Assembly (NCBI RefSeq): GCF_024721175.1
Contig: NZ_CP099399.1
Coordinates: forward strand, 2,728,001 to 2,792,000
From: Rhizobium sp. Pop5
Lineage (GTDB): Bacteria; Pseudomonadota; Alphaproteobacteria; Rhizobiales; Rhizobiaceae
Length of the DNA stretch: 64,000 nucleotides
Direction of reading: 5' to 3'
Each line of letters starts with the position of its first letter. Position 1 is the first letter of the stretch. The notes below the pieces were generated by a model. That model did no database searches. It was not told where the DNA came from and saw nothing but the letters and a program-made list of their open reading frames with translations. Of the stretch, positions 1-64,000 are shown in pieces. The position numbers and the translations under genes are program-made.

Positions 1-1063
1 CGTTCGGCCGGACGGATATGTCGTCGTCGCCTTCGATCGAATAGTTGAACGTCTTGCCGCGCAGGGCGAAATCGGATTCCAGCTTCTGGAAGATCTCGCT
101 CAGTTTCAGCTCGCCGACATCCTCTTCGACCTCGCCGCGTGCGAAGGCCATGTAGGCCTCCAGCATCGTCTGCATGTCGTTGACGTCATCATTCAAACCG
201 TGCAGGTCGGGATTGTCGCCGGCGAGCGCCAATTGCAGCTTGAAGCGGGTGAGGATGGTGCGCAGATCGTGGCTGACGCCCGAAAGCATTGCCGTGCGCT
301 GCTCGATCTGCCGCTCGATTCGCTCGCGCATCTGGATGAAGGCAAGGCCGGCGCGCCGAACCTCGTCGGCGCCGCGCGGATAGAAATTGTCGGCCTTCTG
401 CCCCTTGCCGAAGCTTTCGGCCGCCCGCGCCAGCGTCAGGATCGGCCGGATCTGCCCGCGCAGGAAGAGGATGGATATGCCGATCAGCACCAGCGAGGTG
501 CCGACCATCCAGACGATGAAAATATGGGTGTTCGAAGCATAGGTCTGGCTGCGCTTGGCCAGCACCCTGAGGATCTTGTTCTCGAGCTTGATGCGGATCT
601 CGACGAGGTTCGAATTACCCACAGTGTCGATCCAGAACGGCCGATGGATCTCGTTGGTGATCTCATCGCTGAGGATGCCGTCGAGGATCGAGAAGAACGG
701 CTTCATGCGCGGCGGCGGCAGGTCGCCGTCCGGCTCGATCGAGATCTGCAGGTTGAGCTGATCGCGCGCGATGCGAGTGATATCGCCATAGTCCGAATTC
801 TGCGGATAGGTCTCGACGATCTCGATGATCGCGGCGATGTCGCGGGTAACGGCAAGCGACAGCCGCTCCGTTACCATCTGCCAGTGGCGCTCCATGAAGA
901 CGGCGGCGACGACCGATTGCAACAGCACCATCGGAATGATGATGATCAGCAGCGACCGAGCATAGAGCCCGGTCGGCAACCGGCGGCGCAGCCAGCGGAC
1001 GATCCAGCGCCAGCCCTGCGCGGGAGTGCGGTCTTCCCGCCGCAAGCTGTCCATTGTCACCAT
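1..1063 (-). CDS. EnvZ-like sensor histidine kinase (partial, C-terminus beyond window)
   Basis: Inner-membrane sensor kinase; 354 codons are visible and the catalytic ATPase domain lies off the left edge. From the N-terminus: a basic leader, a hydrophobic segment at about residues 37-56, a periplasmic region of about 125 residues, a second membrane segment at about 181-202, a HAMP linker, and a dimerisation/phosphoacceptor H-box reading SGVSHDLRT with His near 265. The layout matches EnvZ-type kinases. ATG at 1063 is chosen; another in-frame ATG is at 1054. It lies 79 bases behind the response regulator on the same strand and is its probable partner, with a palindromic repeat in the gap. The ligand is unknown. 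Confidence 0.88.
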   Translation of the reverse strand, partial: MVTMDSLRREDRTPAQGWRWIVRWLRRRLPTGLYARSLLIIIIPMVLLQSVVAAVFMERHWQMVTERLSLAVTRDIAAIIEIVETYPQNSDYGDITRIARDQLNLQISIEPDGDLPPPRMKPFFSILDGILSDEITNEIHRPFWIDTVGNSNLVEIRIKLENKILRVLAKRSQTYASNTHIFIVWMVGTSLVLIGISILFLRGQIRPILTLARAAESFGKGQKADNFYPRGADEVRRAGLAFIQMRERIERQIEQRTAMLSGVSHDLRTILTRFKLQLALAGDNPDLHGLNDDVNDMQTMLEAYMAFARGEVEEDVGELKLSEIFQKLESDFALRGKTFNYSIEGDDDISVRPN

Positions 1064-1097
1064 CAGCGCCGGTCCTGATCTCTATCTCTTTGTTTTA

Positions 1098-1146
1098 GCG
1101 CAATTCCGGACGCAAACCGTTCACATTTTTGCTGGAATTGCTCTAG
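1098..1146. repeat. Palindromic intergenic element, CAATTCC-stem type
   Basis: Inverted repeat CAATTCC ... GGAATTG (outer arms 1101-1107 and 1134-1140) around a loop whose minus-strand reading is AAAAATGTGAACGGTTT. It begins at the TAG stop of the response regulator and fills most of the gap before the kinase gene. A second copy is at 62081-62128, and two other elements (21517-21624, 25621-25737) share its loop with different stems. As it would be transcribed inside a two-gene mRNA it may form a hairpin that adjusts kinase expression; that is inference. Confidence 0.75.
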
Positions 1147-1844
1147 TCGATGCTCAGCCTGTATCCGATACCGCGCACGGTCTGCAGCCAGACGGGGTTG
1201 GCCGGATCGTCCTCGATCTTGCGCCGCAGCCGGTTGATCTGCACGTCGATCGTCCGCTCGCCGACCTCGGTGTCGTTGCCGATCAGTTCGTGGCGGGGAA
1301 TCGTGTCGCCGGCGCGCCGCGCAAAGAGCAGCATGATCTCCTGTTCGCGGTCGGTCAGCCGGATCACCTCGCTCGCTCTCTTCAGTTCCTTGCGGGTGAG
1401 CGAGAAAGTATAGGGCCCGAACATGACCTGCTCGATCTTCGGCCCCTCGCCGCCGGCGTTGCGGCGCAGGATATTGTTGATGCGCAGCACCAGCTCGCGC
1501 GGATCGAAAGGCTTGGAGAGATAGTCGTCGGCACCCGCCTCCAGGCCTTCGATGCGGTTGCCCGATTCCGCCAGCGCCGTCAGCATGATAATCGGCACGT
1601 TCTTGATGGCCCGAAGCCCACGGGTGACGTCGATGCCGGATTCTCCGGGCATCATCACGTCCATGATGATGAGGTCGAAATCGAGCCCGGCGAGCTTGCG
1701 CTGCGCCTCAGCGCCGTCGGCGGCGACGGTGACGCGGAAGCCGTTCTCGGCGAGGTAACGATTGAGCAGGGCGCGGATGCGGGAGTCGTCATCGACCACC
1801 AGCAGATGCGCCGCATCGTCGGAAATTCCTGTCTTGACCGCCAT
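1143..1844 (-). CDS. OmpR/PhoB-family response regulator
   Basis: DNA-binding response regulator of 233 aa, the usual family length. The receiver domain (about 14-125) has acidic residues VVDDD near 17-20, the phosphoacceptor in IIMDVMMP (Asp62) and the switch lysine in SKPFDP. The C-terminal winged helix (about 140-230) carries the family sequences ERTIDVQINRLRRKIE and GIGYRL. Its ATG directly abuts the MarR stop codon, so the genes are probably translationally coupled, and the sensor kinase follows. The MarR plus OmpR order resembles the petP-petR pair described in Rhodobacter capsulatus; here the bc1 genes are about 25 kb away, so that name is only a suggestion. Confidence 0.93.
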   Translation of the reverse strand: MAVKTGISDDAAHLLVVDDDSRIRALLNRYLAENGFRVTVAADGAEAQRKLAGLDFDLIIMDVMMPGESGIDVTRGLRAIKNVPIIMLTALAESGNRIEGLEAGADDYLSKPFDPRELVLRINNILRRNAGGEGPKIEQVMFGPYTFSLTRKELKRASEVIRLTDREQEIMLLFARRAGDTIPRHELIGNDTEVGERTIDVQINRLRRKIEDDPANPVWLQTVRGIGYRLSID

Positions 1845-2336
1845 TCAATCCGCCTTCTGTCTGTCCCGCATGCCTCTGAGGAATGCCTTTACGCCCTCTC
1901 GCGCCTCCGCAGAAGCACCATCGAATGCCCGCTCAATGCGGCGCGATTGGGGCTCCGCAAGGGCAAGCGCCAGTTCACGCCCCGTTTTCGTCGGATAGAG
2001 CTTGCGCTGCCGCCGGTCTTCAGGGCCGGCCACCTGGCGAATATAGCCTGAATCGATCAGCTGTTTCAGCACCCTTGCAAGGCTCTGCTTGGTGATCTTC
2101 AGCGTATCGAGAAGATCGGCCACCGTCATGCCGGGATTGCGATTGACGAAATGCACGACGCGGTGATGGGCCCGGCCGAAACCGCTCTTTTCGAGAATGG
2201 CGTCAGGATCGGAAACGAAGTCGCGATAGGCGAAGAAAAACAGCTCGATGATCTCGAAATCGATGATGTCGGTATCTTCCATCGGCGTGGCCAGCGGCTC
2301 CGGCTTGCCTGCTTTCGCTCCGGTCTGTCGTGACAC
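1845..2336 (-). CDS. MarR-family transcriptional regulator
   Basis: Winged-helix regulator of 163 aa, first gene of the minus-strand regulatory operon. A central helix-turn-helix reads TVADLLDTLKITKQSLARVL and is followed by the wing GPEDRRQRKLYPT with the Asp/Arg pair typical of MarR proteins. N- and C-terminal helices would make the dimer interface. The start chosen is GTG at 2336, preceded by an AAGGAAA ribosome-binding sequence about 11 bases upstream; an internal ATG would lose about 18 residues. It abuts the response regulator. It may be PetP-like; the ligand cannot be read from sequence. Confidence 0.88.
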   Translation of the reverse strand: MSRQTGAKAGKPEPLATPMEDTDIIDFEIIELFFFAYRDFVSDPDAILEKSGFGRAHHRVVHFVNRNPGMTVADLLDTLKITKQSLARVLKQLIDSGYIRQVAGPEDRRQRKLYPTKTGRELALALAEPQSRRIERAFDGASAEAREGVKAFLRGMRDRQKAD

Positions 2337-2454
2337 TCGGCATTTTCCTTTCTCTTTCCGCGCATTTCGGAAATGCTTCGCGAAGATATGTCAGTTTTTG
2401 CGTCGCCATCTGCTTCCCGGAACTCTGCGGGAGCCCCGTCCGGACTGTATTACC
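2337..2454. other. Upstream region of the MarR operon
   Basis: Noncoding DNA between the MarR start and the RIME-like repeat. It should contain the promoter of the minus-strand regulatory operon, but I could not pick out convincing -35/-10 boxes. No open reading frame with protein-like composition is present. Confidence 0.4.
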
Positions 2455-2554
2455 CTACAGCGCCGCAGTCTTTCAGACGGGCAAAGGATTTGTAGCACTT
2501 GAATTGCTGCATAACGTCATTCTCAAATCGATTCCGATTTGAGGAACTATGCAG
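2455..2554. repeat. RIME-like rhizobial repeat, copy 1
   Basis: An element of about 100 bp from CTACAGCGCCGC to the terminal ATGCAG. It contains two palindromes: one around AGTCTTTCAGAC and one reading CTCAAATCGATTCCGATTTGAG. A homologous copy at 52763-52864 has the same order and spacing. Size and double-palindrome structure match the published description of RIME1 (about 108 bp, two palindromes); the name is by resemblance only. This copy lies beside the decayed ilvE remnant. Confidence 0.8.
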
Positions 2555-2643
2555 GAAAAACCAAGGCCCGCCCGCAACTCCGATGCAATACGTGATTTCC
2601 CCTTGCGTCTGTGGATAAAACGTAATGGGGACAACAATCAACA

Positions 2644-2949
2644 GGCATGGCGCATGAAGCGCCGGAGGAGTTTGAGGATGGCTTCAGTTATGATGCTCGA
2701 CTATCCCAGGTCGCCCGAAGCCAAAGGCGCCAACATCTTCTTCATCAAGGACGGCGTCATCCAGACGCCGGTCCCGGATTGCTTCCTGAACGGCATCACC
2801 CGCCGGACCGTCATCGAACCAGCCAGGCGCCGCGGCATCGAGTGATCGAGCGCTCGATCCAGCCGGAAGAGCTTCCCGGCTTCAGCTCCGAAACGCTGCT
2901 GAACGACTATATGGTGGAAGTCTATCCGGCGGCGGTCGCCGCCGAATAA
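2644..2949 (+). pseudogene. ilvE: Decayed branched-chain amino acid aminotransferase (ilvE) remnant
   Basis: Fragments of the C-terminal half of a class IV aminotransferase (BCAT) in two frames. One frame gives a family-like stretch GANIFFIKDG, then TPVPDCFLNGITRRTV and ARRRGIE, followed by a TGA at 2843. The other frame continues exactly at VIERSIQPEELPGF, so GAGGTG has become GAGTG by loss of one G. An earlier shift lies near 2690, between EFEDGFS and MLDY. After PEELPGF the text jumps to ETLLNDYMVEV, so the block with the CFLTGTAAEVTP-type motif is missing. The N-terminal half, including the region of the catalytic lysine, is absent. It cannot be functional. Confidence 0.85.
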
Positions 2950-2994
2950 ACGCCTCATGCAAATCGATCCGGCCAGGGAAACCTGCCGAAGCTT

Positions 2995-3264
2995 TTACCT
3001 ATGCGCCCGCGCCATGACCACGCCGGCGAGCGTCGAGAGAATGCCGCCGCCGATGAGGGCGCCGATGCCCTCGGCGATCAGCCCGGTCATAGCCGCTTCG
3101 CCGCCGACCATGCTGAGCAGCATTCCGCCGCCCACACCGCCGATCGCGCCTGCGATCGTGCGAGCGACGACATTGAGCGCCTGCTGCTTCAAGGCGGCGC
3201 TTGCGGCGTTGCCGCCGATGGCGCCTGCAATCAATTGGATGACGAGCGGAAGTAGCGCTTCCAT
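2995..3264 (-). CDS. Small glycine/alanine-rich hydrophobic protein
   Basis: Hypothetical protein of 89 aa, almost entirely hydrophobic with repeated Gly-Gly/Ala patterns (AGAIGG, GGVGGG, IGGGIL) suggesting two or three closely packed membrane helices with glycine-zipper character, and a basic tail ARAHR. The ATG at 3264 is chosen because a clear GGAGG sits just upstream; a longer frame from 3303 is less likely. I do not recognise a named family. Similar proteins could be membrane stress factors, but this is not shown here. Confidence 0.65.
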   Translation of the reverse strand: MEALLPLVIQLIAGAIGGNAASAALKQQALNVVARTIAGAIGGVGGGMLLSMVGGEAAMTGLIAEGIGALIGGGILSTLAGVVMARAHR

Positions 3265-3438
3265 TTTTTCCTCCTGTGGCGATCTCCCCGATCGCCCGTT
3301 CATGCCGAACCCTCGGCATATTAGTATTTTATCATATTCAGGAGAAAAGCGTGAGAAAAATCAACCGATGCGGGATTAAGGCGCGCAGAAGTGGGAACGA
3401 GGCGGCCCGACACCGCCTCGCTTGTGACTTCTCATGCG

Positions 3439-4055
3439 TCATTGGTAGACGTAAACGATCCGGCGGGTACCGGGATCGACCAGGACGGGCCGGTCGTTGA
3501 TCCTGGTATAACGATATTCGTAATCCGGAATCGTCTGGAAAGTGACGTCGGCAGGCACTTCTGCGCCGACCACGACATCGCCGCCGAGCCGCACGGTATC
3601 AGCCGGATTGGTCTCGATATAGGTCCGCACCGTCTCCGGTGGCGTGATCGTCTCGACAGCCCCGACAGGACCGATCAACTCATCCCAGGCGCCGGCTGCG
3701 GCTCAGCGGGCACGACACTGGCGGTCGACTCGTAGGTCACGACCGGAACGCCGATCTCGGTGCGGTGCTGTTCGACGATGACGGGAGTGCCGCCGCGGTC
3801 GACCTGCAGGTAATCGGCATAGACCCAGCCGCGCACGCCATTGAAATCGACGCGGCACCAGCGGCTGCCCTCGATGCAGCCGTCCAGCACCGCGGTCGAG
3901 CCACGGGTGGCAAGACCGACGGCCGGATATTGCGGGCCGGGGCCGGCGCGGACGTTGAGATCATTGATGGTTGTCGCCACCATCTCCGCTTGCGCAAGAC
4001 CACCGCTCGCCAGGAGCACGGCTCCAGCCAACAGGATGTTTCTTTTCAAGGTCAT
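3439..4055 (-). pseudogene. SH3 and DUF1236 exported protein, interrupted by a one-base frameshift
   Basis: The first frame (ATG 4055, stop 3675) encodes a signal peptide (LLAGAVLLASGGLAQA), a bacterial SH3 domain (about residues 24-83: INDLNVRAGPGPQYPAVG ... GWVYADYLQV) and a linker. A second frame (3678 to 3439) encodes a DUF1236 domain ending VLVDPGTRRIVYVYQ. Adding one G at the CCC run 3684-3686 (plus-strand view) joins them as APGDELIGPVGAVET, a smooth linker, so I read one gene with one lost base. Start support: AAGGAG about 8 bases before 4055. Such proteins are periplasmic, possibly binding cell wall. It may be a true pseudogene or a base-calling error; the second half could also be translated from TTG 3678. 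Confidence 0.75.
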
Positions 4056-4342
4056 GTGAGCGTCTCCTTGGTTTCGATGGCCGGACAACGCGCGGCGTTC
4101 CACGATGTTCCCGTGCGTTGCCCGCCGGGAAACGGCACGCATGAGATGCATCACGCAAACGCTTGAATAATCTGGATAAAATGCGATTTTTCCGACCCGT
4201 GCCGATGGCGGAAAGATTCATAAATTCTTGTTTCAGCCTGTCTTTTGGCCGTGAAACAATCCCGAAACGCAGAAGATTCCGGCTGCCCTCACCGTCGTTT
4301 CGGACTATATGCTGAGCATTCGAGACACCACGCGAGGCACTT

Positions 4343-4996
4343 ATGGGCATGCTCCAGGCCGGCATCATCCCGGTTACACCCTTCCAGCAGAACTGCACGG
4401 TCTTCTTCGACCCCGATACCCAGGAAGGTGTTGTCGTCGATCCGGGCGGCGATGTGCCGCTGATCCTTCAGGCGATCGAGAAAAGCGGCCTGACCATCAA
4501 GGAAATCTGGCTGACACACGGCCATCTCGACCATGCGGGCGGCGCCAGGGAGTTGAAGGAAGCCCTCGGCGTCGATGTGGTCGGCCCGCATCAAGATGAC
4601 CTGCCTCTGCTCCAGCGCATCGAGACCCAGGCCGAAAAATACGGCATAACGGGGTTGCGCAACGTTCTGCCCGACCGCTGGCTGAAGGATGGCGACAAGG
4701 TCTCCTTCGGCGCCCACGAATTCGAGGTCTATCACACCCCTGGCCATGCACCTGGCCACGTCATCTATTTCAACCGCGCGCAGAATTTCGCCCATCTCGG
4801 CGACGTGCTTTTCAACGGCTCGATCGGCCGCACCGACCTGCCGGGTGGCAATCATCAGCAGCTGCTCGATTCGATCCGCGACAAGGTGCTGCCGCTCGGC
4901 GACGACGTCGGCTTCATCTGCGGCCACGGCCCCGGCAGCCGCATCGGCGACGAGCGGCGCAGCAATCCGTTTCTGCAGGAAATCAAGCCTCGGTAA
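4343..4996 (+). CDS. MBL-fold metallohydrolase, glyoxalase II-like (YcbL type)
   Basis: A 217 aa metallo-beta-lactamase-fold enzyme of the short hydroxyacylglutathione-hydrolase-like class. The metal motif THGHLDH is at about residues 53-59, followed by HTPGHAPGH (His near 132), GDVLFNGSIGRTDLPGG (bridging Asp) and a final FICGHGPGS His. It lacks the extra C-terminal domain of classical GloB. ATG 4343 is used; the fold begins immediately. It is a single plus-strand gene facing the minus-strand csaA, with a hairpin between them. The substrate is inferred to be a thioester. Confidence 0.88.
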   Translation: MGMLQAGIIPVTPFQQNCTVFFDPDTQEGVVVDPGGDVPLILQAIEKSGLTIKEIWLTHGHLDHAGGARELKEALGVDVVGPHQDDLPLLQRIETQAEKYGITGLRNVLPDRWLKDGDKVSFGAHEFEVYHTPGHAPGHVIYFNRAQNFAHLGDVLFNGSIGRTDLPGGNHQQLLDSIRDKVLPLGDDVGFICGHGPGSRIGDERRSNPFLQEIKPR

Positions 4997-5037
4997 GCAC
5001 TCGACGCGGGTGCATCATGCAAGACGCCCGACAAAGC

Positions 5038-5059
5038 GATGTGAGCTTTCGCTCACATC
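5038..5059. terminator. Bidirectional hairpin between MBL gene and csaA
   Basis: Perfect 9-bp stem GATGTGAGC / GCTCACATC with loop TTTC. It separates convergent genes and overlaps the last codons of csaA. There is no long T run, so termination strength is uncertain. Confidence 0.5.
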
Positions 5060-5394
5060 ATCTTCTTGCCGTTCGGCACCGGCTGTTCGACCGCCGCAAG
5101 CACGATCGCGCCGTTCTCGTCCTCGAAGCCCAGCGTCAGCACTTCCGAGCGGACCGGCCCGATCTGGCGCGGCGGGAAGTTGACGACGGCGAGCACCTGC
5201 CGGCCTACCAGGCTTTCCAGCGTGTAATGCACGGTGATCTGCGCTGAGGATTTCTTGAGGCCGATCTCGGGGCCGAAATCGATGACCAGCTTGAATGCCG
5301 GCTTGCGCGCTTCCGGAAAGGGGCTCGCCTCGATGATCGTGCCGACACGAATGTCGACGCGCTCGAAATCGGCATAGGTGATCTCTTCGGCCAT
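5053..5394 (-). CDS. csaA: CsaA-type tRNA-binding protein
   Basis: A 113 aa stand-alone tRNA-binding (OB-fold) protein of the CsaA/EMAP II-like family. The whole chain matches the family: FERVDIRVGTIIEA at the start, PAFKLVIDFG, VLAVVNFPPRQIGPVRSEVL and the ending PVPNGKKMM. Length is typical (about 110). CsaA proteins have been linked to chaperone/secretion roles in Bacillus and bind tRNA; the role in rhizobia is open. It lies 11 bases downstream of proC on the same strand and is probably cotranscribed with it. Confidence 0.9.
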   Translation of the reverse strand: MAEEITYADFERVDIRVGTIIEASPFPEARKPAFKLVIDFGPEIGLKKSSAQITVHYTLESLVGRQVLAVVNFPPRQIGPVRSEVLTLGFEDENGAIVLAAVEQPVPNGKKMM

Positions 5395-5405
5395 CTGGAT
5401 CTCTG

Positions 5406-6233
5406 TCAGCCGGCCAGTTCTTCGGCCCGTTTGCGCGCAGCGGCGAGGGCCGCATCGAACAGGGGCTGCATGCCGTCCTCGGCCATCAGCACGGCGAGCG
5501 CTGCCGCCGTCGTGCCGCCTGGAGAGGTCACATTTTGCCGCAGCCGCGAGGCTTCGTCGGGGGACTGGTGCAAAAGTTCACCAGCCCCCGCGACCGTTTC
5601 CCGCGCAAGACGCATGGCGAGGTCCGCCTGCAGGCCGAGTTTACGGCCTGCTTCTGCCATGCATTCCACGAGATAAAACACATAGGCCGGACCGCTGCCC
5701 GAAAGCGCCGTCACGGCATCGATATCGGCCTCGTCAGGCACCCATTCGACCGGGCCTGAGACGCGCAGAAGGGCATGGACGCGTTCGCGCTGCGGAGCGC
5801 TGACCGCGGAATTGGCAAAGGCGCCGGTGACGCCGCGTCCGACCATGGCCGGTGTGTTCGGCATGGCGCGCACCATGGCGGCTTGGCCGAGATGCTTTTC
5901 GAGGAAGCCGAGTGTCTTGCCGGCTGCGACGGAAACGACGACCGTTTCCGGCCCGACAGCGCTCTTCACGGCAGGCAGCACCGTTTCCATCACCTGCGGC
6001 TTGACCGCAAGGAACAGCACCCCCGCCTTCAATTTTGGCGGAAGGACGGTCAGATGGGTCGCTCCCGCCTCGCCGATCGTCGCCAGCATCGCCTGCGACG
6101 GGCCGGGATCGACGACGATGACGGCCGAGCCCGGCACGCCGCTCTTCAGCCAGCCGGAGAGCATCGCCCCGCCCATGTTTCCGGCGCCGATCAGGACGAC
6201 GGGATTTTTGGAGGAGAAAGCGTTCGCCGGCAT
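5406..6233 (-). CDS. proC: Pyrroline-5-carboxylate reductase
   Basis: Last step of proline synthesis: NAD(P)H-dependent reduction of 1-pyrroline-5-carboxylate. 275 aa, normal length. N-terminal Rossmann motif LIGAGNMGGAM (about 14-24), VKPQV in the cofactor region, and the C-terminal signature ALSGSGPAYVF followed by NVTSPGGTTAAAL. ATG 6233 is chosen because the dinucleotide-binding strand follows after about 12 residues; longer upstream frames give shadow-like sequence. The start lies one base from the YbjN stop codon, so the two genes form an operon, with csaA behind. Confidence 0.95.
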   Translation of the reverse strand: MPANAFSSKNPVVLIGAGNMGGAMLSGWLKSGVPGSAVIVVDPGPSQAMLATIGEAGATHLTVLPPKLKAGVLFLAVKPQVMETVLPAVKSAVGPETVVVSVAAGKTLGFLEKHLGQAAMVRAMPNTPAMVGRGVTGAFANSAVSAPQRERVHALLRVSGPVEWVPDEADIDAVTALSGSGPAYVFYLVECMAEAGRKLGLQADLAMRLARETVAGAGELLHQSPDEASRLRQNVTSPGGTTAAALAVLMAEDGMQPLFDAALAAARKRAEELAG

Positions 6234-6234
6234 C

Positions 6235-6735
6235 TTATGCCTCGCCGACCGTTTCGAAGAGCACGGCTTCCATCGCCTTCGCCGCGTCCATGCCGGACCA
6301 GACGACGAACTGGAATGCCTGGAAATAGGCCTCGCAGGTATCGAGCGCGCTGGAAAGCAGCACTTCCACCTGGCGGTTGGTGGGTTCCGCACCGCCGGCA
6401 AGCAGCAGCGACTGGCGGAAGATGACGACATCTTCCTGGCGCCAGAGGTCGAAATGCCCCATCAGCACCTGGCCGTTGATCGCCGAGAGCAGCTTGACCA
6501 CCTCGTTGACCCTGATTTCGGGAACCTTGATATCGAAGGCGCAGCCGAGATGCAGCGCCTCGAATTCCTCCATCCAGGAGAAGGAGACATGATAGTCCGC
6601 CCAGCGGCCCTCGACCGTCATCGCGATCTCGTCCTCGCCGGACCGTTCGAACGACCAGTCGTTGTTGGAGGCCACGTACTCGATCATATCGACCGGGTTC
6701 GACTGACGCTCGACTTCCAATTCCATCAGGCTCAT
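6235..6735 (-). CDS. YbjN-domain protein
   Basis: A 166 aa cytoplasmic protein of the YbjN family, without signal peptide. Recognisable stretches are NPVDMIEYVASNNDWSFER, a central DYHVSFSWMEEFEALHLGC and the C-terminal LLSSALDTCEAYFQAFQFV. In alphaproteobacteria YbjN genes are commonly next to proC, as here (proC begins one base after this stop codon). YbjN-fold proteins resemble secretion chaperones structurally; function here is unassigned. ATG 6735 has AAGGTGC upstream. Confidence 0.85.
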   Translation of the reverse strand: MSLMELEVERQSNPVDMIEYVASNNDWSFERSGEDEIAMTVEGRWADYHVSFSWMEEFEALHLGCAFDIKVPEIRVNEVVKLLSAINGQVLMGHFDLWRQEDVVIFRQSLLLAGGAEPTNRQVEVLLSSALDTCEAYFQAFQFVVWSGMDAAKAMEAVLFETVGEA

Positions 6736-7073
6736 GCAGCACCTTCTTGACCGGAATGAATGCGAACTAACTTGGGGTACGAACACAAGAAAGACACACG
6801 CAAATACCGGAACCACCAATCGGATGATCGTTGAACCGCTGCCAGACTTTAACGCAGATAACCTGCCCGGAGCTTACCAAGTCGCTTCGAATCATCATTT
6901 AAAATCAGTGTATAGCGCCCCTTGCCACCTGCCAGCCCCCAGAAGGGAAAATAGGGCCAGCCACTGTGGAAAGGCTCTTCGAAATTCAATTCAGAAGGGA
7001 GAATAAGCGACTCTGCGAATTGGCTTTTTTGGCAGTGTCCACAGGTGGAAAAACTCACCTGAATTTTTTATGA
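6736..7073. other. Intergenic region between ubiK terminator and the ybjN-proC operon
   Basis: About 340 bases without a protein-like frame. It must hold the promoter for the minus-strand ybjN-proC-csaA operon. A small inverted repeat AGGTG/CACCT is seen near 7042-7060. I see no RNA gene that I can support, though the length would allow a small RNA. Confidence 0.4.
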
Positions 7074-7111
7074 AAGATGCGGCATGTGGCAATAAGGCCA
7101 TGCCGCATCTT
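7074..7111 (-). terminator. Hairpin terminator downstream of ubiK
   Basis: Perfect 13-bp stem AAGATGCGGCATG / CATGCCGCATCTT with a 12-base loop. In minus-strand reading the stem is followed by TTTCATAAAAAATTC. It lies about 67 bases past the ubiK stop. Confidence 0.65.
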
Positions 7112-7177
7112 GTGTCGCATTGGGACTTTGAGGCAGATCCCGCATAAATGAGCAGCGGCCCTGCGATCGCGCCGTAT

Positions 7178-7438
7178 TTAGCGGCTTTCGCCGGCAAGCT
7201 TTGCCTCGAGTGCGGCGATGCGGGCGGCAAGCGCCTCGTTTTCGTCGCGCGCCTTGATCGCCATCTCGCGCACGGCTTCGAACTCCTCGCGCTTGACGAT
7301 ATCCATGCTGTTCAGCCAACGCTCGGCCTGGGCGTTGAAGGCGGTCTCGATCTCCTTGCGGACGCCCTGGGCGGCACCGGCCGCATCGGTCATCAGCTTG
7401 GCGAATTCGTCCATGATGCGGTTCGTTCCGGTCGTCAT
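7178..7438 (-). CDS. ubiK: UbiK/BMFP-family ubiquinone biosynthesis accessory factor
   Basis: An 86 aa protein of the membrane fusogenic (BMFP)/UbiK family, which in E. coli assists the late ubiquinone-synthesis complex. It begins with an amphipathic segment (IMDEFAKLMTDAAGAAQGV), contains ETAFNAQAERWLNSMDIVKREEF, and ends in a coiled coil (AALEAKLAGES), the full family layout. ATG 7438 is chosen from family length; an ATG 7 codons upstream adds a charged stretch. It is divergent from lgt, a conserved arrangement in Rhizobiales as I recall it. Confidence 0.85.
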   Translation of the reverse strand: MTTGTNRIMDEFAKLMTDAAGAAQGVRKEIETAFNAQAERWLNSMDIVKREEFEAVREMAIKARDENEALAARIAALEAKLAGESR

Positions 7439-7641
7439 GGCGTTTTTCTCCCTTCGCATGAGGTGAATTCAGCCCTTTGGGGCCTCGGGAATTGAGGTAG
7501 GGCTTCGCCACCCGCGATGCAAGCGCTTTGCGCGGGATAGGGCCTGCGTGGGACAAGCGCGAAAGAGCGATCACGAACAATGGACTTGACCGTCCGGGAT
7601 CGCGGCGGCATGTTCCGCGCAACAAAACAGGTGGGAAAACC

Positions 7642-8490
7642 TTGCCGACAGCAGCCAATCTCCTTGCCATCATGCCTTTTCCGGATATCGATCCGATCGC
7701 CTTTTCGATCGGTCCGCTGGCGATTCACTGGTACGGCCTGGCTTATGTCGCCGGCATCCTGCTCGGCTGGGCCTATGCGCGCCGCATCGCCGCCAATGAC
7801 AGCCTGTGGCCTGGTAATGCCTCGCCGATATCGCGTACGCAGCTCGACGATTTCATCGTCTGGGCGGCCCTCGGCGTCGTCCTCGGCGGCCGTCTCGGCT
7901 ATATCTTCTTCTACGACCTTTCCGCCGTCCTGCGCGACCCGATCCGCGCGGTCGAGATCTGGAACGGCGGCATGTCCTTCCATGGCGGCCTGACCGGCAC
8001 GACGATCGCCATGATCATCTTTGCCCGCCGCAATGCCATTCCGATCTGGAGCCTGTTCGACATCGTCGCCGCCGTCGTTCCCTTCGGCCTCTTCTTCGGC
8101 CGCATCGCCAATTTCATCAATGGCGAGCTCTGGGGCCGGCTGACTGACGTGCCCTGGTCCGTGGTCTTCCCGACTGGCGGTCCCTTCGCCCGCCACCCGA
8201 GCCAGCTTTACGAGGCCGGCCTCGAAGGCATCGTTCTGCTCCTGGTGCTGGCCGCGCTCGTCTATGGCATGCGCGCGCTGAAATGCCCGGGCTTCGTCAC
8301 CGGCGTCTTCGTTTGCGGCTATGCGCTGTCGCGCATCTTCGTCGAATTCTTCCGCGAACCCGACGCCCAGCTCGGCTATCTCCTCGGCACGAACTGGCTG
8401 ACCATGGGCATGGTGCTTTCTTCTCCGATGATCCTGCTTGGCCTCTGGGCAATGCTGAGGGCCCGCCGCCAGGCTGCGCTGCAGCTCTGA
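7642..8490 (+). CDS. lgt: Prolipoprotein diacylglyceryl transferase
   Basis: Inner-membrane enzyme that transfers diacylglyceryl from phosphatidylglycerol to the lipobox cysteine of prelipoproteins. 282 aa from TTG 7642, which has AGGTGG at good spacing; ATG 7672 would give 272 aa and also fits. Hydrophobic helices run throughout. The Lgt signature region is clear: [14 protein letters not shown], preceded by [12 protein letters not shown], with [12 protein letters not shown] after it. First gene of a plus-strand run with midA, pgeF, an M24 peptidase and a lipoprotein, the last a plausible substrate. Confidence 0.95.
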
Positions 8491-8509
8491 CAACGGCAGG
8501 ACGAGCAAG

Positions 8510-9610
8510 ATGACCACCGCTTTAGGCGAAAAGATCAAGGCGATCATCCAGGCCAACGGCCCGATCAGCGTCACCGATTATTTCTCGCTCTGCCTCGCCG
8601 ATCCCGAACACGGCTATTATCGCACCCGCGAGCCCTTCGGCCGCTCCGGCGATTTCGTCACCGCGCCGGAGGTCAGCCAGATCTTCGGCGAGATGATCGG
8701 TGTCTTCATCGTCCATGCCTGGCAGCGCCATGGCACGCCGGCCGGCGTGCGCCTGGTCGAGATCGGCCCCGGCCGCGGCACGATGATGGCTGACATGCTG
8801 CGCGTCATCGCCCGCATCGCTCCGCCGCTTTTCGACACCATGACCGTGCATCTCGTCGAAACCAGCGAGCGCCTGCGCGATGTCCAGAACCAGACGCTCG
8901 AGGATTACGGCGACAAGATCGCCTGGCACAACGGTTTCGATGAAGTACCGTCCGGCTTCACGCTGATCGCCGCCAACGAGCTGTTCGACGCGATCCCGAT
9001 CCGCCAGTTCATCCGCACGCAGACCGGTTTCCGCGAGCGCATGGTCGGGCTCGATGCCGATGGCGAACTGACCTTCGCCGCCGGCGTCGCCGGCCTCGAT
9101 CCCGCGCTTCTCCCGGAACCGGTGCAGAACCTGTCGCTCGGCACGCTCTTCGAGATCTCGCCCGCCCGCCAGGCCGTAATGATGGCGATCTGCGAGCGGC
9201 TGCGCGCCTTTGGCGGCACGGCGCTCGCCATCGACTACGGCCATCTCGTCACCGGCTTCGGCGATACGCTGCAGGCCGTGCGCATGCATGAATTCGATCC
9301 GCCGCTCGCCCATCCCGGCGAAGCCGATCTGACGAGCCATGTCGATTTCCAGCAGCTTGCCGAAACGGCGCTTTCGGCCGGCCTCCATCTGAACGGCGCC
9401 CTGCATCAGGGCGACTTCCTGACCGGCCTCGGCATCCTCGAACGTGCAGCCGCCCTCGGCCGCGACCGCGAGCCGCAGACCCAGCAGGTCATCCAGACCG
9501 CGGTCGACAGGCTTGCCGGCGCCGGTGAAGGCCGGATGGGCGAACTCTTCAAGGTCATGGCGGTCTCCCATCCCGCAGTCGATCTCATGCCCTTTCGTCC
9601 TGTGGATTGA
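8510..9610 (+). CDS. MidA/NDUFAF7-family SAM-dependent protein arginine methyltransferase
   Basis: A 366 aa class I methyltransferase of the DUF185 family. The mitochondrial homologue NDUFAF7 methylates an arginine of complex I subunit NDUFS2. N-terminal ISVTDYFSLCLADPEHGYYRTR and GDFVTAPEVSQIFGEMIG are family signatures; the SAM motif VEIGPGRGTMMADML is at about residues 83-97, with ANELFDAIPIRQF downstream. ATG 8510 follows lgt by 19 bases, so they are cotranscribed. The target in bacteria is inferred from the family. Confidence 0.92.
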   Translation: MTTALGEKIKAIIQANGPISVTDYFSLCLADPEHGYYRTREPFGRSGDFVTAPEVSQIFGEMIGVFIVHAWQRHGTPAGVRLVEIGPGRGTMMADMLRVIARIAPPLFDTMTVHLVETSERLRDVQNQTLEDYGDKIAWHNGFDEVPSGFTLIAANELFDAIPIRQFIRTQTGFRERMVGLDADGELTFAAGVAGLDPALLPEPVQNLSLGTLFEISPARQAVMMAICERLRAFGGTALAIDYGHLVTGFGDTLQAVRMHEFDPPLAHPGEADLTSHVDFQQLAETALSAGLHLNGALHQGDFLTGLGILERAAALGRDREPQTQQVIQTAVDRLAGAGEGRMGELFKVMAVSHPAVDLMPFRPVD

Positions 9611-9676
9611 CAGGCCGCACGCGGCTGGGCCAACATCCCGCGCGAAACGCGCCGCAAGAACGATGCGCTTGGAAAC

Positions 9677-10504
9677 ATGACAACCCCTTCGAAACCTCCG
9701 GAATCACCGATGCAGCACGCGGCCTTTCCAGCACCGATCGAAAGCGCACTGCTGAACGAAGCAACGGACGGCACCATCCGCCACGGCTATTTCACCCGGG
9801 CCGGCGGCGTTTCCGAAGGCATCTATCGCGGCCTCAATGTCGGCCTCAGCTCCAGCGACGAGCGCGACAATGTCATGGAAAACCGCCGCCGGGTCGCAGC
9901 CTGGTTCGGCCTGCCGCTCGAGCGGCTGGCAACCGTGCATCAGGTTCACTCGCCCGATGTCGTGACGGTCGGCGCCCACTATGACGGCGCCCGTCCGGAT
10001 GCGGATGCGCTGGTGACAGCAGTACCCGGCATTGCGCTTGGCGTGCTCGCCGCCGATTGCGGTCCGATCCTTTTTGCCGATCCGGGCAACCGCGTCATCG
10101 GCGCCGCCCATGCCGGCTGGAAAGGCGCGCTGACCGGCATCATCGAAAATACCGTCGCCGCTATGGAGGCCCTGGGCGCTGACCGCGACAGCATCGTCGC
10201 CTGCCTCGGTCCCTCGATCAGCCAGGCAAGCTACGAGGTCGGCCCGGAATTCGTCGATCGTTTCATTGCCGAAAGCCCGGATTACGAGCGTTTCTTCGCA
10301 CCTTCCGCAACATCAGGCCACGCCATGTTCGATCTGCCGGCGCTGACCGTCGAGCGACTGGCCCAGGCCGGCGTACGCGCCGAGAGCCTCGGCCTCTGCA
10401 CCTATCCAGACAGCGATCGCTTCTTTTCCTACCGCAGGACGACACATCGCAAGGAGCCGGACTACGGCCGCCAGATTTCAGCGATATCAATCAGGGAGAA
10501 TTGA
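9677..10504 (+). CDS. pgeF: PgeF/YfiH-type multicopper-like purine nucleosidase / peptidoglycan editing factor
   Basis: A 275 aa protein of the DUF152 (laccase-domain, YfiH) family, linked in E. coli to correct peptidoglycan composition and in other species to purine nucleoside phosphorolysis or deamination. Conserved residues are present: TRAGGVSEG, VHQVHSPDVV (His), LAADCGPIL (Cys), AAHAGWKGAL (His) and GPSISQASYEVG. ATG 9677 follows midA by 66 bases. Its stop lies 5 bases before the ATG of the M24 peptidase. Confidence 0.9.
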   Translation: MTTPSKPPESPMQHAAFPAPIESALLNEATDGTIRHGYFTRAGGVSEGIYRGLNVGLSSSDERDNVMENRRRVAAWFGLPLERLATVHQVHSPDVVTVGAHYDGARPDADALVTAVPGIALGVLAADCGPILFADPGNRVIGAAHAGWKGALTGIIENTVAAMEALGADRDSIVACLGPSISQASYEVGPEFVDRFIAESPDYERFFAPSATSGHAMFDLPALTVERLAQAGVRAESLGLCTYPDSDRFFSYRRTTHRKEPDYGRQISAISIREN

Positions 10505-10509
10505 GCAGA

Positions 10510-11661
10510 ATGGCACTCCACTTCGAAAAGGCTGAGTTCGCAAGCCGGCTTGCGCGCCTCACCGAAAAGATGAAGGAAGAAAAGCTCGACGCACTGCTGC
10601 TCTTCGCCCAGGAAAGCATGTACTGGCTGACGGGCTACGACACCTTCGGCTACTGCTTCTTCCAGACGCTGATCGTCAAGAGCGACGGCACCATGGCGCT
10701 CATCACCCGCTCGGCCGATCTTCGCCAGGCCAAGCATACCTCGATCCTCGACGACATCCATGTCTGGGTCGACAGGGTCAATGCCGATCCGACGCTCGAT
10801 CTGAAGAACCTGCTGGTCGACATGGATCTGCTCGGCGCCCGCATCGGCGTCGAATATGATACGCACGGCATGACCGGCCGGGTCGCTCGCCTGCTCGACG
10901 CGCAGCTGGCCACCTTCGGCCAGATCGTCGACGCCTCCTATCTCGTCAGCCGCCTGCGCCTCGTCAAGAGCCCGACCGAGGTCGCCTATGTCGAACGCGC
11001 CGCCGTTCTCGCCGACGATGCGCTCGACGCTGCGATCCGGCTGACCAAGCCCGGTGCGGACGAAGCCGATATCCTCGCTGCCATGCAGGGCGCGATCTTC
11101 TCCGGCGGCGGCGACTATCCCGCCAACGAATTCATCATCGGCTCCAGCGCCGACGCCCTGCTCTGCCGCTACAAGGCCGGCCGCCGCAAGCTCGACGCCA
11201 ACGACCAGCTGACGCTCGAATGGGCCGGCACCTACGCGCATTATCATGCAGCCATGATGCGCACGATCGTCATCGGCGAACCGATGCAGCGCCACCGCGA
11301 GCTCTACAACGCCTGCCGCGAGACCATCGAGGCGATCGAGACCGTGCTGAAGCCCGGTCACACCTTCGGCGATGTCTTCGACATGCACGCCAAGATCATG
11401 GACGAGCGCGGCCTCGCCCGCCATCGGCTGAATGCCTGCGGCTACTCGCTCGGCGCCCGCTTCTCGCCCTCCTGGATGGAGCATCAGATGTTCCATATCG
11501 GCAATCCGCAGCCGATCGAGCCGAACATGTCGCTCTTCGTGCACATGATCATCGCCGATTCCGATACGGGCACGGCGATGACGCTCGGCCAGACCTATCT
11601 GACGACGGCGGATGCGCCGCGCACGCTTTCGCGCCACCCGCTCGATTTCATCGGTCTTTGA
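10510..11661 (+). CDS. M24-family metallopeptidase (Xaa-Pro aminopeptidase / creatinase-like)
   Basis: A 383 aa pita-bread-fold protein. The creatinase N-terminal domain spans about 1-150 (KLDALLLFAQESMYWLTGYD) and the catalytic domain about 160-380. Some positions expected for metal binding are altered: the usual first Asp region reads LTLEWAGTYAHYHAAMMRT, while RHRLNACGYSLG and the following HMIIADSD keep other elements. The protein may therefore have unusual metal use or act as a non-peptidase. ATG 10510 is chosen over an in-frame TTG at 10501 because GGGAG is then 12 bases upstream. Operonic with pgeF. Confidence 0.82.
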   Translation: MALHFEKAEFASRLARLTEKMKEEKLDALLLFAQESMYWLTGYDTFGYCFFQTLIVKSDGTMALITRSADLRQAKHTSILDDIHVWVDRVNADPTLDLKNLLVDMDLLGARIGVEYDTHGMTGRVARLLDAQLATFGQIVDASYLVSRLRLVKSPTEVAYVERAAVLADDALDAAIRLTKPGADEADILAAMQGAIFSGGGDYPANEFIIGSSADALLCRYKAGRRKLDANDQLTLEWAGTYAHYHAAMMRTIVIGEPMQRHRELYNACRETIEAIETVLKPGHTFGDVFDMHAKIMDERGLARHRLNACGYSLGARFSPSWMEHQMFHIGNPQPIEPNMSLFVHMIIADSDTGTAMTLGQTYLTTADAPRTLSRHPLDFIGL

Positions 11662-11707
11662 GCGCTGGGATTGACCGGTGAGAATCCGGAATTGACAGAA
11701 GACGGTG

Positions 11708-11731
11708 CCCGCCCGCATAAATTCGGGCGGG
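11708..11731. terminator. GC-rich hairpin after the M24 peptidase gene
   Basis: Perfect 8-bp stem CCCGCCCG / CGGGCGGG with loop CATAAATT, between the peptidase and the lipoprotein gene. It lacks a T run and may only attenuate or stabilise the upstream mRNA. Confidence 0.45.
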
Positions 11732-11763
11732 GCTGACGCGATTGTGGGAAGGACGGACAAGGG

Positions 11764-12585
11764 ATGACGCGAGCTGCGATTGTGCCCACGCTCCTGATCG
11801 TCACGGCCCTGCTGGCCGCCTGCAACACCACCGATGCGCTGACGCCGCAGGTCGATATCGGCGATTCCGCGGACGCTGTGCAGTCGAGCCCGGTAACGCA
11901 AAGGGAAGCCGAGCGTCTGGCGGGCACACGCCAGCAGGTCTTCGCCGGAAGCCCGCAGCAGGGCGGTTACCATCCCGCCTACCCTCAGACCGAGGATCAA
12001 TCGCAGCAGACCTATCGGCCAGGCACCGGTGCACAGCCGACGACAATGCAGGAGCAGGCCGACGCCCTGTCGAGGAACGGCTCCTCACCGGCCGCCTCCG
12101 CTCCGATCGAGGGACAGTCGTTGCCGCCGGCGGCCGGCAGCCAGGCTGCCGCGCAGCCGGCCGAGGTGCGGCAGCCCCAACAGACCGCCACCCTCAATTC
12201 CGGCCCCTCCTCCGCCCGCGGCAATACGGTGCGCTTCCTGCCGATCATCGGCGCGCCGGTGCAGGCGGTGACGCCCCTCTCGCGCCAGCTTGGCGCCGAG
12301 GCGCGCGCGCACGGCCTCTCCATCAAGAGTTCGAACGATTCAAGCAGCGACTACATCCTGAAGGGCTACCTCTCGGCCTTCAGCGACGATGGCAAAGTCA
12401 CCGTTGTCTACGTCTGGGATATTCTCGACAATGGCGGCGCCCGCCTCCACCGCATCCAGGGCCAGGAAAGCGTGCCGGCGGCCGCGGCCGATCCCTGGGC
12501 GGGCGTTCCGGCTTCGGTGATGCAGCAGATCGGCTCGAAGACCATCGCCGAATTCTCCTCCTGGCGGCAGACTCAGGGCGGTTAG
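11764..12585 (+). CDS. Probable lipoprotein of unknown function
   Basis: A 273 aa exported protein. A hydrophobic signal (IVPTLLIVTALLAAC) ends in lipobox LAAC with Cys at about 20. Residues 25-150 are low-complexity, rich in Gln, Pro, Ala and Ser, as in a flexible tether. The C-terminal 120 residues look folded: TVRFLPIIGAPVQAVTPLSR, SSNDSSSDYILKGYLSAF, VTVVYVWDILD. That domain suggests a periplasmic globular module; I do not know its family name. It is 102 bases after the peptidase gene and may share its transcript. Confidence 0.8.
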   Translation: MTRAAIVPTLLIVTALLAACNTTDALTPQVDIGDSADAVQSSPVTQREAERLAGTRQQVFAGSPQQGGYHPAYPQTEDQSQQTYRPGTGAQPTTMQEQADALSRNGSSPAASAPIEGQSLPPAAGSQAAAQPAEVRQPQQTATLNSGPSSARGNTVRFLPIIGAPVQAVTPLSRQLGAEARAHGLSIKSSNDSSSDYILKGYLSAFSDDGKVTVVYVWDILDNGGARLHRIQGQESVPAAAADPWAGVPASVMQQIGSKTIAEFSSWRQTQGG

Positions 12586-12629
12586 TCACAAACTTTTTGC
12601 AAATATGGACCCCTGTGGCGCCTTTGCCC

Positions 12630-12657
12630 TTGCATTCACGGGGAAGCTGACTAATAA
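12630..12657 (+). promoter_or_regulatory. Candidate sigma70-type promoter of prs
   Basis: TTGCAT (12630-12635) and TAATAA (12652-12657) with a 16-base spacer, ending 33 bases before the prs ATG. Visual match only. Confidence 0.4.
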
Positions 12658-12690
12658 GCGCGGCTATCAGCGCATAACAGGCGGACCAAA

Positions 12691-13623
12691 ATGAAGGTTT
12701 TCGCAGGCAATTCGAACCGGCAACTTGCCGAAGCGATCTGCAACTATCTCAATGTTCCCTTGGGGAGAGCCAGCGTCCGAAGGTTTGCCGATCAGGAAAT
12801 CTTCGTGGAAATCCAGGAAAATGTGCGCGGTGAGGACGTTTTCCTCGTACAGCCGACCGCCTTTCCCGCGAACGACCACTTGATGGAACTGCTGATCATG
12901 ATCGACGCTATGCGTCGGTCGTCAGCCCGCCGCATCACCGCCGTCATTCCCTATTTCGGTTACGCCCGCCAGGACCGCCGTGCCTCCGGCCGTACGCCGA
13001 TCTCCGCCAAGCTGGTGGCAAACCTCATTACCGAAGCCGGCGCCGACCGCGTCATGACGCTCGACCTCCACGCAGGCCAGATCCAGGGCTTCTTCGATAT
13101 CCCCACGGACAACCTCTTTGCCCTGCCCGTGCTGACGCGCGACATCAAGAGCCACTACGATCTCAGCAACGTCATGGTCGTCTCGCCCGACGTCGGCGGC
13201 GTGGTGCGTGCCCGCGCGCTTGCCAAACGGCTGGACTGTCTTCTGGCCATCGTCGACAAGCGTCGCGATCGGCCGGGTGAATCCGAAGTCATGAACATCA
13301 TCGGCGACATCGCCGGCAAGGACTGTCTGCTGATCGACGACATCGTCGATTCCGGCGGCACGCTTTGCAACGCGGCCGATGCGATGCTCGCCAAGGGCGC
13401 CGCCAGCGTCACCGCCTACATCACCCACGGCGTTCTCTCGGGTGGCGCGGTTACCCGCGTCACCTCTTCGAAGCTGCGCGAACTCGTCATCACGGATTCG
13501 ATCCAGCCGACCACGGCCGTGCTCTCGGCGCACAATATCCGCGTCGTGACGACGGCCCCGCTGATCGGCGAAGCCATCAGCCGAACGGCCCAGGAAGAAT
13601 CCGTCTCCAGCCTTTTCGACTGA
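12691..13623 (+). CDS. prs: Ribose-phosphate pyrophosphokinase (PRPP synthase)
   Basis: Makes PRPP from ribose 5-phosphate and ATP, feeding purine, pyrimidine, histidine and tryptophan synthesis. 310 aa, standard class I length. Motifs: [15 protein letters not shown] at the start, [25 protein letters not shown] (ATP site), [28 protein letters not shown] and the PRPP loop [12 protein letters not shown] at about 213-224. ATG 12691 is unambiguous. Single gene, with a candidate promoter at 12630-12657 and a hairpin after the stop. Confidence 0.97.
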
Positions 13624-13631
13624 CGGGCAAG

Positions 13632-13659
13632 CTCCGCCGCGTGAATTTCCACGGCGGAG
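13632..13659. terminator. Hairpin between prs and the aldo/keto reductase gene
   Basis: Inverted repeat CTCCGCCG / CGGCGGAG around GTGAATTTCCA, between convergent genes. Short T tract absent; probably a shared, weak terminator. Confidence 0.45.
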
Positions 13660-13677
13660 AGACCACTTGGCTCACGT

Positions 13678-14706
13678 TCAGCGGCCGAAAGCCGCCTTTT
13701 GCTGCTGGTCGACGAGATTGTCGATGAACCAGTTCGGATAGACCGGCGCAGGCTCGGTCGCCGCATCGAGCGCGGCAAGCTCGCCTTCCTCAAGCATCAA
13801 ATCCGCCGCGCCGAGATTGTCGGCCAGTTGATGCGGCTTCGAGGCGCCGAGCAGCACGCTGGAGACCGCCTTTTTCGCAAGCAGCCAGGCGATCGCCACC
13901 TGGGCGACGCTCGCTCCGTGTGCGGCGGCAATCACCCGCATGCGCTCGACCAGCGCGAAGCCCCGCTCCTTGTCGAAGGGCAGGATGTCGAAGCCGGAAT
14001 AGCGGTTCTCGGGATCGCCGAGCGTTTCGCGCGTGTATTTGCCGGAGAGAAAACCGGAGGCGAGCGGGCTCCAGACCGTGAGCCCGAGGCCATAGCGCTG
14101 CATCATCGGAAGAACGTCGCGCTCGACATCGCGGCCGAGCAGCGAATAGTGCATCTGCCCATGCGTGAAGGGCGCCAGCCCATTCGCCTTCTGGATTTCA
14201 AGCGCTGCCGCCACCTTCCAGGCCGACCAGTTGGAGAAGCCGATATAACGGACCTTGCCGGAGCGCACGACGGCGTCGAGTACCGACAGCGTCTCCTCCA
14301 GCGGCGTGAACGGATCTTCCTTGTGAACGATATAAACGTCGATCCAGTCCGTTCCGAGCCGCTTCAGGCTTTCATCGACCGACCAGAGAATGTGGCGGCG
14401 GGAGAGTCCGGCCTGGCCGAGCGGCGCACCGGTGCGGAAGCCGACCTTCGTCGCGATCACCACCTCACTGCGCCGCGCCTTCAAGACCTGCCCAAGGATC
14501 GTTTCCGACTGGCCGGAGGCATAGGCATCCGCCGTATCGAAGAAGTTGACGCCGGCATCGAGCGCTTGGCCGACAAGCGCGTCGGCGACGTCGGCCTCGG
14601 TCTTGTAGATCGAACCCATGCTGCGGTCGCCCGATGTAAAGGTCATCGCGCCGAAGGCAAGCCTGGAAACGGCAAGGCCAGTTTGTCCGAGGGTCGTGTA
14701 CTGCAT
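13678..14706 (-). CDS. Aldo/keto reductase
   Basis: A 342 aa NADPH-dependent oxidoreductase of the AKR family, subgroup with YajO/Gfo-type length. Motifs: FGAMTFTSGD, the Asp-Tyr pair in FFDTADAYASGQSE, catalytic Lys in VVIATKVGF, His in YIVHKEDPF, and LLGASKPHQLADNLGA in the cofactor-binding end. ATG 14706 has GGAGG 5 bases upstream. It is divergent from a LysR regulator 117 bases away, which probably controls it. Substrate unknown. Confidence 0.92.
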   Translation of the reverse strand: MQYTTLGQTGLAVSRLAFGAMTFTSGDRSMGSIYKTEADVADALVGQALDAGVNFFDTADAYASGQSETILGQVLKARRSEVVIATKVGFRTGAPLGQAGLSRRHILWSVDESLKRLGTDWIDVYIVHKEDPFTPLEETLSVLDAVVRSGKVRYIGFSNWSAWKVAAALEIQKANGLAPFTHGQMHYSLLGRDVERDVLPMMQRYGLGLTVWSPLASGFLSGKYTRETLGDPENRYSGFDILPFDKERGFALVERMRVIAAAHGASVAQVAIAWLLAKKAVSSVLLGASKPHQLADNLGAADLMLEEGELAALDAATEPAPVYPNWFIDNLVDQQQKAAFGR

Positions 14707-14823
14707 GTCATCCTCCATCCGTTGGATTGTTGTGATCGGATGAGCAGACAATGCACCAAAGCATTATTGCGAAAAACCCGCCTGATCGATAAAGCTTATG
14801 AAGTTTAGCTTCACAATCGCACC

Positions 14824-15729
14824 ATGCCACACGATCCCTTCACCGGACTGACCGAATTCCTGGCGGTCGCCGACGCCAGGAGCTTCACTGCTGCCGCCGC
14901 GTCGCTCGGCGTGACACCGACCGCCGTCAGCCAGACGATCCGCGCGCTTGAAAAACGGCTCGGGATGCCGCTTTTCGTCCGCACCACGCGGCGCGTCGCG
15001 CTCACCGAAGCGGGCGCTGCCCTCTTCCATCGGATTCGCCCCGCCGCAGCCGACATCGCCGATGCCTTCGACATGCTGGAGGACTTCCGCGATCGTCCGC
15101 TCGGGCATCTCAGACTCACCGTGCCGCGCATGGCCGTACCTGTGATCGTTACGCCGCTGATGCCGCGATTTCGCCAGGCCTACCCCGACATCTCGGTGGA
15201 GATTTCAGTCGACGATGCGGCGATCGACATTACCGAACGTGGCTTCGACGCCGGCATCCGCATCGGCGAGGCGATCGAAAAGGACATGATCGCGATGCGG
15301 CTGACACCTGATATCACTTGGACGGTCGTCGGTTCGCCCGGCTATTTCGCACGGCACGGCCGGCCGGCGACGCCCGAGGACCTCACCCGTCATCAGGCGA
15401 TCCGCTATCGCTACCCGACATCTGGCGTCATCTATCGCTGGGAATTCGAGCGTGCCGGACGCGACTTCTCCGTCGATGCGCCCGGCAGCGTGATGGTCAA
15501 CGATTTCCTGCTGCTGCTCGAACTCGCCGAAGCCGGGCTTGGCCTTGCCTATCTGCCCGACATTTCCGTCGGCGAGGCTGTGGCGGCGGGGCGGCTCGAA
15601 CGGGCCCTTCAGGCCTTTCTGCCGACCTCGCCCGGCCTCTTCGCCTATTTTCCCGCCCGCTCGCAGGCGCAGCCAAAGCTGCGCGTCTTTCTCGACATGG
15701 CCTCGACGCTCTTGCGCCGCAAAGGGTGA
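14824..15729 (+). CDS. LysR-family transcriptional regulator
   Basis: A 301 aa regulator. The N-terminal winged helix (about 1-65) reads LTEFLAVADARSFTAAAASL then TPTAVSQTIRALEKRLGMPL, the standard LysR recognition region. The C-terminal effector domain (about 90-295) is of the CrgA/PA0477-like type, with FDAGIRIGEAIEKDMIAMRL. The divergent neighbour is an aldo/keto reductase, so it is likely an autoregulated activator or repressor of that gene through the 117-base shared promoter. Effector unknown. Confidence 0.93.
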   Translation: MPHDPFTGLTEFLAVADARSFTAAAASLGVTPTAVSQTIRALEKRLGMPLFVRTTRRVALTEAGAALFHRIRPAAADIADAFDMLEDFRDRPLGHLRLTVPRMAVPVIVTPLMPRFRQAYPDISVEISVDDAAIDITERGFDAGIRIGEAIEKDMIAMRLTPDITWTVVGSPGYFARHGRPATPEDLTRHQAIRYRYPTSGVIYRWEFERAGRDFSVDAPGSVMVNDFLLLLELAEAGLGLAYLPDISVGEAVAAGRLERALQAFLPTSPGLFAYFPARSQAQPKLRVFLDMASTLLRRKG

Positions 15730-15797
15730 TAGCTCAGCGGCGCGTCTGCTGCTCTTCGAACGAGAAAATTCGGATCCGCCCGACCGGTCCGGCAGCG

Positions 15798-17258
15798 TTA
15801 CGGCTGGTCCGCACCCTTGATCGCCTGGCCGTTGACCGTGACCGAACCGTCGCGACCGACGCTGATGTCCCAGCGCGAGCGGCCGTCAGCGTCGGTCTTG
15901 GCAAAGCCCTTCACCATCATGATGCCGAAGGAGACCTGGTTGAGGTCGGGGTCGGTCTTGGCGAGCTCCTGAACCGCGGCGATCGTCTTGTCGAGATCGC
16001 GGGCAAGAATCGTCGCCTCCATCGAATAGTCCTTCTCGGTGTCGACCCTGCCCTCGATCTTGCCTGTCATGTCGATGTCGTAGACATCGGACTTGGCACT
16101 GATCTTCGGAAACTCGACAGCGAGACGGCCGTCCCGGAAGAGCTTCTTGCCCATCTCCTCGCCGCTCTTCTCCGCCGCCTTGTCGTTGAAATCCATCGCC
16201 ATGAAGGCATCGCCGAAGCTTGCGAAATCCAGATTGGGAACGGCGAGCTGCAGATCGAGACTGGTCGGCATAAAGGCCGAATAGCTCGCCGGCATCAGCG
16301 GCGTGTCGACGCTGATGTCCTGCGCGTTGAAGCCGAAGCCGAAACGCATGGCATCGGTCGGCCCGTCCATGGCGACGTTGTAGCCGAATGCTTTGGCGCC
16401 GCCCTTGCCCACTTCTGTGCTGACGGTCAGATTGTTGACCCCGATCGTTTCACTGAATGAGGTAAGAAGCGGGAAAGCATCCTTCACGATTCCCTTTATC
16501 TTGGTGGTGTTTTCGGGGCTCAATTCCTTCTCGTCGACATGGTCGAGAACGAAGAAGATCATGTCGCGGATCTGCTTGGCCGGCAGGCCGTTCACCTTGC
16601 CGTCGAAATTGACCGTGTCGGCGCGGAGTTCGACAGGCGGCGTCTGCTGGCCGGAAACCTGCTCGAGGAAGCCCGACACCGAACCGCCCACAACGAAATC
16701 GATACGCCCGTTGCCGCCGGCGCTGTCGGTGGAGCTCAGCTTCTGCTCCATGCTGGCCATGCTGGCGCTGACTTCCTCGGTATCGGTCTTGCTTGTGACC
16801 TTGATGTCCTTGGCCGTGGCGCTGCTCGAACGCAGATAGCTGATCGCGGGATCGAAGACGCCGGTGTAGGCGAGCGAAGCGATCGAATAGGTGAAATCCG
16901 TCGGCTTCTGGTCCTTGCCCTTTAAGTGGCCGGAGACGTTGAGGCTGTTATCGCCCTCGATGTTCCAGAGGCCGCTGTCGAGCGGCGTGGCAAATGTCGA
17001 GAATGGCGTCAGACCATTGATTGTGAAGGTCGCCGGATCGACTTTGGTCAAAAGCTTCGCCAGATCGTAAATGATCTCGTAGCGCGTGCCGGCCGGATTG
17101 ACGGTGATCAGACCGCTCTTCGCCAGATCCTCGGGAAGCAGCTTCGTCAGAGTGTCCTTGACCGCATTGGCGCCGTCCTGGTTGATTTCGACGCCCTGGG
17201 CTGTAGTGACAAGGCAAAGTGCCAGCAAGCTCGTTGCCGTGACAAGTTTGAGACGCAT
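15798..17258 (-). CDS. Exported protein of unknown function
   Basis: A 486 aa protein with a cleavable-looking signal peptide (LVTATSLLALCLVTTAQG) and no later membrane segment, so probably periplasmic. The mature chain is rich in beta-like stretches (GRIDFVVGGSVSGFLEQVSG, AFGYNVAMDGPTD) and ends VTVNGQAIKGADQP. Long regions alternate hydrophobic residues as in a lipid-binding or AsmA-like beta fold, but I do not recognise the family. ATG 17258 has GAGGAG at good distance. It is a monocistronic minus-strand gene convergent with the LysR gene. Confidence 0.75.
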   Translation of the reverse strand: MRLKLVTATSLLALCLVTTAQGVEINQDGANAVKDTLTKLLPEDLAKSGLITVNPAGTRYEIIYDLAKLLTKVDPATFTINGLTPFSTFATPLDSGLWNIEGDNSLNVSGHLKGKDQKPTDFTYSIASLAYTGVFDPAISYLRSSSATAKDIKVTSKTDTEEVSASMASMEQKLSSTDSAGGNGRIDFVVGGSVSGFLEQVSGQQTPPVELRADTVNFDGKVNGLPAKQIRDMIFFVLDHVDEKELSPENTTKIKGIVKDAFPLLTSFSETIGVNNLTVSTEVGKGGAKAFGYNVAMDGPTDAMRFGFGFNAQDISVDTPLMPASYSAFMPTSLDLQLAVPNLDFASFGDAFMAMDFNDKAAEKSGEEMGKKLFRDGRLAVEFPKISAKSDVYDIDMTGKIEGRVDTEKDYSMEATILARDLDKTIAAVQELAKTDPDLNQVSFGIMMVKGFAKTDADGRSRWDISVGRDGSVTVNGQAIKGADQP

Positions 17259-17561
17259 AGTCCGATTTCTCCTCAGCCGCTCTTTTGATTGCGGCCATCC
17301 AAAGATGAGAAGCGCGTCCGTGTCAATTTGCGCTTTCGTGGAAATGACAAATTTGCCGCTTGTTTCGGCGGCGGATTTCGCGCACGACCGCGCCGCAATC
17401 GGCAACTTGCGTTTCCGAGCGACTTATAATATAGGCCACCGGTCCGCGTAGACACCCTTGGAGGCAACGCGGATGAGGTTGGATCATATCCGCCTCCGGT
17501 TCGATGGCACAAGGCTTCCCGCCGCCGCCGAACTCTCCAAATAACCTCGAAAGGAATAGCC

Positions 17562-18170
17562 ATGAGCCAGGAAACTTACGAGCTCAAGGCCGAGGCGCGC
17601 GAACGGGTTGGTAAGGGGTCCGCCCGTGAACTTCGCCGCAACGGTTTGATTCCCGCTGTCATCTATGGTGACAAGCAGGCCCCCATTGCCATCGCTCTCA
17701 ACACCAATGAGGTGACGAAGCGCATTCACGCCGGTGGCTTCATGACCACTGTCGCGACCATCGAAGTCGACGGCAAGAAGTACAAGGTTCTGCCGAAGGA
17801 CTACCAGCTCGATCCGGTCCGCGACTTCACGCTGCATGTCGACTTCCTGCGCGTCTCCGGCAACACCCAGGTGACCGTCGAAATCCCTGTTCACTTCATC
17901 AACGAAGATAAGTCCCAGGGCCTCAAGGTCGGCGGTGTTCTGAACATCGTTCGCCACGAAGTCGAAGTTCACTGCCCGGCCGATGCGATCCCGGAATTCT
18001 TCAATGTTGACCTCAGCGGCAAGAAGATCGGCGACAGCATCCATATTTCGGAAGTTACCCTCCCGAAGGGCGTCACCACGGTCATCGACCGCGACTTCAC
18101 GATCGCGACCATCATCGCCCCGGCTGGCGGCGTCGATGAGAGCGCTGCGGAAGGCGAAGCCGGAGCTTGA
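17562..18170 (+). CDS. rplY: 50S ribosomal protein L25, long (general stress protein Ctc) form
   Basis: Binds 5S rRNA in the large subunit. 202 aa: an N-terminal L25 domain (about 5-95, [25 protein letters not shown]) and a C-terminal beta domain of the CTC/TL5 type ([35 protein letters not shown]), with an acidic tail [13 protein letters not shown] 17562 has AAGGAA upstream. A -10-like TATAAT is at about 17427, but the -35 is unclear. A strong terminator follows the stop. Confidence 0.96.
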
Positions 18171-18197
18171 TCGCTTCGACAATTTGTAAAGCATATG

Positions 18198-18228
18198 GCC
18201 CGCTTTCCCTTGGAAAGCGGGCTTTTTT
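18198..18228 (+). terminator. Rho-independent terminator of rplY
   Basis: Stem GCCCGCTTTCC (18198-18208) / GGAAAGCGGGC (18212-18222), 3-base loop, then six T. It separates rplY from the GGDEF/EAL gene. Confidence 0.92.
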
Positions 18229-18355
18229 CGTTGCCCGGAATGGTTGTCGTTTCAGCAACATTTAAGAAATTTATGGAAGCATGCTCCGTCAGCTGCGAAG
18301 AAGCCCGCCCAACGCGCGACAGCAAATAAGGCCGGCCGGGGGAGTAGACGGAACC

Positions 18356-20707
18356 ATGAGCAATTCCGTTGAGAACAGATTTTTTGCGATAGTTTGCGGA
18401 GCGCTGCTCGTTTTTGTGGCTCCGCTTTTTGTTCTCTTCCTCTTTCTCTCTTCCGAACGTGCCGACAAGGAAATACGCGACCATATCTCTGTTCTTCTTG
18501 TCGCCAATGCCCAAGCGCTCGCCAAACCCCTCTGGGATCTCGACGAGGACAGCGTCACCCAGATCAGCGCGACCGTCGTTTCCCAGGGCGCCATCGTCAA
18601 GGTCGAGGTGCGCGACCAATCGGGCCAGCTCGACGTCAGCCAGTCCACCATTCCGCGCTCCTTCAGCGGCAAGCTCGTGCAGGTGTCGCGCGCCATCATC
18701 TACAACACGGTCGACGGCCCGAAGAACCTCGGCAGCATCAGCGTCTATTACCCGGCGCTCGGCCTGTTCTCGGGCCTGAAGCAGGAAGAGGTGGTTTTCG
18801 TCTCGATCTTCATCTTCGCGGTGCTGGCGGTTTTCGGCACGGCGCTGATCGGCAACCGGATCTTCGTCATCCAGCCGCTGATGCGCCTGACCGCCGCGAT
18901 CGAGGCGACGCGCCAGCTCGGCTCGCGCCATCACGTCGACTGGCAGTCGAACGACGAGATGGGCCGGCTTGCCCGCAGCTTCAACGAGATGCAGACCAAG
19001 CTCGAAAGCGAGGAGAAGGAGCTGAAGGTCGCCCATCGCCGCGCCACCGACATCTATAACCTGACCCCCGCCATGCTCTTCTCGCTCGACGAGGAAGATC
19101 GCATCACCGCCGTCAGCGATTATTGGCTGCTCGCCACGGGTTATCAGCGCGCCGCCGTCATCGGCCGCAACTTCGCCAACCTCGTCACGCCGAGCACCCG
19201 CGACAAGTTCGTCAGGCGCCGCGAAGCGGAAAACGGCATGGCCGTCACCGTCAAGTTCATCTGCATGGACGGCCGCATCATGGACATCCTCATCATGGAA
19301 TCGGAAGCCGGAGCCGATGCCCAGGACCGCCTCTCGCTGTCTGTCATGACCGATGTGACCGAGCTCAAGGCCTCCGAGGACCGCAACCATCGCCAGGCGA
19401 TCACCGATCACCTGACCGGCCTTCTCAACCGCCAGGGCTTCGAAGCCGTTCTCGACAATAAGATCGCGGCCGCCGACGCCGCAGGCCAAGAACTCGCCTG
19501 TCTCTTCGTCGATCTCGACCGCTTCAAGTGGATTAACGACAATATGGGCCATGCTGCCGGCGATACGGCGCTGATCGAGCTCGTCGCGCGTCTGAAGATG
19601 CATCTTGCCCCCTCCGACGAGGCCGCCCGCCTCGGCGGCGACGAATTCGCCATCCTGCTGCCGGCCAGGGACGCCGAGAAGCGGGCCAGGGTGATGTGCG
19701 AGCAGATCGCCTCGATCTTCGAAACGCCCTTCGGTCCCGACATGCATCTCAGCGCTTCCGTCGGCATCGCCATCTATCCCAGACATGCAGCGACGGCGGC
19801 CGAACTGCTGCAGAAATCCGACATGGCGATGTATGCCAAGAAACGCGACGGCAAGAACGGCGCGCAGCTCTTCGACAGCGTCATGCTCGACCGCGCCCGC
19901 AGCCGCGCCGAGATCGAGGCCAATATCGAAGCCGGCCTCGTCGACAACTGGTTCGAGGCCTTCCTGCAGCCGATCGTCAACCTGAACGGCCGCAGCATTG
20001 CCGGCTTCGAGGCGCTGATGCGCCTCAACCATCCGCAGAAGGGACTGATGCCGCCGGCCGAAATCATCAGCGTCGCGGAGGAGACGGCGAAGATCGTCCG
20101 CGTCGGCAACGTCATCATGGAAAAGGCGATCGCCCACCTCGCGAAGATTTCCCGCATATCAGGCATGCAGGATACCTATCTCGCCATCAACTTCTCGCCG
20201 CTGCAGTTCGACGCCGCGCTACCGGCTCGCCTTGCCGCCATCGTCGGCCGCCACGGCATCCGCCCCGAGCGTATCGTCGTCGAGATCACCGAAGCCGTGC
20301 TGATGCACGACAACCCTGAGATCCGCATGATCGTCACAGAGCTTCGCCATTTCGGCTGCCGGATTGCGCTCGACGACTTCGGCACTGGCTATTCGTCTCT
20401 GAGCTACCTCAACCGCTTCCCCGTCGACATCATCAAGATCGACCAGTCCTTCACCCGCGCGATCAACGACGGCGACGACGATGTCCGCCAGAAGAGCCGT
20501 ATGCTGATCGAGAGCATCACCACGCTCTCCCACAAGATGAACTGCACCGTGATCGCCGAGGGTATCGAGACCGAAGAGGAATGCCGTACGCTCCACCAGA
20601 TGGGCCTTGACTACGGCCAGGGCTATCTCTTCCATCGTCCCCAGCATGCAGCCAAGCTCATCGAGGAATTGGTGGCGCCGCAGTCCAGCGTCGCACGCGC
20701 CTCGTGA
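18356..20707 (+). CDS. Membrane GGDEF/EAL protein (cyclic di-GMP turnover) with HAMP and PAS
   Basis: A 783 aa inner-membrane signalling protein. Membrane segments at about 8-33 and 143-165 enclose a periplasmic sensor; then a HAMP segment, a PAS domain (about 225-330), GGDEF (motif RLGGDEFAIL near 426-433) and EAL (GFEALMRL near 550-557; DDFGTGYSSL and EGIETEEE further on). Both the cyclase GGDEF motif and the EAL metal-binding text look intact, so it could be bifunctional. ATG 18356 is chosen because the first membrane helix follows it directly. The next gene, a solute-binding protein, starts 21 bases later and might supply ligand sensing. Confidence 0.93.
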   Translation: MSNSVENRFFAIVCGALLVFVAPLFVLFLFLSSERADKEIRDHISVLLVANAQALAKPLWDLDEDSVTQISATVVSQGAIVKVEVRDQSGQLDVSQSTIPRSFSGKLVQVSRAIIYNTVDGPKNLGSISVYYPALGLFSGLKQEEVVFVSIFIFAVLAVFGTALIGNRIFVIQPLMRLTAAIEATRQLGSRHHVDWQSNDEMGRLARSFNEMQTKLESEEKELKVAHRRATDIYNLTPAMLFSLDEEDRITAVSDYWLLATGYQRAAVIGRNFANLVTPSTRDKFVRRREAENGMAVTVKFICMDGRIMDILIMESEAGADAQDRLSLSVMTDVTELKASEDRNHRQAITDHLTGLLNRQGFEAVLDNKIAAADAAGQELACLFVDLDRFKWINDNMGHAAGDTALIELVARLKMHLAPSDEAARLGGDEFAILLPARDAEKRARVMCEQIASIFETPFGPDMHLSASVGIAIYPRHAATAAELLQKSDMAMYAKKRDGKNGAQLFDSVMLDRARSRAEIEANIEAGLVDNWFEAFLQPIVNLNGRSIAGFEALMRLNHPQKGLMPPAEIISVAEETAKIVRVGNVIMEKAIAHLAKISRISGMQDTYLAINFSPLQFDAALPARLAAIVGRHGIRPERIVVEITEAVLMHDNPEIRMIVTELRHFGCRIALDDFGTGYSSLSYLNRFPVDIIKIDQSFTRAINDGDDDVRQKSRMLIESITTLSHKMNCTVIAEGIETEEECRTLHQMGLDYGQGYLFHRPQHAAKLIEELVAPQSSVARAS

Positions 20708-20728
20708 ACGAAGAACGAAGGAGATGCC

Positions 20729-21445
20729 ATGATGAAAAAACTCCTGCTTCTCGCATGCCTGGCGCTGCCCTGCGCCGCCCATGCGCAGACGGTGGCCTTC
20801 ACCACCGAGGATTACGCGCCCTTCAACTATCGTGAAGGTAAGGAAATCAAGGGCGCGACCGTCGAGCAGGTCGAAAAGGTGATGGCCGCGATCGGCGTCG
20901 ACTACACGATCGAAGTCATGCCCTGGGCGCGCGCTTACAGCCTTGCCCGCACGGCGCCGATGACCTGCGTCTTCGCGACCGCCCACAATAGCGCGCGGGA
21001 CCCCTTGTTCAAATGGATCGAGCCGCTGCTCATCGACCGCAATATCCTGATCACCCGCAAGGGTTCGGGCGTCACCGCCGGCAGTCTGGACGAGGCGAAG
21101 AAATATACGATCGGCACCCAGCGCGAGGATTATACCGAGACGATCCTGAAGGAGAGTGGTTTCACCAAGCTCGACGTCGCCAGCGATTTCAACGCCACGC
21201 TGCGCAAGCTGCTGAACGGGCGCATCGACATGATGCCGATCTCCGAACTCTATTTCGAAAAGCTGAAAGCCGATCAGCCGGTGGAGATGGTGACCGTGCT
21301 CTCAGCCCAGCCGATGGGCATCGCCTGCGAGAAGGGCTTTCCCGACGATCTGCGCGTCAAGATGCAGGCCGCCCTCGACAAGCTGATCGCCGATGGTGTC
21401 CAGAAGCAGATCTACCTGAAATACGGGATGAACCTGTCGGAGTGA
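20729..21445 (+). CDS. Periplasmic solute-binding protein, family 3
   Basis: A 238 aa protein with signal peptide (KKLLLLACLALPCAAHAQ) and an SBP_bac_3-like fold: VAFTTEDYAPFNYREGKEIKG at the N-terminus and GTQREDYTETILKESGF in the second lobe. No transporter genes adjoin. It lies 21 bases behind the GGDEF/EAL gene and is probably cotranscribed, so it may deliver a signal to that sensor rather than feed a transporter. Two start codons (20729 and 20732) are possible. Confidence 0.87.
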   Translation: MMKKLLLLACLALPCAAHAQTVAFTTEDYAPFNYREGKEIKGATVEQVEKVMAAIGVDYTIEVMPWARAYSLARTAPMTCVFATAHNSARDPLFKWIEPLLIDRNILITRKGSGVTAGSLDEAKKYTIGTQREDYTETILKESGFTKLDVASDFNATLRKLLNGRIDMMPISELYFEKLKADQPVEMVTVLSAQPMGIACEKGFPDDLRVKMQAALDKLIADGVQKQIYLKYGMNLSE

Positions 21446-21516
21446 CGCCGCCCGGCAGGCCATTGCCCTTTCCGCTTGACTTTGCTTTCGTTTCCGGGTG
21501 GTGAACGTCGGGAAAG

Positions 21517-21624
21517 ACCTATAGCGCGTGGCGATCTTTCAGATTCGCCAGCCACGCTGTAGGTCTTAGATTTTCCGTATGTCGTGATCGCACAACCGCT
21601 GCACATTTTTGCGCGACATGCTCA
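21517..21624. repeat. Palindromic intergenic element, GCATGTCG type, copy 1
   Basis: About 108 bp between the solute-binding protein gene and pth. Reverse-complemented, it begins GAGCATGTCGCGCAAAAATG, has a loop with GCAGCGG, and continues to a second inverted repeat around GCGAATCTGAAAGATCGC. It aligns along its full length with 27300-27405 in the opposite orientation, with scattered changes. Confidence 0.8.
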
Positions 21625-21642
21625 AGTAAGGGAAGACAGGCC

Positions 21643-22362
21643 ATGCTGATCATCGCGGGTCTCGGCAATCCCGGCGGCAAATACGCCGGCAATCGCCACA
21701 ATATCGGCTTCATGGCCGTCGACGCCATTCACCGGCGCCACAGCTTCTCACCCTGGTCGAAGAAGTTCCGCGCGGAGATTGCCGAAGGCGAGATTGCCGG
21801 CGAGAAGGTGCTGCTGATCAAGCCGCAGACCTTCATGAATCTCTCCGGCGAGTCCGTTGGCGAGGCCATGCGCTTCTATAAGCTCCAGCCCTCGGATCTC
21901 GTCGCGATCTACGATGAACTCGACCTTCCCCCGGGCAAGGCGCGGCTGAAGACCGGCGGCGGCCATGGCGGCCACAACGGCATCAGGTCACTGGACGCCC
22001 ATTGCGGCAAGGAATACCGGCGGCTGCGCCTCGGCATCGGCCATCCCGGCATCAAGGAAATGGTGCAGAACCATGTGCTCGGCGATTTCGCCAAGGCCGA
22101 CAAGGCCTGGCTGGAGCCGCTTCTCGAAGCACTCGCCGACAATGCCGACATGCTGGTGCGAAACGAGGATTCGCAGCTGATGAACAAGATCGCGCTGGCG
22201 CTCGGCGGCAAGGCCGAGGAGGAGAAGCCGCGGAAGGAAGAGAAGAAGCCGGCCGGCCAGTCGCATATCCGCCAGGCCCGCAGCAACAATCAGCCGAAGC
22301 TGCCGGCGACCGGGCCGATGGCCGACATGCTGAAGAAGATGTTCGGCGGCAAGGGAGACTGA
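21643..22362 (+). CDS. pth: Peptidyl-tRNA hydrolase
   Basis: Releases tRNA from prematurely dropped peptidyl-tRNA. 239 aa: the catalytic domain (1-190) has [22 protein letters not shown] with catalytic His, [27 protein letters not shown] and [13 protein letters not shown] charged Lys/Glu/Pro-rich tail (about 190-239) is longer than in E. coli and usual in Rhizobiales. ATG 21643 starts directly at the fold. The GNAT gene starts 4 bases after its stop; the ychF gene, often next to pth, is about 1 kb downstream. Confidence 0.96.
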
Positions 22363-22366
22363 GCCG

Positions 22367-22819
22367 GTGCCGGACCAGCAATTCACCATCCGTCCCGCCG
22401 CATCAGGCGATCTTCCGGCACTTGCAGTCCTCTACCACCATCTGAACCCGACTGATCCCATTCTCGACGGCACTAAGGCCGAAGACCGCTTCTGCGCCAT
22501 CCTCGCCCAGCCCGGCATGACCGTGTTCATCGGCTTTACGGGTGATCTTGCCATCGCCACCGTCACGCTGGTCGTCGTGCCGAACCTGACGCGGGGCGGC
22601 GCCTCCTATGCACTCATCGAAAACGTCGTCACCCATGCCGATCATCGCCGGCGCGGCTACGCCGGCGCGGTCATCGGCCATGCGGTTGAACAGGCCTGGA
22701 AAATGGGCTGCTACAAGGTGATGCTGCTGACTGGCTCGAAGAACCCGGCGACGCTGCGCTTCTATGAGAATTGCGGTTTTCTGCAGGACAAGACCGGCTA
22801 CCAGATCCGCCGGCTCTAA
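22367..22819 (+). CDS. GNAT-family N-acetyltransferase
   Basis: A 150 aa acetyl-CoA-dependent acyltransferase. The acetyl-CoA loop is VVTHADHRRRGYAGAVIGHAV (about 84-104), followed by MLLTGSKNPATLRFYENCGF, a typical motif B. GTG 22367 lies 4 bases after pth, so translation is probably coupled. Substrate unknown. Confidence 0.9.
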   Translation: MPDQQFTIRPAASGDLPALAVLYHHLNPTDPILDGTKAEDRFCAILAQPGMTVFIGFTGDLAIATVTLVVVPNLTRGGASYALIENVVTHADHRRRGYAGAVIGHAVEQAWKMGCYKVMLLTGSKNPATLRFYENCGFLQDKTGYQIRRL

Positions 22820-22821
22820 GC

Positions 22822-23133
22822 CTATTCCTCGGGCTCCGTTGTGAACATCAGCGGGAAGCCCATCTCCTTGGCAAGGTCGATCCCCTCCTTGGCCTTGGTC
22901 TCGGCAATATCCCTAGCGCAGACCACGACCACGCAGGAACCAAGCTTGTGGGCCGTCATCATCACCCGGTAGCCGGTCTCCTCGCTCATGCGGAAGACGA
23001 CCTTCAGGATCACGATGACGAATTCGCGCGGCGTATAATCATCATTAACGAGAATGACCTTGTAGAGCTTCGGCTTCTCCAGCCTCGGCTTCACCTTGGT
23101 CTTCGGTTTCAGGGCAACGTCATTGTCACTCAT
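22822..23133 (-). CDS. clpS: ATP-dependent Clp protease adaptor ClpS
   Basis: N-recognin adaptor that delivers N-degron substrates to ClpAP. 103 aa. Core motif LVNDDYTPREFVIVIL with the N-end-binding acidic residues, then AHKLGSCVVVVCARDIAETK. A Lys-rich N-terminal tail (LKPKTKVKPRLEKPK) precedes the fold. No clpA lies beside it, so this may be the second rhizobial ClpS paralogue (ClpS2). ATG 23133 starts at the recognised tail. Confidence 0.92.
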   Translation of the reverse strand: MSDNDVALKPKTKVKPRLEKPKLYKVILVNDDYTPREFVIVILKVVFRMSEETGYRVMMTAHKLGSCVVVVCARDIAETKAKEGIDLAKEMGFPLMFTTEPEE

Positions 23134-23370
23134 CGGAAAATCCACCCGTTGATGACATGAAAAGGCGGAAGAACCATCCGCCGGACTATATTGCACCGTG
23201 AGCACGGCAGTTCAATGACGTAAATCTCAGTCAGCGGAAAGCAGAAGGCAAATCGCCTTATCTTCAAGCCGAGGGCGGGCCGGTTTTCCAATTCATGCCG
23301 CAAACCCTTGACCCGGGGCGGCCATTCCCGCATAGGCAGGGCAAAGTTACCAATAGATATGGATCAAGCC

Positions 23371-24474
23371 ATGGGCTTCAAATGCGGCATCGTCGGCCTG
23401 CCGAACGTCGGCAAATCGACCCTCTTCAACGCGCTCACCAAGACGGCGGCCGCGCAGGCGGCAAACTATCCCTTCTGCACCATCGAGCCGAACACCGGCG
23501 AAGTCGCCGTGCCCGATCCGCGCATGCGCAAACTCGCCGACATCGCCAAGTCCAAGGAATTGATCCCGACCCGTATCTCCTTCGTCGACATTGCCGGCCT
23601 CGTGCGCGGCGCCTCGAAGGGTGAAGGCCTCGGCAACCAGTTCCTCGCCAATATCCGCGAAGTCGATGCCATCGTGCATGTGCTGCGCTGCTTCGAAGAC
23701 AGCGACATCACCCATGTCGAAGGCCGCATCAATCCTGTGGCGGACGCCGAGACGATCGAGACCGAGCTGATGCTCGCCGACCTAGAGAGCCTGGAGCGCC
23801 GCACCGAGCAGACGCGCAAGCGCGCCACCGGCAAGGACAAGGATTCCATGGCGATGCTGCCGATTATGGAAGCCTCGCTGAAGCTGCTGAACGAAGGCAA
23901 GCCGGTGCGCACGCTGCTGTCGAAGCTCGCCCCCGATGAGATCGTCATCCTCAAGGGCCTCAACCTCTTGACCTCGCATCCGGTGCTCTATGTCTGCAAC
24001 GTCGCCGAAGGCGATGCCTCCGCCGGCAATGAATTCACCGCAGCCGTCGCCGCCATGGCTAAAGAGCAGGGTGCCGAAACCGTCGTCATCTCGGCGGCGA
24101 TCGAGGCTGAAGTTGCCCAGCTTCCCGAGGAGGAAGCCAAGGAATTTCTCTCTGCTCTCGATCTCGATGAGGCGGGCCTCGACCGGCTGATCCGCGCCGG
24201 CTACAAGCTGCTCCACCTCATCACCTATTTCACCGTCGGCCCGAAGGAAACACGCGCCTGGACGATCGAGCGCGGCACCAAGGCGCCGCAGGCCGCCGGC
24301 GTCATCCATTCGGATTTCGAGCGCGGCTTCATCCGCGCCAACACCATCGCCTATGACGATTACATCAAGTTCAACGGCGAAGTCGGCGCGAAAGATGCCG
24401 GCAAGGCGCGCGACGAAGGCAAGGAATATGTCGTCCAGGACGGCGACGTCATCCACTTCCGCTTCAACACCTAA
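23371..24474 (+). CDS. ychF: Ribosome-binding ATPase/GTPase YchF (OLA1 family)
   Basis: A 367 aa Obg-like P-loop enzyme that hydrolyses ATP and binds ribosomes. G1 motif GLPNVGKSTLFNAL at residues 9-22, G3 in DIAGLVRGASKGEGLGNQF, the altered G4 motif typical of YchF, and a C-terminal TGS domain with VQDGDVIHFRFN. ATG 23371 (MGFKCGIVG) matches the family start; an ATG at 23359 adds four residues. Convergent with the DUF2157 gene. Confidence 0.95.
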   Translation: MGFKCGIVGLPNVGKSTLFNALTKTAAAQAANYPFCTIEPNTGEVAVPDPRMRKLADIAKSKELIPTRISFVDIAGLVRGASKGEGLGNQFLANIREVDAIVHVLRCFEDSDITHVEGRINPVADAETIETELMLADLESLERRTEQTRKRATGKDKDSMAMLPIMEASLKLLNEGKPVRTLLSKLAPDEIVILKGLNLLTSHPVLYVCNVAEGDASAGNEFTAAVAAMAKEQGAETVVISAAIEAEVAQLPEEEAKEFLSALDLDEAGLDRLIRAGYKLLHLITYFTVGPKETRAWTIERGTKAPQAAGVIHSDFERGFIRANTIAYDDYIKFNGEVGAKDAGKARDEGKEYVVQDGDVIHFRFNT

Positions 24475-24485
24475 GAAATAACGGG

Positions 24486-24508
24486 CTGCCGCCTCAACCT
24501 GGCGGCAG
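24486..24508. terminator. Hairpin between ychF and DUF2157 gene
   Basis: Stem CTGCCGCC / GGCGGCAG with loop TCAACCT, overlapping the last codons of the minus-strand gene and 12 bases after the ychF stop. Likely shared by both convergent genes. Confidence 0.5.
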
Positions 24509-25567
24509 TCTCTCTGAAATCGCGCTCGGCAGCGCACGCAGCACCAGCCGCCGAAGCGGCATCCATCCCGTTCCGATAATGAGCACGATCGCCCCGACGA
24601 CGATCAACGTCGTGTAGATGTAGGTGTCGACAGTCGCACTTCCGTGCCGGAAGACGCTGAAGATCGCAGCGCCGAGCGACAACAGCCCCGAGGTGACGAA
24701 GGCGCGGCGGTCGATGATAAGGCCGATCAGCATCAGCGCCGCAACGGTCGCGACGACCACGGGCGTCCGGGCAGACATGTTTGCCAGGTCGAAGATACGG
24801 CCGCTTTCCCCGACGGACAGCAAGGAAACGGTGCTGTAGAGCAGCGCGGGCGCCGCACCGAGATGCAGCCAGAAAGCGATATCCGAGCGCGTCGAGCGGC
24901 GCAACCGGTCGCCGAGATCGAAATAGAGCGCCGTCGCAAAGAGGCCGAGCGCGCAGACGAGGGAAATCGCAGCCAGCAGCGCAAGATGATCGACGAAAAA
25001 TGCGGGATTGCCACTCAGCCATTGCACCAGACGCAAAATCAGGCTGAGCACCAGGGCAAGCGTCGACATGATGGTAAGCGCCAGCGATAACGGCACGCGA
25101 TAGCGGGCATAGTAGAGACCGAGAAGGATCGGAAAGCCGGCGACGAACTGCGTCAGATCAGCCCCGATTTCGGAAGTCCACGGCGTGAAGACGCGCGACA
25201 TCAGCAGAAATGTCCAGCAGAACAGCGCGATCGTCAGGCTGACGGCCGGCAAGGCGAGCCGCTGGCGGCGCACCAGTATTTCCGAAAGCACGATGATGGC
25301 CACCGGCACCGCGTAAAGCGGCGCAAGGCCCCAGAGACCGACGAGCGCGACGATGACGCCGATGGTGATCAGCACGTCGTGAAAGCCACGCACGAAACGC
25401 GGCGTCTCCGTATCCGACCAGGCCTGCCCTTCGGCTGCCATGGCCGGCTGCGTCGCGATGACGGCCACGCCGCGCTCGGTCAGAAACGGCAGAAGCCGTC
25501 CGCCCGCCTCCGGCGAAATCAGCCCCTGGCGCGCCGCCTCGTCGAGTATCGATCTCAGTTCCGTCAT
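24494..25567 (-). CDS. DUF2157-like polytopic membrane protein
   Basis: A 357 aa protein. A cytoplasmic N-terminal helix region (ELRSILDEAARQGLISPEAG) resembles the DUF2157 domain, followed by about eight to ten hydrophobic segments. No catalytic motif is visible. ATG 25567 is chosen as the first residue of the DUF2157-like segment; upstream sequence up to 25666 runs into the repeat and is not protein-like. Function unknown. Confidence 0.72.
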   Translation of the reverse strand: MTELRSILDEAARQGLISPEAGGRLLPFLTERGVAVIATQPAMAAEGQAWSDTETPRFVRGFHDVLITIGVIVALVGLWGLAPLYAVPVAIIVLSEILVRRQRLALPAVSLTIALFCWTFLLMSRVFTPWTSEIGADLTQFVAGFPILLGLYYARYRVPLSLALTIMSTLALVLSLILRLVQWLSGNPAFFVDHLALLAAISLVCALGLFATALYFDLGDRLRRSTRSDIAFWLHLGAAPALLYSTVSLLSVGESGRIFDLANMSARTPVVVATVAALMLIGLIIDRRAFVTSGLLSLGAAIFSVFRHGSATVDTYIYTTLIVVGAIVLIIGTGWMPLRRLVLRALPSAISERLPPG

Positions 25568-25620
25568 GCCGGTTTGTCTCCCCGGAATCATTGAGCCCGC
25601 GCGGATGCTGTTGTAAGCAC

Positions 25621-25737
25621 TAGAGCATGATGCCGAAAAGTGTGAGCGGTTTTCGAGCGACATCATGCTCTAACTCTTTAGCGTAGAACAGGATTCAGAT
25701 TTTTAGGACGATTCGGCCTAAAATCATCCTGTTCTAG
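25621..25737. repeat. Palindromic intergenic element, GCATGATG type, with second hairpin
   Basis: Two inverted repeats in tandem. First: AGAGCATGATG ... CATCATGCTCT with loop CCGAAAAGTGTGAGCGGTT. Second: TAGAACAGGATT ... AATCCTGTTCTA (with one mismatch) around a GGCC-containing centre. It lies between two divergent genes and shares its loop with the elements at 1098, 21517, 27300 and 62081. Confidence 0.8.
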
Positions 25738-25761
25738 GCGCTTGATATGGCGGAGGAACGA

Positions 25762-26253
25762 ATGTCGGCAGAAAAGCTGTCCCTGGAGGATTTCGAGCCC
25801 GGCCGCCGCTTCCCCCTCGGCCCGAAACTGGTGCTCGCCGAGGAAATCGTCGAGTTCGCTAGCGAATTCGATCCGCAGCCGATGCATCTCGACGAAGCCG
25901 CCGGCCGCGCCAGCATCCTTGGGGGGCTTGCCGCTTCCGGCTGGCATACCTCCGCGATGCTCATGCGCATGATGGCAGACAGTTACATCGTGAACGCGCT
26001 CTGCGAGGGCGCGCCGGGCATCGATCTTATGGAATGGCGAAAGCCGGTGCTCGCAGGTGATATGCTGCAGGGTCGGTCTATCGTGCTCGAGACCAGGCCG
26101 ATGCGCTCGCGCGCCGGCATGGGCATCGTCAAGTTTCGCCACGAGGTGGAAAACCAGCGCGGCGAACTTGTCTGCGTCTCCGAGAATTCGGTGATGATCC
26201 GCGCGCGTGCTCTTCCGGAGGAAGCCAATATGGATTCGGGGCGGTCAGCATGA
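25762..26253 (+). CDS. MaoC-like hydratase, first of pair
   Basis: A 163 aa single hotdog-fold protein of the MaoC/R-specific enoyl-CoA hydratase superfamily. The hydratase motif region reads FASEFDPQPMHLDEAAG, with the family Asp/His pair, then GLAASGWHTSAMLMRM. ATG 25762 has GGAGGAA upstream; an ATG at 25747 is possible. The stop overlaps the start of a second MaoC gene (ATGA), suggesting a coupled pair that may assemble as a heteromer. Substrate probably an acyl-CoA, inferred from the family. Confidence 0.88.
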   Translation: MSAEKLSLEDFEPGRRFPLGPKLVLAEEIVEFASEFDPQPMHLDEAAGRASILGGLAASGWHTSAMLMRMMADSYIVNALCEGAPGIDLMEWRKPVLAGDMLQGRSIVLETRPMRSRAGMGIVKFRHEVENQRGELVCVSENSVMIRARALPEEANMDSGRSA

Positions 26254-26717
26254 GAATGTCGGAACTCTGCGTAGTGGGCGAGAAGGCCGAGATTGGCAGC
26301 TACGCCTTCACTGAGGAAAATATCATCCGCTTCGCCGGACGCTACGACCCGCAGCGTTTTCATATCGACAAGGAAGCCGCGAAAGAGACCCTCTTTGGCG
26401 GCCTGTGCGCTTCCGGTTGGCACACCACGGCCGCATGGATGCGGACCTTCCTCGCCTTTTGGGAACGGCAGCGTGTGGTGCTCGCAGAGCAGGGTCTCAC
26501 GGCGCCGAACCTCGGCCCCTCGCCCGGCTTCCAGAAACTGCAATGGCTGCGGCCGGTCTTCGCGGGCGATGTCGTCAGCTATTCCGTCGCCTTCCTCTCC
26601 AGCCGGCCGCTCGCGTCGCGGCCGGGCTGGCATCTCAACACCATTCTCTGCGAAGGCGTCAATCAGAACGGCGATTTCGTCTTGCGCTTCGAAAGTGGTG
26701 TCTTGGAGTTCGACTGA
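26250..26717 (+). CDS. MaoC-like hydratase, second of pair
   Basis: A 155 aa hotdog-fold protein similar to its neighbour: FAGRYDPQRFHIDKEAAKET, then GGLCASGWHTTAAWMR. Compared with the first copy, HLDEAA becomes HIDKEAA; both keep Asp and His. ATG overlaps the previous stop by four bases. The two proteins share GWHT and a ...WLRPVFAGD / WRKPVLAGD block, indicating tandem duplication. Convergent with apt. Confidence 0.88.
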   Translation: MRMSELCVVGEKAEIGSYAFTEENIIRFAGRYDPQRFHIDKEAAKETLFGGLCASGWHTTAAWMRTFLAFWERQRVVLAEQGLTAPNLGPSPGFQKLQWLRPVFAGDVVSYSVAFLSSRPLASRPGWHLNTILCEGVNQNGDFVLRFESGVLEFD

Positions 26718-26735
26718 GACCCTCCCAATAAGGGC

Positions 26736-27278
26736 TCAGTGTCCGGAGAATTCGACCAGAGTGTGCACGACGACGCCGAGCTCTTCCAGCTTCCGGCGGC
26801 CGCCGAGATCCGGCAGATCGATGACGAAGCAGGCGCCGACCACCTCGGCGCCCATCTGGCGCAAAAGCTTTGTCGCACCAACGGCCGTACCGCCGGTGGC
26901 GATCAGGTCGTCGACCAGGATCACCTTCTCGCCGGGCTCAACTGCGTCGCGATGCATCTCCATCTCGTCGACACCATATTCCAGGCTGTAGGCGATGCGC
27001 ACGGTGTCGTGCGGCAGCTTGCCCTTCTTGCGGATCGGCACGAAGCCCGAGGAAAGCTGGTGCGCCACGGCGCCGCCGAGGATGAAGCCGCGTGCCTCCA
27101 TGCCGGCGATCTTGTCGATCTTCGTGCCCGCATAGGGCTGCACGAGTTCGTCTACCGCCCGGCGAAACGCGCGGGGATTGCCGAGCAACGTGGTGATGTC
27201 GCGGAAAATGATGCCGGGCTTGGGGTAGTCTGCAATGGAGCGAATGCTGGCTGCGAGCTCCGACGTCGTATTGTCCAT
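26736..27278 (-). CDS. apt: Adenine phosphoribosyltransferase
   Basis: Salvages adenine with PRPP to AMP. 180 aa, normal length. Motifs: [15 protein letters not shown], the flexible loop [13 protein letters not shown], the hood region [13 protein letters not shown], and the PRPP-binding loop [14 protein letters not shown] at about 124-137. ATG 27278 chosen; longer frames upstream enter the repeat element. The PRPP source, prs, is about 14 kb away. Confidence 0.96.
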
Positions 27279-27299
27279 GGAAAGTCCATATTCTGCTAA

Positions 27300-27405
27300 A
27301 GCATGTCGCGCAAAATTGTACAGCGGTTTTGCCCGCACGACACGTCGCAAAACCAGAAACCTGAAGCGTGGCAAGCGAATTTGAAAGATCGTGGCGCACT
27401 TCAGG
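27300..27405. repeat. Palindromic intergenic element, GCATGTCG type, copy 2
   Basis: About 106 bp between the pet terminator and apt, homologous to the reverse complement of 21517-21624: begins AGCATGTCGCGCAAAATTG, shares the GCGGTTTTG loop, and ends in an inverted repeat around GCGAATTTGAAAGATCG. Confidence 0.8.
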
Positions 27406-27453
27406 GCATGAAACCTGTGCACCCTATCAATTGCCGGGGGCGGAACCAACAAA

Positions 27454-27477
27454 AAAGGCGGCCCGTAAGCCGCCTTT
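27454..27477 (-). terminator. Terminator of the petABC operon
   Basis: Stem AAAGGCGGC / GCCGCCTTT with a 6-base loop, followed in minus-strand reading by six T in all. It lies 21 bases after the petC stop. Confidence 0.88.
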
Positions 27478-27497
27478 CGAATTCCGGCAAGGAACGC

Positions 27498-28382
27498 TCA
27501 ATGGTCCTTGTTGGCGTAGACCGAGCGCTTCGTCAGATAGATCAGTATCGTGAAGATCGCCAGGAAGATCATGACCATGAAGCCGGTGCGCTTGCGCTCC
27601 TCGAGATGCGGCTCGGCAGCCCACATCAGGAAGGAGGAGACGTCCTTGGCATACTGGGAGACAGTCTGCGGCGAGCCGTCGTCATAGGTCACCTGACCAT
27701 CGGAAAGCGGCTTCGGCATGGCCAGCACGGCAGCGGCATGGAAATACGGGTTGTAGTGCTGGTTCGGCTGAATCTCGAAACCGGCCGGCGGCTCTTCATA
27801 GCCGGTCAGCAGCGAGTAGATGTAGTCCGGGCCGTTTTCCTGATACTGCGTGAAGATGTCGAAGACGAACCGCGGGAAGCCGCGCTCGACCTCACGTGCC
27901 TTGGCGATCAGCGAAAAGTCAGGCGGAGCAGCACCGTTGTTGGAAGCGGCTGCCGCCTCCGCATTCGGGAACGGCGACGGGAAGTGGTCCGAAGGGACCG
28001 CCTTGCGGGTAAACATCTCGCCGCTGGCGTTCGGGCCGTCCTGAACTTCGTAATTCGCCGCGAAAGCCTTCACCTGCGCCTCGTTATAGCCGAGCTCGTC
28101 GAGCATGCGGAAAGGTACGAGGTTCATCGAATGGCAGGCGGAACAGACCTCCGTGTAGACCTTGAGGCCGCGCTGAAGCTGGCCCTTGTCGTAATGGCCG
28201 AACGGACCGGCGAAGGTCCATTCCTGCTCCCTCGGCTCCTTCAGCGGGTAGTGCGGCGTCGCGCCTTGCTCGTGATGGGCCGGAGCCGCACCGTTGGCGG
28301 GCGTCGCCTCCTCGGCCATGACGGCGCTGCCGATACCGGCAGCGACAGCCAGGGAGAGAATGCTTGCAACAAGCTTTTTCAT
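27498..28382 (-). CDS. petC: Cytochrome c1, bc1 complex
   Basis: Heme-c subunit of ubiquinol-cytochrome c reductase, which passes electrons to soluble cytochrome c. 294 aa. Signal peptide (KKLVASILSLAVAAGIGSAV), heme-binding CSACH at about 80-84, a Met ligand region (VLAMPKPLSDGQV), and a C-terminal membrane anchor (FMVMIFLAIFTILIYLT) followed by KRSVYANKDH. Third gene of petABC; ATG 28382 lies 25 bases after petB. Confidence 0.96.
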   Translation of the reverse strand: MKKLVASILSLAVAAGIGSAVMAEEATPANGAAPAHHEQGATPHYPLKEPREQEWTFAGPFGHYDKGQLQRGLKVYTEVCSACHSMNLVPFRMLDELGYNEAQVKAFAANYEVQDGPNASGEMFTRKAVPSDHFPSPFPNAEAAAASNNGAAPPDFSLIAKAREVERGFPRFVFDIFTQYQENGPDYIYSLLTGYEEPPAGFEIQPNQHYNPYFHAAAVLAMPKPLSDGQVTYDDGSPQTVSQYAKDVSSFLMWAAEPHLEERKRTGFMVMIFLAIFTILIYLTKRSVYANKDH

Positions 28383-28407
28383 ATTTCTATTCCTTCCCGT
28401 CGCTCGC

Positions 28408-29676
28408 TCAGGCCGTGGCCGCAGCAACCTTGTTGCGCTTTTCGAGGACCGCTTCGGTGATCGAATTCGGAATGCGGCGCGGTGTTTCCACCAGACCGAG
28501 AACCGGCATCGCGACCAGGAAGAAGGCGAAGTAGAGGAGCGTGCAGATCTGCGAGATCGTGGTGAACAAGCCTTCCGCGGGCTGCGAGCCGAGCCAGCCG
28601 AGGATGATCGCGTTGATCACGAACAGCCAGAAGAACAGCTTGTACCAGGGACGATAAACGGCCGAGCGCACCTTCGAGGTATCGAGCCAGGGCAGGAAGA
28701 ACAGCACGATGATCGCGCCGAACATCACGAGCACGCCGCCGAGCTTGGAGTCGATCGGGCCGACGCTGAAGGTGATCGAGCGCAGCATCGCGTAGAAGGG
28801 CAGGAAGTACCATTCCGGAACGATGTGAGCCGGCGTCTTCAACGGGTCGGCCGGGATGTAGTTGTCGGCATGGCCGAGGAAGTTCGGCAGGTAGAACACG
28901 AAGTAGGCGTAGACCAGCAGGAAGACGGAAACGCCGAGGGCATCCTTCATCGTCGCATAGGGCGTGAAGCGCACCGTGTCGGTCTTCGTCTTGACCTCGA
29001 CGCCCGTCGGGTTCGTCTGGCCGGTGACGTGCAGCGCCCAGATGTGCAGGACGACGACGCCGGCGATCATGAAGGGCAGCAGGTAGTGCAGCGAGAAGAA
29101 GCGGTTCAGCGTCGGCTGATCAACGGCAAAGCCGCCGAGCAGGAACTGCTGGATCCACTCGCCGACCAGAGGGAAGGCCGAGAAGAAGCCGGTGATGACG
29201 GTGGCACCCCAGAAGGACATCTGACCCCAGGGGAGAACGTAGCCCATGAAACCGGTCGCCATCATCAGGAGGTAGATGACGACGCCGAGGATCCAGAGGA
29301 TTTCGCGCGGCGCCTTGTAGGAGCCGTAGTAGAGGCCGCGGGCAATGTGCAGGTAGACGGCGACGAAGAAGAAGGATGCGCCGTTGGCATGCAGGTAACG
29401 CAGGAGCCAGCCGTGGTTGACGTCGCGCATGATCTTTTCAACGGAGTTGAAGGCGATCGTCGTGTCGGCGGCATAATGCATGGCGAGCACAACGCCCGTC
29501 AGAATCTGCACGACCAGCATGACGGCGAGCATGGCGCCGAAGGTATAGGCGTAGTTCAGGTTCCTCGGAACCGGGTATGCAATGAAGCTGTCATAGACCA
29601 TGCGCGGCAACGGAAGGCGCGCATCGACCCATTTTTCCAAGCCGGTTGATGGCTCGTAGCTGGAATGGCCACTCAT
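28408..29676 (-). CDS. petB: Cytochrome b, bc1 complex
   Basis: Diheme membrane subunit that oxidises ubiquinol at the Qo site and reduces quinone at Qi. 422 aa with about eight membrane helices. Heme histidines occur in VVLAMHYAA and [11 protein letters not shown] and again in the middle helix pair; the Qo motif PEWY is present ([17 protein letters not shown]). ATG 29676 follows petA by 14 bases. Confidence 0.97.
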
Positions 29677-29690
29677 GAATCAGTCTCCCC

Positions 29691-30269
29691 TCAACCGATC
29701 TTGATTTTGGTATCGGACACAAATGAAAAGGTCGGAATCGCCAGGTTCTGCGGTGCAGGACCTTTGCGGATGCGGCCGGCCGTGTCGTAGACCGAGCCAT
29801 GGCAGGGACAGAACCAACCATTGTATTCGCCGGCCTGACCAAGCGGAACGCAGCCGAGATGGGTGCAGGTGCCGATCATGACGATCCAGTTTTCCTTGTC
29901 CTTGCCGCCCGAACGGTCAACACCCGTTGCCTGAGCGTCGGCAGGAAGGTTCGCATTGCGGGCGATCGGATCCTTGAGGTCCGAGAGCGCAACGTCGGCG
30001 GCGGCCTTCACTTCCTCAGGCGTGCGGTTGCGGATGAAGATCGGTTTGCCGCGCCATTTGACCGTCAGCGACATGCCGGGCGTAAGGCTCGCGACATCGA
30101 CTTCGATGGAAGCGAGCGCCAGTGTCGACGCATCCGGGCGCATCTGATCGATGAACGGCCAGGCAACCGCAACGGCGCCGACCGCACCAGCCATGCCCGT
30201 GGTGAGATAAAGGAAATCACGGCGAGTGGGCTCTGTTGAAGCCTCGCTTGTCGTTACGTGTTCGCTCAC
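29691..30269 (-). CDS. petA: Rieske iron-sulfur subunit, bc1 complex
   Basis: The [2Fe-2S] subunit that takes the first electron from ubiquinol. 192 aa, with a twin-arginine-like leader and membrane anchor (TRRDFLYLTTGMAGAVGAVA). The cluster ligands are seen in GTCTHLGCVPLG and WFCPCHGSVYD. A GTG start at 30269 with GAGGAT upstream is used. First gene of the operon; the promoter should lie in the 286 bases shared with the divergent nuclease gene. Confidence 0.95.
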   Translation of the reverse strand: MSEHVTTSEASTEPTRRDFLYLTTGMAGAVGAVAVAWPFIDQMRPDASTLALASIEVDVASLTPGMSLTVKWRGKPIFIRNRTPEEVKAAADVALSDLKDPIARNANLPADAQATGVDRSGGKDKENWIVMIGTCTHLGCVPLGQAGEYNGWFCPCHGSVYDTAGRIRKGPAPQNLAIPTFSFVSDTKIKIG

Positions 30270-30555
30270 GGCTTATCCATCCTCTGCGCAATTGTCGCGG
30301 AATTCCGCCCTGCCCCCTTTACCGGCGAATCTCTCTGGACACAATTCGGCCATAGATTCCCCGGCAATCCGGCGCGTTCTATGCTTGATCGCAAATTATG
30401 TCCAGCCTTGACAAGGGGATGAGGGCACAATGTCGCGGGAAATTTCGGATGAATTTTTTAAGGCAAATACCGGCTTGCCATTATGCTGCATTGCAACAAA
30501 AAACCCGTCGTGATAGGCGCTGTCGCAATCACGCAAGCTAGCCGGACCAGAGCGG

Positions 30556-31488
30556 ATGAGAGACACGATTTTTTGCGTATTCAGCGTCCTCACGACACTC
30601 GTCCTTGCCGTCGTGTCGCTGCGTTACGTCAAAGATTTCTATCTACTTTCCTTCTTTTACAGCTTCCAGCTCCATCTGGCGGTGGCTGCGGCGGTCGCCT
30701 CCATCGCGGCCCTTCTCGTCAAGCGGCACTGGTATGGCTTTCTGACGCTCGGCGTATCGATCCCCCTCGCCGTCCATGGCCTCCTGATGACGCGCGAATT
30801 CGTCGAACCAACAGTCGAGGAGAACCGTCCGGCTCTTTTCCGGCTGATGTCCTTCAACATCGAGAACGATAATTTCGCAAACGGCCCTGCGATCGCCGAC
30901 ATGGTCATCGCCTCGGGCGCCGACGTCGTCAACATCCTGGAGGCCGAGCCGCTGCTGTCGGAACTGCCGCGGTTCTTGAAAACCTATCCCTATTACGTCG
31001 GCTGCGGTGTCGGCATGGAGCAATGCGATACGCTCGTCCTGTCGAAGCGCCCGCTGATCGAACCCCGCATCCGCAGTCTTGGCCTGCTCTGGCGCAACCG
31101 GCTGACGGTCTCGACCATCGATTTCAACGGCACGAAGGTCAATTTCCTCGCCGCGCACCTGACCAAACCTTATTATGACGAATTCCACGGCCTTGAGATC
31201 GAAGATCTCGACGAGATTATCCCTACCCTGCCGGGGCCGCTCGTTCTTGCCGGCGATTTCAACACGTCGATTCTGGCGCCCGACGTGCAGTATCTCATGC
31301 GCAGACAGGGCCTGGGCACGGTGTCGCTGGAGCCCGCGACATGGCCGATCATCGCCGGTCCCTTCGGCATTCCGATCGACCACATCTTCTCCAAAGCGCC
31401 TCTGCGTCTGAAATCGGTCAGCCGCATCAAGGACGGCTTCGGCTCAAATCATTTTGGCCTCATGGCGGAATTTGTCGTCGATCCCTAA
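30556..31488 (+). CDS. Membrane-anchored endonuclease/exonuclease/phosphatase-family protein
   Basis: A 310 aa protein with two or three N-terminal hydrophobic segments (about 1-25, 30-75) and a C-terminal domain of the EEP (DNase I / IMPase-like) fold: LMSFNIENDNF, VVNILEAEP, DTLVLSKRPL, VNFLAAHLTKPY, LAGDFNTS, and a final IDHIFSK with GSNHFGLMAEF. The chief catalytic Glu, Asp and His positions of the family are present. Its last 45 bases overlap the 3-prime end of the ABC exporter on the other strand. Activity on DNA, RNA or phosphoesters cannot be told from the sequence. Confidence 0.85.
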   Translation: MRDTIFCVFSVLTTLVLAVVSLRYVKDFYLLSFFYSFQLHLAVAAAVASIAALLVKRHWYGFLTLGVSIPLAVHGLLMTREFVEPTVEENRPALFRLMSFNIENDNFANGPAIADMVIASGADVVNILEAEPLLSELPRFLKTYPYYVGCGVGMEQCDTLVLSKRPLIEPRIRSLGLLWRNRLTVSTIDFNGTKVNFLAAHLTKPYYDEFHGLEIEDLDEIIPTLPGPLVLAGDFNTSILAPDVQYLMRRQGLGTVSLEPATWPIIAGPFGIPIDHIFSKAPLRLKSVSRIKDGFGSNHFGLMAEFVVDP

Positions 31489-33357
31489 GCCCTGATCCTC
31501 GTCCGTCGCCAGGAAGCCGCCGGACTGGCGTGCCCAGAGTTCGGCATAGAGCCCGCCGCGCGAAAGCAGTTCGTCATGGCTTCCCTCCTCGATGATTCGG
31601 CCGAGATCGACGACGATCAGGCGGTCGAGCGCGGCGATCGTCGATAGCCGATGGGCGATCGCGAGCACCGTCTTGCCCTCCATGATCCGATGGAGATTGG
31701 ACTGGATCGCCTCTTCCACTTCCGAATCGAGCGCCGAGGTCGCTTCGTCGAGCACGAGGATCGGCGCATCCTTCAGCATGACGCGGGCAATGGCGATGCG
31801 CTGGCGCTGCCCGCCCGACAGCTTGACGCCGCGCTCGCCGACATGCGCATCGAAGCCTTTGCGGCCCTGCTGATCCTGCAGGCGGGAAATGAAGTCGATG
31901 GCCTCGGCGCGTCTCGCCGCCTCGATCAACCGCTCCTCGCCGGCATCCGGCCGCCCGAACAGAATATTGTCGCGCACCGAACGATGCAGCAGCGAGGTAT
32001 CCTGGCTGACGACGCCGATCTGCATTCTGAGCGATTCCTGCGTCACGGCCGATATATCCTGGCCGTCGACGAGGATCTGCCCGCCCTGGATATCGTAGAG
32101 GCGCAGCAGCAGGTTCATCAGCGTCGATTTGCCGGCGCCCGAACGCCCGACGATGCCGACCTTCTCGCCCGCGCGGATGGTCAGGGAGAAATTCTTGACG
32201 ACGGGCTCATGACCCTTGCCGTATTGGAAGGAAACATTGTCGAAGCGGATGCCGGGCTGCCGGATCACCAGGTTCTTCGCGTCGGGCCGATCGACGAGTC
32301 CGAGCGGCTGGGAGATGAGCTCGGCGGCATTCTGGATGGTGCCGAGATTGCGCATGATGCCGTTGAACTGCGTCATCAGCCGTCCGAGCAGGAAATTCAG
32401 CCTGAGCACCAGCGCCAGCGAGAAGGCCACCGCGCCGGAACTGACGAGGCCGCGCAGCCAAAGATCGACGCTCAGGCCCGCCATCGTCACGATCATCAGG
32501 CCGGAGAGCAGCGCCATCGAGGCCCGAACACCTGTGATGAACCGCGTGAAGCGCAGCACCGAGTCCTGAAAGATGTCGAAGCCCTGCCGCATGTAGCGGT
32601 CGCTCTCCTCGTCGCGCGCAAAGAGCTTGAGCGTCTGCATGTTGCTGTAGGAATCGACCATCCGCCCGTTCAGCATCGATCCGGCTTCCGCCGTTTCGCG
32701 GGAGTGATGGCGGATTTTCGGAACGAAATGGCGGGCGAGCAGGCTGAAGGCGCCGAGCCAGAACAGAACGACGGCGGCAAGTGAGTAGTCCAGCCGGGCG
32801 ACGAGCGCGAGCGTCGTGACGGCATAGATGCCGACAAACCAGACGCTTTCCATCAGCGACGTGACGAGATCGCCGGTCGCCTGCCCGGCCGACCAGACCT
32901 TGGTGACGATGCGCCCGGAGAAATCGCTCTGAAAGAACGACAAAGACTGCCTGGAGACGTGGAGATAGGATTGCCAACGTGCTAGATTGTAGAAGCCGGG
33001 CGTGATGACTTGCTGGTCGACCAGCGCGATCAGGAAGGCAACGACGAAGCGCACGATGCCGATGAGGGCGAGCATGCCGAACAGCTCGCCGCCATGGGCT
33101 GCAAGGAGGCCGCTCCAGCCGGCGCCGGGCGTGATGCTGGCGAGGATGTCGACCAGCCGGCCGACGAACCAGAAGAGCGCGGCCTCGATGGCCGCCGATG
33201 CGCCGCCGAGAATGAGCATGGCGATGAACGGCATCTTCGCCTGGCCGATATAGAACCGGATGAACCCGAGCGTTCCACGCGGCGGCTGGAGATTGGCGCG
33301 CGGACGAAAGGGATCGATCCAGGTTTCGAACAGGTGGAGTATGGGGCGCAGGAACAT
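31444..33357 (-). CDS. ABC exporter, fused membrane and ATPase domains (1)
   Basis: A 637 aa half-transporter of the MsbA/ATM type. Six membrane helices lie within about 40-330. The ATPase domain begins near 365: Walker A GRSGAGKST (404-412), Q-loop VVSQDTSLLHRS, signature LSGGQRQR (513-520), Walker B ILVLDEATSALDSE, and H-loop AHRLST. ATG 33357 is chosen because the upstream frame is antisense to an antitoxin gene. A close paralogue follows at 34472-36328; together they may form a heterodimeric pump. The substrate is unknown. Confidence 0.9.
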   Translation of the reverse strand: MFLRPILHLFETWIDPFRPRANLQPPRGTLGFIRFYIGQAKMPFIAMLILGGASAAIEAALFWFVGRLVDILASITPGAGWSGLLAAHGGELFGMLALIGIVRFVVAFLIALVDQQVITPGFYNLARWQSYLHVSRQSLSFFQSDFSGRIVTKVWSAGQATGDLVTSLMESVWFVGIYAVTTLALVARLDYSLAAVVLFWLGAFSLLARHFVPKIRHHSRETAEAGSMLNGRMVDSYSNMQTLKLFARDEESDRYMRQGFDIFQDSVLRFTRFITGVRASMALLSGLMIVTMAGLSVDLWLRGLVSSGAVAFSLALVLRLNFLLGRLMTQFNGIMRNLGTIQNAAELISQPLGLVDRPDAKNLVIRQPGIRFDNVSFQYGKGHEPVVKNFSLTIRAGEKVGIVGRSGAGKSTLMNLLLRLYDIQGGQILVDGQDISAVTQESLRMQIGVVSQDTSLLHRSVRDNILFGRPDAGEERLIEAARRAEAIDFISRLQDQQGRKGFDAHVGERGVKLSGGQRQRIAIARVMLKDAPILVLDEATSALDSEVEEAIQSNLHRIMEGKTVLAIAHRLSTIAALDRLIVVDLGRIIEEGSHDELLSRGGLYAELWARQSGGFLATDEDQGLGIDDKFRHEAKMI

Positions 33358-33523
33358 GGGAAACGATATAGGCGGATCGAAGGGTGCGGCAAAGGGAATG
33401 AAAAGCGGACGCAACCTTATATTTTCGTAATTATCGGTAACATCGGCGGCATCACCATTGATTGCTCCCGAGCCCGTCACAATCTGACGATACGATCGCG
33501 CTTCATCACCGGAGAGAGGGTCC

Positions 33524-33754
33524 ATGGAAACGAAAATGCTCGATGCGCATATTCCGCTTCCGCTTGCCGAACGGCTCGATGCCATGGCTATCGACCTGGC
33601 ACAGCCGCGCGATGAAATCGTCACCGAAGCCCTTACCGCCTGGCTCGACCGCGAAGAGCGCCGCCGCATCGCCGCGCTGCGCACGATAGCGGCCGCCAAC
33701 ACCATCGTTGTCGTCGAACACGACCGCGTGATCGACTGGGCCGACAGCCTTTGA
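33524..33754 (+). CDS. Ribbon-helix-helix (CopG/ParD-like) protein, possibly a solitary antitoxin
   Basis: A 76 aa protein. The N-terminal 45 residues fit a ribbon-helix-helix: IPLPLAERLDAMAIDLAQPR then EIVTEALTAWLDRE; the acidic/hydrophobic tail (TIVVVEHDRVIDWADSL) resembles an antitoxin's toxin-binding end. No intact toxin frame follows on the same strand; the next toxin-like gene is on the other strand with its own antitoxin. ATG 33524 used. It may be an orphan antitoxin or a small regulator. Confidence 0.78.
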   Translation: METKMLDAHIPLPLAERLDAMAIDLAQPRDEIVTEALTAWLDREERRRIAALRTIAAANTIVVVEHDRVIDWADSL

Positions 33755-33795
33755 ATGGACGGCGTGCGCAAGCGCCGCATCCTTGCCGGCGCGCG

Positions 33796-34108
33796 TCAAT
33801 TTCCGCCAAGAATACCGATAACATCTCGACGTCCATGCAGGACACGTATGATCGTAACCAATTCAATTTCAACGATATAGTAGGCGCGAATATCTTCGAA
33901 ACCGGGAACGGGCCAAGATCTTATGCCGATGAGATTTGAATTGCCGAATGCCCGGCGTGCCGGAATTCGGATATTCCAGAAGACGGATGAAAGACTGCTC
34001 AGCGGCATCCAGGAACCGCAGAGCGGGTTCCTCTCCGGCATGTTTCGAGAGATAGGAGAACTGCAACAGGATATCGTTGAGAGCTGCCGGTTTGACGGCA
34101 AGCTTCAC
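33796..34108 (-). pseudogene. RelE/ParE-family toxin interrupted by a frameshift
   Basis: The first frame, from GTG 34108, gives LSKHAGEEPALRFLDAAEQS and EYPNSGTPG, the N-terminal half of ParE; the second frame, ending at 33796, gives GNSNLIGIRSWPVPGFEDIR, YYIV and IIRVLHGRRDV, the C-terminal half. The break is around 33960: adding one C so that it reads CCGCGGGCA restores ...SGTPRAFGNSNL. GTGA overlap with the intact ParD antitoxin shows the original operon. As written, the toxin lacks its C-terminal catalytic half and should be inactive. A base-calling error is possible. Confidence 0.8.
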
Positions 34109-34374
34109 GGCGATTTCTTCTTGCTCTGCGCAGCCAGCAGCTGCGCGGCTTCTTTTCTCAGATCGCTCCAGAATGCAGGCGTCGCCTCTACGGCGTCGCC
34201 CGACGCCAGGCCCTCGAGCAGCAAAGCCTCGAGCCGCGCCTCGTTTTCGCGTTCCTGCGCCTCGCGAACGAGGCCGCGGAAATATTCGCTGACATTACCA
34301 TAGCCTTTGCTCGCCATCTGGCTTTCGACAAAAGCCTTGAGACTGTCAGGCAATGAGATCGTCACGGTCGCCAT
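34105..34374 (-). CDS. ParD-family antitoxin
   Basis: An 89 aa type II antitoxin. Ribbon-helix-helix at the N-terminus (TVTISLPDSLKAFVESQM) then KGYGNVSEYFRGLVREAQ, classical ParD text, and an acidic C-terminal helix that would wrap the toxin. ATG 34374 is chosen over an ATG two codons earlier. Its stop overlaps the start of the broken ParE gene. In the absence of toxin it would remain a DNA-binding autorepressor. Confidence 0.9.
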   Translation of the reverse strand: MATVTISLPDSLKAFVESQMASKGYGNVSEYFRGLVREAQERENEARLEALLLEGLASGDAVEATPAFWSDLRKEAAQLLAAQSKKKSP

Positions 34375-34471
34375 AAGCAATTCCTCGTCGATATCAGCGA
34401 GCCTAACATAGCTTCTTAACTGTTCTCAACGGTTAAGAAGTCCTCCCCGCTCGCGCCGGGAGGGCCTATTC

Positions 34472-36328
34472 TTACTCCGCCGCCTCTTCCGTCTCCTCGG
34501 CGTGATCGGAGAGGAAGCCGCCGGACTGGCGGTTCCAGAGGTCGGCATAGATGCCGCCGCCCTCGATCAGTTCGCCATGCGACCCGGCCTCGATGATCCG
34601 GCCCTTGTCGAGCACGATCAGCCGGTCCATCTCCGTCAGCGTCGAAAGCCGGTGGGCGATCGCGATCACCGTCTTGCCCTCCATCAGGGCGAAGAGGTTC
34701 TCCTGGATCGCCGCCTCGACTTCTGAATCGAGCGCCGAGGTCGCCTCGTCGAGCACCAGGATCGGCGCGTCCTTCAGGAAGACGCGGGCGATCGCGATGC
34801 GCTGCCGCTGACCGCCTGACAGTTTGACGCCGCGTTCGCCGACCTGGGCGTCGAGGCCCTGGCGGCCCTGCATGTCGACGAGCCCTTCGATGAACTCCCA
34901 GGCATTGGCGCGCTTGGCCGCCTCGATCACCTCGGCATCGGTCGCCTCCGGCCGGCCGTAGGCGATGTTATCGCGGATCGAGCGGTGCAGCAGCGAGGTG
35001 TCCTGCGTCACCACGCCGATCAGCGAACGCAGGCTCTCCTGCGAGACGCCTGAGATATCCTGCCCGTCGATGATGATGCGGCCGGCTTCCAGGTCGTAGA
35101 AGCGCAGGAGCAGGCTCATCAGTGTCGTCTTGCCGGCGCCCGAGCGGCCGACCAGACCCACCTTTTCGCCCGCCTTGATGTCGAGCGACAGGCTGTCGAT
35201 GACACCCTTGGTCTTGCCGTAATGGAAGCGGATGCGATCGTAGTGGATCGCGCCCTTCTTCGCCGTCAGGGTCGGCGCACCCGGCTTGTCGACGATGTCG
35301 TGCTGCTTGCTCATCATCTCCATGCCGTCGTAGACCGTGCCGATATTCTCGAACAGCGCCGAGACTTCCCACATGATCCATTGCGACATGCCGTTGACGC
35401 GCATGGCAAGGCCGATGGCGATCGCGATCGCGCCGACCGAGATCGCCCCGTTGAGCCAGAACCAGATCGACAGGCCCGAGACGACGAAGAGCGCCACGCA
35501 GTTGTTCACGTAGACGCTGATGTGGAAAAGCGTCACCTTGCGCATCTGCCTGTGCACGGTCTGCAGGAACTCGTCCATGCCCTCCTTGGCATAAACCTCC
35601 TCGCGGCCCGCATGCGAAAACAGCTTGACGGTCGCGATGTTCGTATAGCTGTCGACCACGCGCCCCGTCATCATCGAGCGCGCATCGGCCTGCATCGCCG
35701 CGATCTTGCGAAGCCGCGGCACGAAATAGGCGACGATGCCGATATAGATGGCGAGCCAGACGAGGATCGGGATCATCAGCCGCCAGTCGGCCGCCGCGAT
35801 CACGATGATCATCGTCAGGAAATAGCTGACGACATAGACGAAGACGTCGAGGATCTTCATGACAGTTTCGCGCACGGCAAGCGAGGTCTGCATCACCTTG
35901 GTCGCGACGCGCCCGGCGAACTCGTTGGCGAAGAACGTCATGCTGTGGCGCAGCAGGAAGCGATGCATCTGCCAGCGCGCGATCATCGGATAGTTGCCAA
36001 GCAGCATCTGGTGCATGATGAGCGAGTCCAGGCCGGCCGCCACCGGCAAGCCGACCAGCACCAGCGCCGCCATCCAGAAAAGCTTGTGGCCTTCCGTCTG
36101 CAGGAATGTGGCGCGGTCGGCGTTCGTCAGCCAGTCGACGATGTCGCCGAGGAACTGGAAGAGCGCTACTTCACCGACGGCGATCGACGCCGTCAGCACG
36201 GCCATCACGCCGAGCCAGGGCGCAGCCGGCTTGCTGTAATGCCAGCAGAAGGCAAAGAGACCTTTCGGCGGGGCCACCGGCTCCTCGCTCGGAAAGGGAT
36301 TGAGTCTCTGTTCAAACCAGCCAAACAT
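34472..36328 (-). CDS. ABC exporter, fused membrane and ATPase domains (2)
   Basis: A 618 aa half-transporter, paralogue of the exporter at 31444-33357; both share the segment VGRSGAGKTTLM/STLM, SQDTSLLHRS, VGERGVKLSGGQRQRIAIAR and the ending NRQSGGFL/ARQSGGFL. Six membrane helices precede the ATPase domain, which has Walker A GRSGAGKTT, signature LSGGQ, Walker B ILVLDEATSALDSE and H-loop AHRLST. ATG 36328. The toxin-antitoxin genes lie between the two paralogues. A role in export of a lipid, peptide or drug is inferred from the family. Confidence 0.9.
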   Translation of the reverse strand: MFGWFEQRLNPFPSEEPVAPPKGLFAFCWHYSKPAAPWLGVMAVLTASIAVGEVALFQFLGDIVDWLTNADRATFLQTEGHKLFWMAALVLVGLPVAAGLDSLIMHQMLLGNYPMIARWQMHRFLLRHSMTFFANEFAGRVATKVMQTSLAVRETVMKILDVFVYVVSYFLTMIIVIAAADWRLMIPILVWLAIYIGIVAYFVPRLRKIAAMQADARSMMTGRVVDSYTNIATVKLFSHAGREEVYAKEGMDEFLQTVHRQMRKVTLFHISVYVNNCVALFVVSGLSIWFWLNGAISVGAIAIAIGLAMRVNGMSQWIMWEVSALFENIGTVYDGMEMMSKQHDIVDKPGAPTLTAKKGAIHYDRIRFHYGKTKGVIDSLSLDIKAGEKVGLVGRSGAGKTTLMSLLLRFYDLEAGRIIIDGQDISGVSQESLRSLIGVVTQDTSLLHRSIRDNIAYGRPEATDAEVIEAAKRANAWEFIEGLVDMQGRQGLDAQVGERGVKLSGGQRQRIAIARVFLKDAPILVLDEATSALDSEVEAAIQENLFALMEGKTVIAIAHRLSTLTEMDRLIVLDKGRIIEAGSHGELIEGGGIYADLWNRQSGGFLSDHAEETEEAAE

Positions 36329-36713
36329 GAAATTGCTCCGAAACCTCAGCGTTCCGGCTCCCGGCTTCGCGCCATCCCAGCGCCACGCAAGCACATATGG
36401 GATCCGGACGTTCTAAGGGCGAGGCTCACACAGCCGCGCAATGCATCAAAAGGGGAATTTTTAGAAGGAAGCCCGCTCTAGCGGCGCCATGTCGCCTTGA
36501 CCGGCATCACGGCGGGAAAGCGCATAATGAGCAAAATATTCATGTGGCCCTCCCTGCTGGCGATTGAAGACGTGCATGCATAACGCGAAAAGCGCGAAAC
36601 TTCCAGCCCTGGGATGGCGCAAATTGAATGTTTCCGGGCCAAACCACGCCCTGTTGCGCCGAAATCACAGTTATATTAGGCCTCTCGCGGCGAAACGAAA
36701 CAAACGGCGCGAA
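36329..36713. other. Divergent intergenic region, ABC exporter 2 and trmL
   Basis: 385 bases with no protein-like frame that I can support. It must contain the promoters for the minus-strand exporter and for trmL. I see no clear regulatory motif or RNA gene. Confidence 0.35.
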
Positions 36714-37175
36714 ATGACAAACCTCAGATTGGCACTCTACCAGCCTGATATCCCAGGCAATACGGGCACGATCCTGCGTCTTGCCGCCTGCCTCGGCTTC
36801 GCCGTCGATCTGATCGAGCCCGCTGGCTTCGACGTCTCCGACCGCAACCTGAAACGATCAGGCATGGATTATATCGCCGCGGCCGCGCTCACGCGCCATG
36901 TCAACTGGGACAGCTTCGAGGCATGGCGCGCGACAACAGGGCGCCGCCTCATCCTCGCCTCGACCAAGGCCGCGGATCGCTACACCGACCTTGCTTTCCG
37001 TTCGGACGACATCCTGCTTTTCGGCCGCGAAAGCGCCGGCGTGCCGGATCACGTCCATGAAAAGGCCGATGCCCGCATCCTGATCCCAATGGTCGAAGGC
37101 CAGCGCTCGATCAACGTCGCCGTCTCGGCGGCGATGATCGTCGGCGAGGCGATGCGCCAGACCGTCTGGGCTTGA
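36714..37175 (+). CDS. trmL: tRNA (cytidine/uridine-34-2'-O)-methyltransferase
   Basis: Methylates the wobble ribose of tRNA-Leu isoacceptors. 153 aa SPOUT-fold protein of normal length: LALYQPDIPGNTGTILRLAA (N-terminal signature), DLIEPAGFDVSDRNLKRSGMDY, LLFGRESAGVPD and the knot region RSINVAVSAAMIVGEAMRQ. ATG 36714 starts at the fold; longer upstream frames are not family-like. Confidence 0.95.
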   Translation: MTNLRLALYQPDIPGNTGTILRLAACLGFAVDLIEPAGFDVSDRNLKRSGMDYIAAAALTRHVNWDSFEAWRATTGRRLILASTKAADRYTDLAFRSDDILLFGRESAGVPDHVHEKADARILIPMVEGQRSINVAVSAAMIVGEAMRQTVWA

Positions 37176-37372
37176 TCGGCGCCGGCTTCGACCGATGTGC
37201 CGATCTCTTCCGGAATGTCGCAAACCGGCGTTGCCGATCAGCAAAAACGGCTTATATTCATTAGCCGAGCAATCAAAAAGATTCGCACAGATTCCATGAT
37301 TTCAACGGTTTGAGGCAGAAAAGCCCGGGCCTTCATTTCTCCAGACATAGAAAGAAGAATAAAAACAAGGAA

Positions 37373-39019
37373 ATGGAATCCACGGTCATCATGATCAACC
37401 TGTTCGGCGCGGTAGCCCTGCTGCTGTTTGGCCTCGCACAGGTGAAGGACGGAATGTCCAGGGCCTTCGGCGCCCGGCTGAGAACAGGGCTGGCGACCGG
37501 CACGCGTGGCGGCCTGCGCTCGTTCGTGTCGGGCCTGGTGGCAACCATCGCGCTGCAGAGCTCGACGGCAACCGCGCTGATGACCGCATCCTTCGTCGAA
37601 CGTGACCTCATCAAGCCGCGCATGGCACAGATCGTCCTGCTCGGGGCCAATGTCGGCACGGCGATCACCGCCTGGATCGTCGCCACCGGCATCGAATGGC
37701 TTTCCCCGCTTCTCATCCTTTCCGGCATCGTGCTTTACCGTGGCCGCTCCAGCGCCCGCCAGGGTGGCGGCGCAGCGTTGATCGGCATCGGGCTGATGCT
37801 GCTGTCGCTGCATCTCCTCGGCCTTGCGACCGAGCCGATGCGCGCCTCTCCAGCCCTTGGCGCCTTCATCGGCCTATTGGACGGCGCGCTGCCTGTGGCG
37901 CTTCTCTTCTCGGCAGCACTCGCCTTCCTGTCGTCGTCGAGTCTGGCGGTGGTGGTTCTGATCCTGTCGCTCGCCTCGGCCGGCCTCATCTCCGCCCAAC
38001 TCATCGTCGTGCTCGTGCTCGGCGCCAATCTCGGCGGCGCAATACCGCCTGTCGTCGCGACCCTGTCCGGCCCGGTCTCGGCCCGACGCGTCACCCTCGG
38101 CAATCTCATCGTGCGCATGGCCGGCTGCTTCCTTGCCCTGCCGCTCGCAGGCTACGGCGCCGAACTCATCCAGATGCTGCCCTTCAGCCCGGCCAAACTG
38201 CCGGTCGACGCGCATCTCGCCTTCAATCTTCTGCTCGCAGCGCTCGCCTGGCCATTCTCGCGGTCGCTCGCGACCCTGATGGCCCGGCTGGTGCCGGATC
38301 AGGCCGAGCCTGACAACGCTCCGAAATATCTTGATCCTCAGGAGCTTTCGACACCCGTCATTGCGCTTGCCAGCGCCACCCGCGAAGTGCTCGGCGTCGG
38401 CGACCTCATCGAGCGCATGCTGGTCAGGGTCTCGGAAGCCTTCGAGCAGAATGATGCCGGCAAACTTGCTGAAATCCCGGCTCTCGAAGAGCGCGTCGAC
38501 CGGCTGCAGCAGGCAGTGAAAGTCTATCTCTCGAAGCTCGGCCGCGACGGGCTGACCGATGAGAACGCCCGCCGTTCAATCGTCGTCATCGACTATGCGA
38601 TCAACCTCGAACATATGGGCGACATCATCGAAAAAGGCTTGCGGGAGGAGGTGGCGAAGAAGATCTCGCTAGGCCTGAAATTTTCAGACGACGGTCATCA
38701 GGAACTGCGCAAGCTGTTCGACCTGACGATCGACAATCTGCGCGTCGCCCAGACCATCTTCGTCACCCGCGATTTCAATCTGGCGCGGCAGATGATGGAG
38801 GTAAAGGTCGAGGTGCGCCGGATGGAGAAGCAGTCGGCCGAGCGCCATCTCGAACGCCTGCGCGACGGCCGCGCCGACAGCCTGCAGACGAGTTCGCTGC
38901 ATCTCGACATGCTGCGCGACCTGAAGCGCGTTAACGCCCATATCGTCTCGGTGGCGCATCCGATCATGGATGAAAGCGGCCTTTTGATCGAGAGCCGCGT
39001 ACGGACTGGCGTGGAGTGA
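37373..39019 (+). CDS. Na+/phosphate cotransporter family protein with PhoU-like C-terminus
   Basis: A 548 aa membrane protein of the NptA/PNaS family. Two inverted sets of helices each carry a QSS-type motif: ALQSSTATALMTASF in the first and FLSSSSLAVVVLILSLAS in the second. From about residue 330 a soluble, helical PhoU-like domain follows (ERMLVRVSEAFEQ, DYAINLEHMGDIIEK). ATG 37373 is used; ATG 37391 is possible. Expected to import phosphate with sodium; regulation by phosphate is not visible. Confidence 0.9.
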   Translation: MESTVIMINLFGAVALLLFGLAQVKDGMSRAFGARLRTGLATGTRGGLRSFVSGLVATIALQSSTATALMTASFVERDLIKPRMAQIVLLGANVGTAITAWIVATGIEWLSPLLILSGIVLYRGRSSARQGGGAALIGIGLMLLSLHLLGLATEPMRASPALGAFIGLLDGALPVALLFSAALAFLSSSSLAVVVLILSLASAGLISAQLIVVLVLGANLGGAIPPVVATLSGPVSARRVTLGNLIVRMAGCFLALPLAGYGAELIQMLPFSPAKLPVDAHLAFNLLLAALAWPFSRSLATLMARLVPDQAEPDNAPKYLDPQELSTPVIALASATREVLGVGDLIERMLVRVSEAFEQNDAGKLAEIPALEERVDRLQQAVKVYLSKLGRDGLTDENARRSIVVIDYAINLEHMGDIIEKGLREEVAKKISLGLKFSDDGHQELRKLFDLTIDNLRVAQTIFVTRDFNLARQMMEVKVEVRRMEKQSAERHLERLRDGRADSLQTSSLHLDMLRDLKRVNAHIVSVAHPIMDESGLLIESRVRTGVE

Positions 39020-39022
39020 CGG

Positions 39023-39283
39023 TCAGTCGGCGGAAGGCAGGCGGCGCATGGTGAATTCGATCTGGTCGCCGTCGAGCTGACGCCAGCTTTCCACCTCGGT
39101 CCAATAAGCGGCTTTCGGATATTCGTCGAACCATTCGCGCGCCTTGGCGCGGGCGTCGAGCAGGCCAAGGCAATATGTCTCACGCACGAAATGGTCTTTC
39201 TTGCGGGGAGGATTTTCCGCCCGATGTCTCGCCATTCTGCGCTTCAGGCCGTCGAAAGACGGAGGTCCTGGAATTTTTGCCAT
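39023..39283 (-). CDS. Small hypothetical protein
   Basis: An 86 aa basic protein with recognisable composition but no known motif: RRMARHRAENPPRKKDHFVR, CLGLLDARAKAREWFDEYP and ESWRQLDGDQIEFTMRRLPS. AGGTAGG lies upstream of ATG 39283. It is convergent with the Na/Pi gene (3 bases apart) and divergent from hemF. I think it is real but cannot assign a function. Confidence 0.7.
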   Translation of the reverse strand: MAKIPGPPSFDGLKRRMARHRAENPPRKKDHFVRETYCLGLLDARAKAREWFDEYPKAAYWTEVESWRQLDGDQIEFTMRRLPSAD

Positions 39284-39461
39284 CAAACCTACCTCTTGCG
39301 AAAAGGTAGTATCGAAATCCTTGATTTGCGAGTCGAATCTTGGAAGTGCTGCCGGTGCCGGGCCATGCTTGGCGAGGCGCGGCGCCACCTGCTAGATGTG
39401 GCCGGAAACCAGGAATGAGCGAGTCGCGTCCTTACCGGATGTCGCCCGCCGGAGGCGTGAC

Positions 39462-40373
39462 ATGGAAAGACCGGAACTGCCGATCGGCTTGCCTGACGAT
39501 ATTGAAGAGAAGAAGGCGGCTGCCCGCAGCTGGTTCGAGGGGCTGCGCGATGCGATCTGCGCCTCCTTCGAAGCTCTCGAAGACGAGCTGGCTGGCCCAC
39601 TCTCCGATCAGGAACCGGGCCGCTTCGCCGCCAAGGATTGGTCACGCGAAAATGGCGCGGGTGGCGGTGGCCGGATGTCGATGATGGAAGGCCGCGTCTT
39701 CGAGAAGGTCGGCGTCCACACCTCAACCGTGCACGGCGAATTCTCCCCGGATTTCCGGGCTCAGATACCAGGCGCCAAGGATGATCCGCGTTTCTGGGCC
39801 TCAGGCATCTCGTTGATTGCCCATCCCGTCAATCCCAATGTTCCCACGGTGCATATGAACACCCGCATGGTCGTCACCACGAGCCGCTGGTTTGGCGGCG
39901 GAGCCGACCTGACGCCGGTGCTGTCGCGCCGCCGCACGCAGGAGGATGAGGACAGCCAGCTCTTCCACAAGGCCATGGAGATCGCCTGCCGCAACCATGC
40001 CGTCGCCGATTACGACGCCTACAAGGCCTGGTGCGACGAGTATTTCTTCCTGAAGCACCGCAACGAGCCCCGCGGCATCGGCGGCATCTTCTACGACTGG
40101 CTGCATTCGAGCGAGGAAGCCGGCGGCTGGGACGCCGATTTCGCCTTCACGCGCGATGTCGGCCGGGCCTTCGCCATGGTCTATCCGAAGATCGTCCGCT
40201 CCAATTTCAATAAGATGTGGACAGAGGCAGACCGTGACGAACAATTGATCCGGCGAGGCCGATACGTCGAATTCAATTTGCTGTATGATCGCGGCACGAT
40301 CTTCGGCCTGAAGACCGGCGGCAACGTCGAATCCATTCTCTCCTCGCTGCCCCCCGTCGTCCGCTGGCCGTGA
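39462..40373 (+). CDS. hemF: Oxygen-dependent coproporphyrinogen III oxidase
   Basis: Converts coproporphyrinogen III to protoporphyrinogen IX in heme synthesis, using oxygen. 303 aa, standard length. Family signatures: [88 protein letters not shown] 39462 has GGAGG 8 bases upstream. Its product supplies heme for the bc1 complex. Confidence 0.97.
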
Positions 40374-40476
40374 GACTGTAAACTCTCGTCGATAAATTCG
40401 AACTGAGGGACCTTCATAAAAATTCAGTGCGTCCTAACTTGATATGTATGTGCGTAACAATCGGAGGAGGATTGTC

Positions 40477-40737
40477 ATGACGATACAAAGTGGTTCGCCT
40501 GCACCCGCGAAAGCTCAGGAAACCCGGGTCATCGACACGCCGGAGTTCCTGACGCGCATCGCTGAGCAACTGAGGGCCAAGAGCGGCTCGGATCTGCCTC
40601 TCTGCTGCTTCATCGAGCAGGTCAAGCTGCAGCTCGCCGGCGGAAAATCGCCGGAGGAACTGCAGAGAGAGGCAGCCAATAGCAACATGCCCCGCCATCT
40701 CTCGGATACCTACAAAGCCTGGGCGATGCCCGATTGA
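40477..40737 (+). CDS. Small hypothetical protein
   Basis: An 86 aa soluble protein starting at ATG 40477 with GGAGGATTG just upstream. It reads TPEFLTRIAEQLRAKSGSDL then CFIEQVKLQLAGGKSPEELQ, a pattern of two amphipathic helices. No recognised domain. It is the first of two small plus-strand genes in the hemF-cca gap. Confidence 0.68.
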   Translation: MTIQSGSPAPAKAQETRVIDTPEFLTRIAEQLRAKSGSDLPLCCFIEQVKLQLAGGKSPEELQREAANSNMPRHLSDTYKAWAMPD

Positions 40738-40848
40738 AAGACCTTGTCCGGTCGACACCTGATGCCGGCCGGAACCTTCTCTTCCTACGTACATTCATCA
40801 ATCGCGTGAAAGCGCGATGGCCGTTGCGTTCAGACAGAGGAGAAAATC

Positions 40849-41034
40849 ATGCGACTTTTCGAATGCGGCACGCTCGTTCCCGGCTGCGCCTGGCACACTC
40901 GGGCGGATAATGACGCAGAAGTGATCCGCCGTGCCGTCGAGCACATGAGGGCCGATCACGGCGAAACGATCATCCGCGAAAACATGGTCGACAACATCAA
41001 GGCCCGCATCCGCGACGAAGCGACCGCAGCCTGA
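40849..41034 (+). CDS. DUF1059 small protein
   Basis: A 61 aa protein of the DUF1059 family: LFECGTLVPGCAWHTRADND with the conserved CG...PGC, then EVIRRAVEHMRADHGETII and an Asn/Lys-rich end. The two cysteines of this family are retained (Cys6 and Cys13). Role unknown. An AGGAG sequence is upstream of ATG 40849. Confidence 0.85.
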   Translation: MRLFECGTLVPGCAWHTRADNDAEVIRRAVEHMRADHGETIIRENMVDNIKARIRDEATAA

Positions 41035-41071
41035 TTTGCCGATGGCCAGACGTCAGCTATGACGGTCGAGC

Positions 41072-41098
41072 CGCGCCGCATCCACCGGATGCGGCGCG
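41072..41098. terminator. Strong hairpin between DUF1059 gene and cca
   Basis: Perfect 12-bp stem CGCGCCGCATCC / GGATGCGGCGCG with a 3-base loop, between convergent genes. No T run, so it is bidirectional in structure but of uncertain strength. Confidence 0.55.
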
Positions 41099-41101
41099 AT
41101 G

Positions 41102-42358
41102 TCATGATCGGAGACGCTCCTGCAGCCGGGCGAGCAATGCTGCCCGGTCGGAAGCGAAATTTTCCTCCACCCACTGGTTTTCCAGCGCCGCTAGCAGTTC
41201 GCCGACGCGCGGGCCTGCGGCAATGCCGGCCGAGATGACGTCGCCACCATTCACGGGAAATGGCGGCTTCTTCCAATTCATCGCCTGATCGAGGAGCTTT
41301 ATGAGGCGCGCCGTGCGCGCCATTTCGGCAAGATCGCCTTCGGCCTTGCCGCGCGCAATGCTGAGCGCCAGCTTCAGCCGTGTCGTGATGCCCTCGGCAC
41401 CATTGCGATAAAGCAGCCGTTCGAAGGCGGCCGAGGAAATTTCGTCATTGACCGGAGCCGCCATCGCCCAGGCCTTGAGAGTGGCCGCTTCCGCATTGGA
41501 AAGCTTCAACCGACCGGCAAGCGCTTCCAGCCGCGCCGCATCCGGCGGCACGATCGCCGCAAGGCGCAGCAGCGGATCGGGCGCCCAGCCGAAAGCCTTT
41601 TCGGTGGCGACCAACGACGGAATCGCATCGATCCCCCATTTTTCGGACTCCGGCAGGATTTCGGTCAGCACCGCCACCTGGCGCATCCAGAGCAGCGCCC
41701 GGCCGGGATCGGCGGCACCGAGCAGCTTTCTCAACTCCGACCAGACGCGCTCCGCCGACAGCGTCTTCAGTTTCGAACGCGCATGAGAACACGCCTTCAG
41801 CCCCTCGGCATCCGGCCGTCCGGAACCGTAAAAGGCAAAGAAGCGGAAGAAGCGCAGGATACGCAGATGATCCTCGGCAATGCGCGTCGCCGCATCGCCG
41901 ATGAAGCGGATATTGCGCGTTTCGATATCGGCAAGCCCGCCGACGAGATCCACCACCTCGCCTCTGGCATCGGCATAGAGCGCATTGATCGTCAGGTCTC
42001 GCCGTTCCGCATCGGCCTTCCAGTCGGTGCTGAAGGCAACCTTGGCGCGGCGCCCGTCGGTCTCGACGTCGGTGCGCAGCGTCGTCACCTCAAAGGGCTT
42101 GCCGTCGATGACAAGCGTCACCGTGCCGTGCTGCAGGCCCGTCGGAACCGCCTTGGCGCCGGCGGCCGCCGCCCGCTCGATGACGATCTCCGGCGTCAGC
42201 GTCGTGGCGATGTCGATATCGCTGACCGGCAGCCCCATCAGGCTGTTGCGCACCGCGCCGCCCACCACCCGAGCTTCCCCGCCGTTGGTGTTGAGAAGCG
42301 CAAGCACCCGGCCGAGCGCCGGATCGCGGAACCATGCTTGGTCGGCAAGGCCGGTCAT
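41102..42358 (-). CDS. cca: CCA tRNA nucleotidyltransferase / poly(A) polymerase family
   Basis: Adds or repairs the 3-prime CCA of tRNA. 418 aa. Class II nucleotidyltransferase text: RVVGGAVRNSLMGLPVSDIDIATT (active-site D-x-D in SDIDIA at about 47-52), RRDLTINALYAD, EDHLRILRFFRFFAFYGSG, then a helical C-terminus. ATG 42358 overlaps the NUDIX stop by four bases. Third gene of a DUF1285-NUDIX-cca operon. Confidence 0.95.
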   Translation of the reverse strand: MTGLADQAWFRDPALGRVLALLNTNGGEARVVGGAVRNSLMGLPVSDIDIATTLTPEIVIERAAAAGAKAVPTGLQHGTVTLVIDGKPFEVTTLRTDVETDGRRAKVAFSTDWKADAERRDLTINALYADARGEVVDLVGGLADIETRNIRFIGDAATRIAEDHLRILRFFRFFAFYGSGRPDAEGLKACSHARSKLKTLSAERVWSELRKLLGAADPGRALLWMRQVAVLTEILPESEKWGIDAIPSLVATEKAFGWAPDPLLRLAAIVPPDAARLEALAGRLKLSNAEAATLKAWAMAAPVNDEISSAAFERLLYRNGAEGITTRLKLALSIARGKAEGDLAEMARTARLIKLLDQAMNWKKPPFPVNGGDVISAGIAAGPRVGELLAALENQWVEENFASDRAALLARLQERLRS

Positions 42359-43005
42359 GCATAAAGCCTTTCGTAAAGCGTGCGGACGATGCCGGCGGTG
42401 ATGCCCCAGATCATCCTGGTTTCATAGGGCATGCGGTAGAAATGCCGGTCGATGCCGTCGATGATGCGTTTGTCGCGGCTGTGATTGGCCGGGTTCATCA
42501 AAAAGGAAAGCGGCACCTCGAACACGTCGTCCACCTCGGCCGGGTTCGGCCTCAGCGCGAAGCCGGGGGTGACGACGCCGAGCACCGGCGTAATCCGGAA
42601 ACCTGTCGAAGCAAGATAGTTCGGCAGCCGCCCGACGGTTTCGACGAAAGAGCCGGCAAGGCCGATCTCTTCCTCCGTCTCGCGGATCGCCGCTCTTTCG
42701 GGCGAGATGTCGGCCGGATCGATCGAGCCGCCGGGAAAGGCGATCTGACCGGAATGCTTGCGCAGCGTCGCCGTGCGCTTGGTGAAAATCACATGCGCCT
42801 CCTCGCCGTCATCGACGACGGGCACGAGCACGGCGGCATCACGCAGCTTGAAGGTCGCGACCTCCGCCACGATGTCGGGGTTGAGAATATGGTCGCCGTG
42901 ATCGCGCCAGGCATGGTCCACAGGCCCGCCGTTCTGATTGAGCGCGCGGCGGCGGAACTCGGCTGCTGAAAACAGCGGATAACGTTGGGGAATCGCATCG
43001 TTCAT
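42355..43005 (-). CDS. NUDIX hydrolase, CoA pyrophosphatase-like (NudL type)
   Basis: A 216 aa NUDIX protein. The Nudix box GGSIDPADISPERAAIRETEEEIGL at about 93-117 shows the G...RETEEEIG signature with catalytic glutamates, and the segment HSGQIAFPGG fits the CoA-pyrophosphatase subgroup. ATG 43005 overlaps the DUF1285 stop (ATGA). Located between DUF1285 and cca in one transcription unit. Confidence 0.9.
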   Translation of the reverse strand: MNDAIPQRYPLFSAAEFRRRALNQNGGPVDHAWRDHGDHILNPDIVAEVATFKLRDAAVLVPVVDDGEEAHVIFTKRTATLRKHSGQIAFPGGSIDPADISPERAAIRETEEEIGLAGSFVETVGRLPNYLASTGFRITPVLGVVTPGFALRPNPAEVDDVFEVPLSFLMNPANHSRDKRIIDGIDRHFYRMPYETRMIWGITAGIVRTLYERLYA

Positions 43006-43625
43006 CGGCAAAGCGCATCCAGTTCGTCGGCCGGCATGATGGGGAAGACCTCGCCTGCGGAGCGGACCGCAAACATCGCCTGCCCCTCAACGTCGAGTGT
43101 CTCGCCGAGTGCCGCTAGTTCATACATCACCGCACGTGACACCAGCGCCTCCAGCCGCCCGCGCACATGCAGATAGGGTTTCAGTTCGGCATTGCCGCCT
43201 GTTATGGCAAAACGCAGCCGATGCTCTCCTCCCGCCTCCACAACATCGCCGACATTGGTGCGGAATGTCAGCACCTGTTGGCCATCCCGATCCGTCACAC
43301 TCATCTCCACGGCGATGAAAGGCGCATCGGTGACCCTGATCCCGACCTTTTCCACAGGAGTTACGAGATAGGTTTTCTCGTCCTCGTCCTTTCTCAAAAC
43401 CGTCGAAAACAGCCGCACCAGCGCCGGCCGGCCGATCGGCGTACCCATGTAGAACCAGGTGCCGTCGGCCCTGATCTCCATGTCGATATCGCCGCAAAAG
43501 GGCGGATTCCACCGCTCGACCGGCGGCAACCCGCGTTTTTTGCCGCCGTTTTCCTGGGACGCGCGCGAAATCAGCGCGGCAAGCCCCGCTGCATCCGCCC
43601 GTCCGCTGATTTCCTCGGCTGCCAT
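43002..43625 (-). CDS. DUF1285 protein
   Basis: A 207 aa protein of the DUF1285 family, common beside NUDIX and MoxR genes in alphaproteobacteria. Recognised by PVERWNPPFCGDIDMEIRAD, WFYMGTPIGRPALVRLFSTV and VLTFRTNVGDVVEAG. The beta-rich fold has no known catalytic motif. Divergent from the MoxR operon across a 158-base gap. Function not established. Confidence 0.88.
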   Translation of the reverse strand: MAAEEISGRADAAGLAALISRASQENGGKKRGLPPVERWNPPFCGDIDMEIRADGTWFYMGTPIGRPALVRLFSTVLRKDEDEKTYLVTPVEKVGIRVTDAPFIAVEMSVTDRDGQQVLTFRTNVGDVVEAGGEHRLRFAITGGNAELKPYLHVRGRLEALVSRAVMYELAALGETLDVEGQAMFAVRSAGEVFPIMPADELDALCR

Positions 43626-43783
43626 TCTTCCGTCCCGGTTTGTCCTTAACGAAGTGAAGTCACGAGATAGTCATTCGTAACGAACTTGTCAGCCCGTCGC
43701 ATCTCCATAACTCTATCGAGTATGAGGCGGATGTATAAGTCCGCCGATTCGCTGCCGAATGATTTCAGCCGTTGGAGATGCCC

Positions 43784-44794
43784 ATGGGTATGATGAAGAC
43801 CGAAGCCAGCCTCGATGATAAGGCGATCGTCGCCGCCGCCGAAAGGGCGCTCTCCGATATCGCCGCCATCCGTGGGGAAGTCTCGAAGGTGATCTTCGGT
43901 CAGGAAGGCGTGGTGGAGAATACCATTCTTGCGGTACTGTCAGGCGGCCACGCTCTGCTCGTCGGCGTTCCCGGCCTTGCCAAGACCCGGCTGGTGACGA
44001 CGCTCGGCGAGGTGCTCGGTCTTGCCGCCAACCGCATCCAGTTCACGCCCGACCTGATGCCTTCGGATATTCTCGGCTCCGAGGTGATGGACCAGGACGA
44101 CAGCGGCCGCCGTTCCTTCCGCTTCATCAAGGGCCCGGTCTTCGCCCAGCTTCTGATGGCCGACGAAATCAACCGCGCCTCGCCGCGCACGCAGTCGGCG
44201 CTGCTGCAGTCCATGCAGGAATATCACGTCACCATCGCCGGCCAGCGCTACGACCTGCCCGCACCCTTCCACGTGCTCGCCACCCAGAACCCGCTGGAGC
44301 AGGAAGGCACCTACCCCCTGCCCGAGGCCCAGCTCGACCGTTTCCTGCTGCAGGTCGACGTCAACTATCCCGAGCTTGCCGCCGAGCGCCAGATCCTGCT
44401 CGAGACGACCGGCTTGAGCGAAACCCGGCCCAAAGCGATCATCGATGCGCAGCGGCTGATCGAGATTCAGGCGCTGGTGCGCCAGATGCCGGTGAGCGAC
44501 ACGGTCGTCGACTCCATTCTTTCGCTGGTGCGCTCCGCCCGTCCCGGCCAGGGCAATGCTTCGACCGACAAGAACGTCGCCTGGGGTCCGGGCCCGCGCG
44601 CCGGCCAGGCGATGATGCTCTGCGCCCGTGCCCGTGCGCTCTACGAAGGCCGTCTCGCCCCGTCCCTCGACGATGTCTTCGCGCTCGCCGAACCCATTCT
44701 CCAGCACCGCATGGCGCTGACTTTCGCCGCCCGCGCCGAAGGCATGTCGGTGCGAGACGTCGTCGCCGGACTGGTCAGACAGGCAAAGGGATAA
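43784..44794 (+). CDS. MoxR-family AAA+ ATPase
   Basis: A 336 aa ATPase of the MoxR/APE2220 group. Walker A GVPGLAKTRL at about 64-73, Walker B LLMADEINRASPRTQSALLQ, sensor 1 ATQNPLEQEGTYPLPEAQLD. ATG 43784 has GGAG 8 bases upstream. It heads an operon with a DUF58 protein and two vWA-type membrane proteins, the classical MoxR context in which the ATPase is thought to act as a chaperone on vWA partners. Confidence 0.94.
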   Translation: MGMMKTEASLDDKAIVAAAERALSDIAAIRGEVSKVIFGQEGVVENTILAVLSGGHALLVGVPGLAKTRLVTTLGEVLGLAANRIQFTPDLMPSDILGSEVMDQDDSGRRSFRFIKGPVFAQLLMADEINRASPRTQSALLQSMQEYHVTIAGQRYDLPAPFHVLATQNPLEQEGTYPLPEAQLDRFLLQVDVNYPELAAERQILLETTGLSETRPKAIIDAQRLIEIQALVRQMPVSDTVVDSILSLVRSARPGQGNASTDKNVAWGPGPRAGQAMMLCARARALYEGRLAPSLDDVFALAEPILQHRMALTFAARAEGMSVRDVVAGLVRQAKG

Positions 44795-44807
44795 GGAAGC
44801 CGGACGC

Positions 44808-45728
44808 GTGGCATCTATCGGACAGATCGTCAACCCGACGTCAGGCAGCGATGCCCTTTCACGCGCCAGACAGCGGGCGGCCCTGATACCGGACTGCCTG
44901 GTGGAAGCAAAGCGCATCGCCAACACGGTGATTGCTGGCTGGCATGGCCGCCGCAAGCGCGGTATCGGCGAGAATTTCTGGCAGTTTCGCCCCTATGCCG
45001 AAGGCGAAAGCCTGTCGCGCATCGATTGGCGCCGCTCCGCCCGCGACGACCATACCTATGTGCGCGAGCGCGAATGGGAGGCGGCGCACACCATCTGGCT
45101 CTGGTGCGACATGTCGCCCTCGATGATGTACAAGTCGAGCTACGGCAGCGTCTCCAAGGAAAGCCGGGCGCTGGTCGTCATGCTGGCGTTGGCCGAGGTC
45201 CTTGCCCGCTCCGGCGAACGCATCGGCTGCCCCGGCATCATGGATCCCGTCTCCACCCGCAACGCCGCCGAACGGCTGGCGTCGGCGCTCATGCACACGC
45301 CTCTGACCGGCGGCCTGCCGGAAACGGCGATGATCCGCGGCTGGAGCGACCTCGTTCTCATCGGCGATTTCCTCGACGATGCGCAGGCGGTCATGGAGCG
45401 CCTCGGTCCGCTTGCCCGCCGCGGCCTGCGCGGCCATGTCGTCGAGATAGCAGATCCGGCCGAAGAGATATTTCCCTATAGCGGCCGCACCGAATTCACC
45501 GATCCGGAAACCGGCGCCAAGCTGATTTCCGGCCGCGCCGAACACATCCGCGAGGCCTATCGCAGCGCCTATCTCGCGCGCAGGGAGAGCCTCGGCCAGT
45601 CGCTGCGCCATCTCGGCTGGACATTTGCGACCCACCACACCGATCACCTCGCTTCGGAAGCACTGGTCGCCATACACATGTATCTCTCGGGCATGCCGGC
45701 CAAGGCGACGCATGGAGGGCAGCTATGA
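44808..45728 (+). CDS. DUF58 domain protein
   Basis: A 306 aa soluble protein. The DUF58 core reads GIGENFWQFRPYAEGESLSRIDWRRSARDD, with HTIWLWCDMSPSM in the following vWA-like strand (Asp and Ser spaced D-M-S-P-S, consistent with a MIDAS). GTG 44808 lies 13 bases after the MoxR stop and has AAGGAAG. Its stop overlaps the next start (ATGA), implying coupled translation and equal dosage. Confidence 0.92.
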   Translation: MASIGQIVNPTSGSDALSRARQRAALIPDCLVEAKRIANTVIAGWHGRRKRGIGENFWQFRPYAEGESLSRIDWRRSARDDHTYVREREWEAAHTIWLWCDMSPSMMYKSSYGSVSKESRALVVMLALAEVLARSGERIGCPGIMDPVSTRNAAERLASALMHTPLTGGLPETAMIRGWSDLVLIGDFLDDAQAVMERLGPLARRGLRGHVVEIADPAEEIFPYSGRTEFTDPETGAKLISGRAEHIREAYRSAYLARRESLGQSLRHLGWTFATHHTDHLASEALVAIHMYLSGMPAKATHGGQL

Positions 45729-48538
45729 ACGCCCTCCCCTTCGCTTTTGCCTATCCCGCCATTCTCGGCGCCCTTGTCGCGCTCCCCGTCATCTGGTGGC
45801 TGCTGCGGCTGACGCCGCCGCGCCCGAAGGCCGAGATCTTCCCGCCGCTGAAAATCCTCGCATCCGTTCTGAAGCGCGAGGAGACGCCGGCACAGAGCCC
45901 GTGGTGGCTGACGCTGCTGCGCATGCTGCTTGCCGCCACCATCATCCTTGCGATTGCCGATCCGGTCTTCAACCCGCGCAGCAGTTCGCTGGCATCAGGC
46001 GGCCCGCTCGTCCTCTTCGTCGACAACAGCTGGGCAGCGGCACCCGATTGGGAGCGTCGCGTCCAGACCGCCGGCGCGCTGATAGACGACGCCGAAGCCG
46101 CCGGCACGCCCGTATCGATCGCCTTCACCGCCGACCCGACCAACGACGCCGTGCCCGGCACCGCGGCTAGCGCCCGCGACAAGCTGCGCGCAGCCGAGCC
46201 CCGACCGCTGGTGCCCGATCGCGAGCGCGCCTTCCAGGCGTTGCGCGCCGCCCTGAACGGCACCAAGCCCGGCACCCTCGCCTTCCTCACCGACGGCGCA
46301 GCCGCCAAAGCCGGCGATGCCACGGTGCGCCAGCTCGCCGAACTCCAGCCTGCCGATCTCCGCCTGATCGAGGGCGACGCCGCCAAGACGGTTGCCGTCA
46401 CTGCTGCCAACAACGCGGCGGATGCCATGACCGTCAAGGTCACGCGCCTCAACAGTTCGCATGCCGCAACCGTGGCGCTGAACGCCGCCGATGCGCAGGG
46501 CCGCTCGATCGCCAATGGCAGGGTGGATTTCAGCCCCGGCCAGAGCGTCGCCACGAGTTCGATCACCGCCCCCTTCGAGATGCGCAACGATTTCGCACGC
46601 ATCAGCGTGGACAATGGTGCGACGGCGGGCGCGGTTCATCTTCTCGACGACGCCTTCAAGCGCCGCCGCGTCGTCCTCTTGTCGGGTGCGAGCGGCGACG
46701 AGTTCCAGCCGCTGCTCTCGCCGCTCTATTATATCCAGCGAGCGCTCCAGCCTTATGCGGATCTGATCCAACCCGGCGATTCCGATCTTGCCGTCGCCAT
46801 ACCGAAGCTCCTCGCCAGCAATCCCTCCATCATCATCATGGCCGATATCGGCCGGCTGCCGGAGGAGACCTACGAACCCCTGACGCGCTGGATATCGAAC
46901 GGCGGCATGCTCCTGCGTTTTGCCGGCCCGCGCATGGCGGCAGCACCTGCCGACGATCCACTGATCCCCGTCATTCTGCGCCAGGGAGAACGGGCGCTCG
47001 GCGGCACATTGTCCTGGAGCGAGCCGCAATTGCTGGCCGAATTTCCGAATTTCGGGCCTTTCGCCGGCATAGCGCGCCCCGCCGATGTCGTCGTCAAGCG
47101 GCAGGTGCTTGCCGAACCGACGCCCGATCTTGCCGAGCGCACCTGGGCGAGCCTGGCCGACGGCACGCCGCTCGTGACGATGAAACAACTCGCATCCGGC
47201 CAGATCGTGCTGTTCCACGTCACCGCGGAAGCGACCTGGTCCGATCTGCCGATCTCGGGTACCTTCGTCGACATGCTGCGCCATCTCCTGCAGATATCGC
47301 GTTCGGGCGGCGTGACGTCGGAGGCGCGCGGCAATGCGCGTGTTGCCGAAACGCTGCCGCCGTTCCGCATGCTGACGGCCAAGGGCTTGCTCGTCTCCGA
47401 GACCGGTTCGGCGCGGCCGCTGATCCCCCAGGCCGGAACCGAACCGACGGCGAGTTTCGACAACCCGCCCGGGCTCTACGGCTCGGAAGACGGTTTCACC
47501 TCCCTGAACGTGCTGCCGGAGGATGCCGAACTGAAACCGCTCGACATATCGGGAACCAATGCCATTCGCGAAGGGCTGATCGGCGGCGAAAGCTGGTCGG
47601 CAAAGCCGGCGCTGTTCCTCGCAGCCTTTCTGCTGCTGCTCGCCGATAGCCTGATCGTCCTCTTCATGAACGGCGCGTTCTCGCGATTGCGTCCGGCCGT
47701 CCGCACCGTGGGCGTGATTGCAGTCGCGGTCGCAGCCGGCTTTCTCCTGCAGCCCGGCACGCTTCACGCCAACGACACCCGGCCTGGCGACGATCTCATT
47801 CTGGAAAGGCTTGATAATACCCACCTCGCCTATGTCGTCACCGGCGAGCAGGACGTGGACAATGTATCGGAGCGCGGCCTTGAAGGCCTTACCCAGTTCC
47901 TGACCTTCCGTACGACGCTGGAGCCGGCGCCGCCCGTGGGCCTCGACCTCACCAAGGACGAACTCGCCTTCTATCCGATCATCTACTGGCCGGTCTCGGC
48001 GACGGCACCGATGCCATCCTCGGCCGCGATCAGCCGCATCGACGCCTATATGCGCAACGGCGGCACGGTGCTTTTCGACACACGCGATCAGATCAGCGCA
48101 CTGGACAATGGCGGCAATGTCAGCGCCAACGGTGAGAGGCTGCAGCAGATCCTCGCCAATCTCGACATCCCGCCGCTGGAGCCGGTGCCATCAGATCACG
48201 TGCTGACGAAATCCTTCTATCTGCTCTCGAGCTTCCCCGGCCGTTACACCGGCAGCCCTCTCTGGATCGAGGCCCGGCAAGGCGGCCGCGAAGCGACCGA
48301 AAAATCGGCGGCGACGGCCGACGGCGTTTCGCCGATCCTGATCACCGGCAATGATTTCGCCGGCGCCTGGGCGATCGACGACAACGGCATACCGATGCTG
48401 CCGACCGTGCCGTCCGATGAAACGCAGCGCGAATATGCCTACCGCTCCGGCGTCAACATCATGATGTATATGCTGACCGGCAACTACAAGACCGACCAGG
48501 TTCATGTTCCCGACCTGCTTGAGCGGTTAGGACAATGA
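45725..48538 (+). CDS. Large membrane vWA/DUF4159 protein, BatA-like N-terminus
   Basis: 937 aa. The N-terminus carries two membrane helices (about 10-27 and 60-78) and the BatA/aerotolerance pattern (LLRLTPPRPKAEIFPPLKIL). A vWA-like strand follows as FVDNSWAA, in which the second MIDAS serine is replaced by alanine (Asp100, Ser102, Ala104). A central class I amidotransferase-like region, a helix near 620-645, one near 655-675 and a C-terminal DUF4159 domain (ELAFYPIIYWPVSATAP, GGTVLFDTRDQ) complete it. Function unknown; probably acts with the MoxR ATPase at the envelope. Confidence 0.87.
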   Translation: MNALPFAFAYPAILGALVALPVIWWLLRLTPPRPKAEIFPPLKILASVLKREETPAQSPWWLTLLRMLLAATIILAIADPVFNPRSSSLASGGPLVLFVDNSWAAAPDWERRVQTAGALIDDAEAAGTPVSIAFTADPTNDAVPGTAASARDKLRAAEPRPLVPDRERAFQALRAALNGTKPGTLAFLTDGAAAKAGDATVRQLAELQPADLRLIEGDAAKTVAVTAANNAADAMTVKVTRLNSSHAATVALNAADAQGRSIANGRVDFSPGQSVATSSITAPFEMRNDFARISVDNGATAGAVHLLDDAFKRRRVVLLSGASGDEFQPLLSPLYYIQRALQPYADLIQPGDSDLAVAIPKLLASNPSIIIMADIGRLPEETYEPLTRWISNGGMLLRFAGPRMAAAPADDPLIPVILRQGERALGGTLSWSEPQLLAEFPNFGPFAGIARPADVVVKRQVLAEPTPDLAERTWASLADGTPLVTMKQLASGQIVLFHVTAEATWSDLPISGTFVDMLRHLLQISRSGGVTSEARGNARVAETLPPFRMLTAKGLLVSETGSARPLIPQAGTEPTASFDNPPGLYGSEDGFTSLNVLPEDAELKPLDISGTNAIREGLIGGESWSAKPALFLAAFLLLLADSLIVLFMNGAFSRLRPAVRTVGVIAVAVAAGFLLQPGTLHANDTRPGDDLILERLDNTHLAYVVTGEQDVDNVSERGLEGLTQFLTFRTTLEPAPPVGLDLTKDELAFYPIIYWPVSATAPMPSSAAISRIDAYMRNGGTVLFDTRDQISALDNGGNVSANGERLQQILANLDIPPLEPVPSDHVLTKSFYLLSSFPGRYTGSPLWIEARQGGREATEKSAATADGVSPILITGNDFAGAWAIDDNGIPMLPTVPSDETQREYAYRSGVNIMMYMLTGNYKTDQVHVPDLLERLGQ

Positions 48539-48539
48539 T

Positions 48540-50609
48540 ATGACGTTCGATTTTTCGCCCTTCCTGCCCTGGCCGGTTCTGGCAACACTCGCCGTCGTCA
48601 GCGCCGTCATCGCCGCGTTCGCACTTTGGCGCGGCGTTCGCGGCGCCTGGATCAGGACGCTGGCGGCGCTCGCCCTGCTCACCGCTCTTGCCAATCCGGT
48701 ACTGCTGCAGGAGGACCGGGATCAGCTGTCGACGATCGTTCCCGTCATCGTCGACCGAAGCCAGAGCCAGCAGACGCCCGACCGCATAGAGATGACCGAC
48801 GAGGCGCTGGCGGCCCTGAAAGGGCAGCTCGCCCGCTTTCCCCAGATAGAGCCCCGCTTCGTCGACGTCGAAGGCGACGTCAATTCCGACGTGCCCTCCA
48901 CGCGCCTGTTCGATGCGCTGGCCGCCAACATCGCCGATGTCCCTCCCTCCCGCGTCGGCGGCGCCATCATGCTGACCGACGGCGAAGTCCATGATGTCCC
49001 GGCCGCCAACCAGGCCCTCGGCTTCAACGCGCCGATCCACGGCCTTGTGACCGGCAAGCCCAAGGAATTCGATCGCCGCATCGAAGTCATCAAAGGGCCG
49101 CGCTTCGGCATCGTCAACGAAGAGCAGCAGGTCATCCTGCGCGTCTTCGACGACGGCCCGAGCCCGGGCGGCACTGCCGACGTCATCGTCAAGATGAACG
49201 GCAACGAAATCGCCACCCTGCGGGCGACGCCCGGCCAGGATACGCCCTTCTCCTTCCAGGTGCCGGGCGGCGGCAGCAACGTTCTCGAATTTTCCGTCGC
49301 CGAGCTTCCGGGCGAAGTCACCGCCGCCAACAACCGCGCCGTCCATGTCATCGACGGCATCCGCCAGAATCTGCGCGTCCTGCTCGTCTCCGGCGAGCCG
49401 CATGCCGGCGAGCGCGCCTGGCGTAACCTCTTGAAATCCGACGCCTCGGTCGATCTCGTCCACTTCACCATCCTGCGTCCGCCGGAAAAGCAGGACGGCA
49501 CGCCGATCAACGAACTGTCGCTGATCGCCTTCCCGACGCGCGAGCTCTTCGTCGACAAGATCAAGGATTTCGACCTGATCATCTTCGACCGCTACCAGCA
49601 TCGCGGCGTGCTGCCGCTGCTCTATTACGACAACATCGCCCAGTATGTTGAAAACGGCGGCGCGCTGCTGATCGCGGCCGGCCCCGAGCATGCCGGCCCC
49701 GATTCCATCGCGATGACGCCGCTTTCCTCGGTGCTGCCGGCAATGCCCACCGGCCAGATGATCGAAAAGGCCTTCTACCCCCGCCTTTCCGAGGAAGGCC
49801 GCAAACATCCCGTCACGCGCGGTCTCGACGGCTCGGGCGAGGACCCGCCGCATTGGGGCCGCTGGTTCCGCAGCGTCGACGTCGAAAAGCCTGAGGGCGA
49901 GACGATCATGCTCGGCGCCGACAACCATCCGCTGCTGGTGCTGAACCGCGCCGGCCAGGGACGTGTCGCCATGTTGCTTTCCGATCAGGGCTGGCTCTGG
50001 GCGCGCGGCTTCGAAGGCGGCGGCCCCAATGTCTCGCTCTATCGCCGCATTGCCCATTGGCTCATGAAGGAACCGGCGCTCGAGGAAGAAGCGCTGACGG
50101 CGCGCGCCTCCGGCCGCACCCTTGAAGTCACCCGCCAGACGATCGGCGACAATCCAGGCAACGCCACCGTGCGTTATCCCTCAGGCAAGACCGAAACTCT
50201 GCCGCTTACCCAGACTGAGCCCGGGCTCTACAAGGCCGAGAAGCGGATGGACGAGATCGGGCTCTTCGAAATCCGCAACGGCAAGCTGTCGACGCTCGTC
50301 CATATCGGCGCCGTCGACGCACCGGAATTCAAGGCGATGATCTCGACAACCGATGTACTGAAACCGGTCGCCGACAGGAGCAAGGGTCTCGTGACCCGTG
50401 TCGCCAATGAAAACGGCGCGATCAGCGTACCGCCGATCCTGCCGGTGCGCGGCCAGGTCCGCGTCTCCGACAATGAACGCATGATGATCCGCATGACCAG
50501 CGAGACGGTTCTGAAGGGCATCAACACGCTGCCGCTCTTTGCCGGTTTTGCCGGCGTCGGCATCCTGCTGCTCGCCTTCGGCGCCATGTGGTGGCGCGAG
50601 GGACGGTAG
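48540..50609 (+). CDS. Large membrane protein with vWA and amidotransferase-like domains
   Basis: 689 aa. Membrane helices near 12-30, 38-55 and at the extreme C-terminus (LFAGFAGVGILLLAFGAMWW). The vWA strand reads VIVDRSQSQ (Asp72, Ser74, Ser76 as an intact DxSxS), with IMLTDGEVHD downstream. A region LLVSGEPHAGERAWRNLLKS ... DLIIFDRY resembles the glutamine-amidotransferase-like fold found in BatA-type partners. ATG 48540 lies one base after the previous stop, with AGGA upstream. Fourth gene of the MoxR operon. Confidence 0.87.
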   Translation: MTFDFSPFLPWPVLATLAVVSAVIAAFALWRGVRGAWIRTLAALALLTALANPVLLQEDRDQLSTIVPVIVDRSQSQQTPDRIEMTDEALAALKGQLARFPQIEPRFVDVEGDVNSDVPSTRLFDALAANIADVPPSRVGGAIMLTDGEVHDVPAANQALGFNAPIHGLVTGKPKEFDRRIEVIKGPRFGIVNEEQQVILRVFDDGPSPGGTADVIVKMNGNEIATLRATPGQDTPFSFQVPGGGSNVLEFSVAELPGEVTAANNRAVHVIDGIRQNLRVLLVSGEPHAGERAWRNLLKSDASVDLVHFTILRPPEKQDGTPINELSLIAFPTRELFVDKIKDFDLIIFDRYQHRGVLPLLYYDNIAQYVENGGALLIAAGPEHAGPDSIAMTPLSSVLPAMPTGQMIEKAFYPRLSEEGRKHPVTRGLDGSGEDPPHWGRWFRSVDVEKPEGETIMLGADNHPLLVLNRAGQGRVAMLLSDQGWLWARGFEGGGPNVSLYRRIAHWLMKEPALEEEALTARASGRTLEVTRQTIGDNPGNATVRYPSGKTETLPLTQTEPGLYKAEKRMDEIGLFEIRNGKLSTLVHIGAVDAPEFKAMISTTDVLKPVADRSKGLVTRVANENGAISVPPILPVRGQVRVSDNERMMIRMTSETVLKGINTLPLFAGFAGVGILLLAFGAMWWREGR

Positions 50610-50611
50610 TA

Positions 50612-51028
50612 GTGGCGGAATTCGAGCTTACCGCTTCGCCCTCGCAGGAGGAACTCGCGGCGATTGCCGATGCACTCACGGCCTTCAACGCGGGGGATGT
50701 CGGCCCCTCGGATCGCCAACCGCTTTCCGTCCTCATCCGCGACACCGACGGCAAGGTGACCGGCGGCCTTTCGGGCTTTACCGCCTGGGGCTGGCTCTTC
50801 ACCCAGATGCTTTATGTTCCCGATACGTTGCGCGGCACCGGTCTCGCCGGCAAGCTCCTGGCGAAGGCCGAAGAAGAGGCGAGAGCCCGCGGCTGCCGCG
50901 GCGCCTGGATCGACACGTTCAGCCCGCAGGCTCTCCGCGCCTATCTCCGTCAGGGTTATGAAGTCTTCGGGGAGCTTGAGGAATTCCCGGAAGGCCGCAC
51001 CCGCAGCTTCCTCCGGAAAAATCTCTGA
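50612..51028 (+). CDS. GNAT-family N-acetyltransferase
   Basis: A 138 aa acetyltransferase. The acetyl-CoA loop is MLYVPDTLRGTGLAGKLLAK (about 70-89), and WIDTFSPQALRAYLRQGYEV follows. GTG 50612 is in frame with GAGGGA upstream and lies 2 bases after the preceding stop, so it belongs to the MoxR operon; a longer frame from 50588 is less likely. Convergent, with no gap, with a second GNAT gene on the other strand. Confidence 0.9.
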   Translation: MAEFELTASPSQEELAAIADALTAFNAGDVGPSDRQPLSVLIRDTDGKVTGGLSGFTAWGWLFTQMLYVPDTLRGTGLAGKLLAKAEEEARARGCRGAWIDTFSPQALRAYLRQGYEVFGELEEFPEGRTRSFLRKNL

Positions 51029-51529
51029 TCATCCGTGCCAGGCAATTGTGCCCTTCAGGCGCTCGTGCACGCCCTCGGCGATCGGAACGACGAGCACGCG
51101 GCCGGGATCGACCGGGCCGGGGAAGGTAAGCGCGTTGTAGGCGACCTTCTCGAAGCCGAGCGGACCGTAATAGGGCGGATCGCCGACGAGGATGACGGCT
51201 TCCGAGCCCTTGCGTCTTGCCGCCTCCACCGCGATCCGCACCAGTTCCCGGCCGATGCCGATGTTCTTGTGGGAGGGCCGCACCGCGAGCGGACCGAGAA
51301 GATGCCCCTTGACGGTGCCGGCCAGCACCGGCGTCATGCGCACGGAGGCGATCGTTTCGCCGTCGTCTGTGCAGATGAAGGAGAGCGAGAGATCATGCGG
51401 CCCCTGCTCGCGAATGCGCGCGGCAGCCCGTGTGAAGCGGCCCGGACCGAAGGCTTCTTCGTTGATGTGTTCGATGGCGGCGTCATGAGACGCGTCTTCT
51501 GTGAGGTAGACGAGGTCGTGCTTGTACAT
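51029..51529 (-). CDS. GNAT-family N-acetyltransferase (YhbS-like)
   Basis: A 166 aa enzyme: AFGPGRFTRAAARIREQG, then LLGPLAVRPSHKNIGIGREL with the acetyl-CoA loop, and VGDPPYYGPLGFEKV, a YhbS-like motif. ATG 51529 starts at the fold; ATG 51592 would add 21 residues. The adjacent GNAT gene points the other way and ends on the neighbouring base. Confidence 0.87.
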   Translation of the reverse strand: MYKHDLVYLTEDASHDAAIEHINEEAFGPGRFTRAAARIREQGPHDLSLSFICTDDGETIASVRMTPVLAGTVKGHLLGPLAVRPSHKNIGIGRELVRIAVEAARRKGSEAVILVGDPPYYGPLGFEKVAYNALTFPGPVDPGRVLVVPIAEGVHERLKGTIAWHG

Positions 51530-51795
51530 GATGACAGAAACCGGATGGACAGATTGATGGGTCTCGAACACGCCATGGGCGTTCGGGAGCATCAGCGTCG
51601 TCGCGGGTTTCTGGAGATGAACATCAGGCAGGGTCTCTCAAATTGTGGAAAGGCCGATAGCAGGAAAAATTTCCGTCGTCCAACGCAAAATACATTTTTG
51701 CCAAGCGTGACGCACTGTTCAATCTTTACCGCCTGCAAAGTCCCGCTATCTCAGCTAACTTCGCTCCCGACACGCAAATCAAGGAAATGACGATC

Positions 51796-52806
51796 ATGGG
51801 AATGCTGGTGGACGGCGTCTGGCATGACATCTGGTACGATACGAAAGAGAGCAAGGGCCAATTCAAGCGGCAGCCCTCGCAGTTCCGCAACTGGGTGACG
51901 CAGGATGGCGAACCCGGCCCTTCCGGCAGCGGCGGCTTCAAGGCCGAGGCCGGGCGTTACCATCTCTATGTCTCGCTCGCCTGCCCCTGGGCACACCGAA
52001 CCCTGATCTTCCGCAAGCTGAAGAAGCTGGAAGAGCTGATTTCGGTCTCCGTCGTCGATCCGCTGATGGTCGAGAACGGCTGGGAATTCAAGGTCGGCGA
52101 CGGCGCCACCGGCGACCAGCTCTACGGCGCTGCCACCCTCTGGCAGATCTACGCCAAAGCCGATCCGCACTATTCCGGCCGCGTGACCGTTCCCGTCCTC
52201 TGGGACAAGAAGTCAGGCACGATCGTCAACAACGAATCCGCCGAGATCATCCGCATGTTCAACAGCGCCTTCGACGGGCTGACGGGCTCGACGGTCGATT
52301 TCTATCCTGAGGATCTTCGCGCCGAAATCGACGCCCTGAACGCCACTGTCTACGACACGGTCAACAACGGCGTCTACAAGGCGGGCTTCGCCACCACCCA
52401 GGAAGCCTATCAGGAAAATGTCGGCAAGTTGTTCGAGACGCTCGATATGCTCGACGAACGCCTGGGCAAGGGCCGCTACCTCTTCGGCGACAGGCTGACT
52501 GAAGCCGACTGGCGCCTCTTCACCACGCTGGTGCGCTTCGATCCCGTCTATGTCGGCCACTTCAAGTGCAACATCCGCCGCATCGCCGACTACCGCAACC
52601 TGCCAGGCTATCTCAAGGATCTCTATCAGACGGCGGGCGTTGCCGAGACGGTGAACCTAAAGCACATCAAGCAGCATTATTACCGCAGCCACAAGACGAT
52701 CAACCCGACCGGTATCGTCCCATTAGGCCCGGTCCTCGATCTCGACAGCCCGCACGGCCGCACTACAGCGCCGCGCGTCTTTTTAGACGCGCAAAGGACG
52801 CTGTAG
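51796..52806 (+). CDS. Glutathionyl-hydroquinone reductase (YqjG/ECM4, Xi-class GST)
   Basis: A 336 aa Xi-class glutathione transferase that reduces glutathionyl-hydroquinones. Catalytic Cys in LYVSLACPWAHRTLIFRKLK (about residue 62), glutathione binding with NNESAEIIRMFNSAF, and a helical C-terminal domain with CNIRRIADYRNLPGYLKDLY. ATG 51796 fits the AAGGAA spacing better than 51787. The last 14 or so codons (from about 52763) lie within a RIME-like repeat, which also supplies the TAG stop; the tail TAPRVFLDAQRTL is therefore not ancestral sequence. Confidence 0.93.
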   Translation: MGMLVDGVWHDIWYDTKESKGQFKRQPSQFRNWVTQDGEPGPSGSGGFKAEAGRYHLYVSLACPWAHRTLIFRKLKKLEELISVSVVDPLMVENGWEFKVGDGATGDQLYGAATLWQIYAKADPHYSGRVTVPVLWDKKSGTIVNNESAEIIRMFNSAFDGLTGSTVDFYPEDLRAEIDALNATVYDTVNNGVYKAGFATTQEAYQENVGKLFETLDMLDERLGKGRYLFGDRLTEADWRLFTTLVRFDPVYVGHFKCNIRRIADYRNLPGYLKDLYQTAGVAETVNLKHIKQHYYRSHKTINPTGIVPLGPVLDLDSPHGRTTAPRVFLDAQRTL

Positions 52807-52864
52807 AACTCTAAATTGCTGCATATTTACTCTTAAATCGAATCCGATTTAAGAAATTATGCAG
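52763..52864. repeat. RIME-like rhizobial repeat, copy 2
   Basis: A 102 bp element homologous to 2455-2554: CTACAGCGCCGCGCGTCTTT, palindrome AGACGC.../GCGTCT, CTGTAG, AATTGCTGCAT, then palindrome TTAAATCGAATCCGATTTAA and ATGCAG. It overlaps the 3-prime end of the glutathionyl-hydroquinone reductase gene by 44 bases and supplies its stop codon. Confidence 0.85.
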
Positions 52865-52889
52865 CAGGCTGAACGCCGCCTGAAGCCTC

Positions 52890-53369
52890 TCACCAGCGGT
52901 GGTCGGGCTCTTGCTCGCCCCGAAGCTCGGCGAGGCGGCGATGCGTCGCCTCGGTCGTGCCCGCCGGCAGGTTGTCGAGTGAAAAGAACCCGCTGTCGGA
53001 GATCTCCCAATCCGGCGGACGAACCGCTGTCTGCTCGACGGTCGCCCGGTAGAACACGACATGGTCGCGCCGGGTGATCGAGGTATTGAAATAGACGTGG
53101 ACAAGCCGCGGCTTGCCGATAATCCTGAGGTTGCCCTCCTCGCGCAGCTCCTTGACCAGCGCTTCCTCGACCGTCTCGTTGCGCTCGAGCCCGCCGCCCG
53201 GCATATGCCAGCCGCCGACATAGCTGTGGCGCACAAGGAAAATCCGCCCCTCCGCATCGAAGCAGGCGGCTCTGACGCCCATCGTCATGCCGCGGGCGAA
53301 GGAGAAATAGACATGCAGGAGGCGCAGGGCCGCTCTGATGTGAAAGGGCCGCTTCTCGTTATCCACCAT
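52890..53369 (-). CDS. NUDIX hydrolase
   Basis: A 159 aa NUDIX protein. Nudix box GGGLERNETVEEALVKELREEGNL at about 58-81 with the catalytic REEG. N-terminal basic segment precedes it (HIRAALRLLHVYFSFARGM). ATG 53369. Substrate unknown. Divergent from the phosphoesterase gene. Confidence 0.88.
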   Translation of the reverse strand: MVDNEKRPFHIRAALRLLHVYFSFARGMTMGVRAACFDAEGRIFLVRHSYVGGWHMPGGGLERNETVEEALVKELREEGNLRIIGKPRLVHVYFNTSITRRDHVVFYRATVEQTAVRPPDWEISDSGFFSLDNLPAGTTEATHRRLAELRGEQEPDHRW

Positions 53370-53427
53370 TGCTCCGTTTCAGCTCTTCATCACGCCGGAT
53401 GTGTTTGAATTGTCAATAAGCTGGTCT

Positions 53428-54347
53428 ATGTCTCGTAGCATGTTCAAGCTCGCGCATATTTCCGACGTCCACCTCGGACCGCTGCCCCGTCTTTCCATTC
53501 AAGAGCTGTTTTCAAAACGCATAACCGGCTTTGTGAACTGGCATCGAAATCGACGCAAGCACCTTTTCGGCAGTACGCTGGATCTGCTGCTCGATGACAT
53601 CCGTGCCCATCAGGCCGATCACTTGGCCGTCACCGGCGATCTCGTCAATCTGGCGAGCGGCATCGAGATCCGCGCCGCCGCCGCCTGGCTGCGCGAACTC
53701 GGCGATCCCGCCGACACTTCGGTCGTTCCCGGCAATCACGACGCCTATGTGCCCGGCGCCTACGAGAAGTCGATGCGCGCCTGGTACGATTATGTCCGCG
53801 GTGATCTTTCCCCGCCGCAACGGCAGGAAGACCGCCATATCTTCCCCTATCTGCGCGTGCGCGGCAAAGTCGCGATCGTCGGCTGCTCGACGGCGGTCGC
53901 CACCCCCCCTTCGCCGCCTCCGGCTTCTTTGGCGCCCGCCAGGCCCGCGATACGGTGAACATGCTGCGCGCAGCTGGTGAAGCCGGCCTCTTCCGCGTCG
54001 TCATGATCCATCATCCGCCGATCCGCGGCGCCACCGCCTTTCACAAGCGCATGATCGGTATCCGCCGCTTCGCCGCCGTGATTTCGACCGGCGGCGCCGA
54101 GCTCGTGCTGCACGGCCACACGCACCTCAATACGCTGCACTGGCTGCGCGGCCAGGTGCAGCCGGTGCCCGTCGTCGGCGTCGCCTCGGCCTCGCAGGGA
54201 CCGGGCAGCATCAAGCCGCCCGCCGCCTACAACCTCTTCTCGATCGACGGCTCTCCCGGCGCCTGGGAGCTCACCGGCGAACGCTTCAGCGTGAACAGGA
54301 CCGGCGATGCGGTCATGCAGGAAAGCACTGATATTTTCGCCCCTTAG
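53428..54347 (+). pseudogene. Calcineurin-like metallophosphoesterase interrupted at a poly-C run
   Basis: The first frame (to 53958) carries HISDVHLGP, GDLVNLAS and VPGNHDAY, and the second (to 54347) carries VVMIHHPPIRGA and LVLHGHTHLN. Together these are the complete metal-binding motif set of the calcineurin-like family. The frames join as VAIVGCSTAVATPPFAASGF when the run of seven C at 53903-53909 is lengthened to eight. As written, the first frame ends in a Pro/Ala-rich tail (PPPASLAPARPAIR). Start is uncertain: 53428 is used, 53440 possible. Either a real phase-variable or inactive gene, or an undercalled homopolymer. Confidence 0.82.
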
Positions 54348-54505
54348 CGTTCTCTGTGAACCGTCTTTATGCGGCGCTTGAATCAGTCTGTGAGGAGATC
54401 GGGCCGTCGTCGCAACATTTGCCGCGGGGGCCGCTTACCCCCTTGGTATTTTTGGCGTTAAGCGTACACTCCTGATAACTGCATCGCCTCAGAACGGAGC
54501 CGCCA

Positions 54506-55066
54506 ATGACTTCCCCTTTCCATCGCTTGTGCAGACTTTCGCTTGTTGCCGGCTTTGCCGTCGGCATGGCTACGGCCGCTTTCGCGGTCGGCGGCAACAA
54601 CGACGACACCAATCCGCCTCCGAAGACCCAGACGACCAAGACCTGCACCGATGGCAAGGTCTGGGACAAGGCTAAGAAGGAATGCGTCACCCCGAAGAAG
54701 AGCAGCTTCAACGACGACGATCTCTATAAATTCGCCCGCGAATTCGCCTATGCCGGCCAGTATGAGAACGCCATCACCGTGCTGAACCTCGCCAGCAACC
54801 AGAACGACCCGCGCATCCTGAACTATCTCGGTTATGCCAACCGCAAGGCGGGCCGCATGGAACTCGGCATGTCCTATTATCGCAAGGCGCTGCAGGCGGA
54901 TGAGAACTACATCCTCGCCCGCTCTTACATGGGCATGGCGCTGGCGGAACAGGGAGACATTCAGGGCGCCCGCGTCCAGCTCGTCGAAATCCGCGATCGC
55001 GGCGGCGAGGGGACCTGGGCCTACCGCGCCCTGCTGCAAAGCTTGAACGGGTACAGGACATATTGA
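54506..55066 (+). CDS. Exported tetratricopeptide-repeat protein
   Basis: A 186 aa protein with signal peptide (LCRLSLVAGFAVGMATAAFA), a Cys-bearing linker (KTCTDGKVWDKAKKECVTPKK) and about two TPR units (LYKFAREFAYAGQYENAITVL and LGYANRKAGRMELGMSYYRKAL, with DENYILARSYMGMALAEQGD). It is probably periplasmic and protein-binding. A 187-base gap separates it from the ECF gene. Confidence 0.88.
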   Translation: MTSPFHRLCRLSLVAGFAVGMATAAFAVGGNNDDTNPPPKTQTTKTCTDGKVWDKAKKECVTPKKSSFNDDDLYKFAREFAYAGQYENAITVLNLASNQNDPRILNYLGYANRKAGRMELGMSYYRKALQADENYILARSYMGMALAEQGDIQGARVQLVEIRDRGGEGTWAYRALLQSLNGYRTY

Positions 55067-55253
55067 CGCAAGCTTTGCGGGCTACGCTACGAAAATCCCT
55101 TGAGAAAGGGGGATGAAGACGACCGGATGCTTGCACAGTGCAGGAGACTTGTTTCATAAAGCTCTTGCATCGCCGGTGTCGATAAAGCCGGTTTCGCGCC
55201 CGATGGCGAACCCTTCGTCCGCGAAACCATTGTGAATGCTTCTTGGATAGACA

Positions 55254-55763
55254 ATGCGTCAGCCCGCAACGACCATCGATCTCCGGCGTGACCTCGTCGG
55301 TCTTCTGCCCCGCCTCCGCCGCTTCGCGATCACGCTCGCGGGTGATGCAGCCGTGGCCGACGAACTGGTCCAGGCGATCTGTCAGCGCGCCATCGCCAAG
55401 GGACATCAGTGGAACGGCGAAGGCCGGCTGGAAAGCTGGATCTATACGCTCGCCCGCCAGCAATGGGCCGACGACAGCCGCAAGCGCAAGCCGAAGGCGT
55501 CGGTCCGTGGCAACGTCACCGATATCAGAGAGGCCGCGCGCGAACGCTCGGCCGCGGCCGATCCCGATGTCATTCATCGCATGATCGCCGAAATGCCGGA
55601 TGGCGTATCCTCGATCTTCCTGCTCGTCGACGTCGAGGGCCACAGCTATCAGCAGGCGGCCGACATCATGGGCATTCCCGCGGCCAGCGTCGTCTCCCAG
55701 CTCGCCACCGCAAGGCTGCATTTCGCCGGGCTCGCCGGCTCCCACCCGATCCACAGGTACTGA
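55254..55763 (+). CDS. ECF-family sigma factor
   Basis: A 169 aa extracytoplasmic-function sigma factor. Sigma2 region in LVGLLPRLRRFAITLAGDAA then DELVQAICQRAIAK, sigma4 in FLLVDVEGHSYQQAADIMGI then AASVVSQLATARLHF. ATG 55254. The downstream membrane protein, whose start overlaps this gene's last bases, is the likely anti-sigma factor; the TPR protein upstream may be part of its regulon or simply a neighbour. Confidence 0.93.
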   Translation: MRQPATTIDLRRDLVGLLPRLRRFAITLAGDAAVADELVQAICQRAIAKGHQWNGEGRLESWIYTLARQQWADDSRKRKPKASVRGNVTDIREAARERSAAADPDVIHRMIAEMPDGVSSIFLLVDVEGHSYQQAADIMGIPAASVVSQLATARLHFAGLAGSHPIHRY

Positions 55764-55764
55764 A

Positions 55765-56607
55765 TTGCTCGATCTCAGAAAATTGCCGCTCGAAGCCCAG
55801 CTCACCGCCCTTCTCGACGGCGAAGTCTCGCCCGAACAGCGGCACGAACTGGAGCAGCGCCTGGCAAGCGACGAGAATGCGCGCCGGCTGCATGAGAAGC
55901 TGCGCCACGGCGCCGATTTCGGCCGCCGCCGCCTCGAAGACGTCCTGAAGGAGCCGGTGCCGCTCTCTCTCGTCCGCTCGATCAAGAGCACGCAGCCGCC
56001 GAAGACGCCGATTGCCCAGCGCGCCACGCGCCCGCAGGTGAAACTGGCGCCTAGCGGTCCGCAGGCGCTGGCCGCCGCCCTCATCCTCTTCGTCGTCGGC
56101 TGCGGCATCGGCTATTTCGTCGGCAAAAGCCCGGATGCCGACGATATCGCCACCACGACCTCTGCCACGGCGCCTGCCAATACAAACGATTGGCTGGGCG
56201 ACGTCACCGCCTATCAACGCCTGCTGATGCGCCAGCCCCGTCATCTCGTCGAAGTGCCTGCCTCGCAGGCCGAGGAAATCTCCAGCTGGCTGACGACCGC
56301 AATCGGCGTCCCCTTCCGCGTGCCCGATCTCAGCGGCCAATCCTGGACCTTCCAGGGCGCCCGCGTCATTCTCGGCGACAACCGCCCTGTCGGCCAGCTC
56401 GTTTATTCCAACAATGACGGCGACATCATCTCCATCTGCTTCCGCAAGGACGCGCAGCCGCCCGAGACCGACGATTTCAAGGAAACGATCAAGGACGAGA
56501 TCGGCCTGGTCACCTGGCACAATGCCGGCACCTCCTACGTCCTCGCAGGCCCCTCCGCCGAAGCAGCCCTCAGCCAGCTGGCGATGGAAATCGCTACGGC
56601 GATTTGA
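55765..56607 (+). CDS. Membrane anti-sigma factor (zinc-less type)
   Basis: 280 aa from TTG 55765. The N-terminus reads LPLEAQLTALLDGEVSPEQR then HELEQRLASDENARRLHEKL, an anti-sigma domain without the zinc HxxxCxxC motif, followed by a Pro-rich linker, a membrane helix (ALAAALILFVVGCGIGYFVG, about 98-118) and a periplasmic domain (QRLLMRQPRHLVEVPASQAE, ISICFRKDAQ). Translation starts 1 base after the sigma stop codon, so the pair is tightly coupled. The stimulus is unknown. Confidence 0.9.
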   Translation: MLDLRKLPLEAQLTALLDGEVSPEQRHELEQRLASDENARRLHEKLRHGADFGRRRLEDVLKEPVPLSLVRSIKSTQPPKTPIAQRATRPQVKLAPSGPQALAAALILFVVGCGIGYFVGKSPDADDIATTTSATAPANTNDWLGDVTAYQRLLMRQPRHLVEVPASQAEEISSWLTTAIGVPFRVPDLSGQSWTFQGARVILGDNRPVGQLVYSNNDGDIISICFRKDAQPPETDDFKETIKDEIGLVTWHNAGTSYVLAGPSAEAALSQLAMEIATAI

Positions 56608-56679
56608 TTATCGGCTGTAGTATATGGCGAACGGTCGGCGTGCGAACGAGGCAACATCGACCATCAGCACCAGCCGCCC

Positions 56680-56830
56680 CTTCATCCGCCTGCCGGCACC
56701 TTCTCCCCGAGGGGAGAAGAGACATGTGGCAATGTCTCAGTTCCTAAAAGCGTCTGCAGTGGGAAGGCATAGCGAACGGCTTGCTCCCTCTTCTCCCCAG
56801 CGGGGAGAAGGTGCCCGTAGGGCGGATGAG
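56680..56830. repeat. Large inverted repeat of the CTTCTCCCC type
   Basis: Two facing arms of about 40 bp, each with its own hairpin: left CTTCATCCGCCTGCCGGCAC ... CTTCTCCCCGAGGGGAGAAG (56680-56719), right CTTCTCCCCAGCGGGGAGAAG ... GCGGATGAG (56789-56830). The arms are near-perfect inverted copies. It fills the gap between the anti-sigma gene and leuA; each half is a short palindrome found widely in rhizobia. No coding content. Confidence 0.75.
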
Positions 56831-56947
56831 CGGGCCGCACGGCAGGCCCTTCATTGCTCGCGCTTGCGCTAAGCGAAGGCACAACGAGCCAACCTAGTCA
56901 TCAGGCCGCGCTGCACTGACGCAATCGCGGCCTGGGTCTTTCCAGGA

Positions 56948-58666
56948 TCAGGCCTTGCCGGCCTTCACCTCAAGCACCCGATTGGCCGCCGAAACAATCG
57001 CTTCGAGCGACGCCGCGACGATGTTGGTATTGATGCCGGCACCGAAGAGTTTGCCGCCGGGATAGGAGGTCTCGACATAGGAGATCGCCGCCGCGTTCGA
57101 GCCGTGCTGCAGCGAATGCTCGGAATAGTCCTCGACGGACATTTCGATGCCGAGATAATGCGACAGCGCGTTGATGAAGCCGTCGATCGGGCCGTTGCCG
57201 CGCCCTTCGATGCGCTTGATCTCGCCATTGTCTGATATCTCGGCCGCGACGATCCGCTGACCCTTGCGCTCGGTGTCCGGATAGGTGTGGTGGTCGACGA
57301 ACCTGAGGCGCGCATCGGGCTGCGTCACATAGCGCTCGATGAAGCGGTCATGGATACGCTTCGAGGGAAGCTCCTTGCCCTCTACGTCGGTGATGCGCTG
57401 GATGTCCTCGCGGAACTCGACCTGCAGGTTACGCGGCAGGTTGAGCCCATAATCCTGCTGCAGGATATAGGCGATGCCGCCCTTGCCGGACTGCGAGTTG
57501 ATGCGGATGATCGCCTCGTAGGAACGGCCGACGTCACGCGGATCGATCGGCAGATAAGGCACTTCCCAGACCGGATGATTGGCGACCTGCGCCGCCTTCA
57601 TGCCCTTGTTGATCGCATCCTGATGCGAGCCGGAGAAGGCCGTATAGACCAGCTCGCCGACATAGGGGTGACGCTCGGCAATCGCCATCTGGTTCGAATA
57701 TTCGAACACTTCCTTGATGCGCTCGATATTCGAGCAGTCGATCCCGGGATCGACCCCTTGCGTGAACATATTGAGCGCCATCGTCACCACATCGACATTG
57801 CCGGTGCGCTCGCCATTGCCGAAGAGCGTGCCTTCGACGCGGTCGGCACCGGCCAGCAAAGCCAGTTCGGCAGCGGCGATGCCGGTGCCGCGGTCGTTAT
57901 GCGGATGCAGCGAAACGATCAGGTTCTCGCGATTGTCGAGGTTGCGGCACATCCACTCGATCTGGTCGGCATAGACGTTCGGCGTCGCCATCTCGACGGT
58001 GGACGGCAGGTTGATGATGAGTTTGTTGTCGGGCGTCGGCTTCACCACCTCGATGACGGCGTTGCAGATCTCCAGCGCCACTTCCAGCTCGGTGCCGGTA
58101 AAGCTTTCGGGCGAATATTCGAAGCGATAGCCGCCGCCGGCCTTGGCCGCCATGTCGGTGATCATCTTGGCGGCATCGACGGCGATCTGCTTGATGCCCC
58201 GTACATCCTTGGCGAAAACGACGCGGCGCTGCAGCTCGCTGGTCGAATTATAGAAGTGCACGATCGGCCGGTTTGCGCCTTCCAGTGCTTCGAAAGTGCG
58301 GGTGATCAGTTCGGGGCGGCACTGCACCAACACCTGCAGCGAGACGTCGGCGGGTACGTTGCCCTCCTCCACGCACCAGCGGGCGAAATCGAAATCCGTC
58401 TGCGAAGCCGAGGGGAAGCCGATCTCGATTTCCTTGAAGCCCATCTCGAGCAGCAGATGGAACATGCGGGCCTTGCGGTCGTGGCCCATCGGATCGACGA
58501 GCGCCTGGTTGCCGTCGCGCAGATCCACCGAGCACCAGACAGGCGCCTTGGTGATGGTCTTCGTCGGCCAGGTGCGGTCGGGAATGTTCACCTGCGGATA
58601 GGGTCGGTATTTCACCGCGGCATCGGGCATGCCTTTGGCGGAGGCTCGGCTGTTGGTGTTGTCCAT
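56948..58666 (-). CDS. leuA: 2-isopropylmalate synthase
   Basis: First committed enzyme of leucine synthesis: condenses 2-ketoisovalerate and acetyl-CoA. 572 aa, the long form. The catalytic TIM barrel (about 40-330) has VWCSVDLRDGNQALVDPM (Asp metal ligand), EIEIGFPSASQTDFDFAR and LHPHNDRGTGIAAAELALLAGADRVEG (His and Asp ligands). The C-terminal LeuA regulatory domain binds leucine for feedback inhibition. ATG 58666 has GAGGAG upstream. A leader peptide and hairpin precede it. Expression is expected to respond to leucyl-tRNA. Confidence 0.96.
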   Translation of the reverse strand: MDNTNSRASAKGMPDAAVKYRPYPQVNIPDRTWPTKTITKAPVWCSVDLRDGNQALVDPMGHDRKARMFHLLLEMGFKEIEIGFPSASQTDFDFARWCVEEGNVPADVSLQVLVQCRPELITRTFEALEGANRPIVHFYNSTSELQRRVVFAKDVRGIKQIAVDAAKMITDMAAKAGGGYRFEYSPESFTGTELEVALEICNAVIEVVKPTPDNKLIINLPSTVEMATPNVYADQIEWMCRNLDNRENLIVSLHPHNDRGTGIAAAELALLAGADRVEGTLFGNGERTGNVDVVTMALNMFTQGVDPGIDCSNIERIKEVFEYSNQMAIAERHPYVGELVYTAFSGSHQDAINKGMKAAQVANHPVWEVPYLPIDPRDVGRSYEAIIRINSQSGKGGIAYILQQDYGLNLPRNLQVEFREDIQRITDVEGKELPSKRIHDRFIERYVTQPDARLRFVDHHTYPDTERKGQRIVAAEISDNGEIKRIEGRGNGPIDGFINALSHYLGIEMSVEDYSEHSLQHGSNAAAISYVETSYPGGKLFGAGINTNIVAASLEAIVSAANRVLEVKAGKA

Positions 58667-58781
58667 TGTCTTGTCTCCTCGTCCCGGCATTTGCCTCGCT
58701 CCTTAGCCGATCGCATCGGGCTTGGCGATAAACAAATGCGGACCTTCGTCGGTCGTTAGGTCAATTTTGAAAGTGAGTCGC

Positions 58782-58824
58782 GAGGAGCGATGCCGGGCGG
58801 GCTTTCGGCCGCCGGGCGCTCCTC
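58782..58824 (-). promoter_or_regulatory. Candidate attenuator hairpin of leuA
   Basis: Arms GAGGAGCG (58817-58824 in minus-strand reading) and CGCTCCTC (58782-58789), with an inner GC-rich stem CCCGGCGG / CCCGCCCGG. It begins directly at the stop codon of the leader peptide. A T run is not clear, so it may not be a classic terminator. See the leader peptide entry. Confidence 0.65.
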
Positions 58825-58948
58825 AACGGACCCGGCAACCGCGCGTAAGGCCGAGGAGAAGAAGCGAGGTCAGGGCGCGTGTGTTGTCACGCAGGGCGAT
58901 ACGGCCGCGTGCAATCGTGTCGGAAATCTTGGCGCCTGAGGTCTTCAT
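58823..58948 (-). CDS. Leucine leader peptide of leuA (LeuL)
   Basis: A 41-codon open frame starting MKTSGAKISDTIARG and containing TSLLLLGLTRG, a run of four leucine codons (CTT CTT CTC CTC) with a fifth two codons later, then a TGA at 58823. It lies 157 bases upstream of leuA on the same strand, and a long hairpin follows. This is the layout of amino-acid attenuation: ribosomes stalling at leucine codons when leucyl-tRNA is scarce should change folding of the following RNA. A -10 box ends 9 bases before the ATG, so the mRNA is nearly leaderless here. Confidence 0.8.
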   Translation of the reverse strand: MKTSGAKISDTIARGRIALRDNTRALTSLLLLGLTRGCRVR

Positions 58949-58956
58949 GGCCGCGC

Positions 58957-58985
58957 TTATAACCTCGGGCGGGAAAACTGGCAAG
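58957..58985 (-). promoter_or_regulatory. Promoter of the leuA leader
   Basis: In minus-strand reading, CTTGCC (58985-58980) and TTATAA (58962-58957) with a 17-base spacer. The leader peptide ATG begins at 58948, so transcription should start only a few bases before it. Confidence 0.6.
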
Positions 58986-59008
58986 CCCTCGCGGCCCGCC
59001 GGCTTCCG

Positions 59009-60208
59009 TTACCGTTGCTGAGCGCGATCTTTCGACATCTTCACCAGCCGCTGCAGCACGAGCATCAGCCCGCCGGCGATCAATCCCCAGAAAGCGCCTG
59101 AGATGCCGCCGAAGGAAACGCCCGATGCGGTGACGAGGAAAGTGATCGCCGCCGCCTCGCGCGATTCCACCGCCTGGAAGGCCGACATCGCCGAGGATGA
59201 GAAGGCCCCGACCAGCGCCAGTCCCGCCACCGCCTCGATCAGAATGGGCGGCGCGAGCGCGACGAAAGCGGTGACCGCGCCGGCAAGCAGCCCGAGGACG
59301 ATATAGCCGACGCCGGCGATCAGCGATGCCCAGTAGCGCCGCTTTGGATCGGCATGCGCATCCTGCCCCGCGCACATGGCCGCGGTGATCGCCGCCAGAT
59401 TGACCGCGTGGCCGCCGAAAGGCGCCGACAGCAAAGAGAAGAAGCCGGTGACGGCAAAGAGCGGACCAGGCTTCGGATCGTAATGGTGGACCTTCAGGAC
59501 GGCGATGCCGGGAATGTTCTGCGAGGCCATGGTCACGATGAAAAGCGGCAGAGCGATCGAGATGAAAGCGGCAAAGTTAAACACCGGCCAGACGAATTCC
59601 GCCGTCGGGACCAGCGATCGCTCGAGCAAGGAAAAGGCGCCGGCGGGAATATCGACGCCGAAGGCAAGCACCAGCACGAAGGCGGCGAGTGCGGCCGGCA
59701 CCGCCCAGAGGCGCTTGAAGGCGCCGACGACGATCCAGGAAATGACGATCGGCAGCCCGAACAGCGGATTGAAACCGATCGCCTTGACCGGCGCGAAGCA
59801 GAGCCCGATCAGCACGCCTGATAGCATCGCATTGGCAAGCGGCGCGGGAATGGCGGCGACCGCCCGACCGAGCGGCTTGAACAGCCCGGCGATGATAATC
59901 AGCAGAGCGCAGATCAGAAACGCGCCGACCGCCGCATTGAAGCCGCCCTCGATCGCGCCGGTGCTTGCAAGCAGTGCTGCGCCCGGTGTCGACCAGGCGA
60001 TGCTGATCGGCAACCGCGTTACGGCACTGAGCACGATCGCGCAGACGCCCATGGAGATCGACAATGCCATCAGCCCCGAAGCCGCCTGCGCATCCGTCGC
60101 TCCCACCGTCTGCAGCCCATGCAGCACAACGGCGAAAGAGCTGGCGGAACCGACGAAAGCGGCAAGCAGCCCCATGAACAGGGCCTGGATTGAGAAATCT
60201 TTGAGCAT
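59009..60208 (-). CDS. Benzoate/H+ symporter family protein (BenE-like)
   Basis: A 399 aa inner-membrane transporter with about twelve helices. BenE-type signatures: ALSISMGVCAIVLSAVTRLP near the N-terminus, IAWSTPGAALLAS, FGGHAVNLAAITAAMCAGQD in the middle. The N-terminus is LKDFSIQALFMGLLAAFVGS. ATG 60208. Substrate inferred as an aromatic acid or a related compound by family only. Upstream is clpP; the terminator at 60336 separates them. Confidence 0.88.
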   Translation of the reverse strand: MLKDFSIQALFMGLLAAFVGSASSFAVVLHGLQTVGATDAQAASGLMALSISMGVCAIVLSAVTRLPISIAWSTPGAALLASTGAIEGGFNAAVGAFLICALLIIIAGLFKPLGRAVAAIPAPLANAMLSGVLIGLCFAPVKAIGFNPLFGLPIVISWIVVGAFKRLWAVPAALAAFVLVLAFGVDIPAGAFSLLERSLVPTAEFVWPVFNFAAFISIALPLFIVTMASQNIPGIAVLKVHHYDPKPGPLFAVTGFFSLLSAPFGGHAVNLAAITAAMCAGQDAHADPKRRYWASLIAGVGYIVLGLLAGAVTAFVALAPPILIEAVAGLALVGAFSSSAMSAFQAVESREAAAITFLVTASGVSFGGISGAFWGLIAGGLMLVLQRLVKMSKDRAQQR

Positions 60209-60335
60209 GACGAAACTCTGAATTGCGGGAATGGCGCACGGAGCATGATAGTTGCCGCCCGCGCAAGTCCGGAATCAGCCTTTTCCGTCCAGCCCTCGCC
60301 GATGGATGACCGCAAGCATCGTCTGAAAACGAAAC

Positions 60336-60364
60336 GCCCTCGCCTGCGGTTGGCAGGCAAGGGC
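60336..60364 (-). terminator. Terminator of the clpP-family gene
   Basis: Stem GCCCTCGCCTGC / GCAGGCAAGGGC with one mismatch and a 5-base loop, followed in minus-strand reading by GTTTCGTTTTC. It lies 29 bases after the clpP stop. Confidence 0.8.
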
Positions 60365-60392
60365 TGTTCTTAACGGCTTGAGCTTGGAAAGC

Positions 60393-60977
60393 TCAGATAT
60401 CGGACTGCGACGTCACGATGCGCGAAACGAGGCCATAGTCCTTCGCCTCTTCGGCCGAGAGCCAATAGTCGCGATCCGTATCCTTGGCGATCTTGTCGAG
60501 CGGCTGGCCGGTGGCCTCCGCCATGATCTTGTTCAGGCGCTCGTTCATCTTGATGATCTCGCGTGCCTGGATCTCGATGTCGGATGCCATGCCGCGCGTG
60601 CCACCCGACGGTTGGTGCAGCAGGAAGCGCGTGTTCGGCAGGCACAAGCGCCGCTCCTTCGGAGCCGCGACATAGATCAGCGCGCCGGCCGAAGCGACCC
60701 AGCCCGTGCCGATCATCCAGACCTTCGGCTTGATGAACTTGATCATGTCATGGATGGAATCGCCGGATTCGACGTGACCGCCGGGCGAATTGACATAGAT
60801 GCGAATATCTTCGTCGCTGGCCGCGGCAAGCGCCACGAGCTGCGAGCAGACCTTCTGCGCCAGTTCCTGGTTGATCGGTCCATAGATGAAGATCGAACGC
60901 GACTTGAAAAGATTCGCCTCCGTTTCCTTGCCGAGCGGCAGTTCCTTCGTCTTGTCGTCCTGTTCTTCGTCGTTCAT
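60393..60977 (-). CDS. clpP: ClpP-family serine peptidase (paralogue)
   Basis: A 194 aa ClpP-fold peptidase. Catalytic serine in [14 protein letters not shown] (about residue 99; the usual surround is QAASMGA), His in [11 protein letters not shown], and Asp in [20 protein letters not shown]. The N-terminal [17 protein letters not shown] loop is intact. The altered serine surround and the lack of adjacent clpX or lon genes suggest a secondary ClpP (rhizobia have several). ATG 60977. Confidence 0.88.
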
Positions 60978-61208
60978 TCGAACCTCTCGGAGATGAATTC
61001 GGGTTCCTCGCACATAGTGCGACTCAATGCCTAAAACAATGCGGGAAAAACACAAGGCACCGAAGCGGTGGAGATATCCTTAAGAAGCCGCGCGCAGTTC
61101 TGCAAGCCTTACTGAAATGTAACGATGAAAGGCTTTGAAAAGCCAGAATCGGTTCCTACCTCACCCCTCACATGGCAACCGCCATACGAGATCAACAGGA
61201 GACAGGAC

Positions 61209-61982
61209 ATGTCACCGGAAGAACGCCAATTGCTGACCGCCCTTTTCGACCGCGTGCGCACGGCAGCCGCCCAGCCGCGCGACCGCGAGGCCGAAGCCCT
61301 GATCGACCAGGCGACGCGCGAACAGCCGTCAGCCACCTATTATCTAGCTCAGGCCGTCATCGTTCAGGAAAAGGGACTGGAAGCGGCGGCCAACCATATC
61401 AAGGAACTCGAGGAGCGCGTCCGACAGCTCGAAGCCGGCGCGAGCGAGCACCACCAGGCCGAACAGGGCGGCGGCTTCCTGAGTTCGATCTTCGGCAATA
61501 CCCAGACGCAGCAGCCAGCCCCAGTTCCATCCAATCCCGGCCCCTCCAATCCCGGCCCTTGGGGCCAGCCCTCCCGCTCCTATGACGAACCCCGCGGCTA
61601 TGACCGCCAGATGCCGCAGCAGCCGACCGGCCCCTGGAGCCAGCAAGCCTATGCGCCGTCTGCCGGCGGCAGCTTCCTGCGCGGCGCCCTTGGCACGGCG
61701 GCGGGCGTTGCCGGCGGCATGCTGCTTGCCAATTCGCTGAGCGGCATCTTCGGCAATCACATGTCCTCACTCGGCTTGGGCTCGCCCTTCGGCGCCGACC
61801 CCTTCGGCAATGCCAGCGCACCGACCGAAGAAACCGTCATCAACAACTATTATGGCAACGACGGCACCCGCCAAGCTTCGGATAATGCCGACGACAGGGA
61901 CAATGACAATATTCAGCAGGCCGATTACGACGATGGCGACGATTACAGCGATGACTCGTCCGGCGACGTTACGGATGTCTGA
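61209..61982 (+). CDS. DUF2076 protein
   Basis: A 257 aa protein. N-terminal DUF2076 domain: SPEERQLLTALFDRVRTAAA, then REAEALIDQATREQPSATYY and a coiled-coil (HIKELEERVRQLEAGA). A Pro/Gln/Gly-rich linker, a glycine-rich hydrophobic patch (LRGALGTAAGVAGGMLLANS), and an acidic Asp-rich C-terminus (ADDRDNDNIQ ... DDGDDYSDDSSGD). ATG 61209. It is probably membrane-associated. Function unknown; the family is often near stress genes. Confidence 0.85.
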   Translation: MSPEERQLLTALFDRVRTAAAQPRDREAEALIDQATREQPSATYYLAQAVIVQEKGLEAAANHIKELEERVRQLEAGASEHHQAEQGGGFLSSIFGNTQTQQPAPVPSNPGPSNPGPWGQPSRSYDEPRGYDRQMPQQPTGPWSQQAYAPSAGGSFLRGALGTAAGVAGGMLLANSLSGIFGNHMSSLGLGSPFGADPFGNASAPTEETVINNYYGNDGTRQASDNADDRDNDNIQQADYDDGDDYSDDSSGDVTDV

Positions 61983-62080
61983 GGATTGATAGTCAAGGAG
62001 GGAGCGGCAGCTGGTTCAATTGCCGCACCGTTGCCCTGCCCTTCGCTTGGGCTCAGGGCGTTCGCCGCTGCAATCGATTC

Positions 62081-62128
62081 AGACCAATTCCAGAAAAAGC
62101 GCGCAGCGGTTTTTCGTCCGGAATTGCG
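62081..62128. repeat. Palindromic intergenic element, CAATTCC-stem type, copy 2
   Basis: ACCAATTCCAGAAAAAGCGC ... GTCCGGAATTGCG, with loop GCGCAGCGGTTTTTC; the same arms as 1098-1146 with a different loop interior. It lies between DUF2076 and queF, which converge. Confidence 0.7.
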
Positions 62129-62175
62129 TTGAAGGAAAAGCTATCGATTGCTGCCGCCTTTGGCGGCACCGCAGC

Positions 62176-62640
62176 TCACCCACGTCCACGATAGGTAGCA
62201 ACCCCCTGCTCCGGCAGCCATACGCCTTCCGGCGGCTTGCCCGTCTGCCAGAAGACGTCGATCGGAATGCCGCCGCGCGGATACCAGTAGGCGCCGATCC
62301 GAAGCCACTTGGGATCGAGCAGCTCGACGATGCGTTTGGCGATGTAGATCGAGCAATCCTCGTGGAACGCGCCGTGATTGCGGAAGGAATGCAGGAAGAG
62401 CTTCAGCGACTTCGATTCCACCAGCCATTCGCCCGGGATATAGTCGATGACGATATGGGCGAAATCCGGCTGCCCGGTCATCGGGCAGAGTGAAGTGAAT
62501 TCCGGGGCGGTGAAGCGCACCACATAGTCGGTTCCGGCATGGTTGGACGGCACCTTCTCCAGCACCGCCTCCTCAGGCGATTTGGCGGTTTCGGTCTGCT
62601 GACCCAGCATCGACAGGCTGGAAACATCTGTATTCGGCAT
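62176..62640 (-). CDS. queF: NADPH-dependent 7-cyano-7-deazaguanine reductase
   Basis: Reduces preQ0 to preQ1 in queuosine synthesis. 154 aa, the short type I form. Catalytic Cys in [19 protein letters not shown] (about 52), the QueF motif [20 protein letters not shown] and the ending [16 protein letters not shown] 62640, with GGAGG upstream, overlaps the stop of the cation efflux gene, so the two are coupled. I see no preQ1 riboswitch upstream. Confidence 0.96.
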
Positions 62641-63554
62641 CATGCCTCCTTGACGACTTTGACGCGGATGCCGTGGGCTTTTTCGCCCTCCGGCTCCACA
62701 TGAATGGCGATTTTAGCGCCCTCGTGAACCATCCTGATGGCATCCTCAAGGCGGTCGCATATATCATGCGCCTGCCGCACGGACATAGTGCCGGGCACCA
62801 CCAGGTGAAAATCGATGAAAGTGACGGTGCCCGCCCGCCTCGTCTTCAGGTCATGCACTCCGATCGAACCTGCCGCATGGGTAGCGATTGCCTCCTTGAT
62901 CGCCTCCTCTTCCTGCGGTTCAACCGCCTGGTCCATCAGCCCGCCGATTGACTGCGAGATCACCTTCCAGCCCTGATAGATGATGTTGACGGCAACGAGG
63001 ATGGCAAGCACGGGGTCGAAGATCGCGTAACCGGTCGCCAACGCCAGCAGCAGGCCGACGAGCACGCCGACCGAGGTGACGACGTCGGACATGATATGCT
63101 GCCCATCCGCCGTCAGCGCCGCCGACCGGTGTTTGCGCCCGCTCCGGATCAAAAGCCGCGCCCAGATCGCGTTGATGAGGCCGGCCGCGAAATTGATCGC
63201 AAGGCCGAGCACCGGCGCATCGAGCATGCGCGGCGCGGCGAGATAACCGATCGCCTCGTTGACGATCAGCAGTGCGGCAACGACGATCAGCACGCCCTCG
63301 GTGACGGCGGAGAGATACTCCGCCTTATGGTGGCCGAAGGGATGGTCGTGATCGGCCGGCTTCTGCGCATAGCGGATGACGAAGAAGGCGACGAAGGCGG
63401 CAACGACGTTGACCGTCGATTCGAGCCCATCCGAGAGCAGCGCCACCGAGCCGGTGACCCACCAGGCCACCATCTTCAGCCCCATGACGCCGAGCGACAG
63501 TGGAATCCCCCACATCGCCAGCTTCCGAACCGTGAGATCGCCGTTGTCGCTCAT
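62640..63554 (-). CDS. Cation diffusion facilitator (CDF) metal efflux protein
   Basis: A 304 aa antiporter for divalent metals. Six helices in the first 200 residues with the metal-site motifs [20 protein letters not shown] (Asp, and Asn in place of the usual second acidic position) and [15 protein letters not shown] (His and Asp), plus a [11 protein letters not shown] loop. A cytoplasmic C-terminal domain ([20 protein letters not shown]) follows. ATG 63554. It overlaps queF by one base and would be cotranscribed; likely substrates are zinc, iron or manganese. Confidence 0.92.
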
Positions 63555-63753
63555 ATCGTCCTCCTGCGGTTGCGAATGAATTGCAGGGTCTAAGCCATTG
63601 AAATGCAAAACCGCCCACGCGAATGTCGCGCAGGCGGCCCAGTTGAGGGTGATATGGGCGATGATGGAGGATTTGTCAAAGAGAATGACACGTCTCTCAC
63701 AGATGTTGTCGCCCCGGGAAACAGGCAGTGCAGGCGCAGGATACGCAATCCCG

Positions 63754-64000
63754 CTACAGCACCGAGGCGGCCGGATCGAGCTGGACGGACTGCGGCCATT
63801 GCAGAAGGGCGGCCTGCCCCGCCGGCGTCAGGGCATAGACGCCCTTTTCCTGGCGCTCGAACCATCCGTAGACGTTGTCGCGCAGGATCGGCCCGGCCTT
63901 TGGGGTCAGCGCCTTCATATCCCGCGGGCGCACGACACCCCGCTCGAGCGCGGCCGCGCAGAGCAGCGCCTGTTGGCGATAGGCCGTCATGATCGGTGCC
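63754..64000 (-). CDS. DUF2161 protein, C-terminal part (continues beyond window)
   Basis: The open frame reads to the right edge without a required start. TAYRQQALLCAAALERG and the ending ILRDNVYGWFERQEKGVYAL then TPAGQAALLQ match the C-terminal end of DUF2161 (a PD-(D/E)XK-like family), where a winged-helix-like segment occurs. About 80 residues are visible. An ATG at 63990 is in frame but is not expected to be the true start. Confidence 0.78.
   Translation of the reverse strand, partial: APIMTAYRQQALLCAAALERGVVRPRDMKALTPKAGPILRDNVYGWFERQEKGVYALTPAGQAALLQWPQSVQLDPAASVL

Follow-up and report, generated by a model that had tools for sequence, protein, structure and literature searches.

A putative leucine-responsive leader-peptide attenuator upstream of leuA in Rhizobium sp. 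Pop5 and its relatives, with an output other than a canonical intrinsic terminator

Attenuation by leader peptides is standard textbook matter, and in the familiar cases the leader region closes with a terminator that has a U tract. The tnaC and mgtL/corL leaders are Rho-dependent, and their signal is arrest by the nascent peptide or Mg2+. Among the alphaproteobacteria, an ilvB/ilvIH leader is named in passages of PMC1273637 and PMC4117421 (ilv attenuation in Caulobacter). Passages of a study of the S. meliloti small proteome (PMC10117765) include a leaderless trpL and a small ORF before leuC, and the word leuA is absent from them; 171 leaderless starts in S. meliloti are given in a passage of PMC3616915. 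Among the matches listed, no description of a leuA leader in the alphaproteobacteria was found in titles, abstract openings and passages (including those of PMC2573895 and PMC4833913). Such a leader is apparently undescribed in this class, with the limit that an earlier mention, in Vitreschak 2004 or Lopatovskaya 2010, is possible.

The stretch analysed here (the window) comprises 64,000 nucleotides of Rhizobium sp. Pop5 (NZ_CP099399.1, positions 2,728,001 to 2,792,000). All positions below are those of the window, and all features lie on its minus strand. The gene leuA, encoding a 2-isopropylmalate synthase of 572 aa, is present at 56948..58666 and was recognised by NF002991 (873.5 bits) and TIGR00970 (772.5 bits), both above the cut-off. 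Two in-frame leuA ATG codons are present in 58664-58690, each with a Shine-Dalgarno-like sequence. The predicted start at 58666, behind the Shine-Dalgarno sequence GAGGAG (58675..58680), is most likely the correct one rather than the longest-ORF ATG at 58690, because in the relative L002 a distance of 23 nt separates the two ATGs, which puts the upstream one out of frame. The longest-ORF annotation would thus put the leuA start 24 nt too early.

The original prediction for the region upstream of leuA described a promoter with a 17-base spacer, a leader of 41 codons and a long GC-rich hairpin. The promoter was present, comprising a -35 element TTGCCA (58979..58984) and a -10 element TATAAG (58956..58961) that are 17 nt apart (58984-58956). 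The best -35 element starts with TTG in 100 of the 107 related loci described below. The leader ORF, MKTSGAKISDTIARGRIALRDNTRALTSLLLLGLTRGCRVR (58823..58948; 41 codons and TGA), extends from the ATG at 58946-58948 to the TGA at 58823-58825, and the peptide ends in LLLLGLTRGCRVR. It carries the expected leucine run CTT CTT CTC CTC (58853..58864), complementary to the GAGGAG of leuA, and one further leucine codon, CTT at 58847-58849. This final codon stands in the sequence GGC CTT A (58846..58852), by eye the counterpart of a CGA CTT A found in other orders. The hairpin was located at 58782-58824, starting within the leader stop codon and lacking a T run. One distance required correction: the leader start had been placed 9 bases past the -10 element, and the measured distance is 7 nt. 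The very short 5' end was retained as a feature of promoter geometry, the spacer being 17 in 89/107 loci and the distance from the -10 element to the ATG being 7 in 76/107 (both in 73). Since the -10 element ends only 7 nt before the leader ATG, the leader mRNA is probably leaderless, and the promoter geometry fits this. The promoter score was at least 8 in 68% of the loci versus 2% of the shuffled upstream stretches, with the best of several in-frame ATGs being used in the promoter scans and not in the shuffled control.

The fold of the locus alone was unexceptional (z = -1.66), with 9 of 200 shuffles being equally or more stable. The case against chance is therefore a comparative one, made from conserved promoter geometry, codon choice and helices. 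The leader peptide matched no NCBIfam family, and no Rfam match at the gathering score was obtained in the window or in 18 related loci.

Of 110 leuA loci scanned, 107 had a leucine-rich leader upstream of the gene, so that the short frame with leucine codons, whose conservation the original prediction had proposed to check, was kept in relatives. The 110 loci consisted of the best 80 of 592 confirmed loci and 30 loci of further relatives. The 80-locus set included, by title, Rhizobium, Agrobacterium, Ensifer, Mesorhizobium, Brucella, Hoeflea and others. The loci are not independent, as 4 of the 30 further relatives were identical in the leader region to members of the 80-locus set; 102 of the 107 were distinct over the leader and hairpin. 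No leader was found in L108 (2 nt of upstream sequence available), L109 and L110. The search pattern was a small ORF with at least four Leu near its end and a set of allowed C-terminal residues. The presence of Leu was thus partly built in; the choice of codon was not. The last 16 codons of the 107 leaders contained CTT 382 times, CTC 189, CTG 46, CTA 14 and TTG 4. CTT and CTC together represented 571 of these 635 Leu codons, compared to 24% of 2860 in the leuA genes, where CTG made up 64%, CTC 21%, TTG 11% and CTT 3%. The commonest leader C-termini were TRGCRVL (35 loci), TRGCRVR (21), IGDRRVR (11) and SGDRRAR (8).

The leader sequences also bear on whether the region encodes a small protein acting in trans, with the helices described below serving its mRNA only. 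The N-terminal half of the leader was alike within Rhizobium, and a trans role is described for the S. meliloti leader peptide peTrpL in a passage of PMC7298713. However, the N-terminal half differed by eye in other genera, the leader length ranged from 25 to 54 codons, and the conserved parts were the leucine-rich end, the leucine codons and the helices. A protein acting in trans is, in our judgement, very improbable.

Two helices were identified at the leader end by comparative pairing. Helix A pairs GGTTGCCGGG, in the last leader codons, with CCCGGCGGCC, past the stop codon, with TCC:GGA inside. Its 5' arm (GGTTGCCGGG and TCC) is located at 58828..58840 and its 3' arm (GGA, a bulge GCG and CCCGGCGGCC) at 58807..58822. 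Helix B pairs AGGAGCG with CGCTCCT; its 5' arm GAGGAGCG (58817..58824) starts in the leader stop codon, and its 3' arm CGCTCCTC is located at 58782..58789. The two helices share 58817-58822 and are hence mutually exclusive.

Helix statistics were computed on 86 distinct sequences. The ten main pairs of helix A were standard pairs in 860/860 cells. Over its 13 pairs, 38 double-change cells were counted versus 12.8 in shuffles, with 0/500 shuffles reaching 38; these changes fell in 5 pairs versus 2.8 in shuffles, a value reached by 15/500. Sliding the partner reduced the pairing from 98.6% to 25-59%. For helix B, the five outer pairs were paired in 98.1% of cells, and 11 double-change cells were counted versus 1.4 in shuffles, falling in 3 pairs versus 1.2 (41/500 shuffles reached 3). 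Its innermost pair was broken in 30/86 sequences. Furthermore, a partner slid by +3 matched helix B in covariation score (0.116 vs 0.115 for B) and surpassed it in pair types (9 vs 7), although it paired fewer cells (68.6% vs 93.4%). Helix B is less secure than helix A because its innermost pair fails and a slid partner rivals it on two measures. The covarying stems and the mutually exclusive alternative stem that the original prediction had pointed to were thus both recovered in relatives, strongly for helix A and less so for helix B. Segments containing A only (48 nt) folded at a mean of -26.4 kcal/mol and segments containing B only (73 nt) at -27.3 kcal/mol. When the core was folded freely, A won in 41 of 107 loci and B in 66.

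With moderate confidence, and judging from this anatomy, we interpret the region as a leader-peptide attenuator that makes leuA respond to leucine and that acts through something other than a canonical intrinsic terminator. When leucyl-tRNA is scarce, a ribosome would stall on the leucine codons of the leader. The last of these codons lies 6 nt before helix A, which would be about the closest stall point that leaves A intact; in other orders the distance is mostly 4-6 nt, so that the spacing varies little. In frameshifting signals, a hairpin can stay intact at the ribosome entrance, a geometry that would apply here with the CTT in the A site. A stall at the last CTT or further upstream would allow helix A to form and to occupy the strand needed by helix B. 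When leucine is plentiful, the ribosome would decode the CTT, run into helix A and hold its 5' arm, and helix B would form. Helix A would thus represent the state in which leuA is on and helix B that in which it is off, which would yield induction by leucine shortage.

The claim that the hairpin lacks a clear T run was borne out at the locus and in relatives, both by counts of T runs and by a terminator scan. No terminator-like site was found by the scan in the 107 leu loci, whereas the same scan found one in 20/20 trp and 26/30 ilv upstream regions, for which longer windows were used than for leu. The trp control comprised those 20 of 30 fetched loci that scored above the family cut-off. A T run of at least 4 within 10 nt after helix B was present in 1 of 104 loci, a few of these arms being apparently mis-assigned; the three loci in which the helix B arm was not found (L038, L100, L106) were dropped. 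Within at most 150 nt past the end of the leader, T runs reached a maximum of 2-4 in 98/107 leu loci (5-6 in the other 9), compared to 6-7 in 18/20 trp leaders and in all 18 ilv leaders that were recognised among the 30. Judged from these counts, the output of the leuA leader is not canonical intrinsic termination. In the source genome, the trpE and ilvB leaders (L121 and L164; ends AVWWWAR and ALIVVGRRMGRVV) have hairpins followed by 6 and 7 T.

A degenerate version of a classical attenuator would be an intrinsic terminator without U residues, in which hairpin B alone dislodges RNA polymerase. The strength of hairpin B (given above) and the classical order of leader, helix A and helix B would suit it, as would the terminator-like sites present in 6/56 other-order regions with CGACTT. 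Set against the near absence of T runs after helix B and the scan results for leu relative to trp and ilv, this alternative appears improbable.

Perhaps, and this is the least certain step of the favoured reading, leuA is turned off by Rho-dependent termination after helix B, possibly together with reduced leuA translation. Rho-dependent termination fits because the U tract is missing. The tract that follows helix B (58759..58781) is G-poor and A/T-rich without a T run, and is a conceivable Rho loading region. Composition was analysed in 40 representatives (2 of 42 were dropped). The G content directly after helix B was 14% over 20 nt, versus approximately 30% at distances of 30 nt and more, and 25% far upstream. 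C exceeded G over 40 nt after helix B in 34/40 representatives versus 55/160 upstream control windows, and in 15/40 of the windows just before leuA. The excess was due to loss of G, as the mean C per 40 nt was 11.3 versus 11.9 in the controls. With 29.5% C and 57% A+T, the tract is A/T-rich rather than C-rich, and its lack of C enrichment and its length of only about 30 nt count against Rho. Moreover, the pyrimidine-rich 3' arm of helix B would be exposed when helix A forms, and Rho should profit from this instead of being impeded.

Further sites were noted between helix B and leuA. A small hairpin, GACC-GACGAA-GGTC, is present at 58741-58754, and by eye some relatives have other paired arms near the same place (ACCC..GGGT, CCGG..CCGG). 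By eye, the leuA upstream regions of Rhizobium, Ensifer and others appear to share the stretch CATTTG..TCGCCAAG..GATCGGCTAAG (58702-58738), conceivably a second promoter or protein site.

Translational attenuation would need no terminator at all. The leucine run would pair with the leuA Shine-Dalgarno sequence approximately 173 nt further downstream; a ribosome halted at the run would free that sequence for translation of leuA, and in the presence of leucine the run would re-pair and shut leuA. Such a model resembles the LEU element of Actinobacteria, in which pairing of a Leu run with the leuA Shine-Dalgarno sequence is described in a passage of PMC1262725. In free folds of the 107 loci, the mean probability that the Shine-Dalgarno sequence pairs with leader sequence preceding helix A was 0.60, and it fell to 0.31 when the Leu codons were redrawn by leuA usage and to 0.18 with CTG throughout. 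Its predicted accessibility (77 loci) was 0.48 with a stalled ribosome, 0.41 with a ribosome at the stop codon and 0.26 with none, these being the only blocked stretches compared. Native combinations also exceeded the mean of cross-clade swaps in 30/41 clade representatives by leader and in 32/41 by Shine-Dalgarno region, with a mean pairing of 0.54 native versus 0.46 swapped. However, with T or C placed at random at the third codon position the pairing was still 0.56, so much of the effect is that of polypyrimidine against polypurine. The pairing probability was 0.4 or below in 23/107 loci, including, by title, 7 of the 9 Mesorhizobium and 3 of the 4 Hoeflea loci. With the ribosome stalled, the Shine-Dalgarno sequence paired in part with the 3' arm of helix B (0.26), and some of the script-set leuA starts in this analysis look wrong by eye (L078, L090, L097). 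The model also leaves helices A and B without a role, and most other-order leaders have no leucine run. This absence of the run, together with the failure of the pairing in the majority of the Mesorhizobium and Hoeflea loci, led us to downgrade the model, and we now regard it as doubtful but a serious rival.

Under strict filters and wherever placed relative to leuA, a covariance model (R1) matched 142 of 151 sampled same-family genomes. With strict filters it matched 2 of 41 genomes in the order sample, both of Rhizobium and one of them the source genome, and 4 of 385 in the class sample, the source genome included. The model was apparently too family-specific, and leuA upstream regions were therefore read directly in other orders. 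Samples of 58 and 289 genomes and additional stretches provided 79 regions, of which 76 were used. L263 and L269 were left out for too little upstream sequence, and L200 was left out once it had been found to have no CGACTTA; L194, L172, L173 and L202-L213 stand outside all counts.

The short leaders of other orders include MKIDRLSGLLLRLTSPVL, MTIIDRPNALLRLASPAL and MTIRTDTGLLGLRLIGPAS. CGACTTA was present on the sense strand in 51/76 regions (51/77 with L200 included) and absent from 25/76. At least two copies were present in 24 regions, and the total was 76 copies versus 1 on the antisense strand. Small ORFs that start with ATG or GTG, have no more than 70 codons and end before leuA read all 76 copies in the frame CGA-CTT, versus 6 and 13 copies for the other two frames. 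Direct sensing of tRNA by the RNA was set aside on the ground of this constant frame; another reading considered was a +1 frameshift at CTT-A. Near the ends of the small ORFs, 73/96 Arg-Leu pairs were CGA-CTT. In 31 of the other-order leuA genes, CGA made up 3.5% of Arg codons and CTT 4.5% of Leu codons.

For 55/76 motif copies versus 77/760 control windows, a helix with a minimum of 7 bp started 3-7 nt past the CTT, with 50 distinct 5' arms among the helices. The helix offset was 4-6 nt in 52/76 copies when any helix length was allowed. By the same fold criterion, only 59/107 loci of Rhizobium and its kin passed, which counts against the favoured reading, as does the absence of CGACTTA from 25/76 regions. 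RNAalifold on 25 second-leader hairpins, whose alignment was poor in the arms, returned no consensus. The first ORF had a promoter-like site with the -10 element ending 6-10 nt before the ATG in 49/55 cases; for later ORFs, the promoter score was near the control (6.0 vs 5.6), and 23/28 had no clear Shine-Dalgarno sequence. A stricter motif pattern had 7 matches in 115 whole genomes, and read backwards it had 6, so the number is no excess; what matters is their position, 198-324 nt before leuA in all 7 cases, in genomes that were among those from which the pattern was drawn. Compared by eye, the leader of Rhizobium is similar to the second ORF in tandem pairs (GLIGDRR and GLTRGCR vs RLIGGRR and RLIGGCRV), and the L194 leader (MFPLWLSSDLRLMRGCRV) combines both types.

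As a separate observation, L202, L203, L204 and L205, which are leuA-like and below the TIGR00970 cut-off, have leaders ending in ICP, IVP, IRP and ICP, respectively. These leaders carry CTTAT..CCCCTGA, and the hairpin begins in CCCCTGA at the stop codon.

More tentatively than for the Rhizobium locus itself, these regions suggest a class-wide leucine attenuator of the alphaproteobacteria without an intrinsic terminator, with CGA-CTT-A as the sensor and a hairpin that follows it at the leader end, mostly at a distance of 4-6 nt. The Rhizobium leader would then be a derived single-leader form of the second leader of a tandem pair. In such a system, the ribosome would stall more sharply at one CTT codon, owing to a slow CGA in its P site and to the hairpin acting as a roadblock, and many genomes would have two leaders in series before leuA, as the regions with repeated motifs indicate.

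Across a large bacterial group, the leuA leader would keep the sensing half of an attenuator and lack the U-tract terminator, while trp and ilv in the source genome and its relatives keep theirs. This combination allows the output step to be tested directly. The CGA-CTT-A pair, with its marked preference, would be a natural case in which to ask how codon context and a hairpin at ribosome entry determine the sensitivity to one uncharged tRNA.

Compared with described systems, the LEU element of Actinobacteria, which has a conserved pseudoknot, is also located before leuA and has a Leu run able to pair with the leuA Shine-Dalgarno sequence, a pairing that is predicted here for many but not all loci. 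It belongs to another phylum and, as far as the passages of PMC1262725 go, helices A and B are arranged otherwise. The tnaC and mgtL/corL leaders resemble the leuA leader in being leader ORFs without an intrinsic terminator. The signal in the leuA leader would instead be hungry Leu codons, its use of Rho is a proposal and its tract is not C-enriched. Going by the passages cited at the outset, the ilvB/ilvIH leader is of the same class, a leader for branched-chain amino acids, and differs in its gene and its Ile/Val codons; the ilv leaders found here have T runs. The nearest leaderless example is S. meliloti trpL, for which the leaderless start is stated in passages of PMC7298713 and PMC10117765, whereas here it is predicted. 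The trp and ilv leaders of the source genome and its relatives have T runs, unlike the leuA leader. Classical attenuators of the leuL, trpL and ilvL type have a leader ORF with control codons and mutually exclusive helices, as here, and the leuA leader is set apart from them by having no intrinsic terminator and by a helix A that lies astride the leader stop codon.
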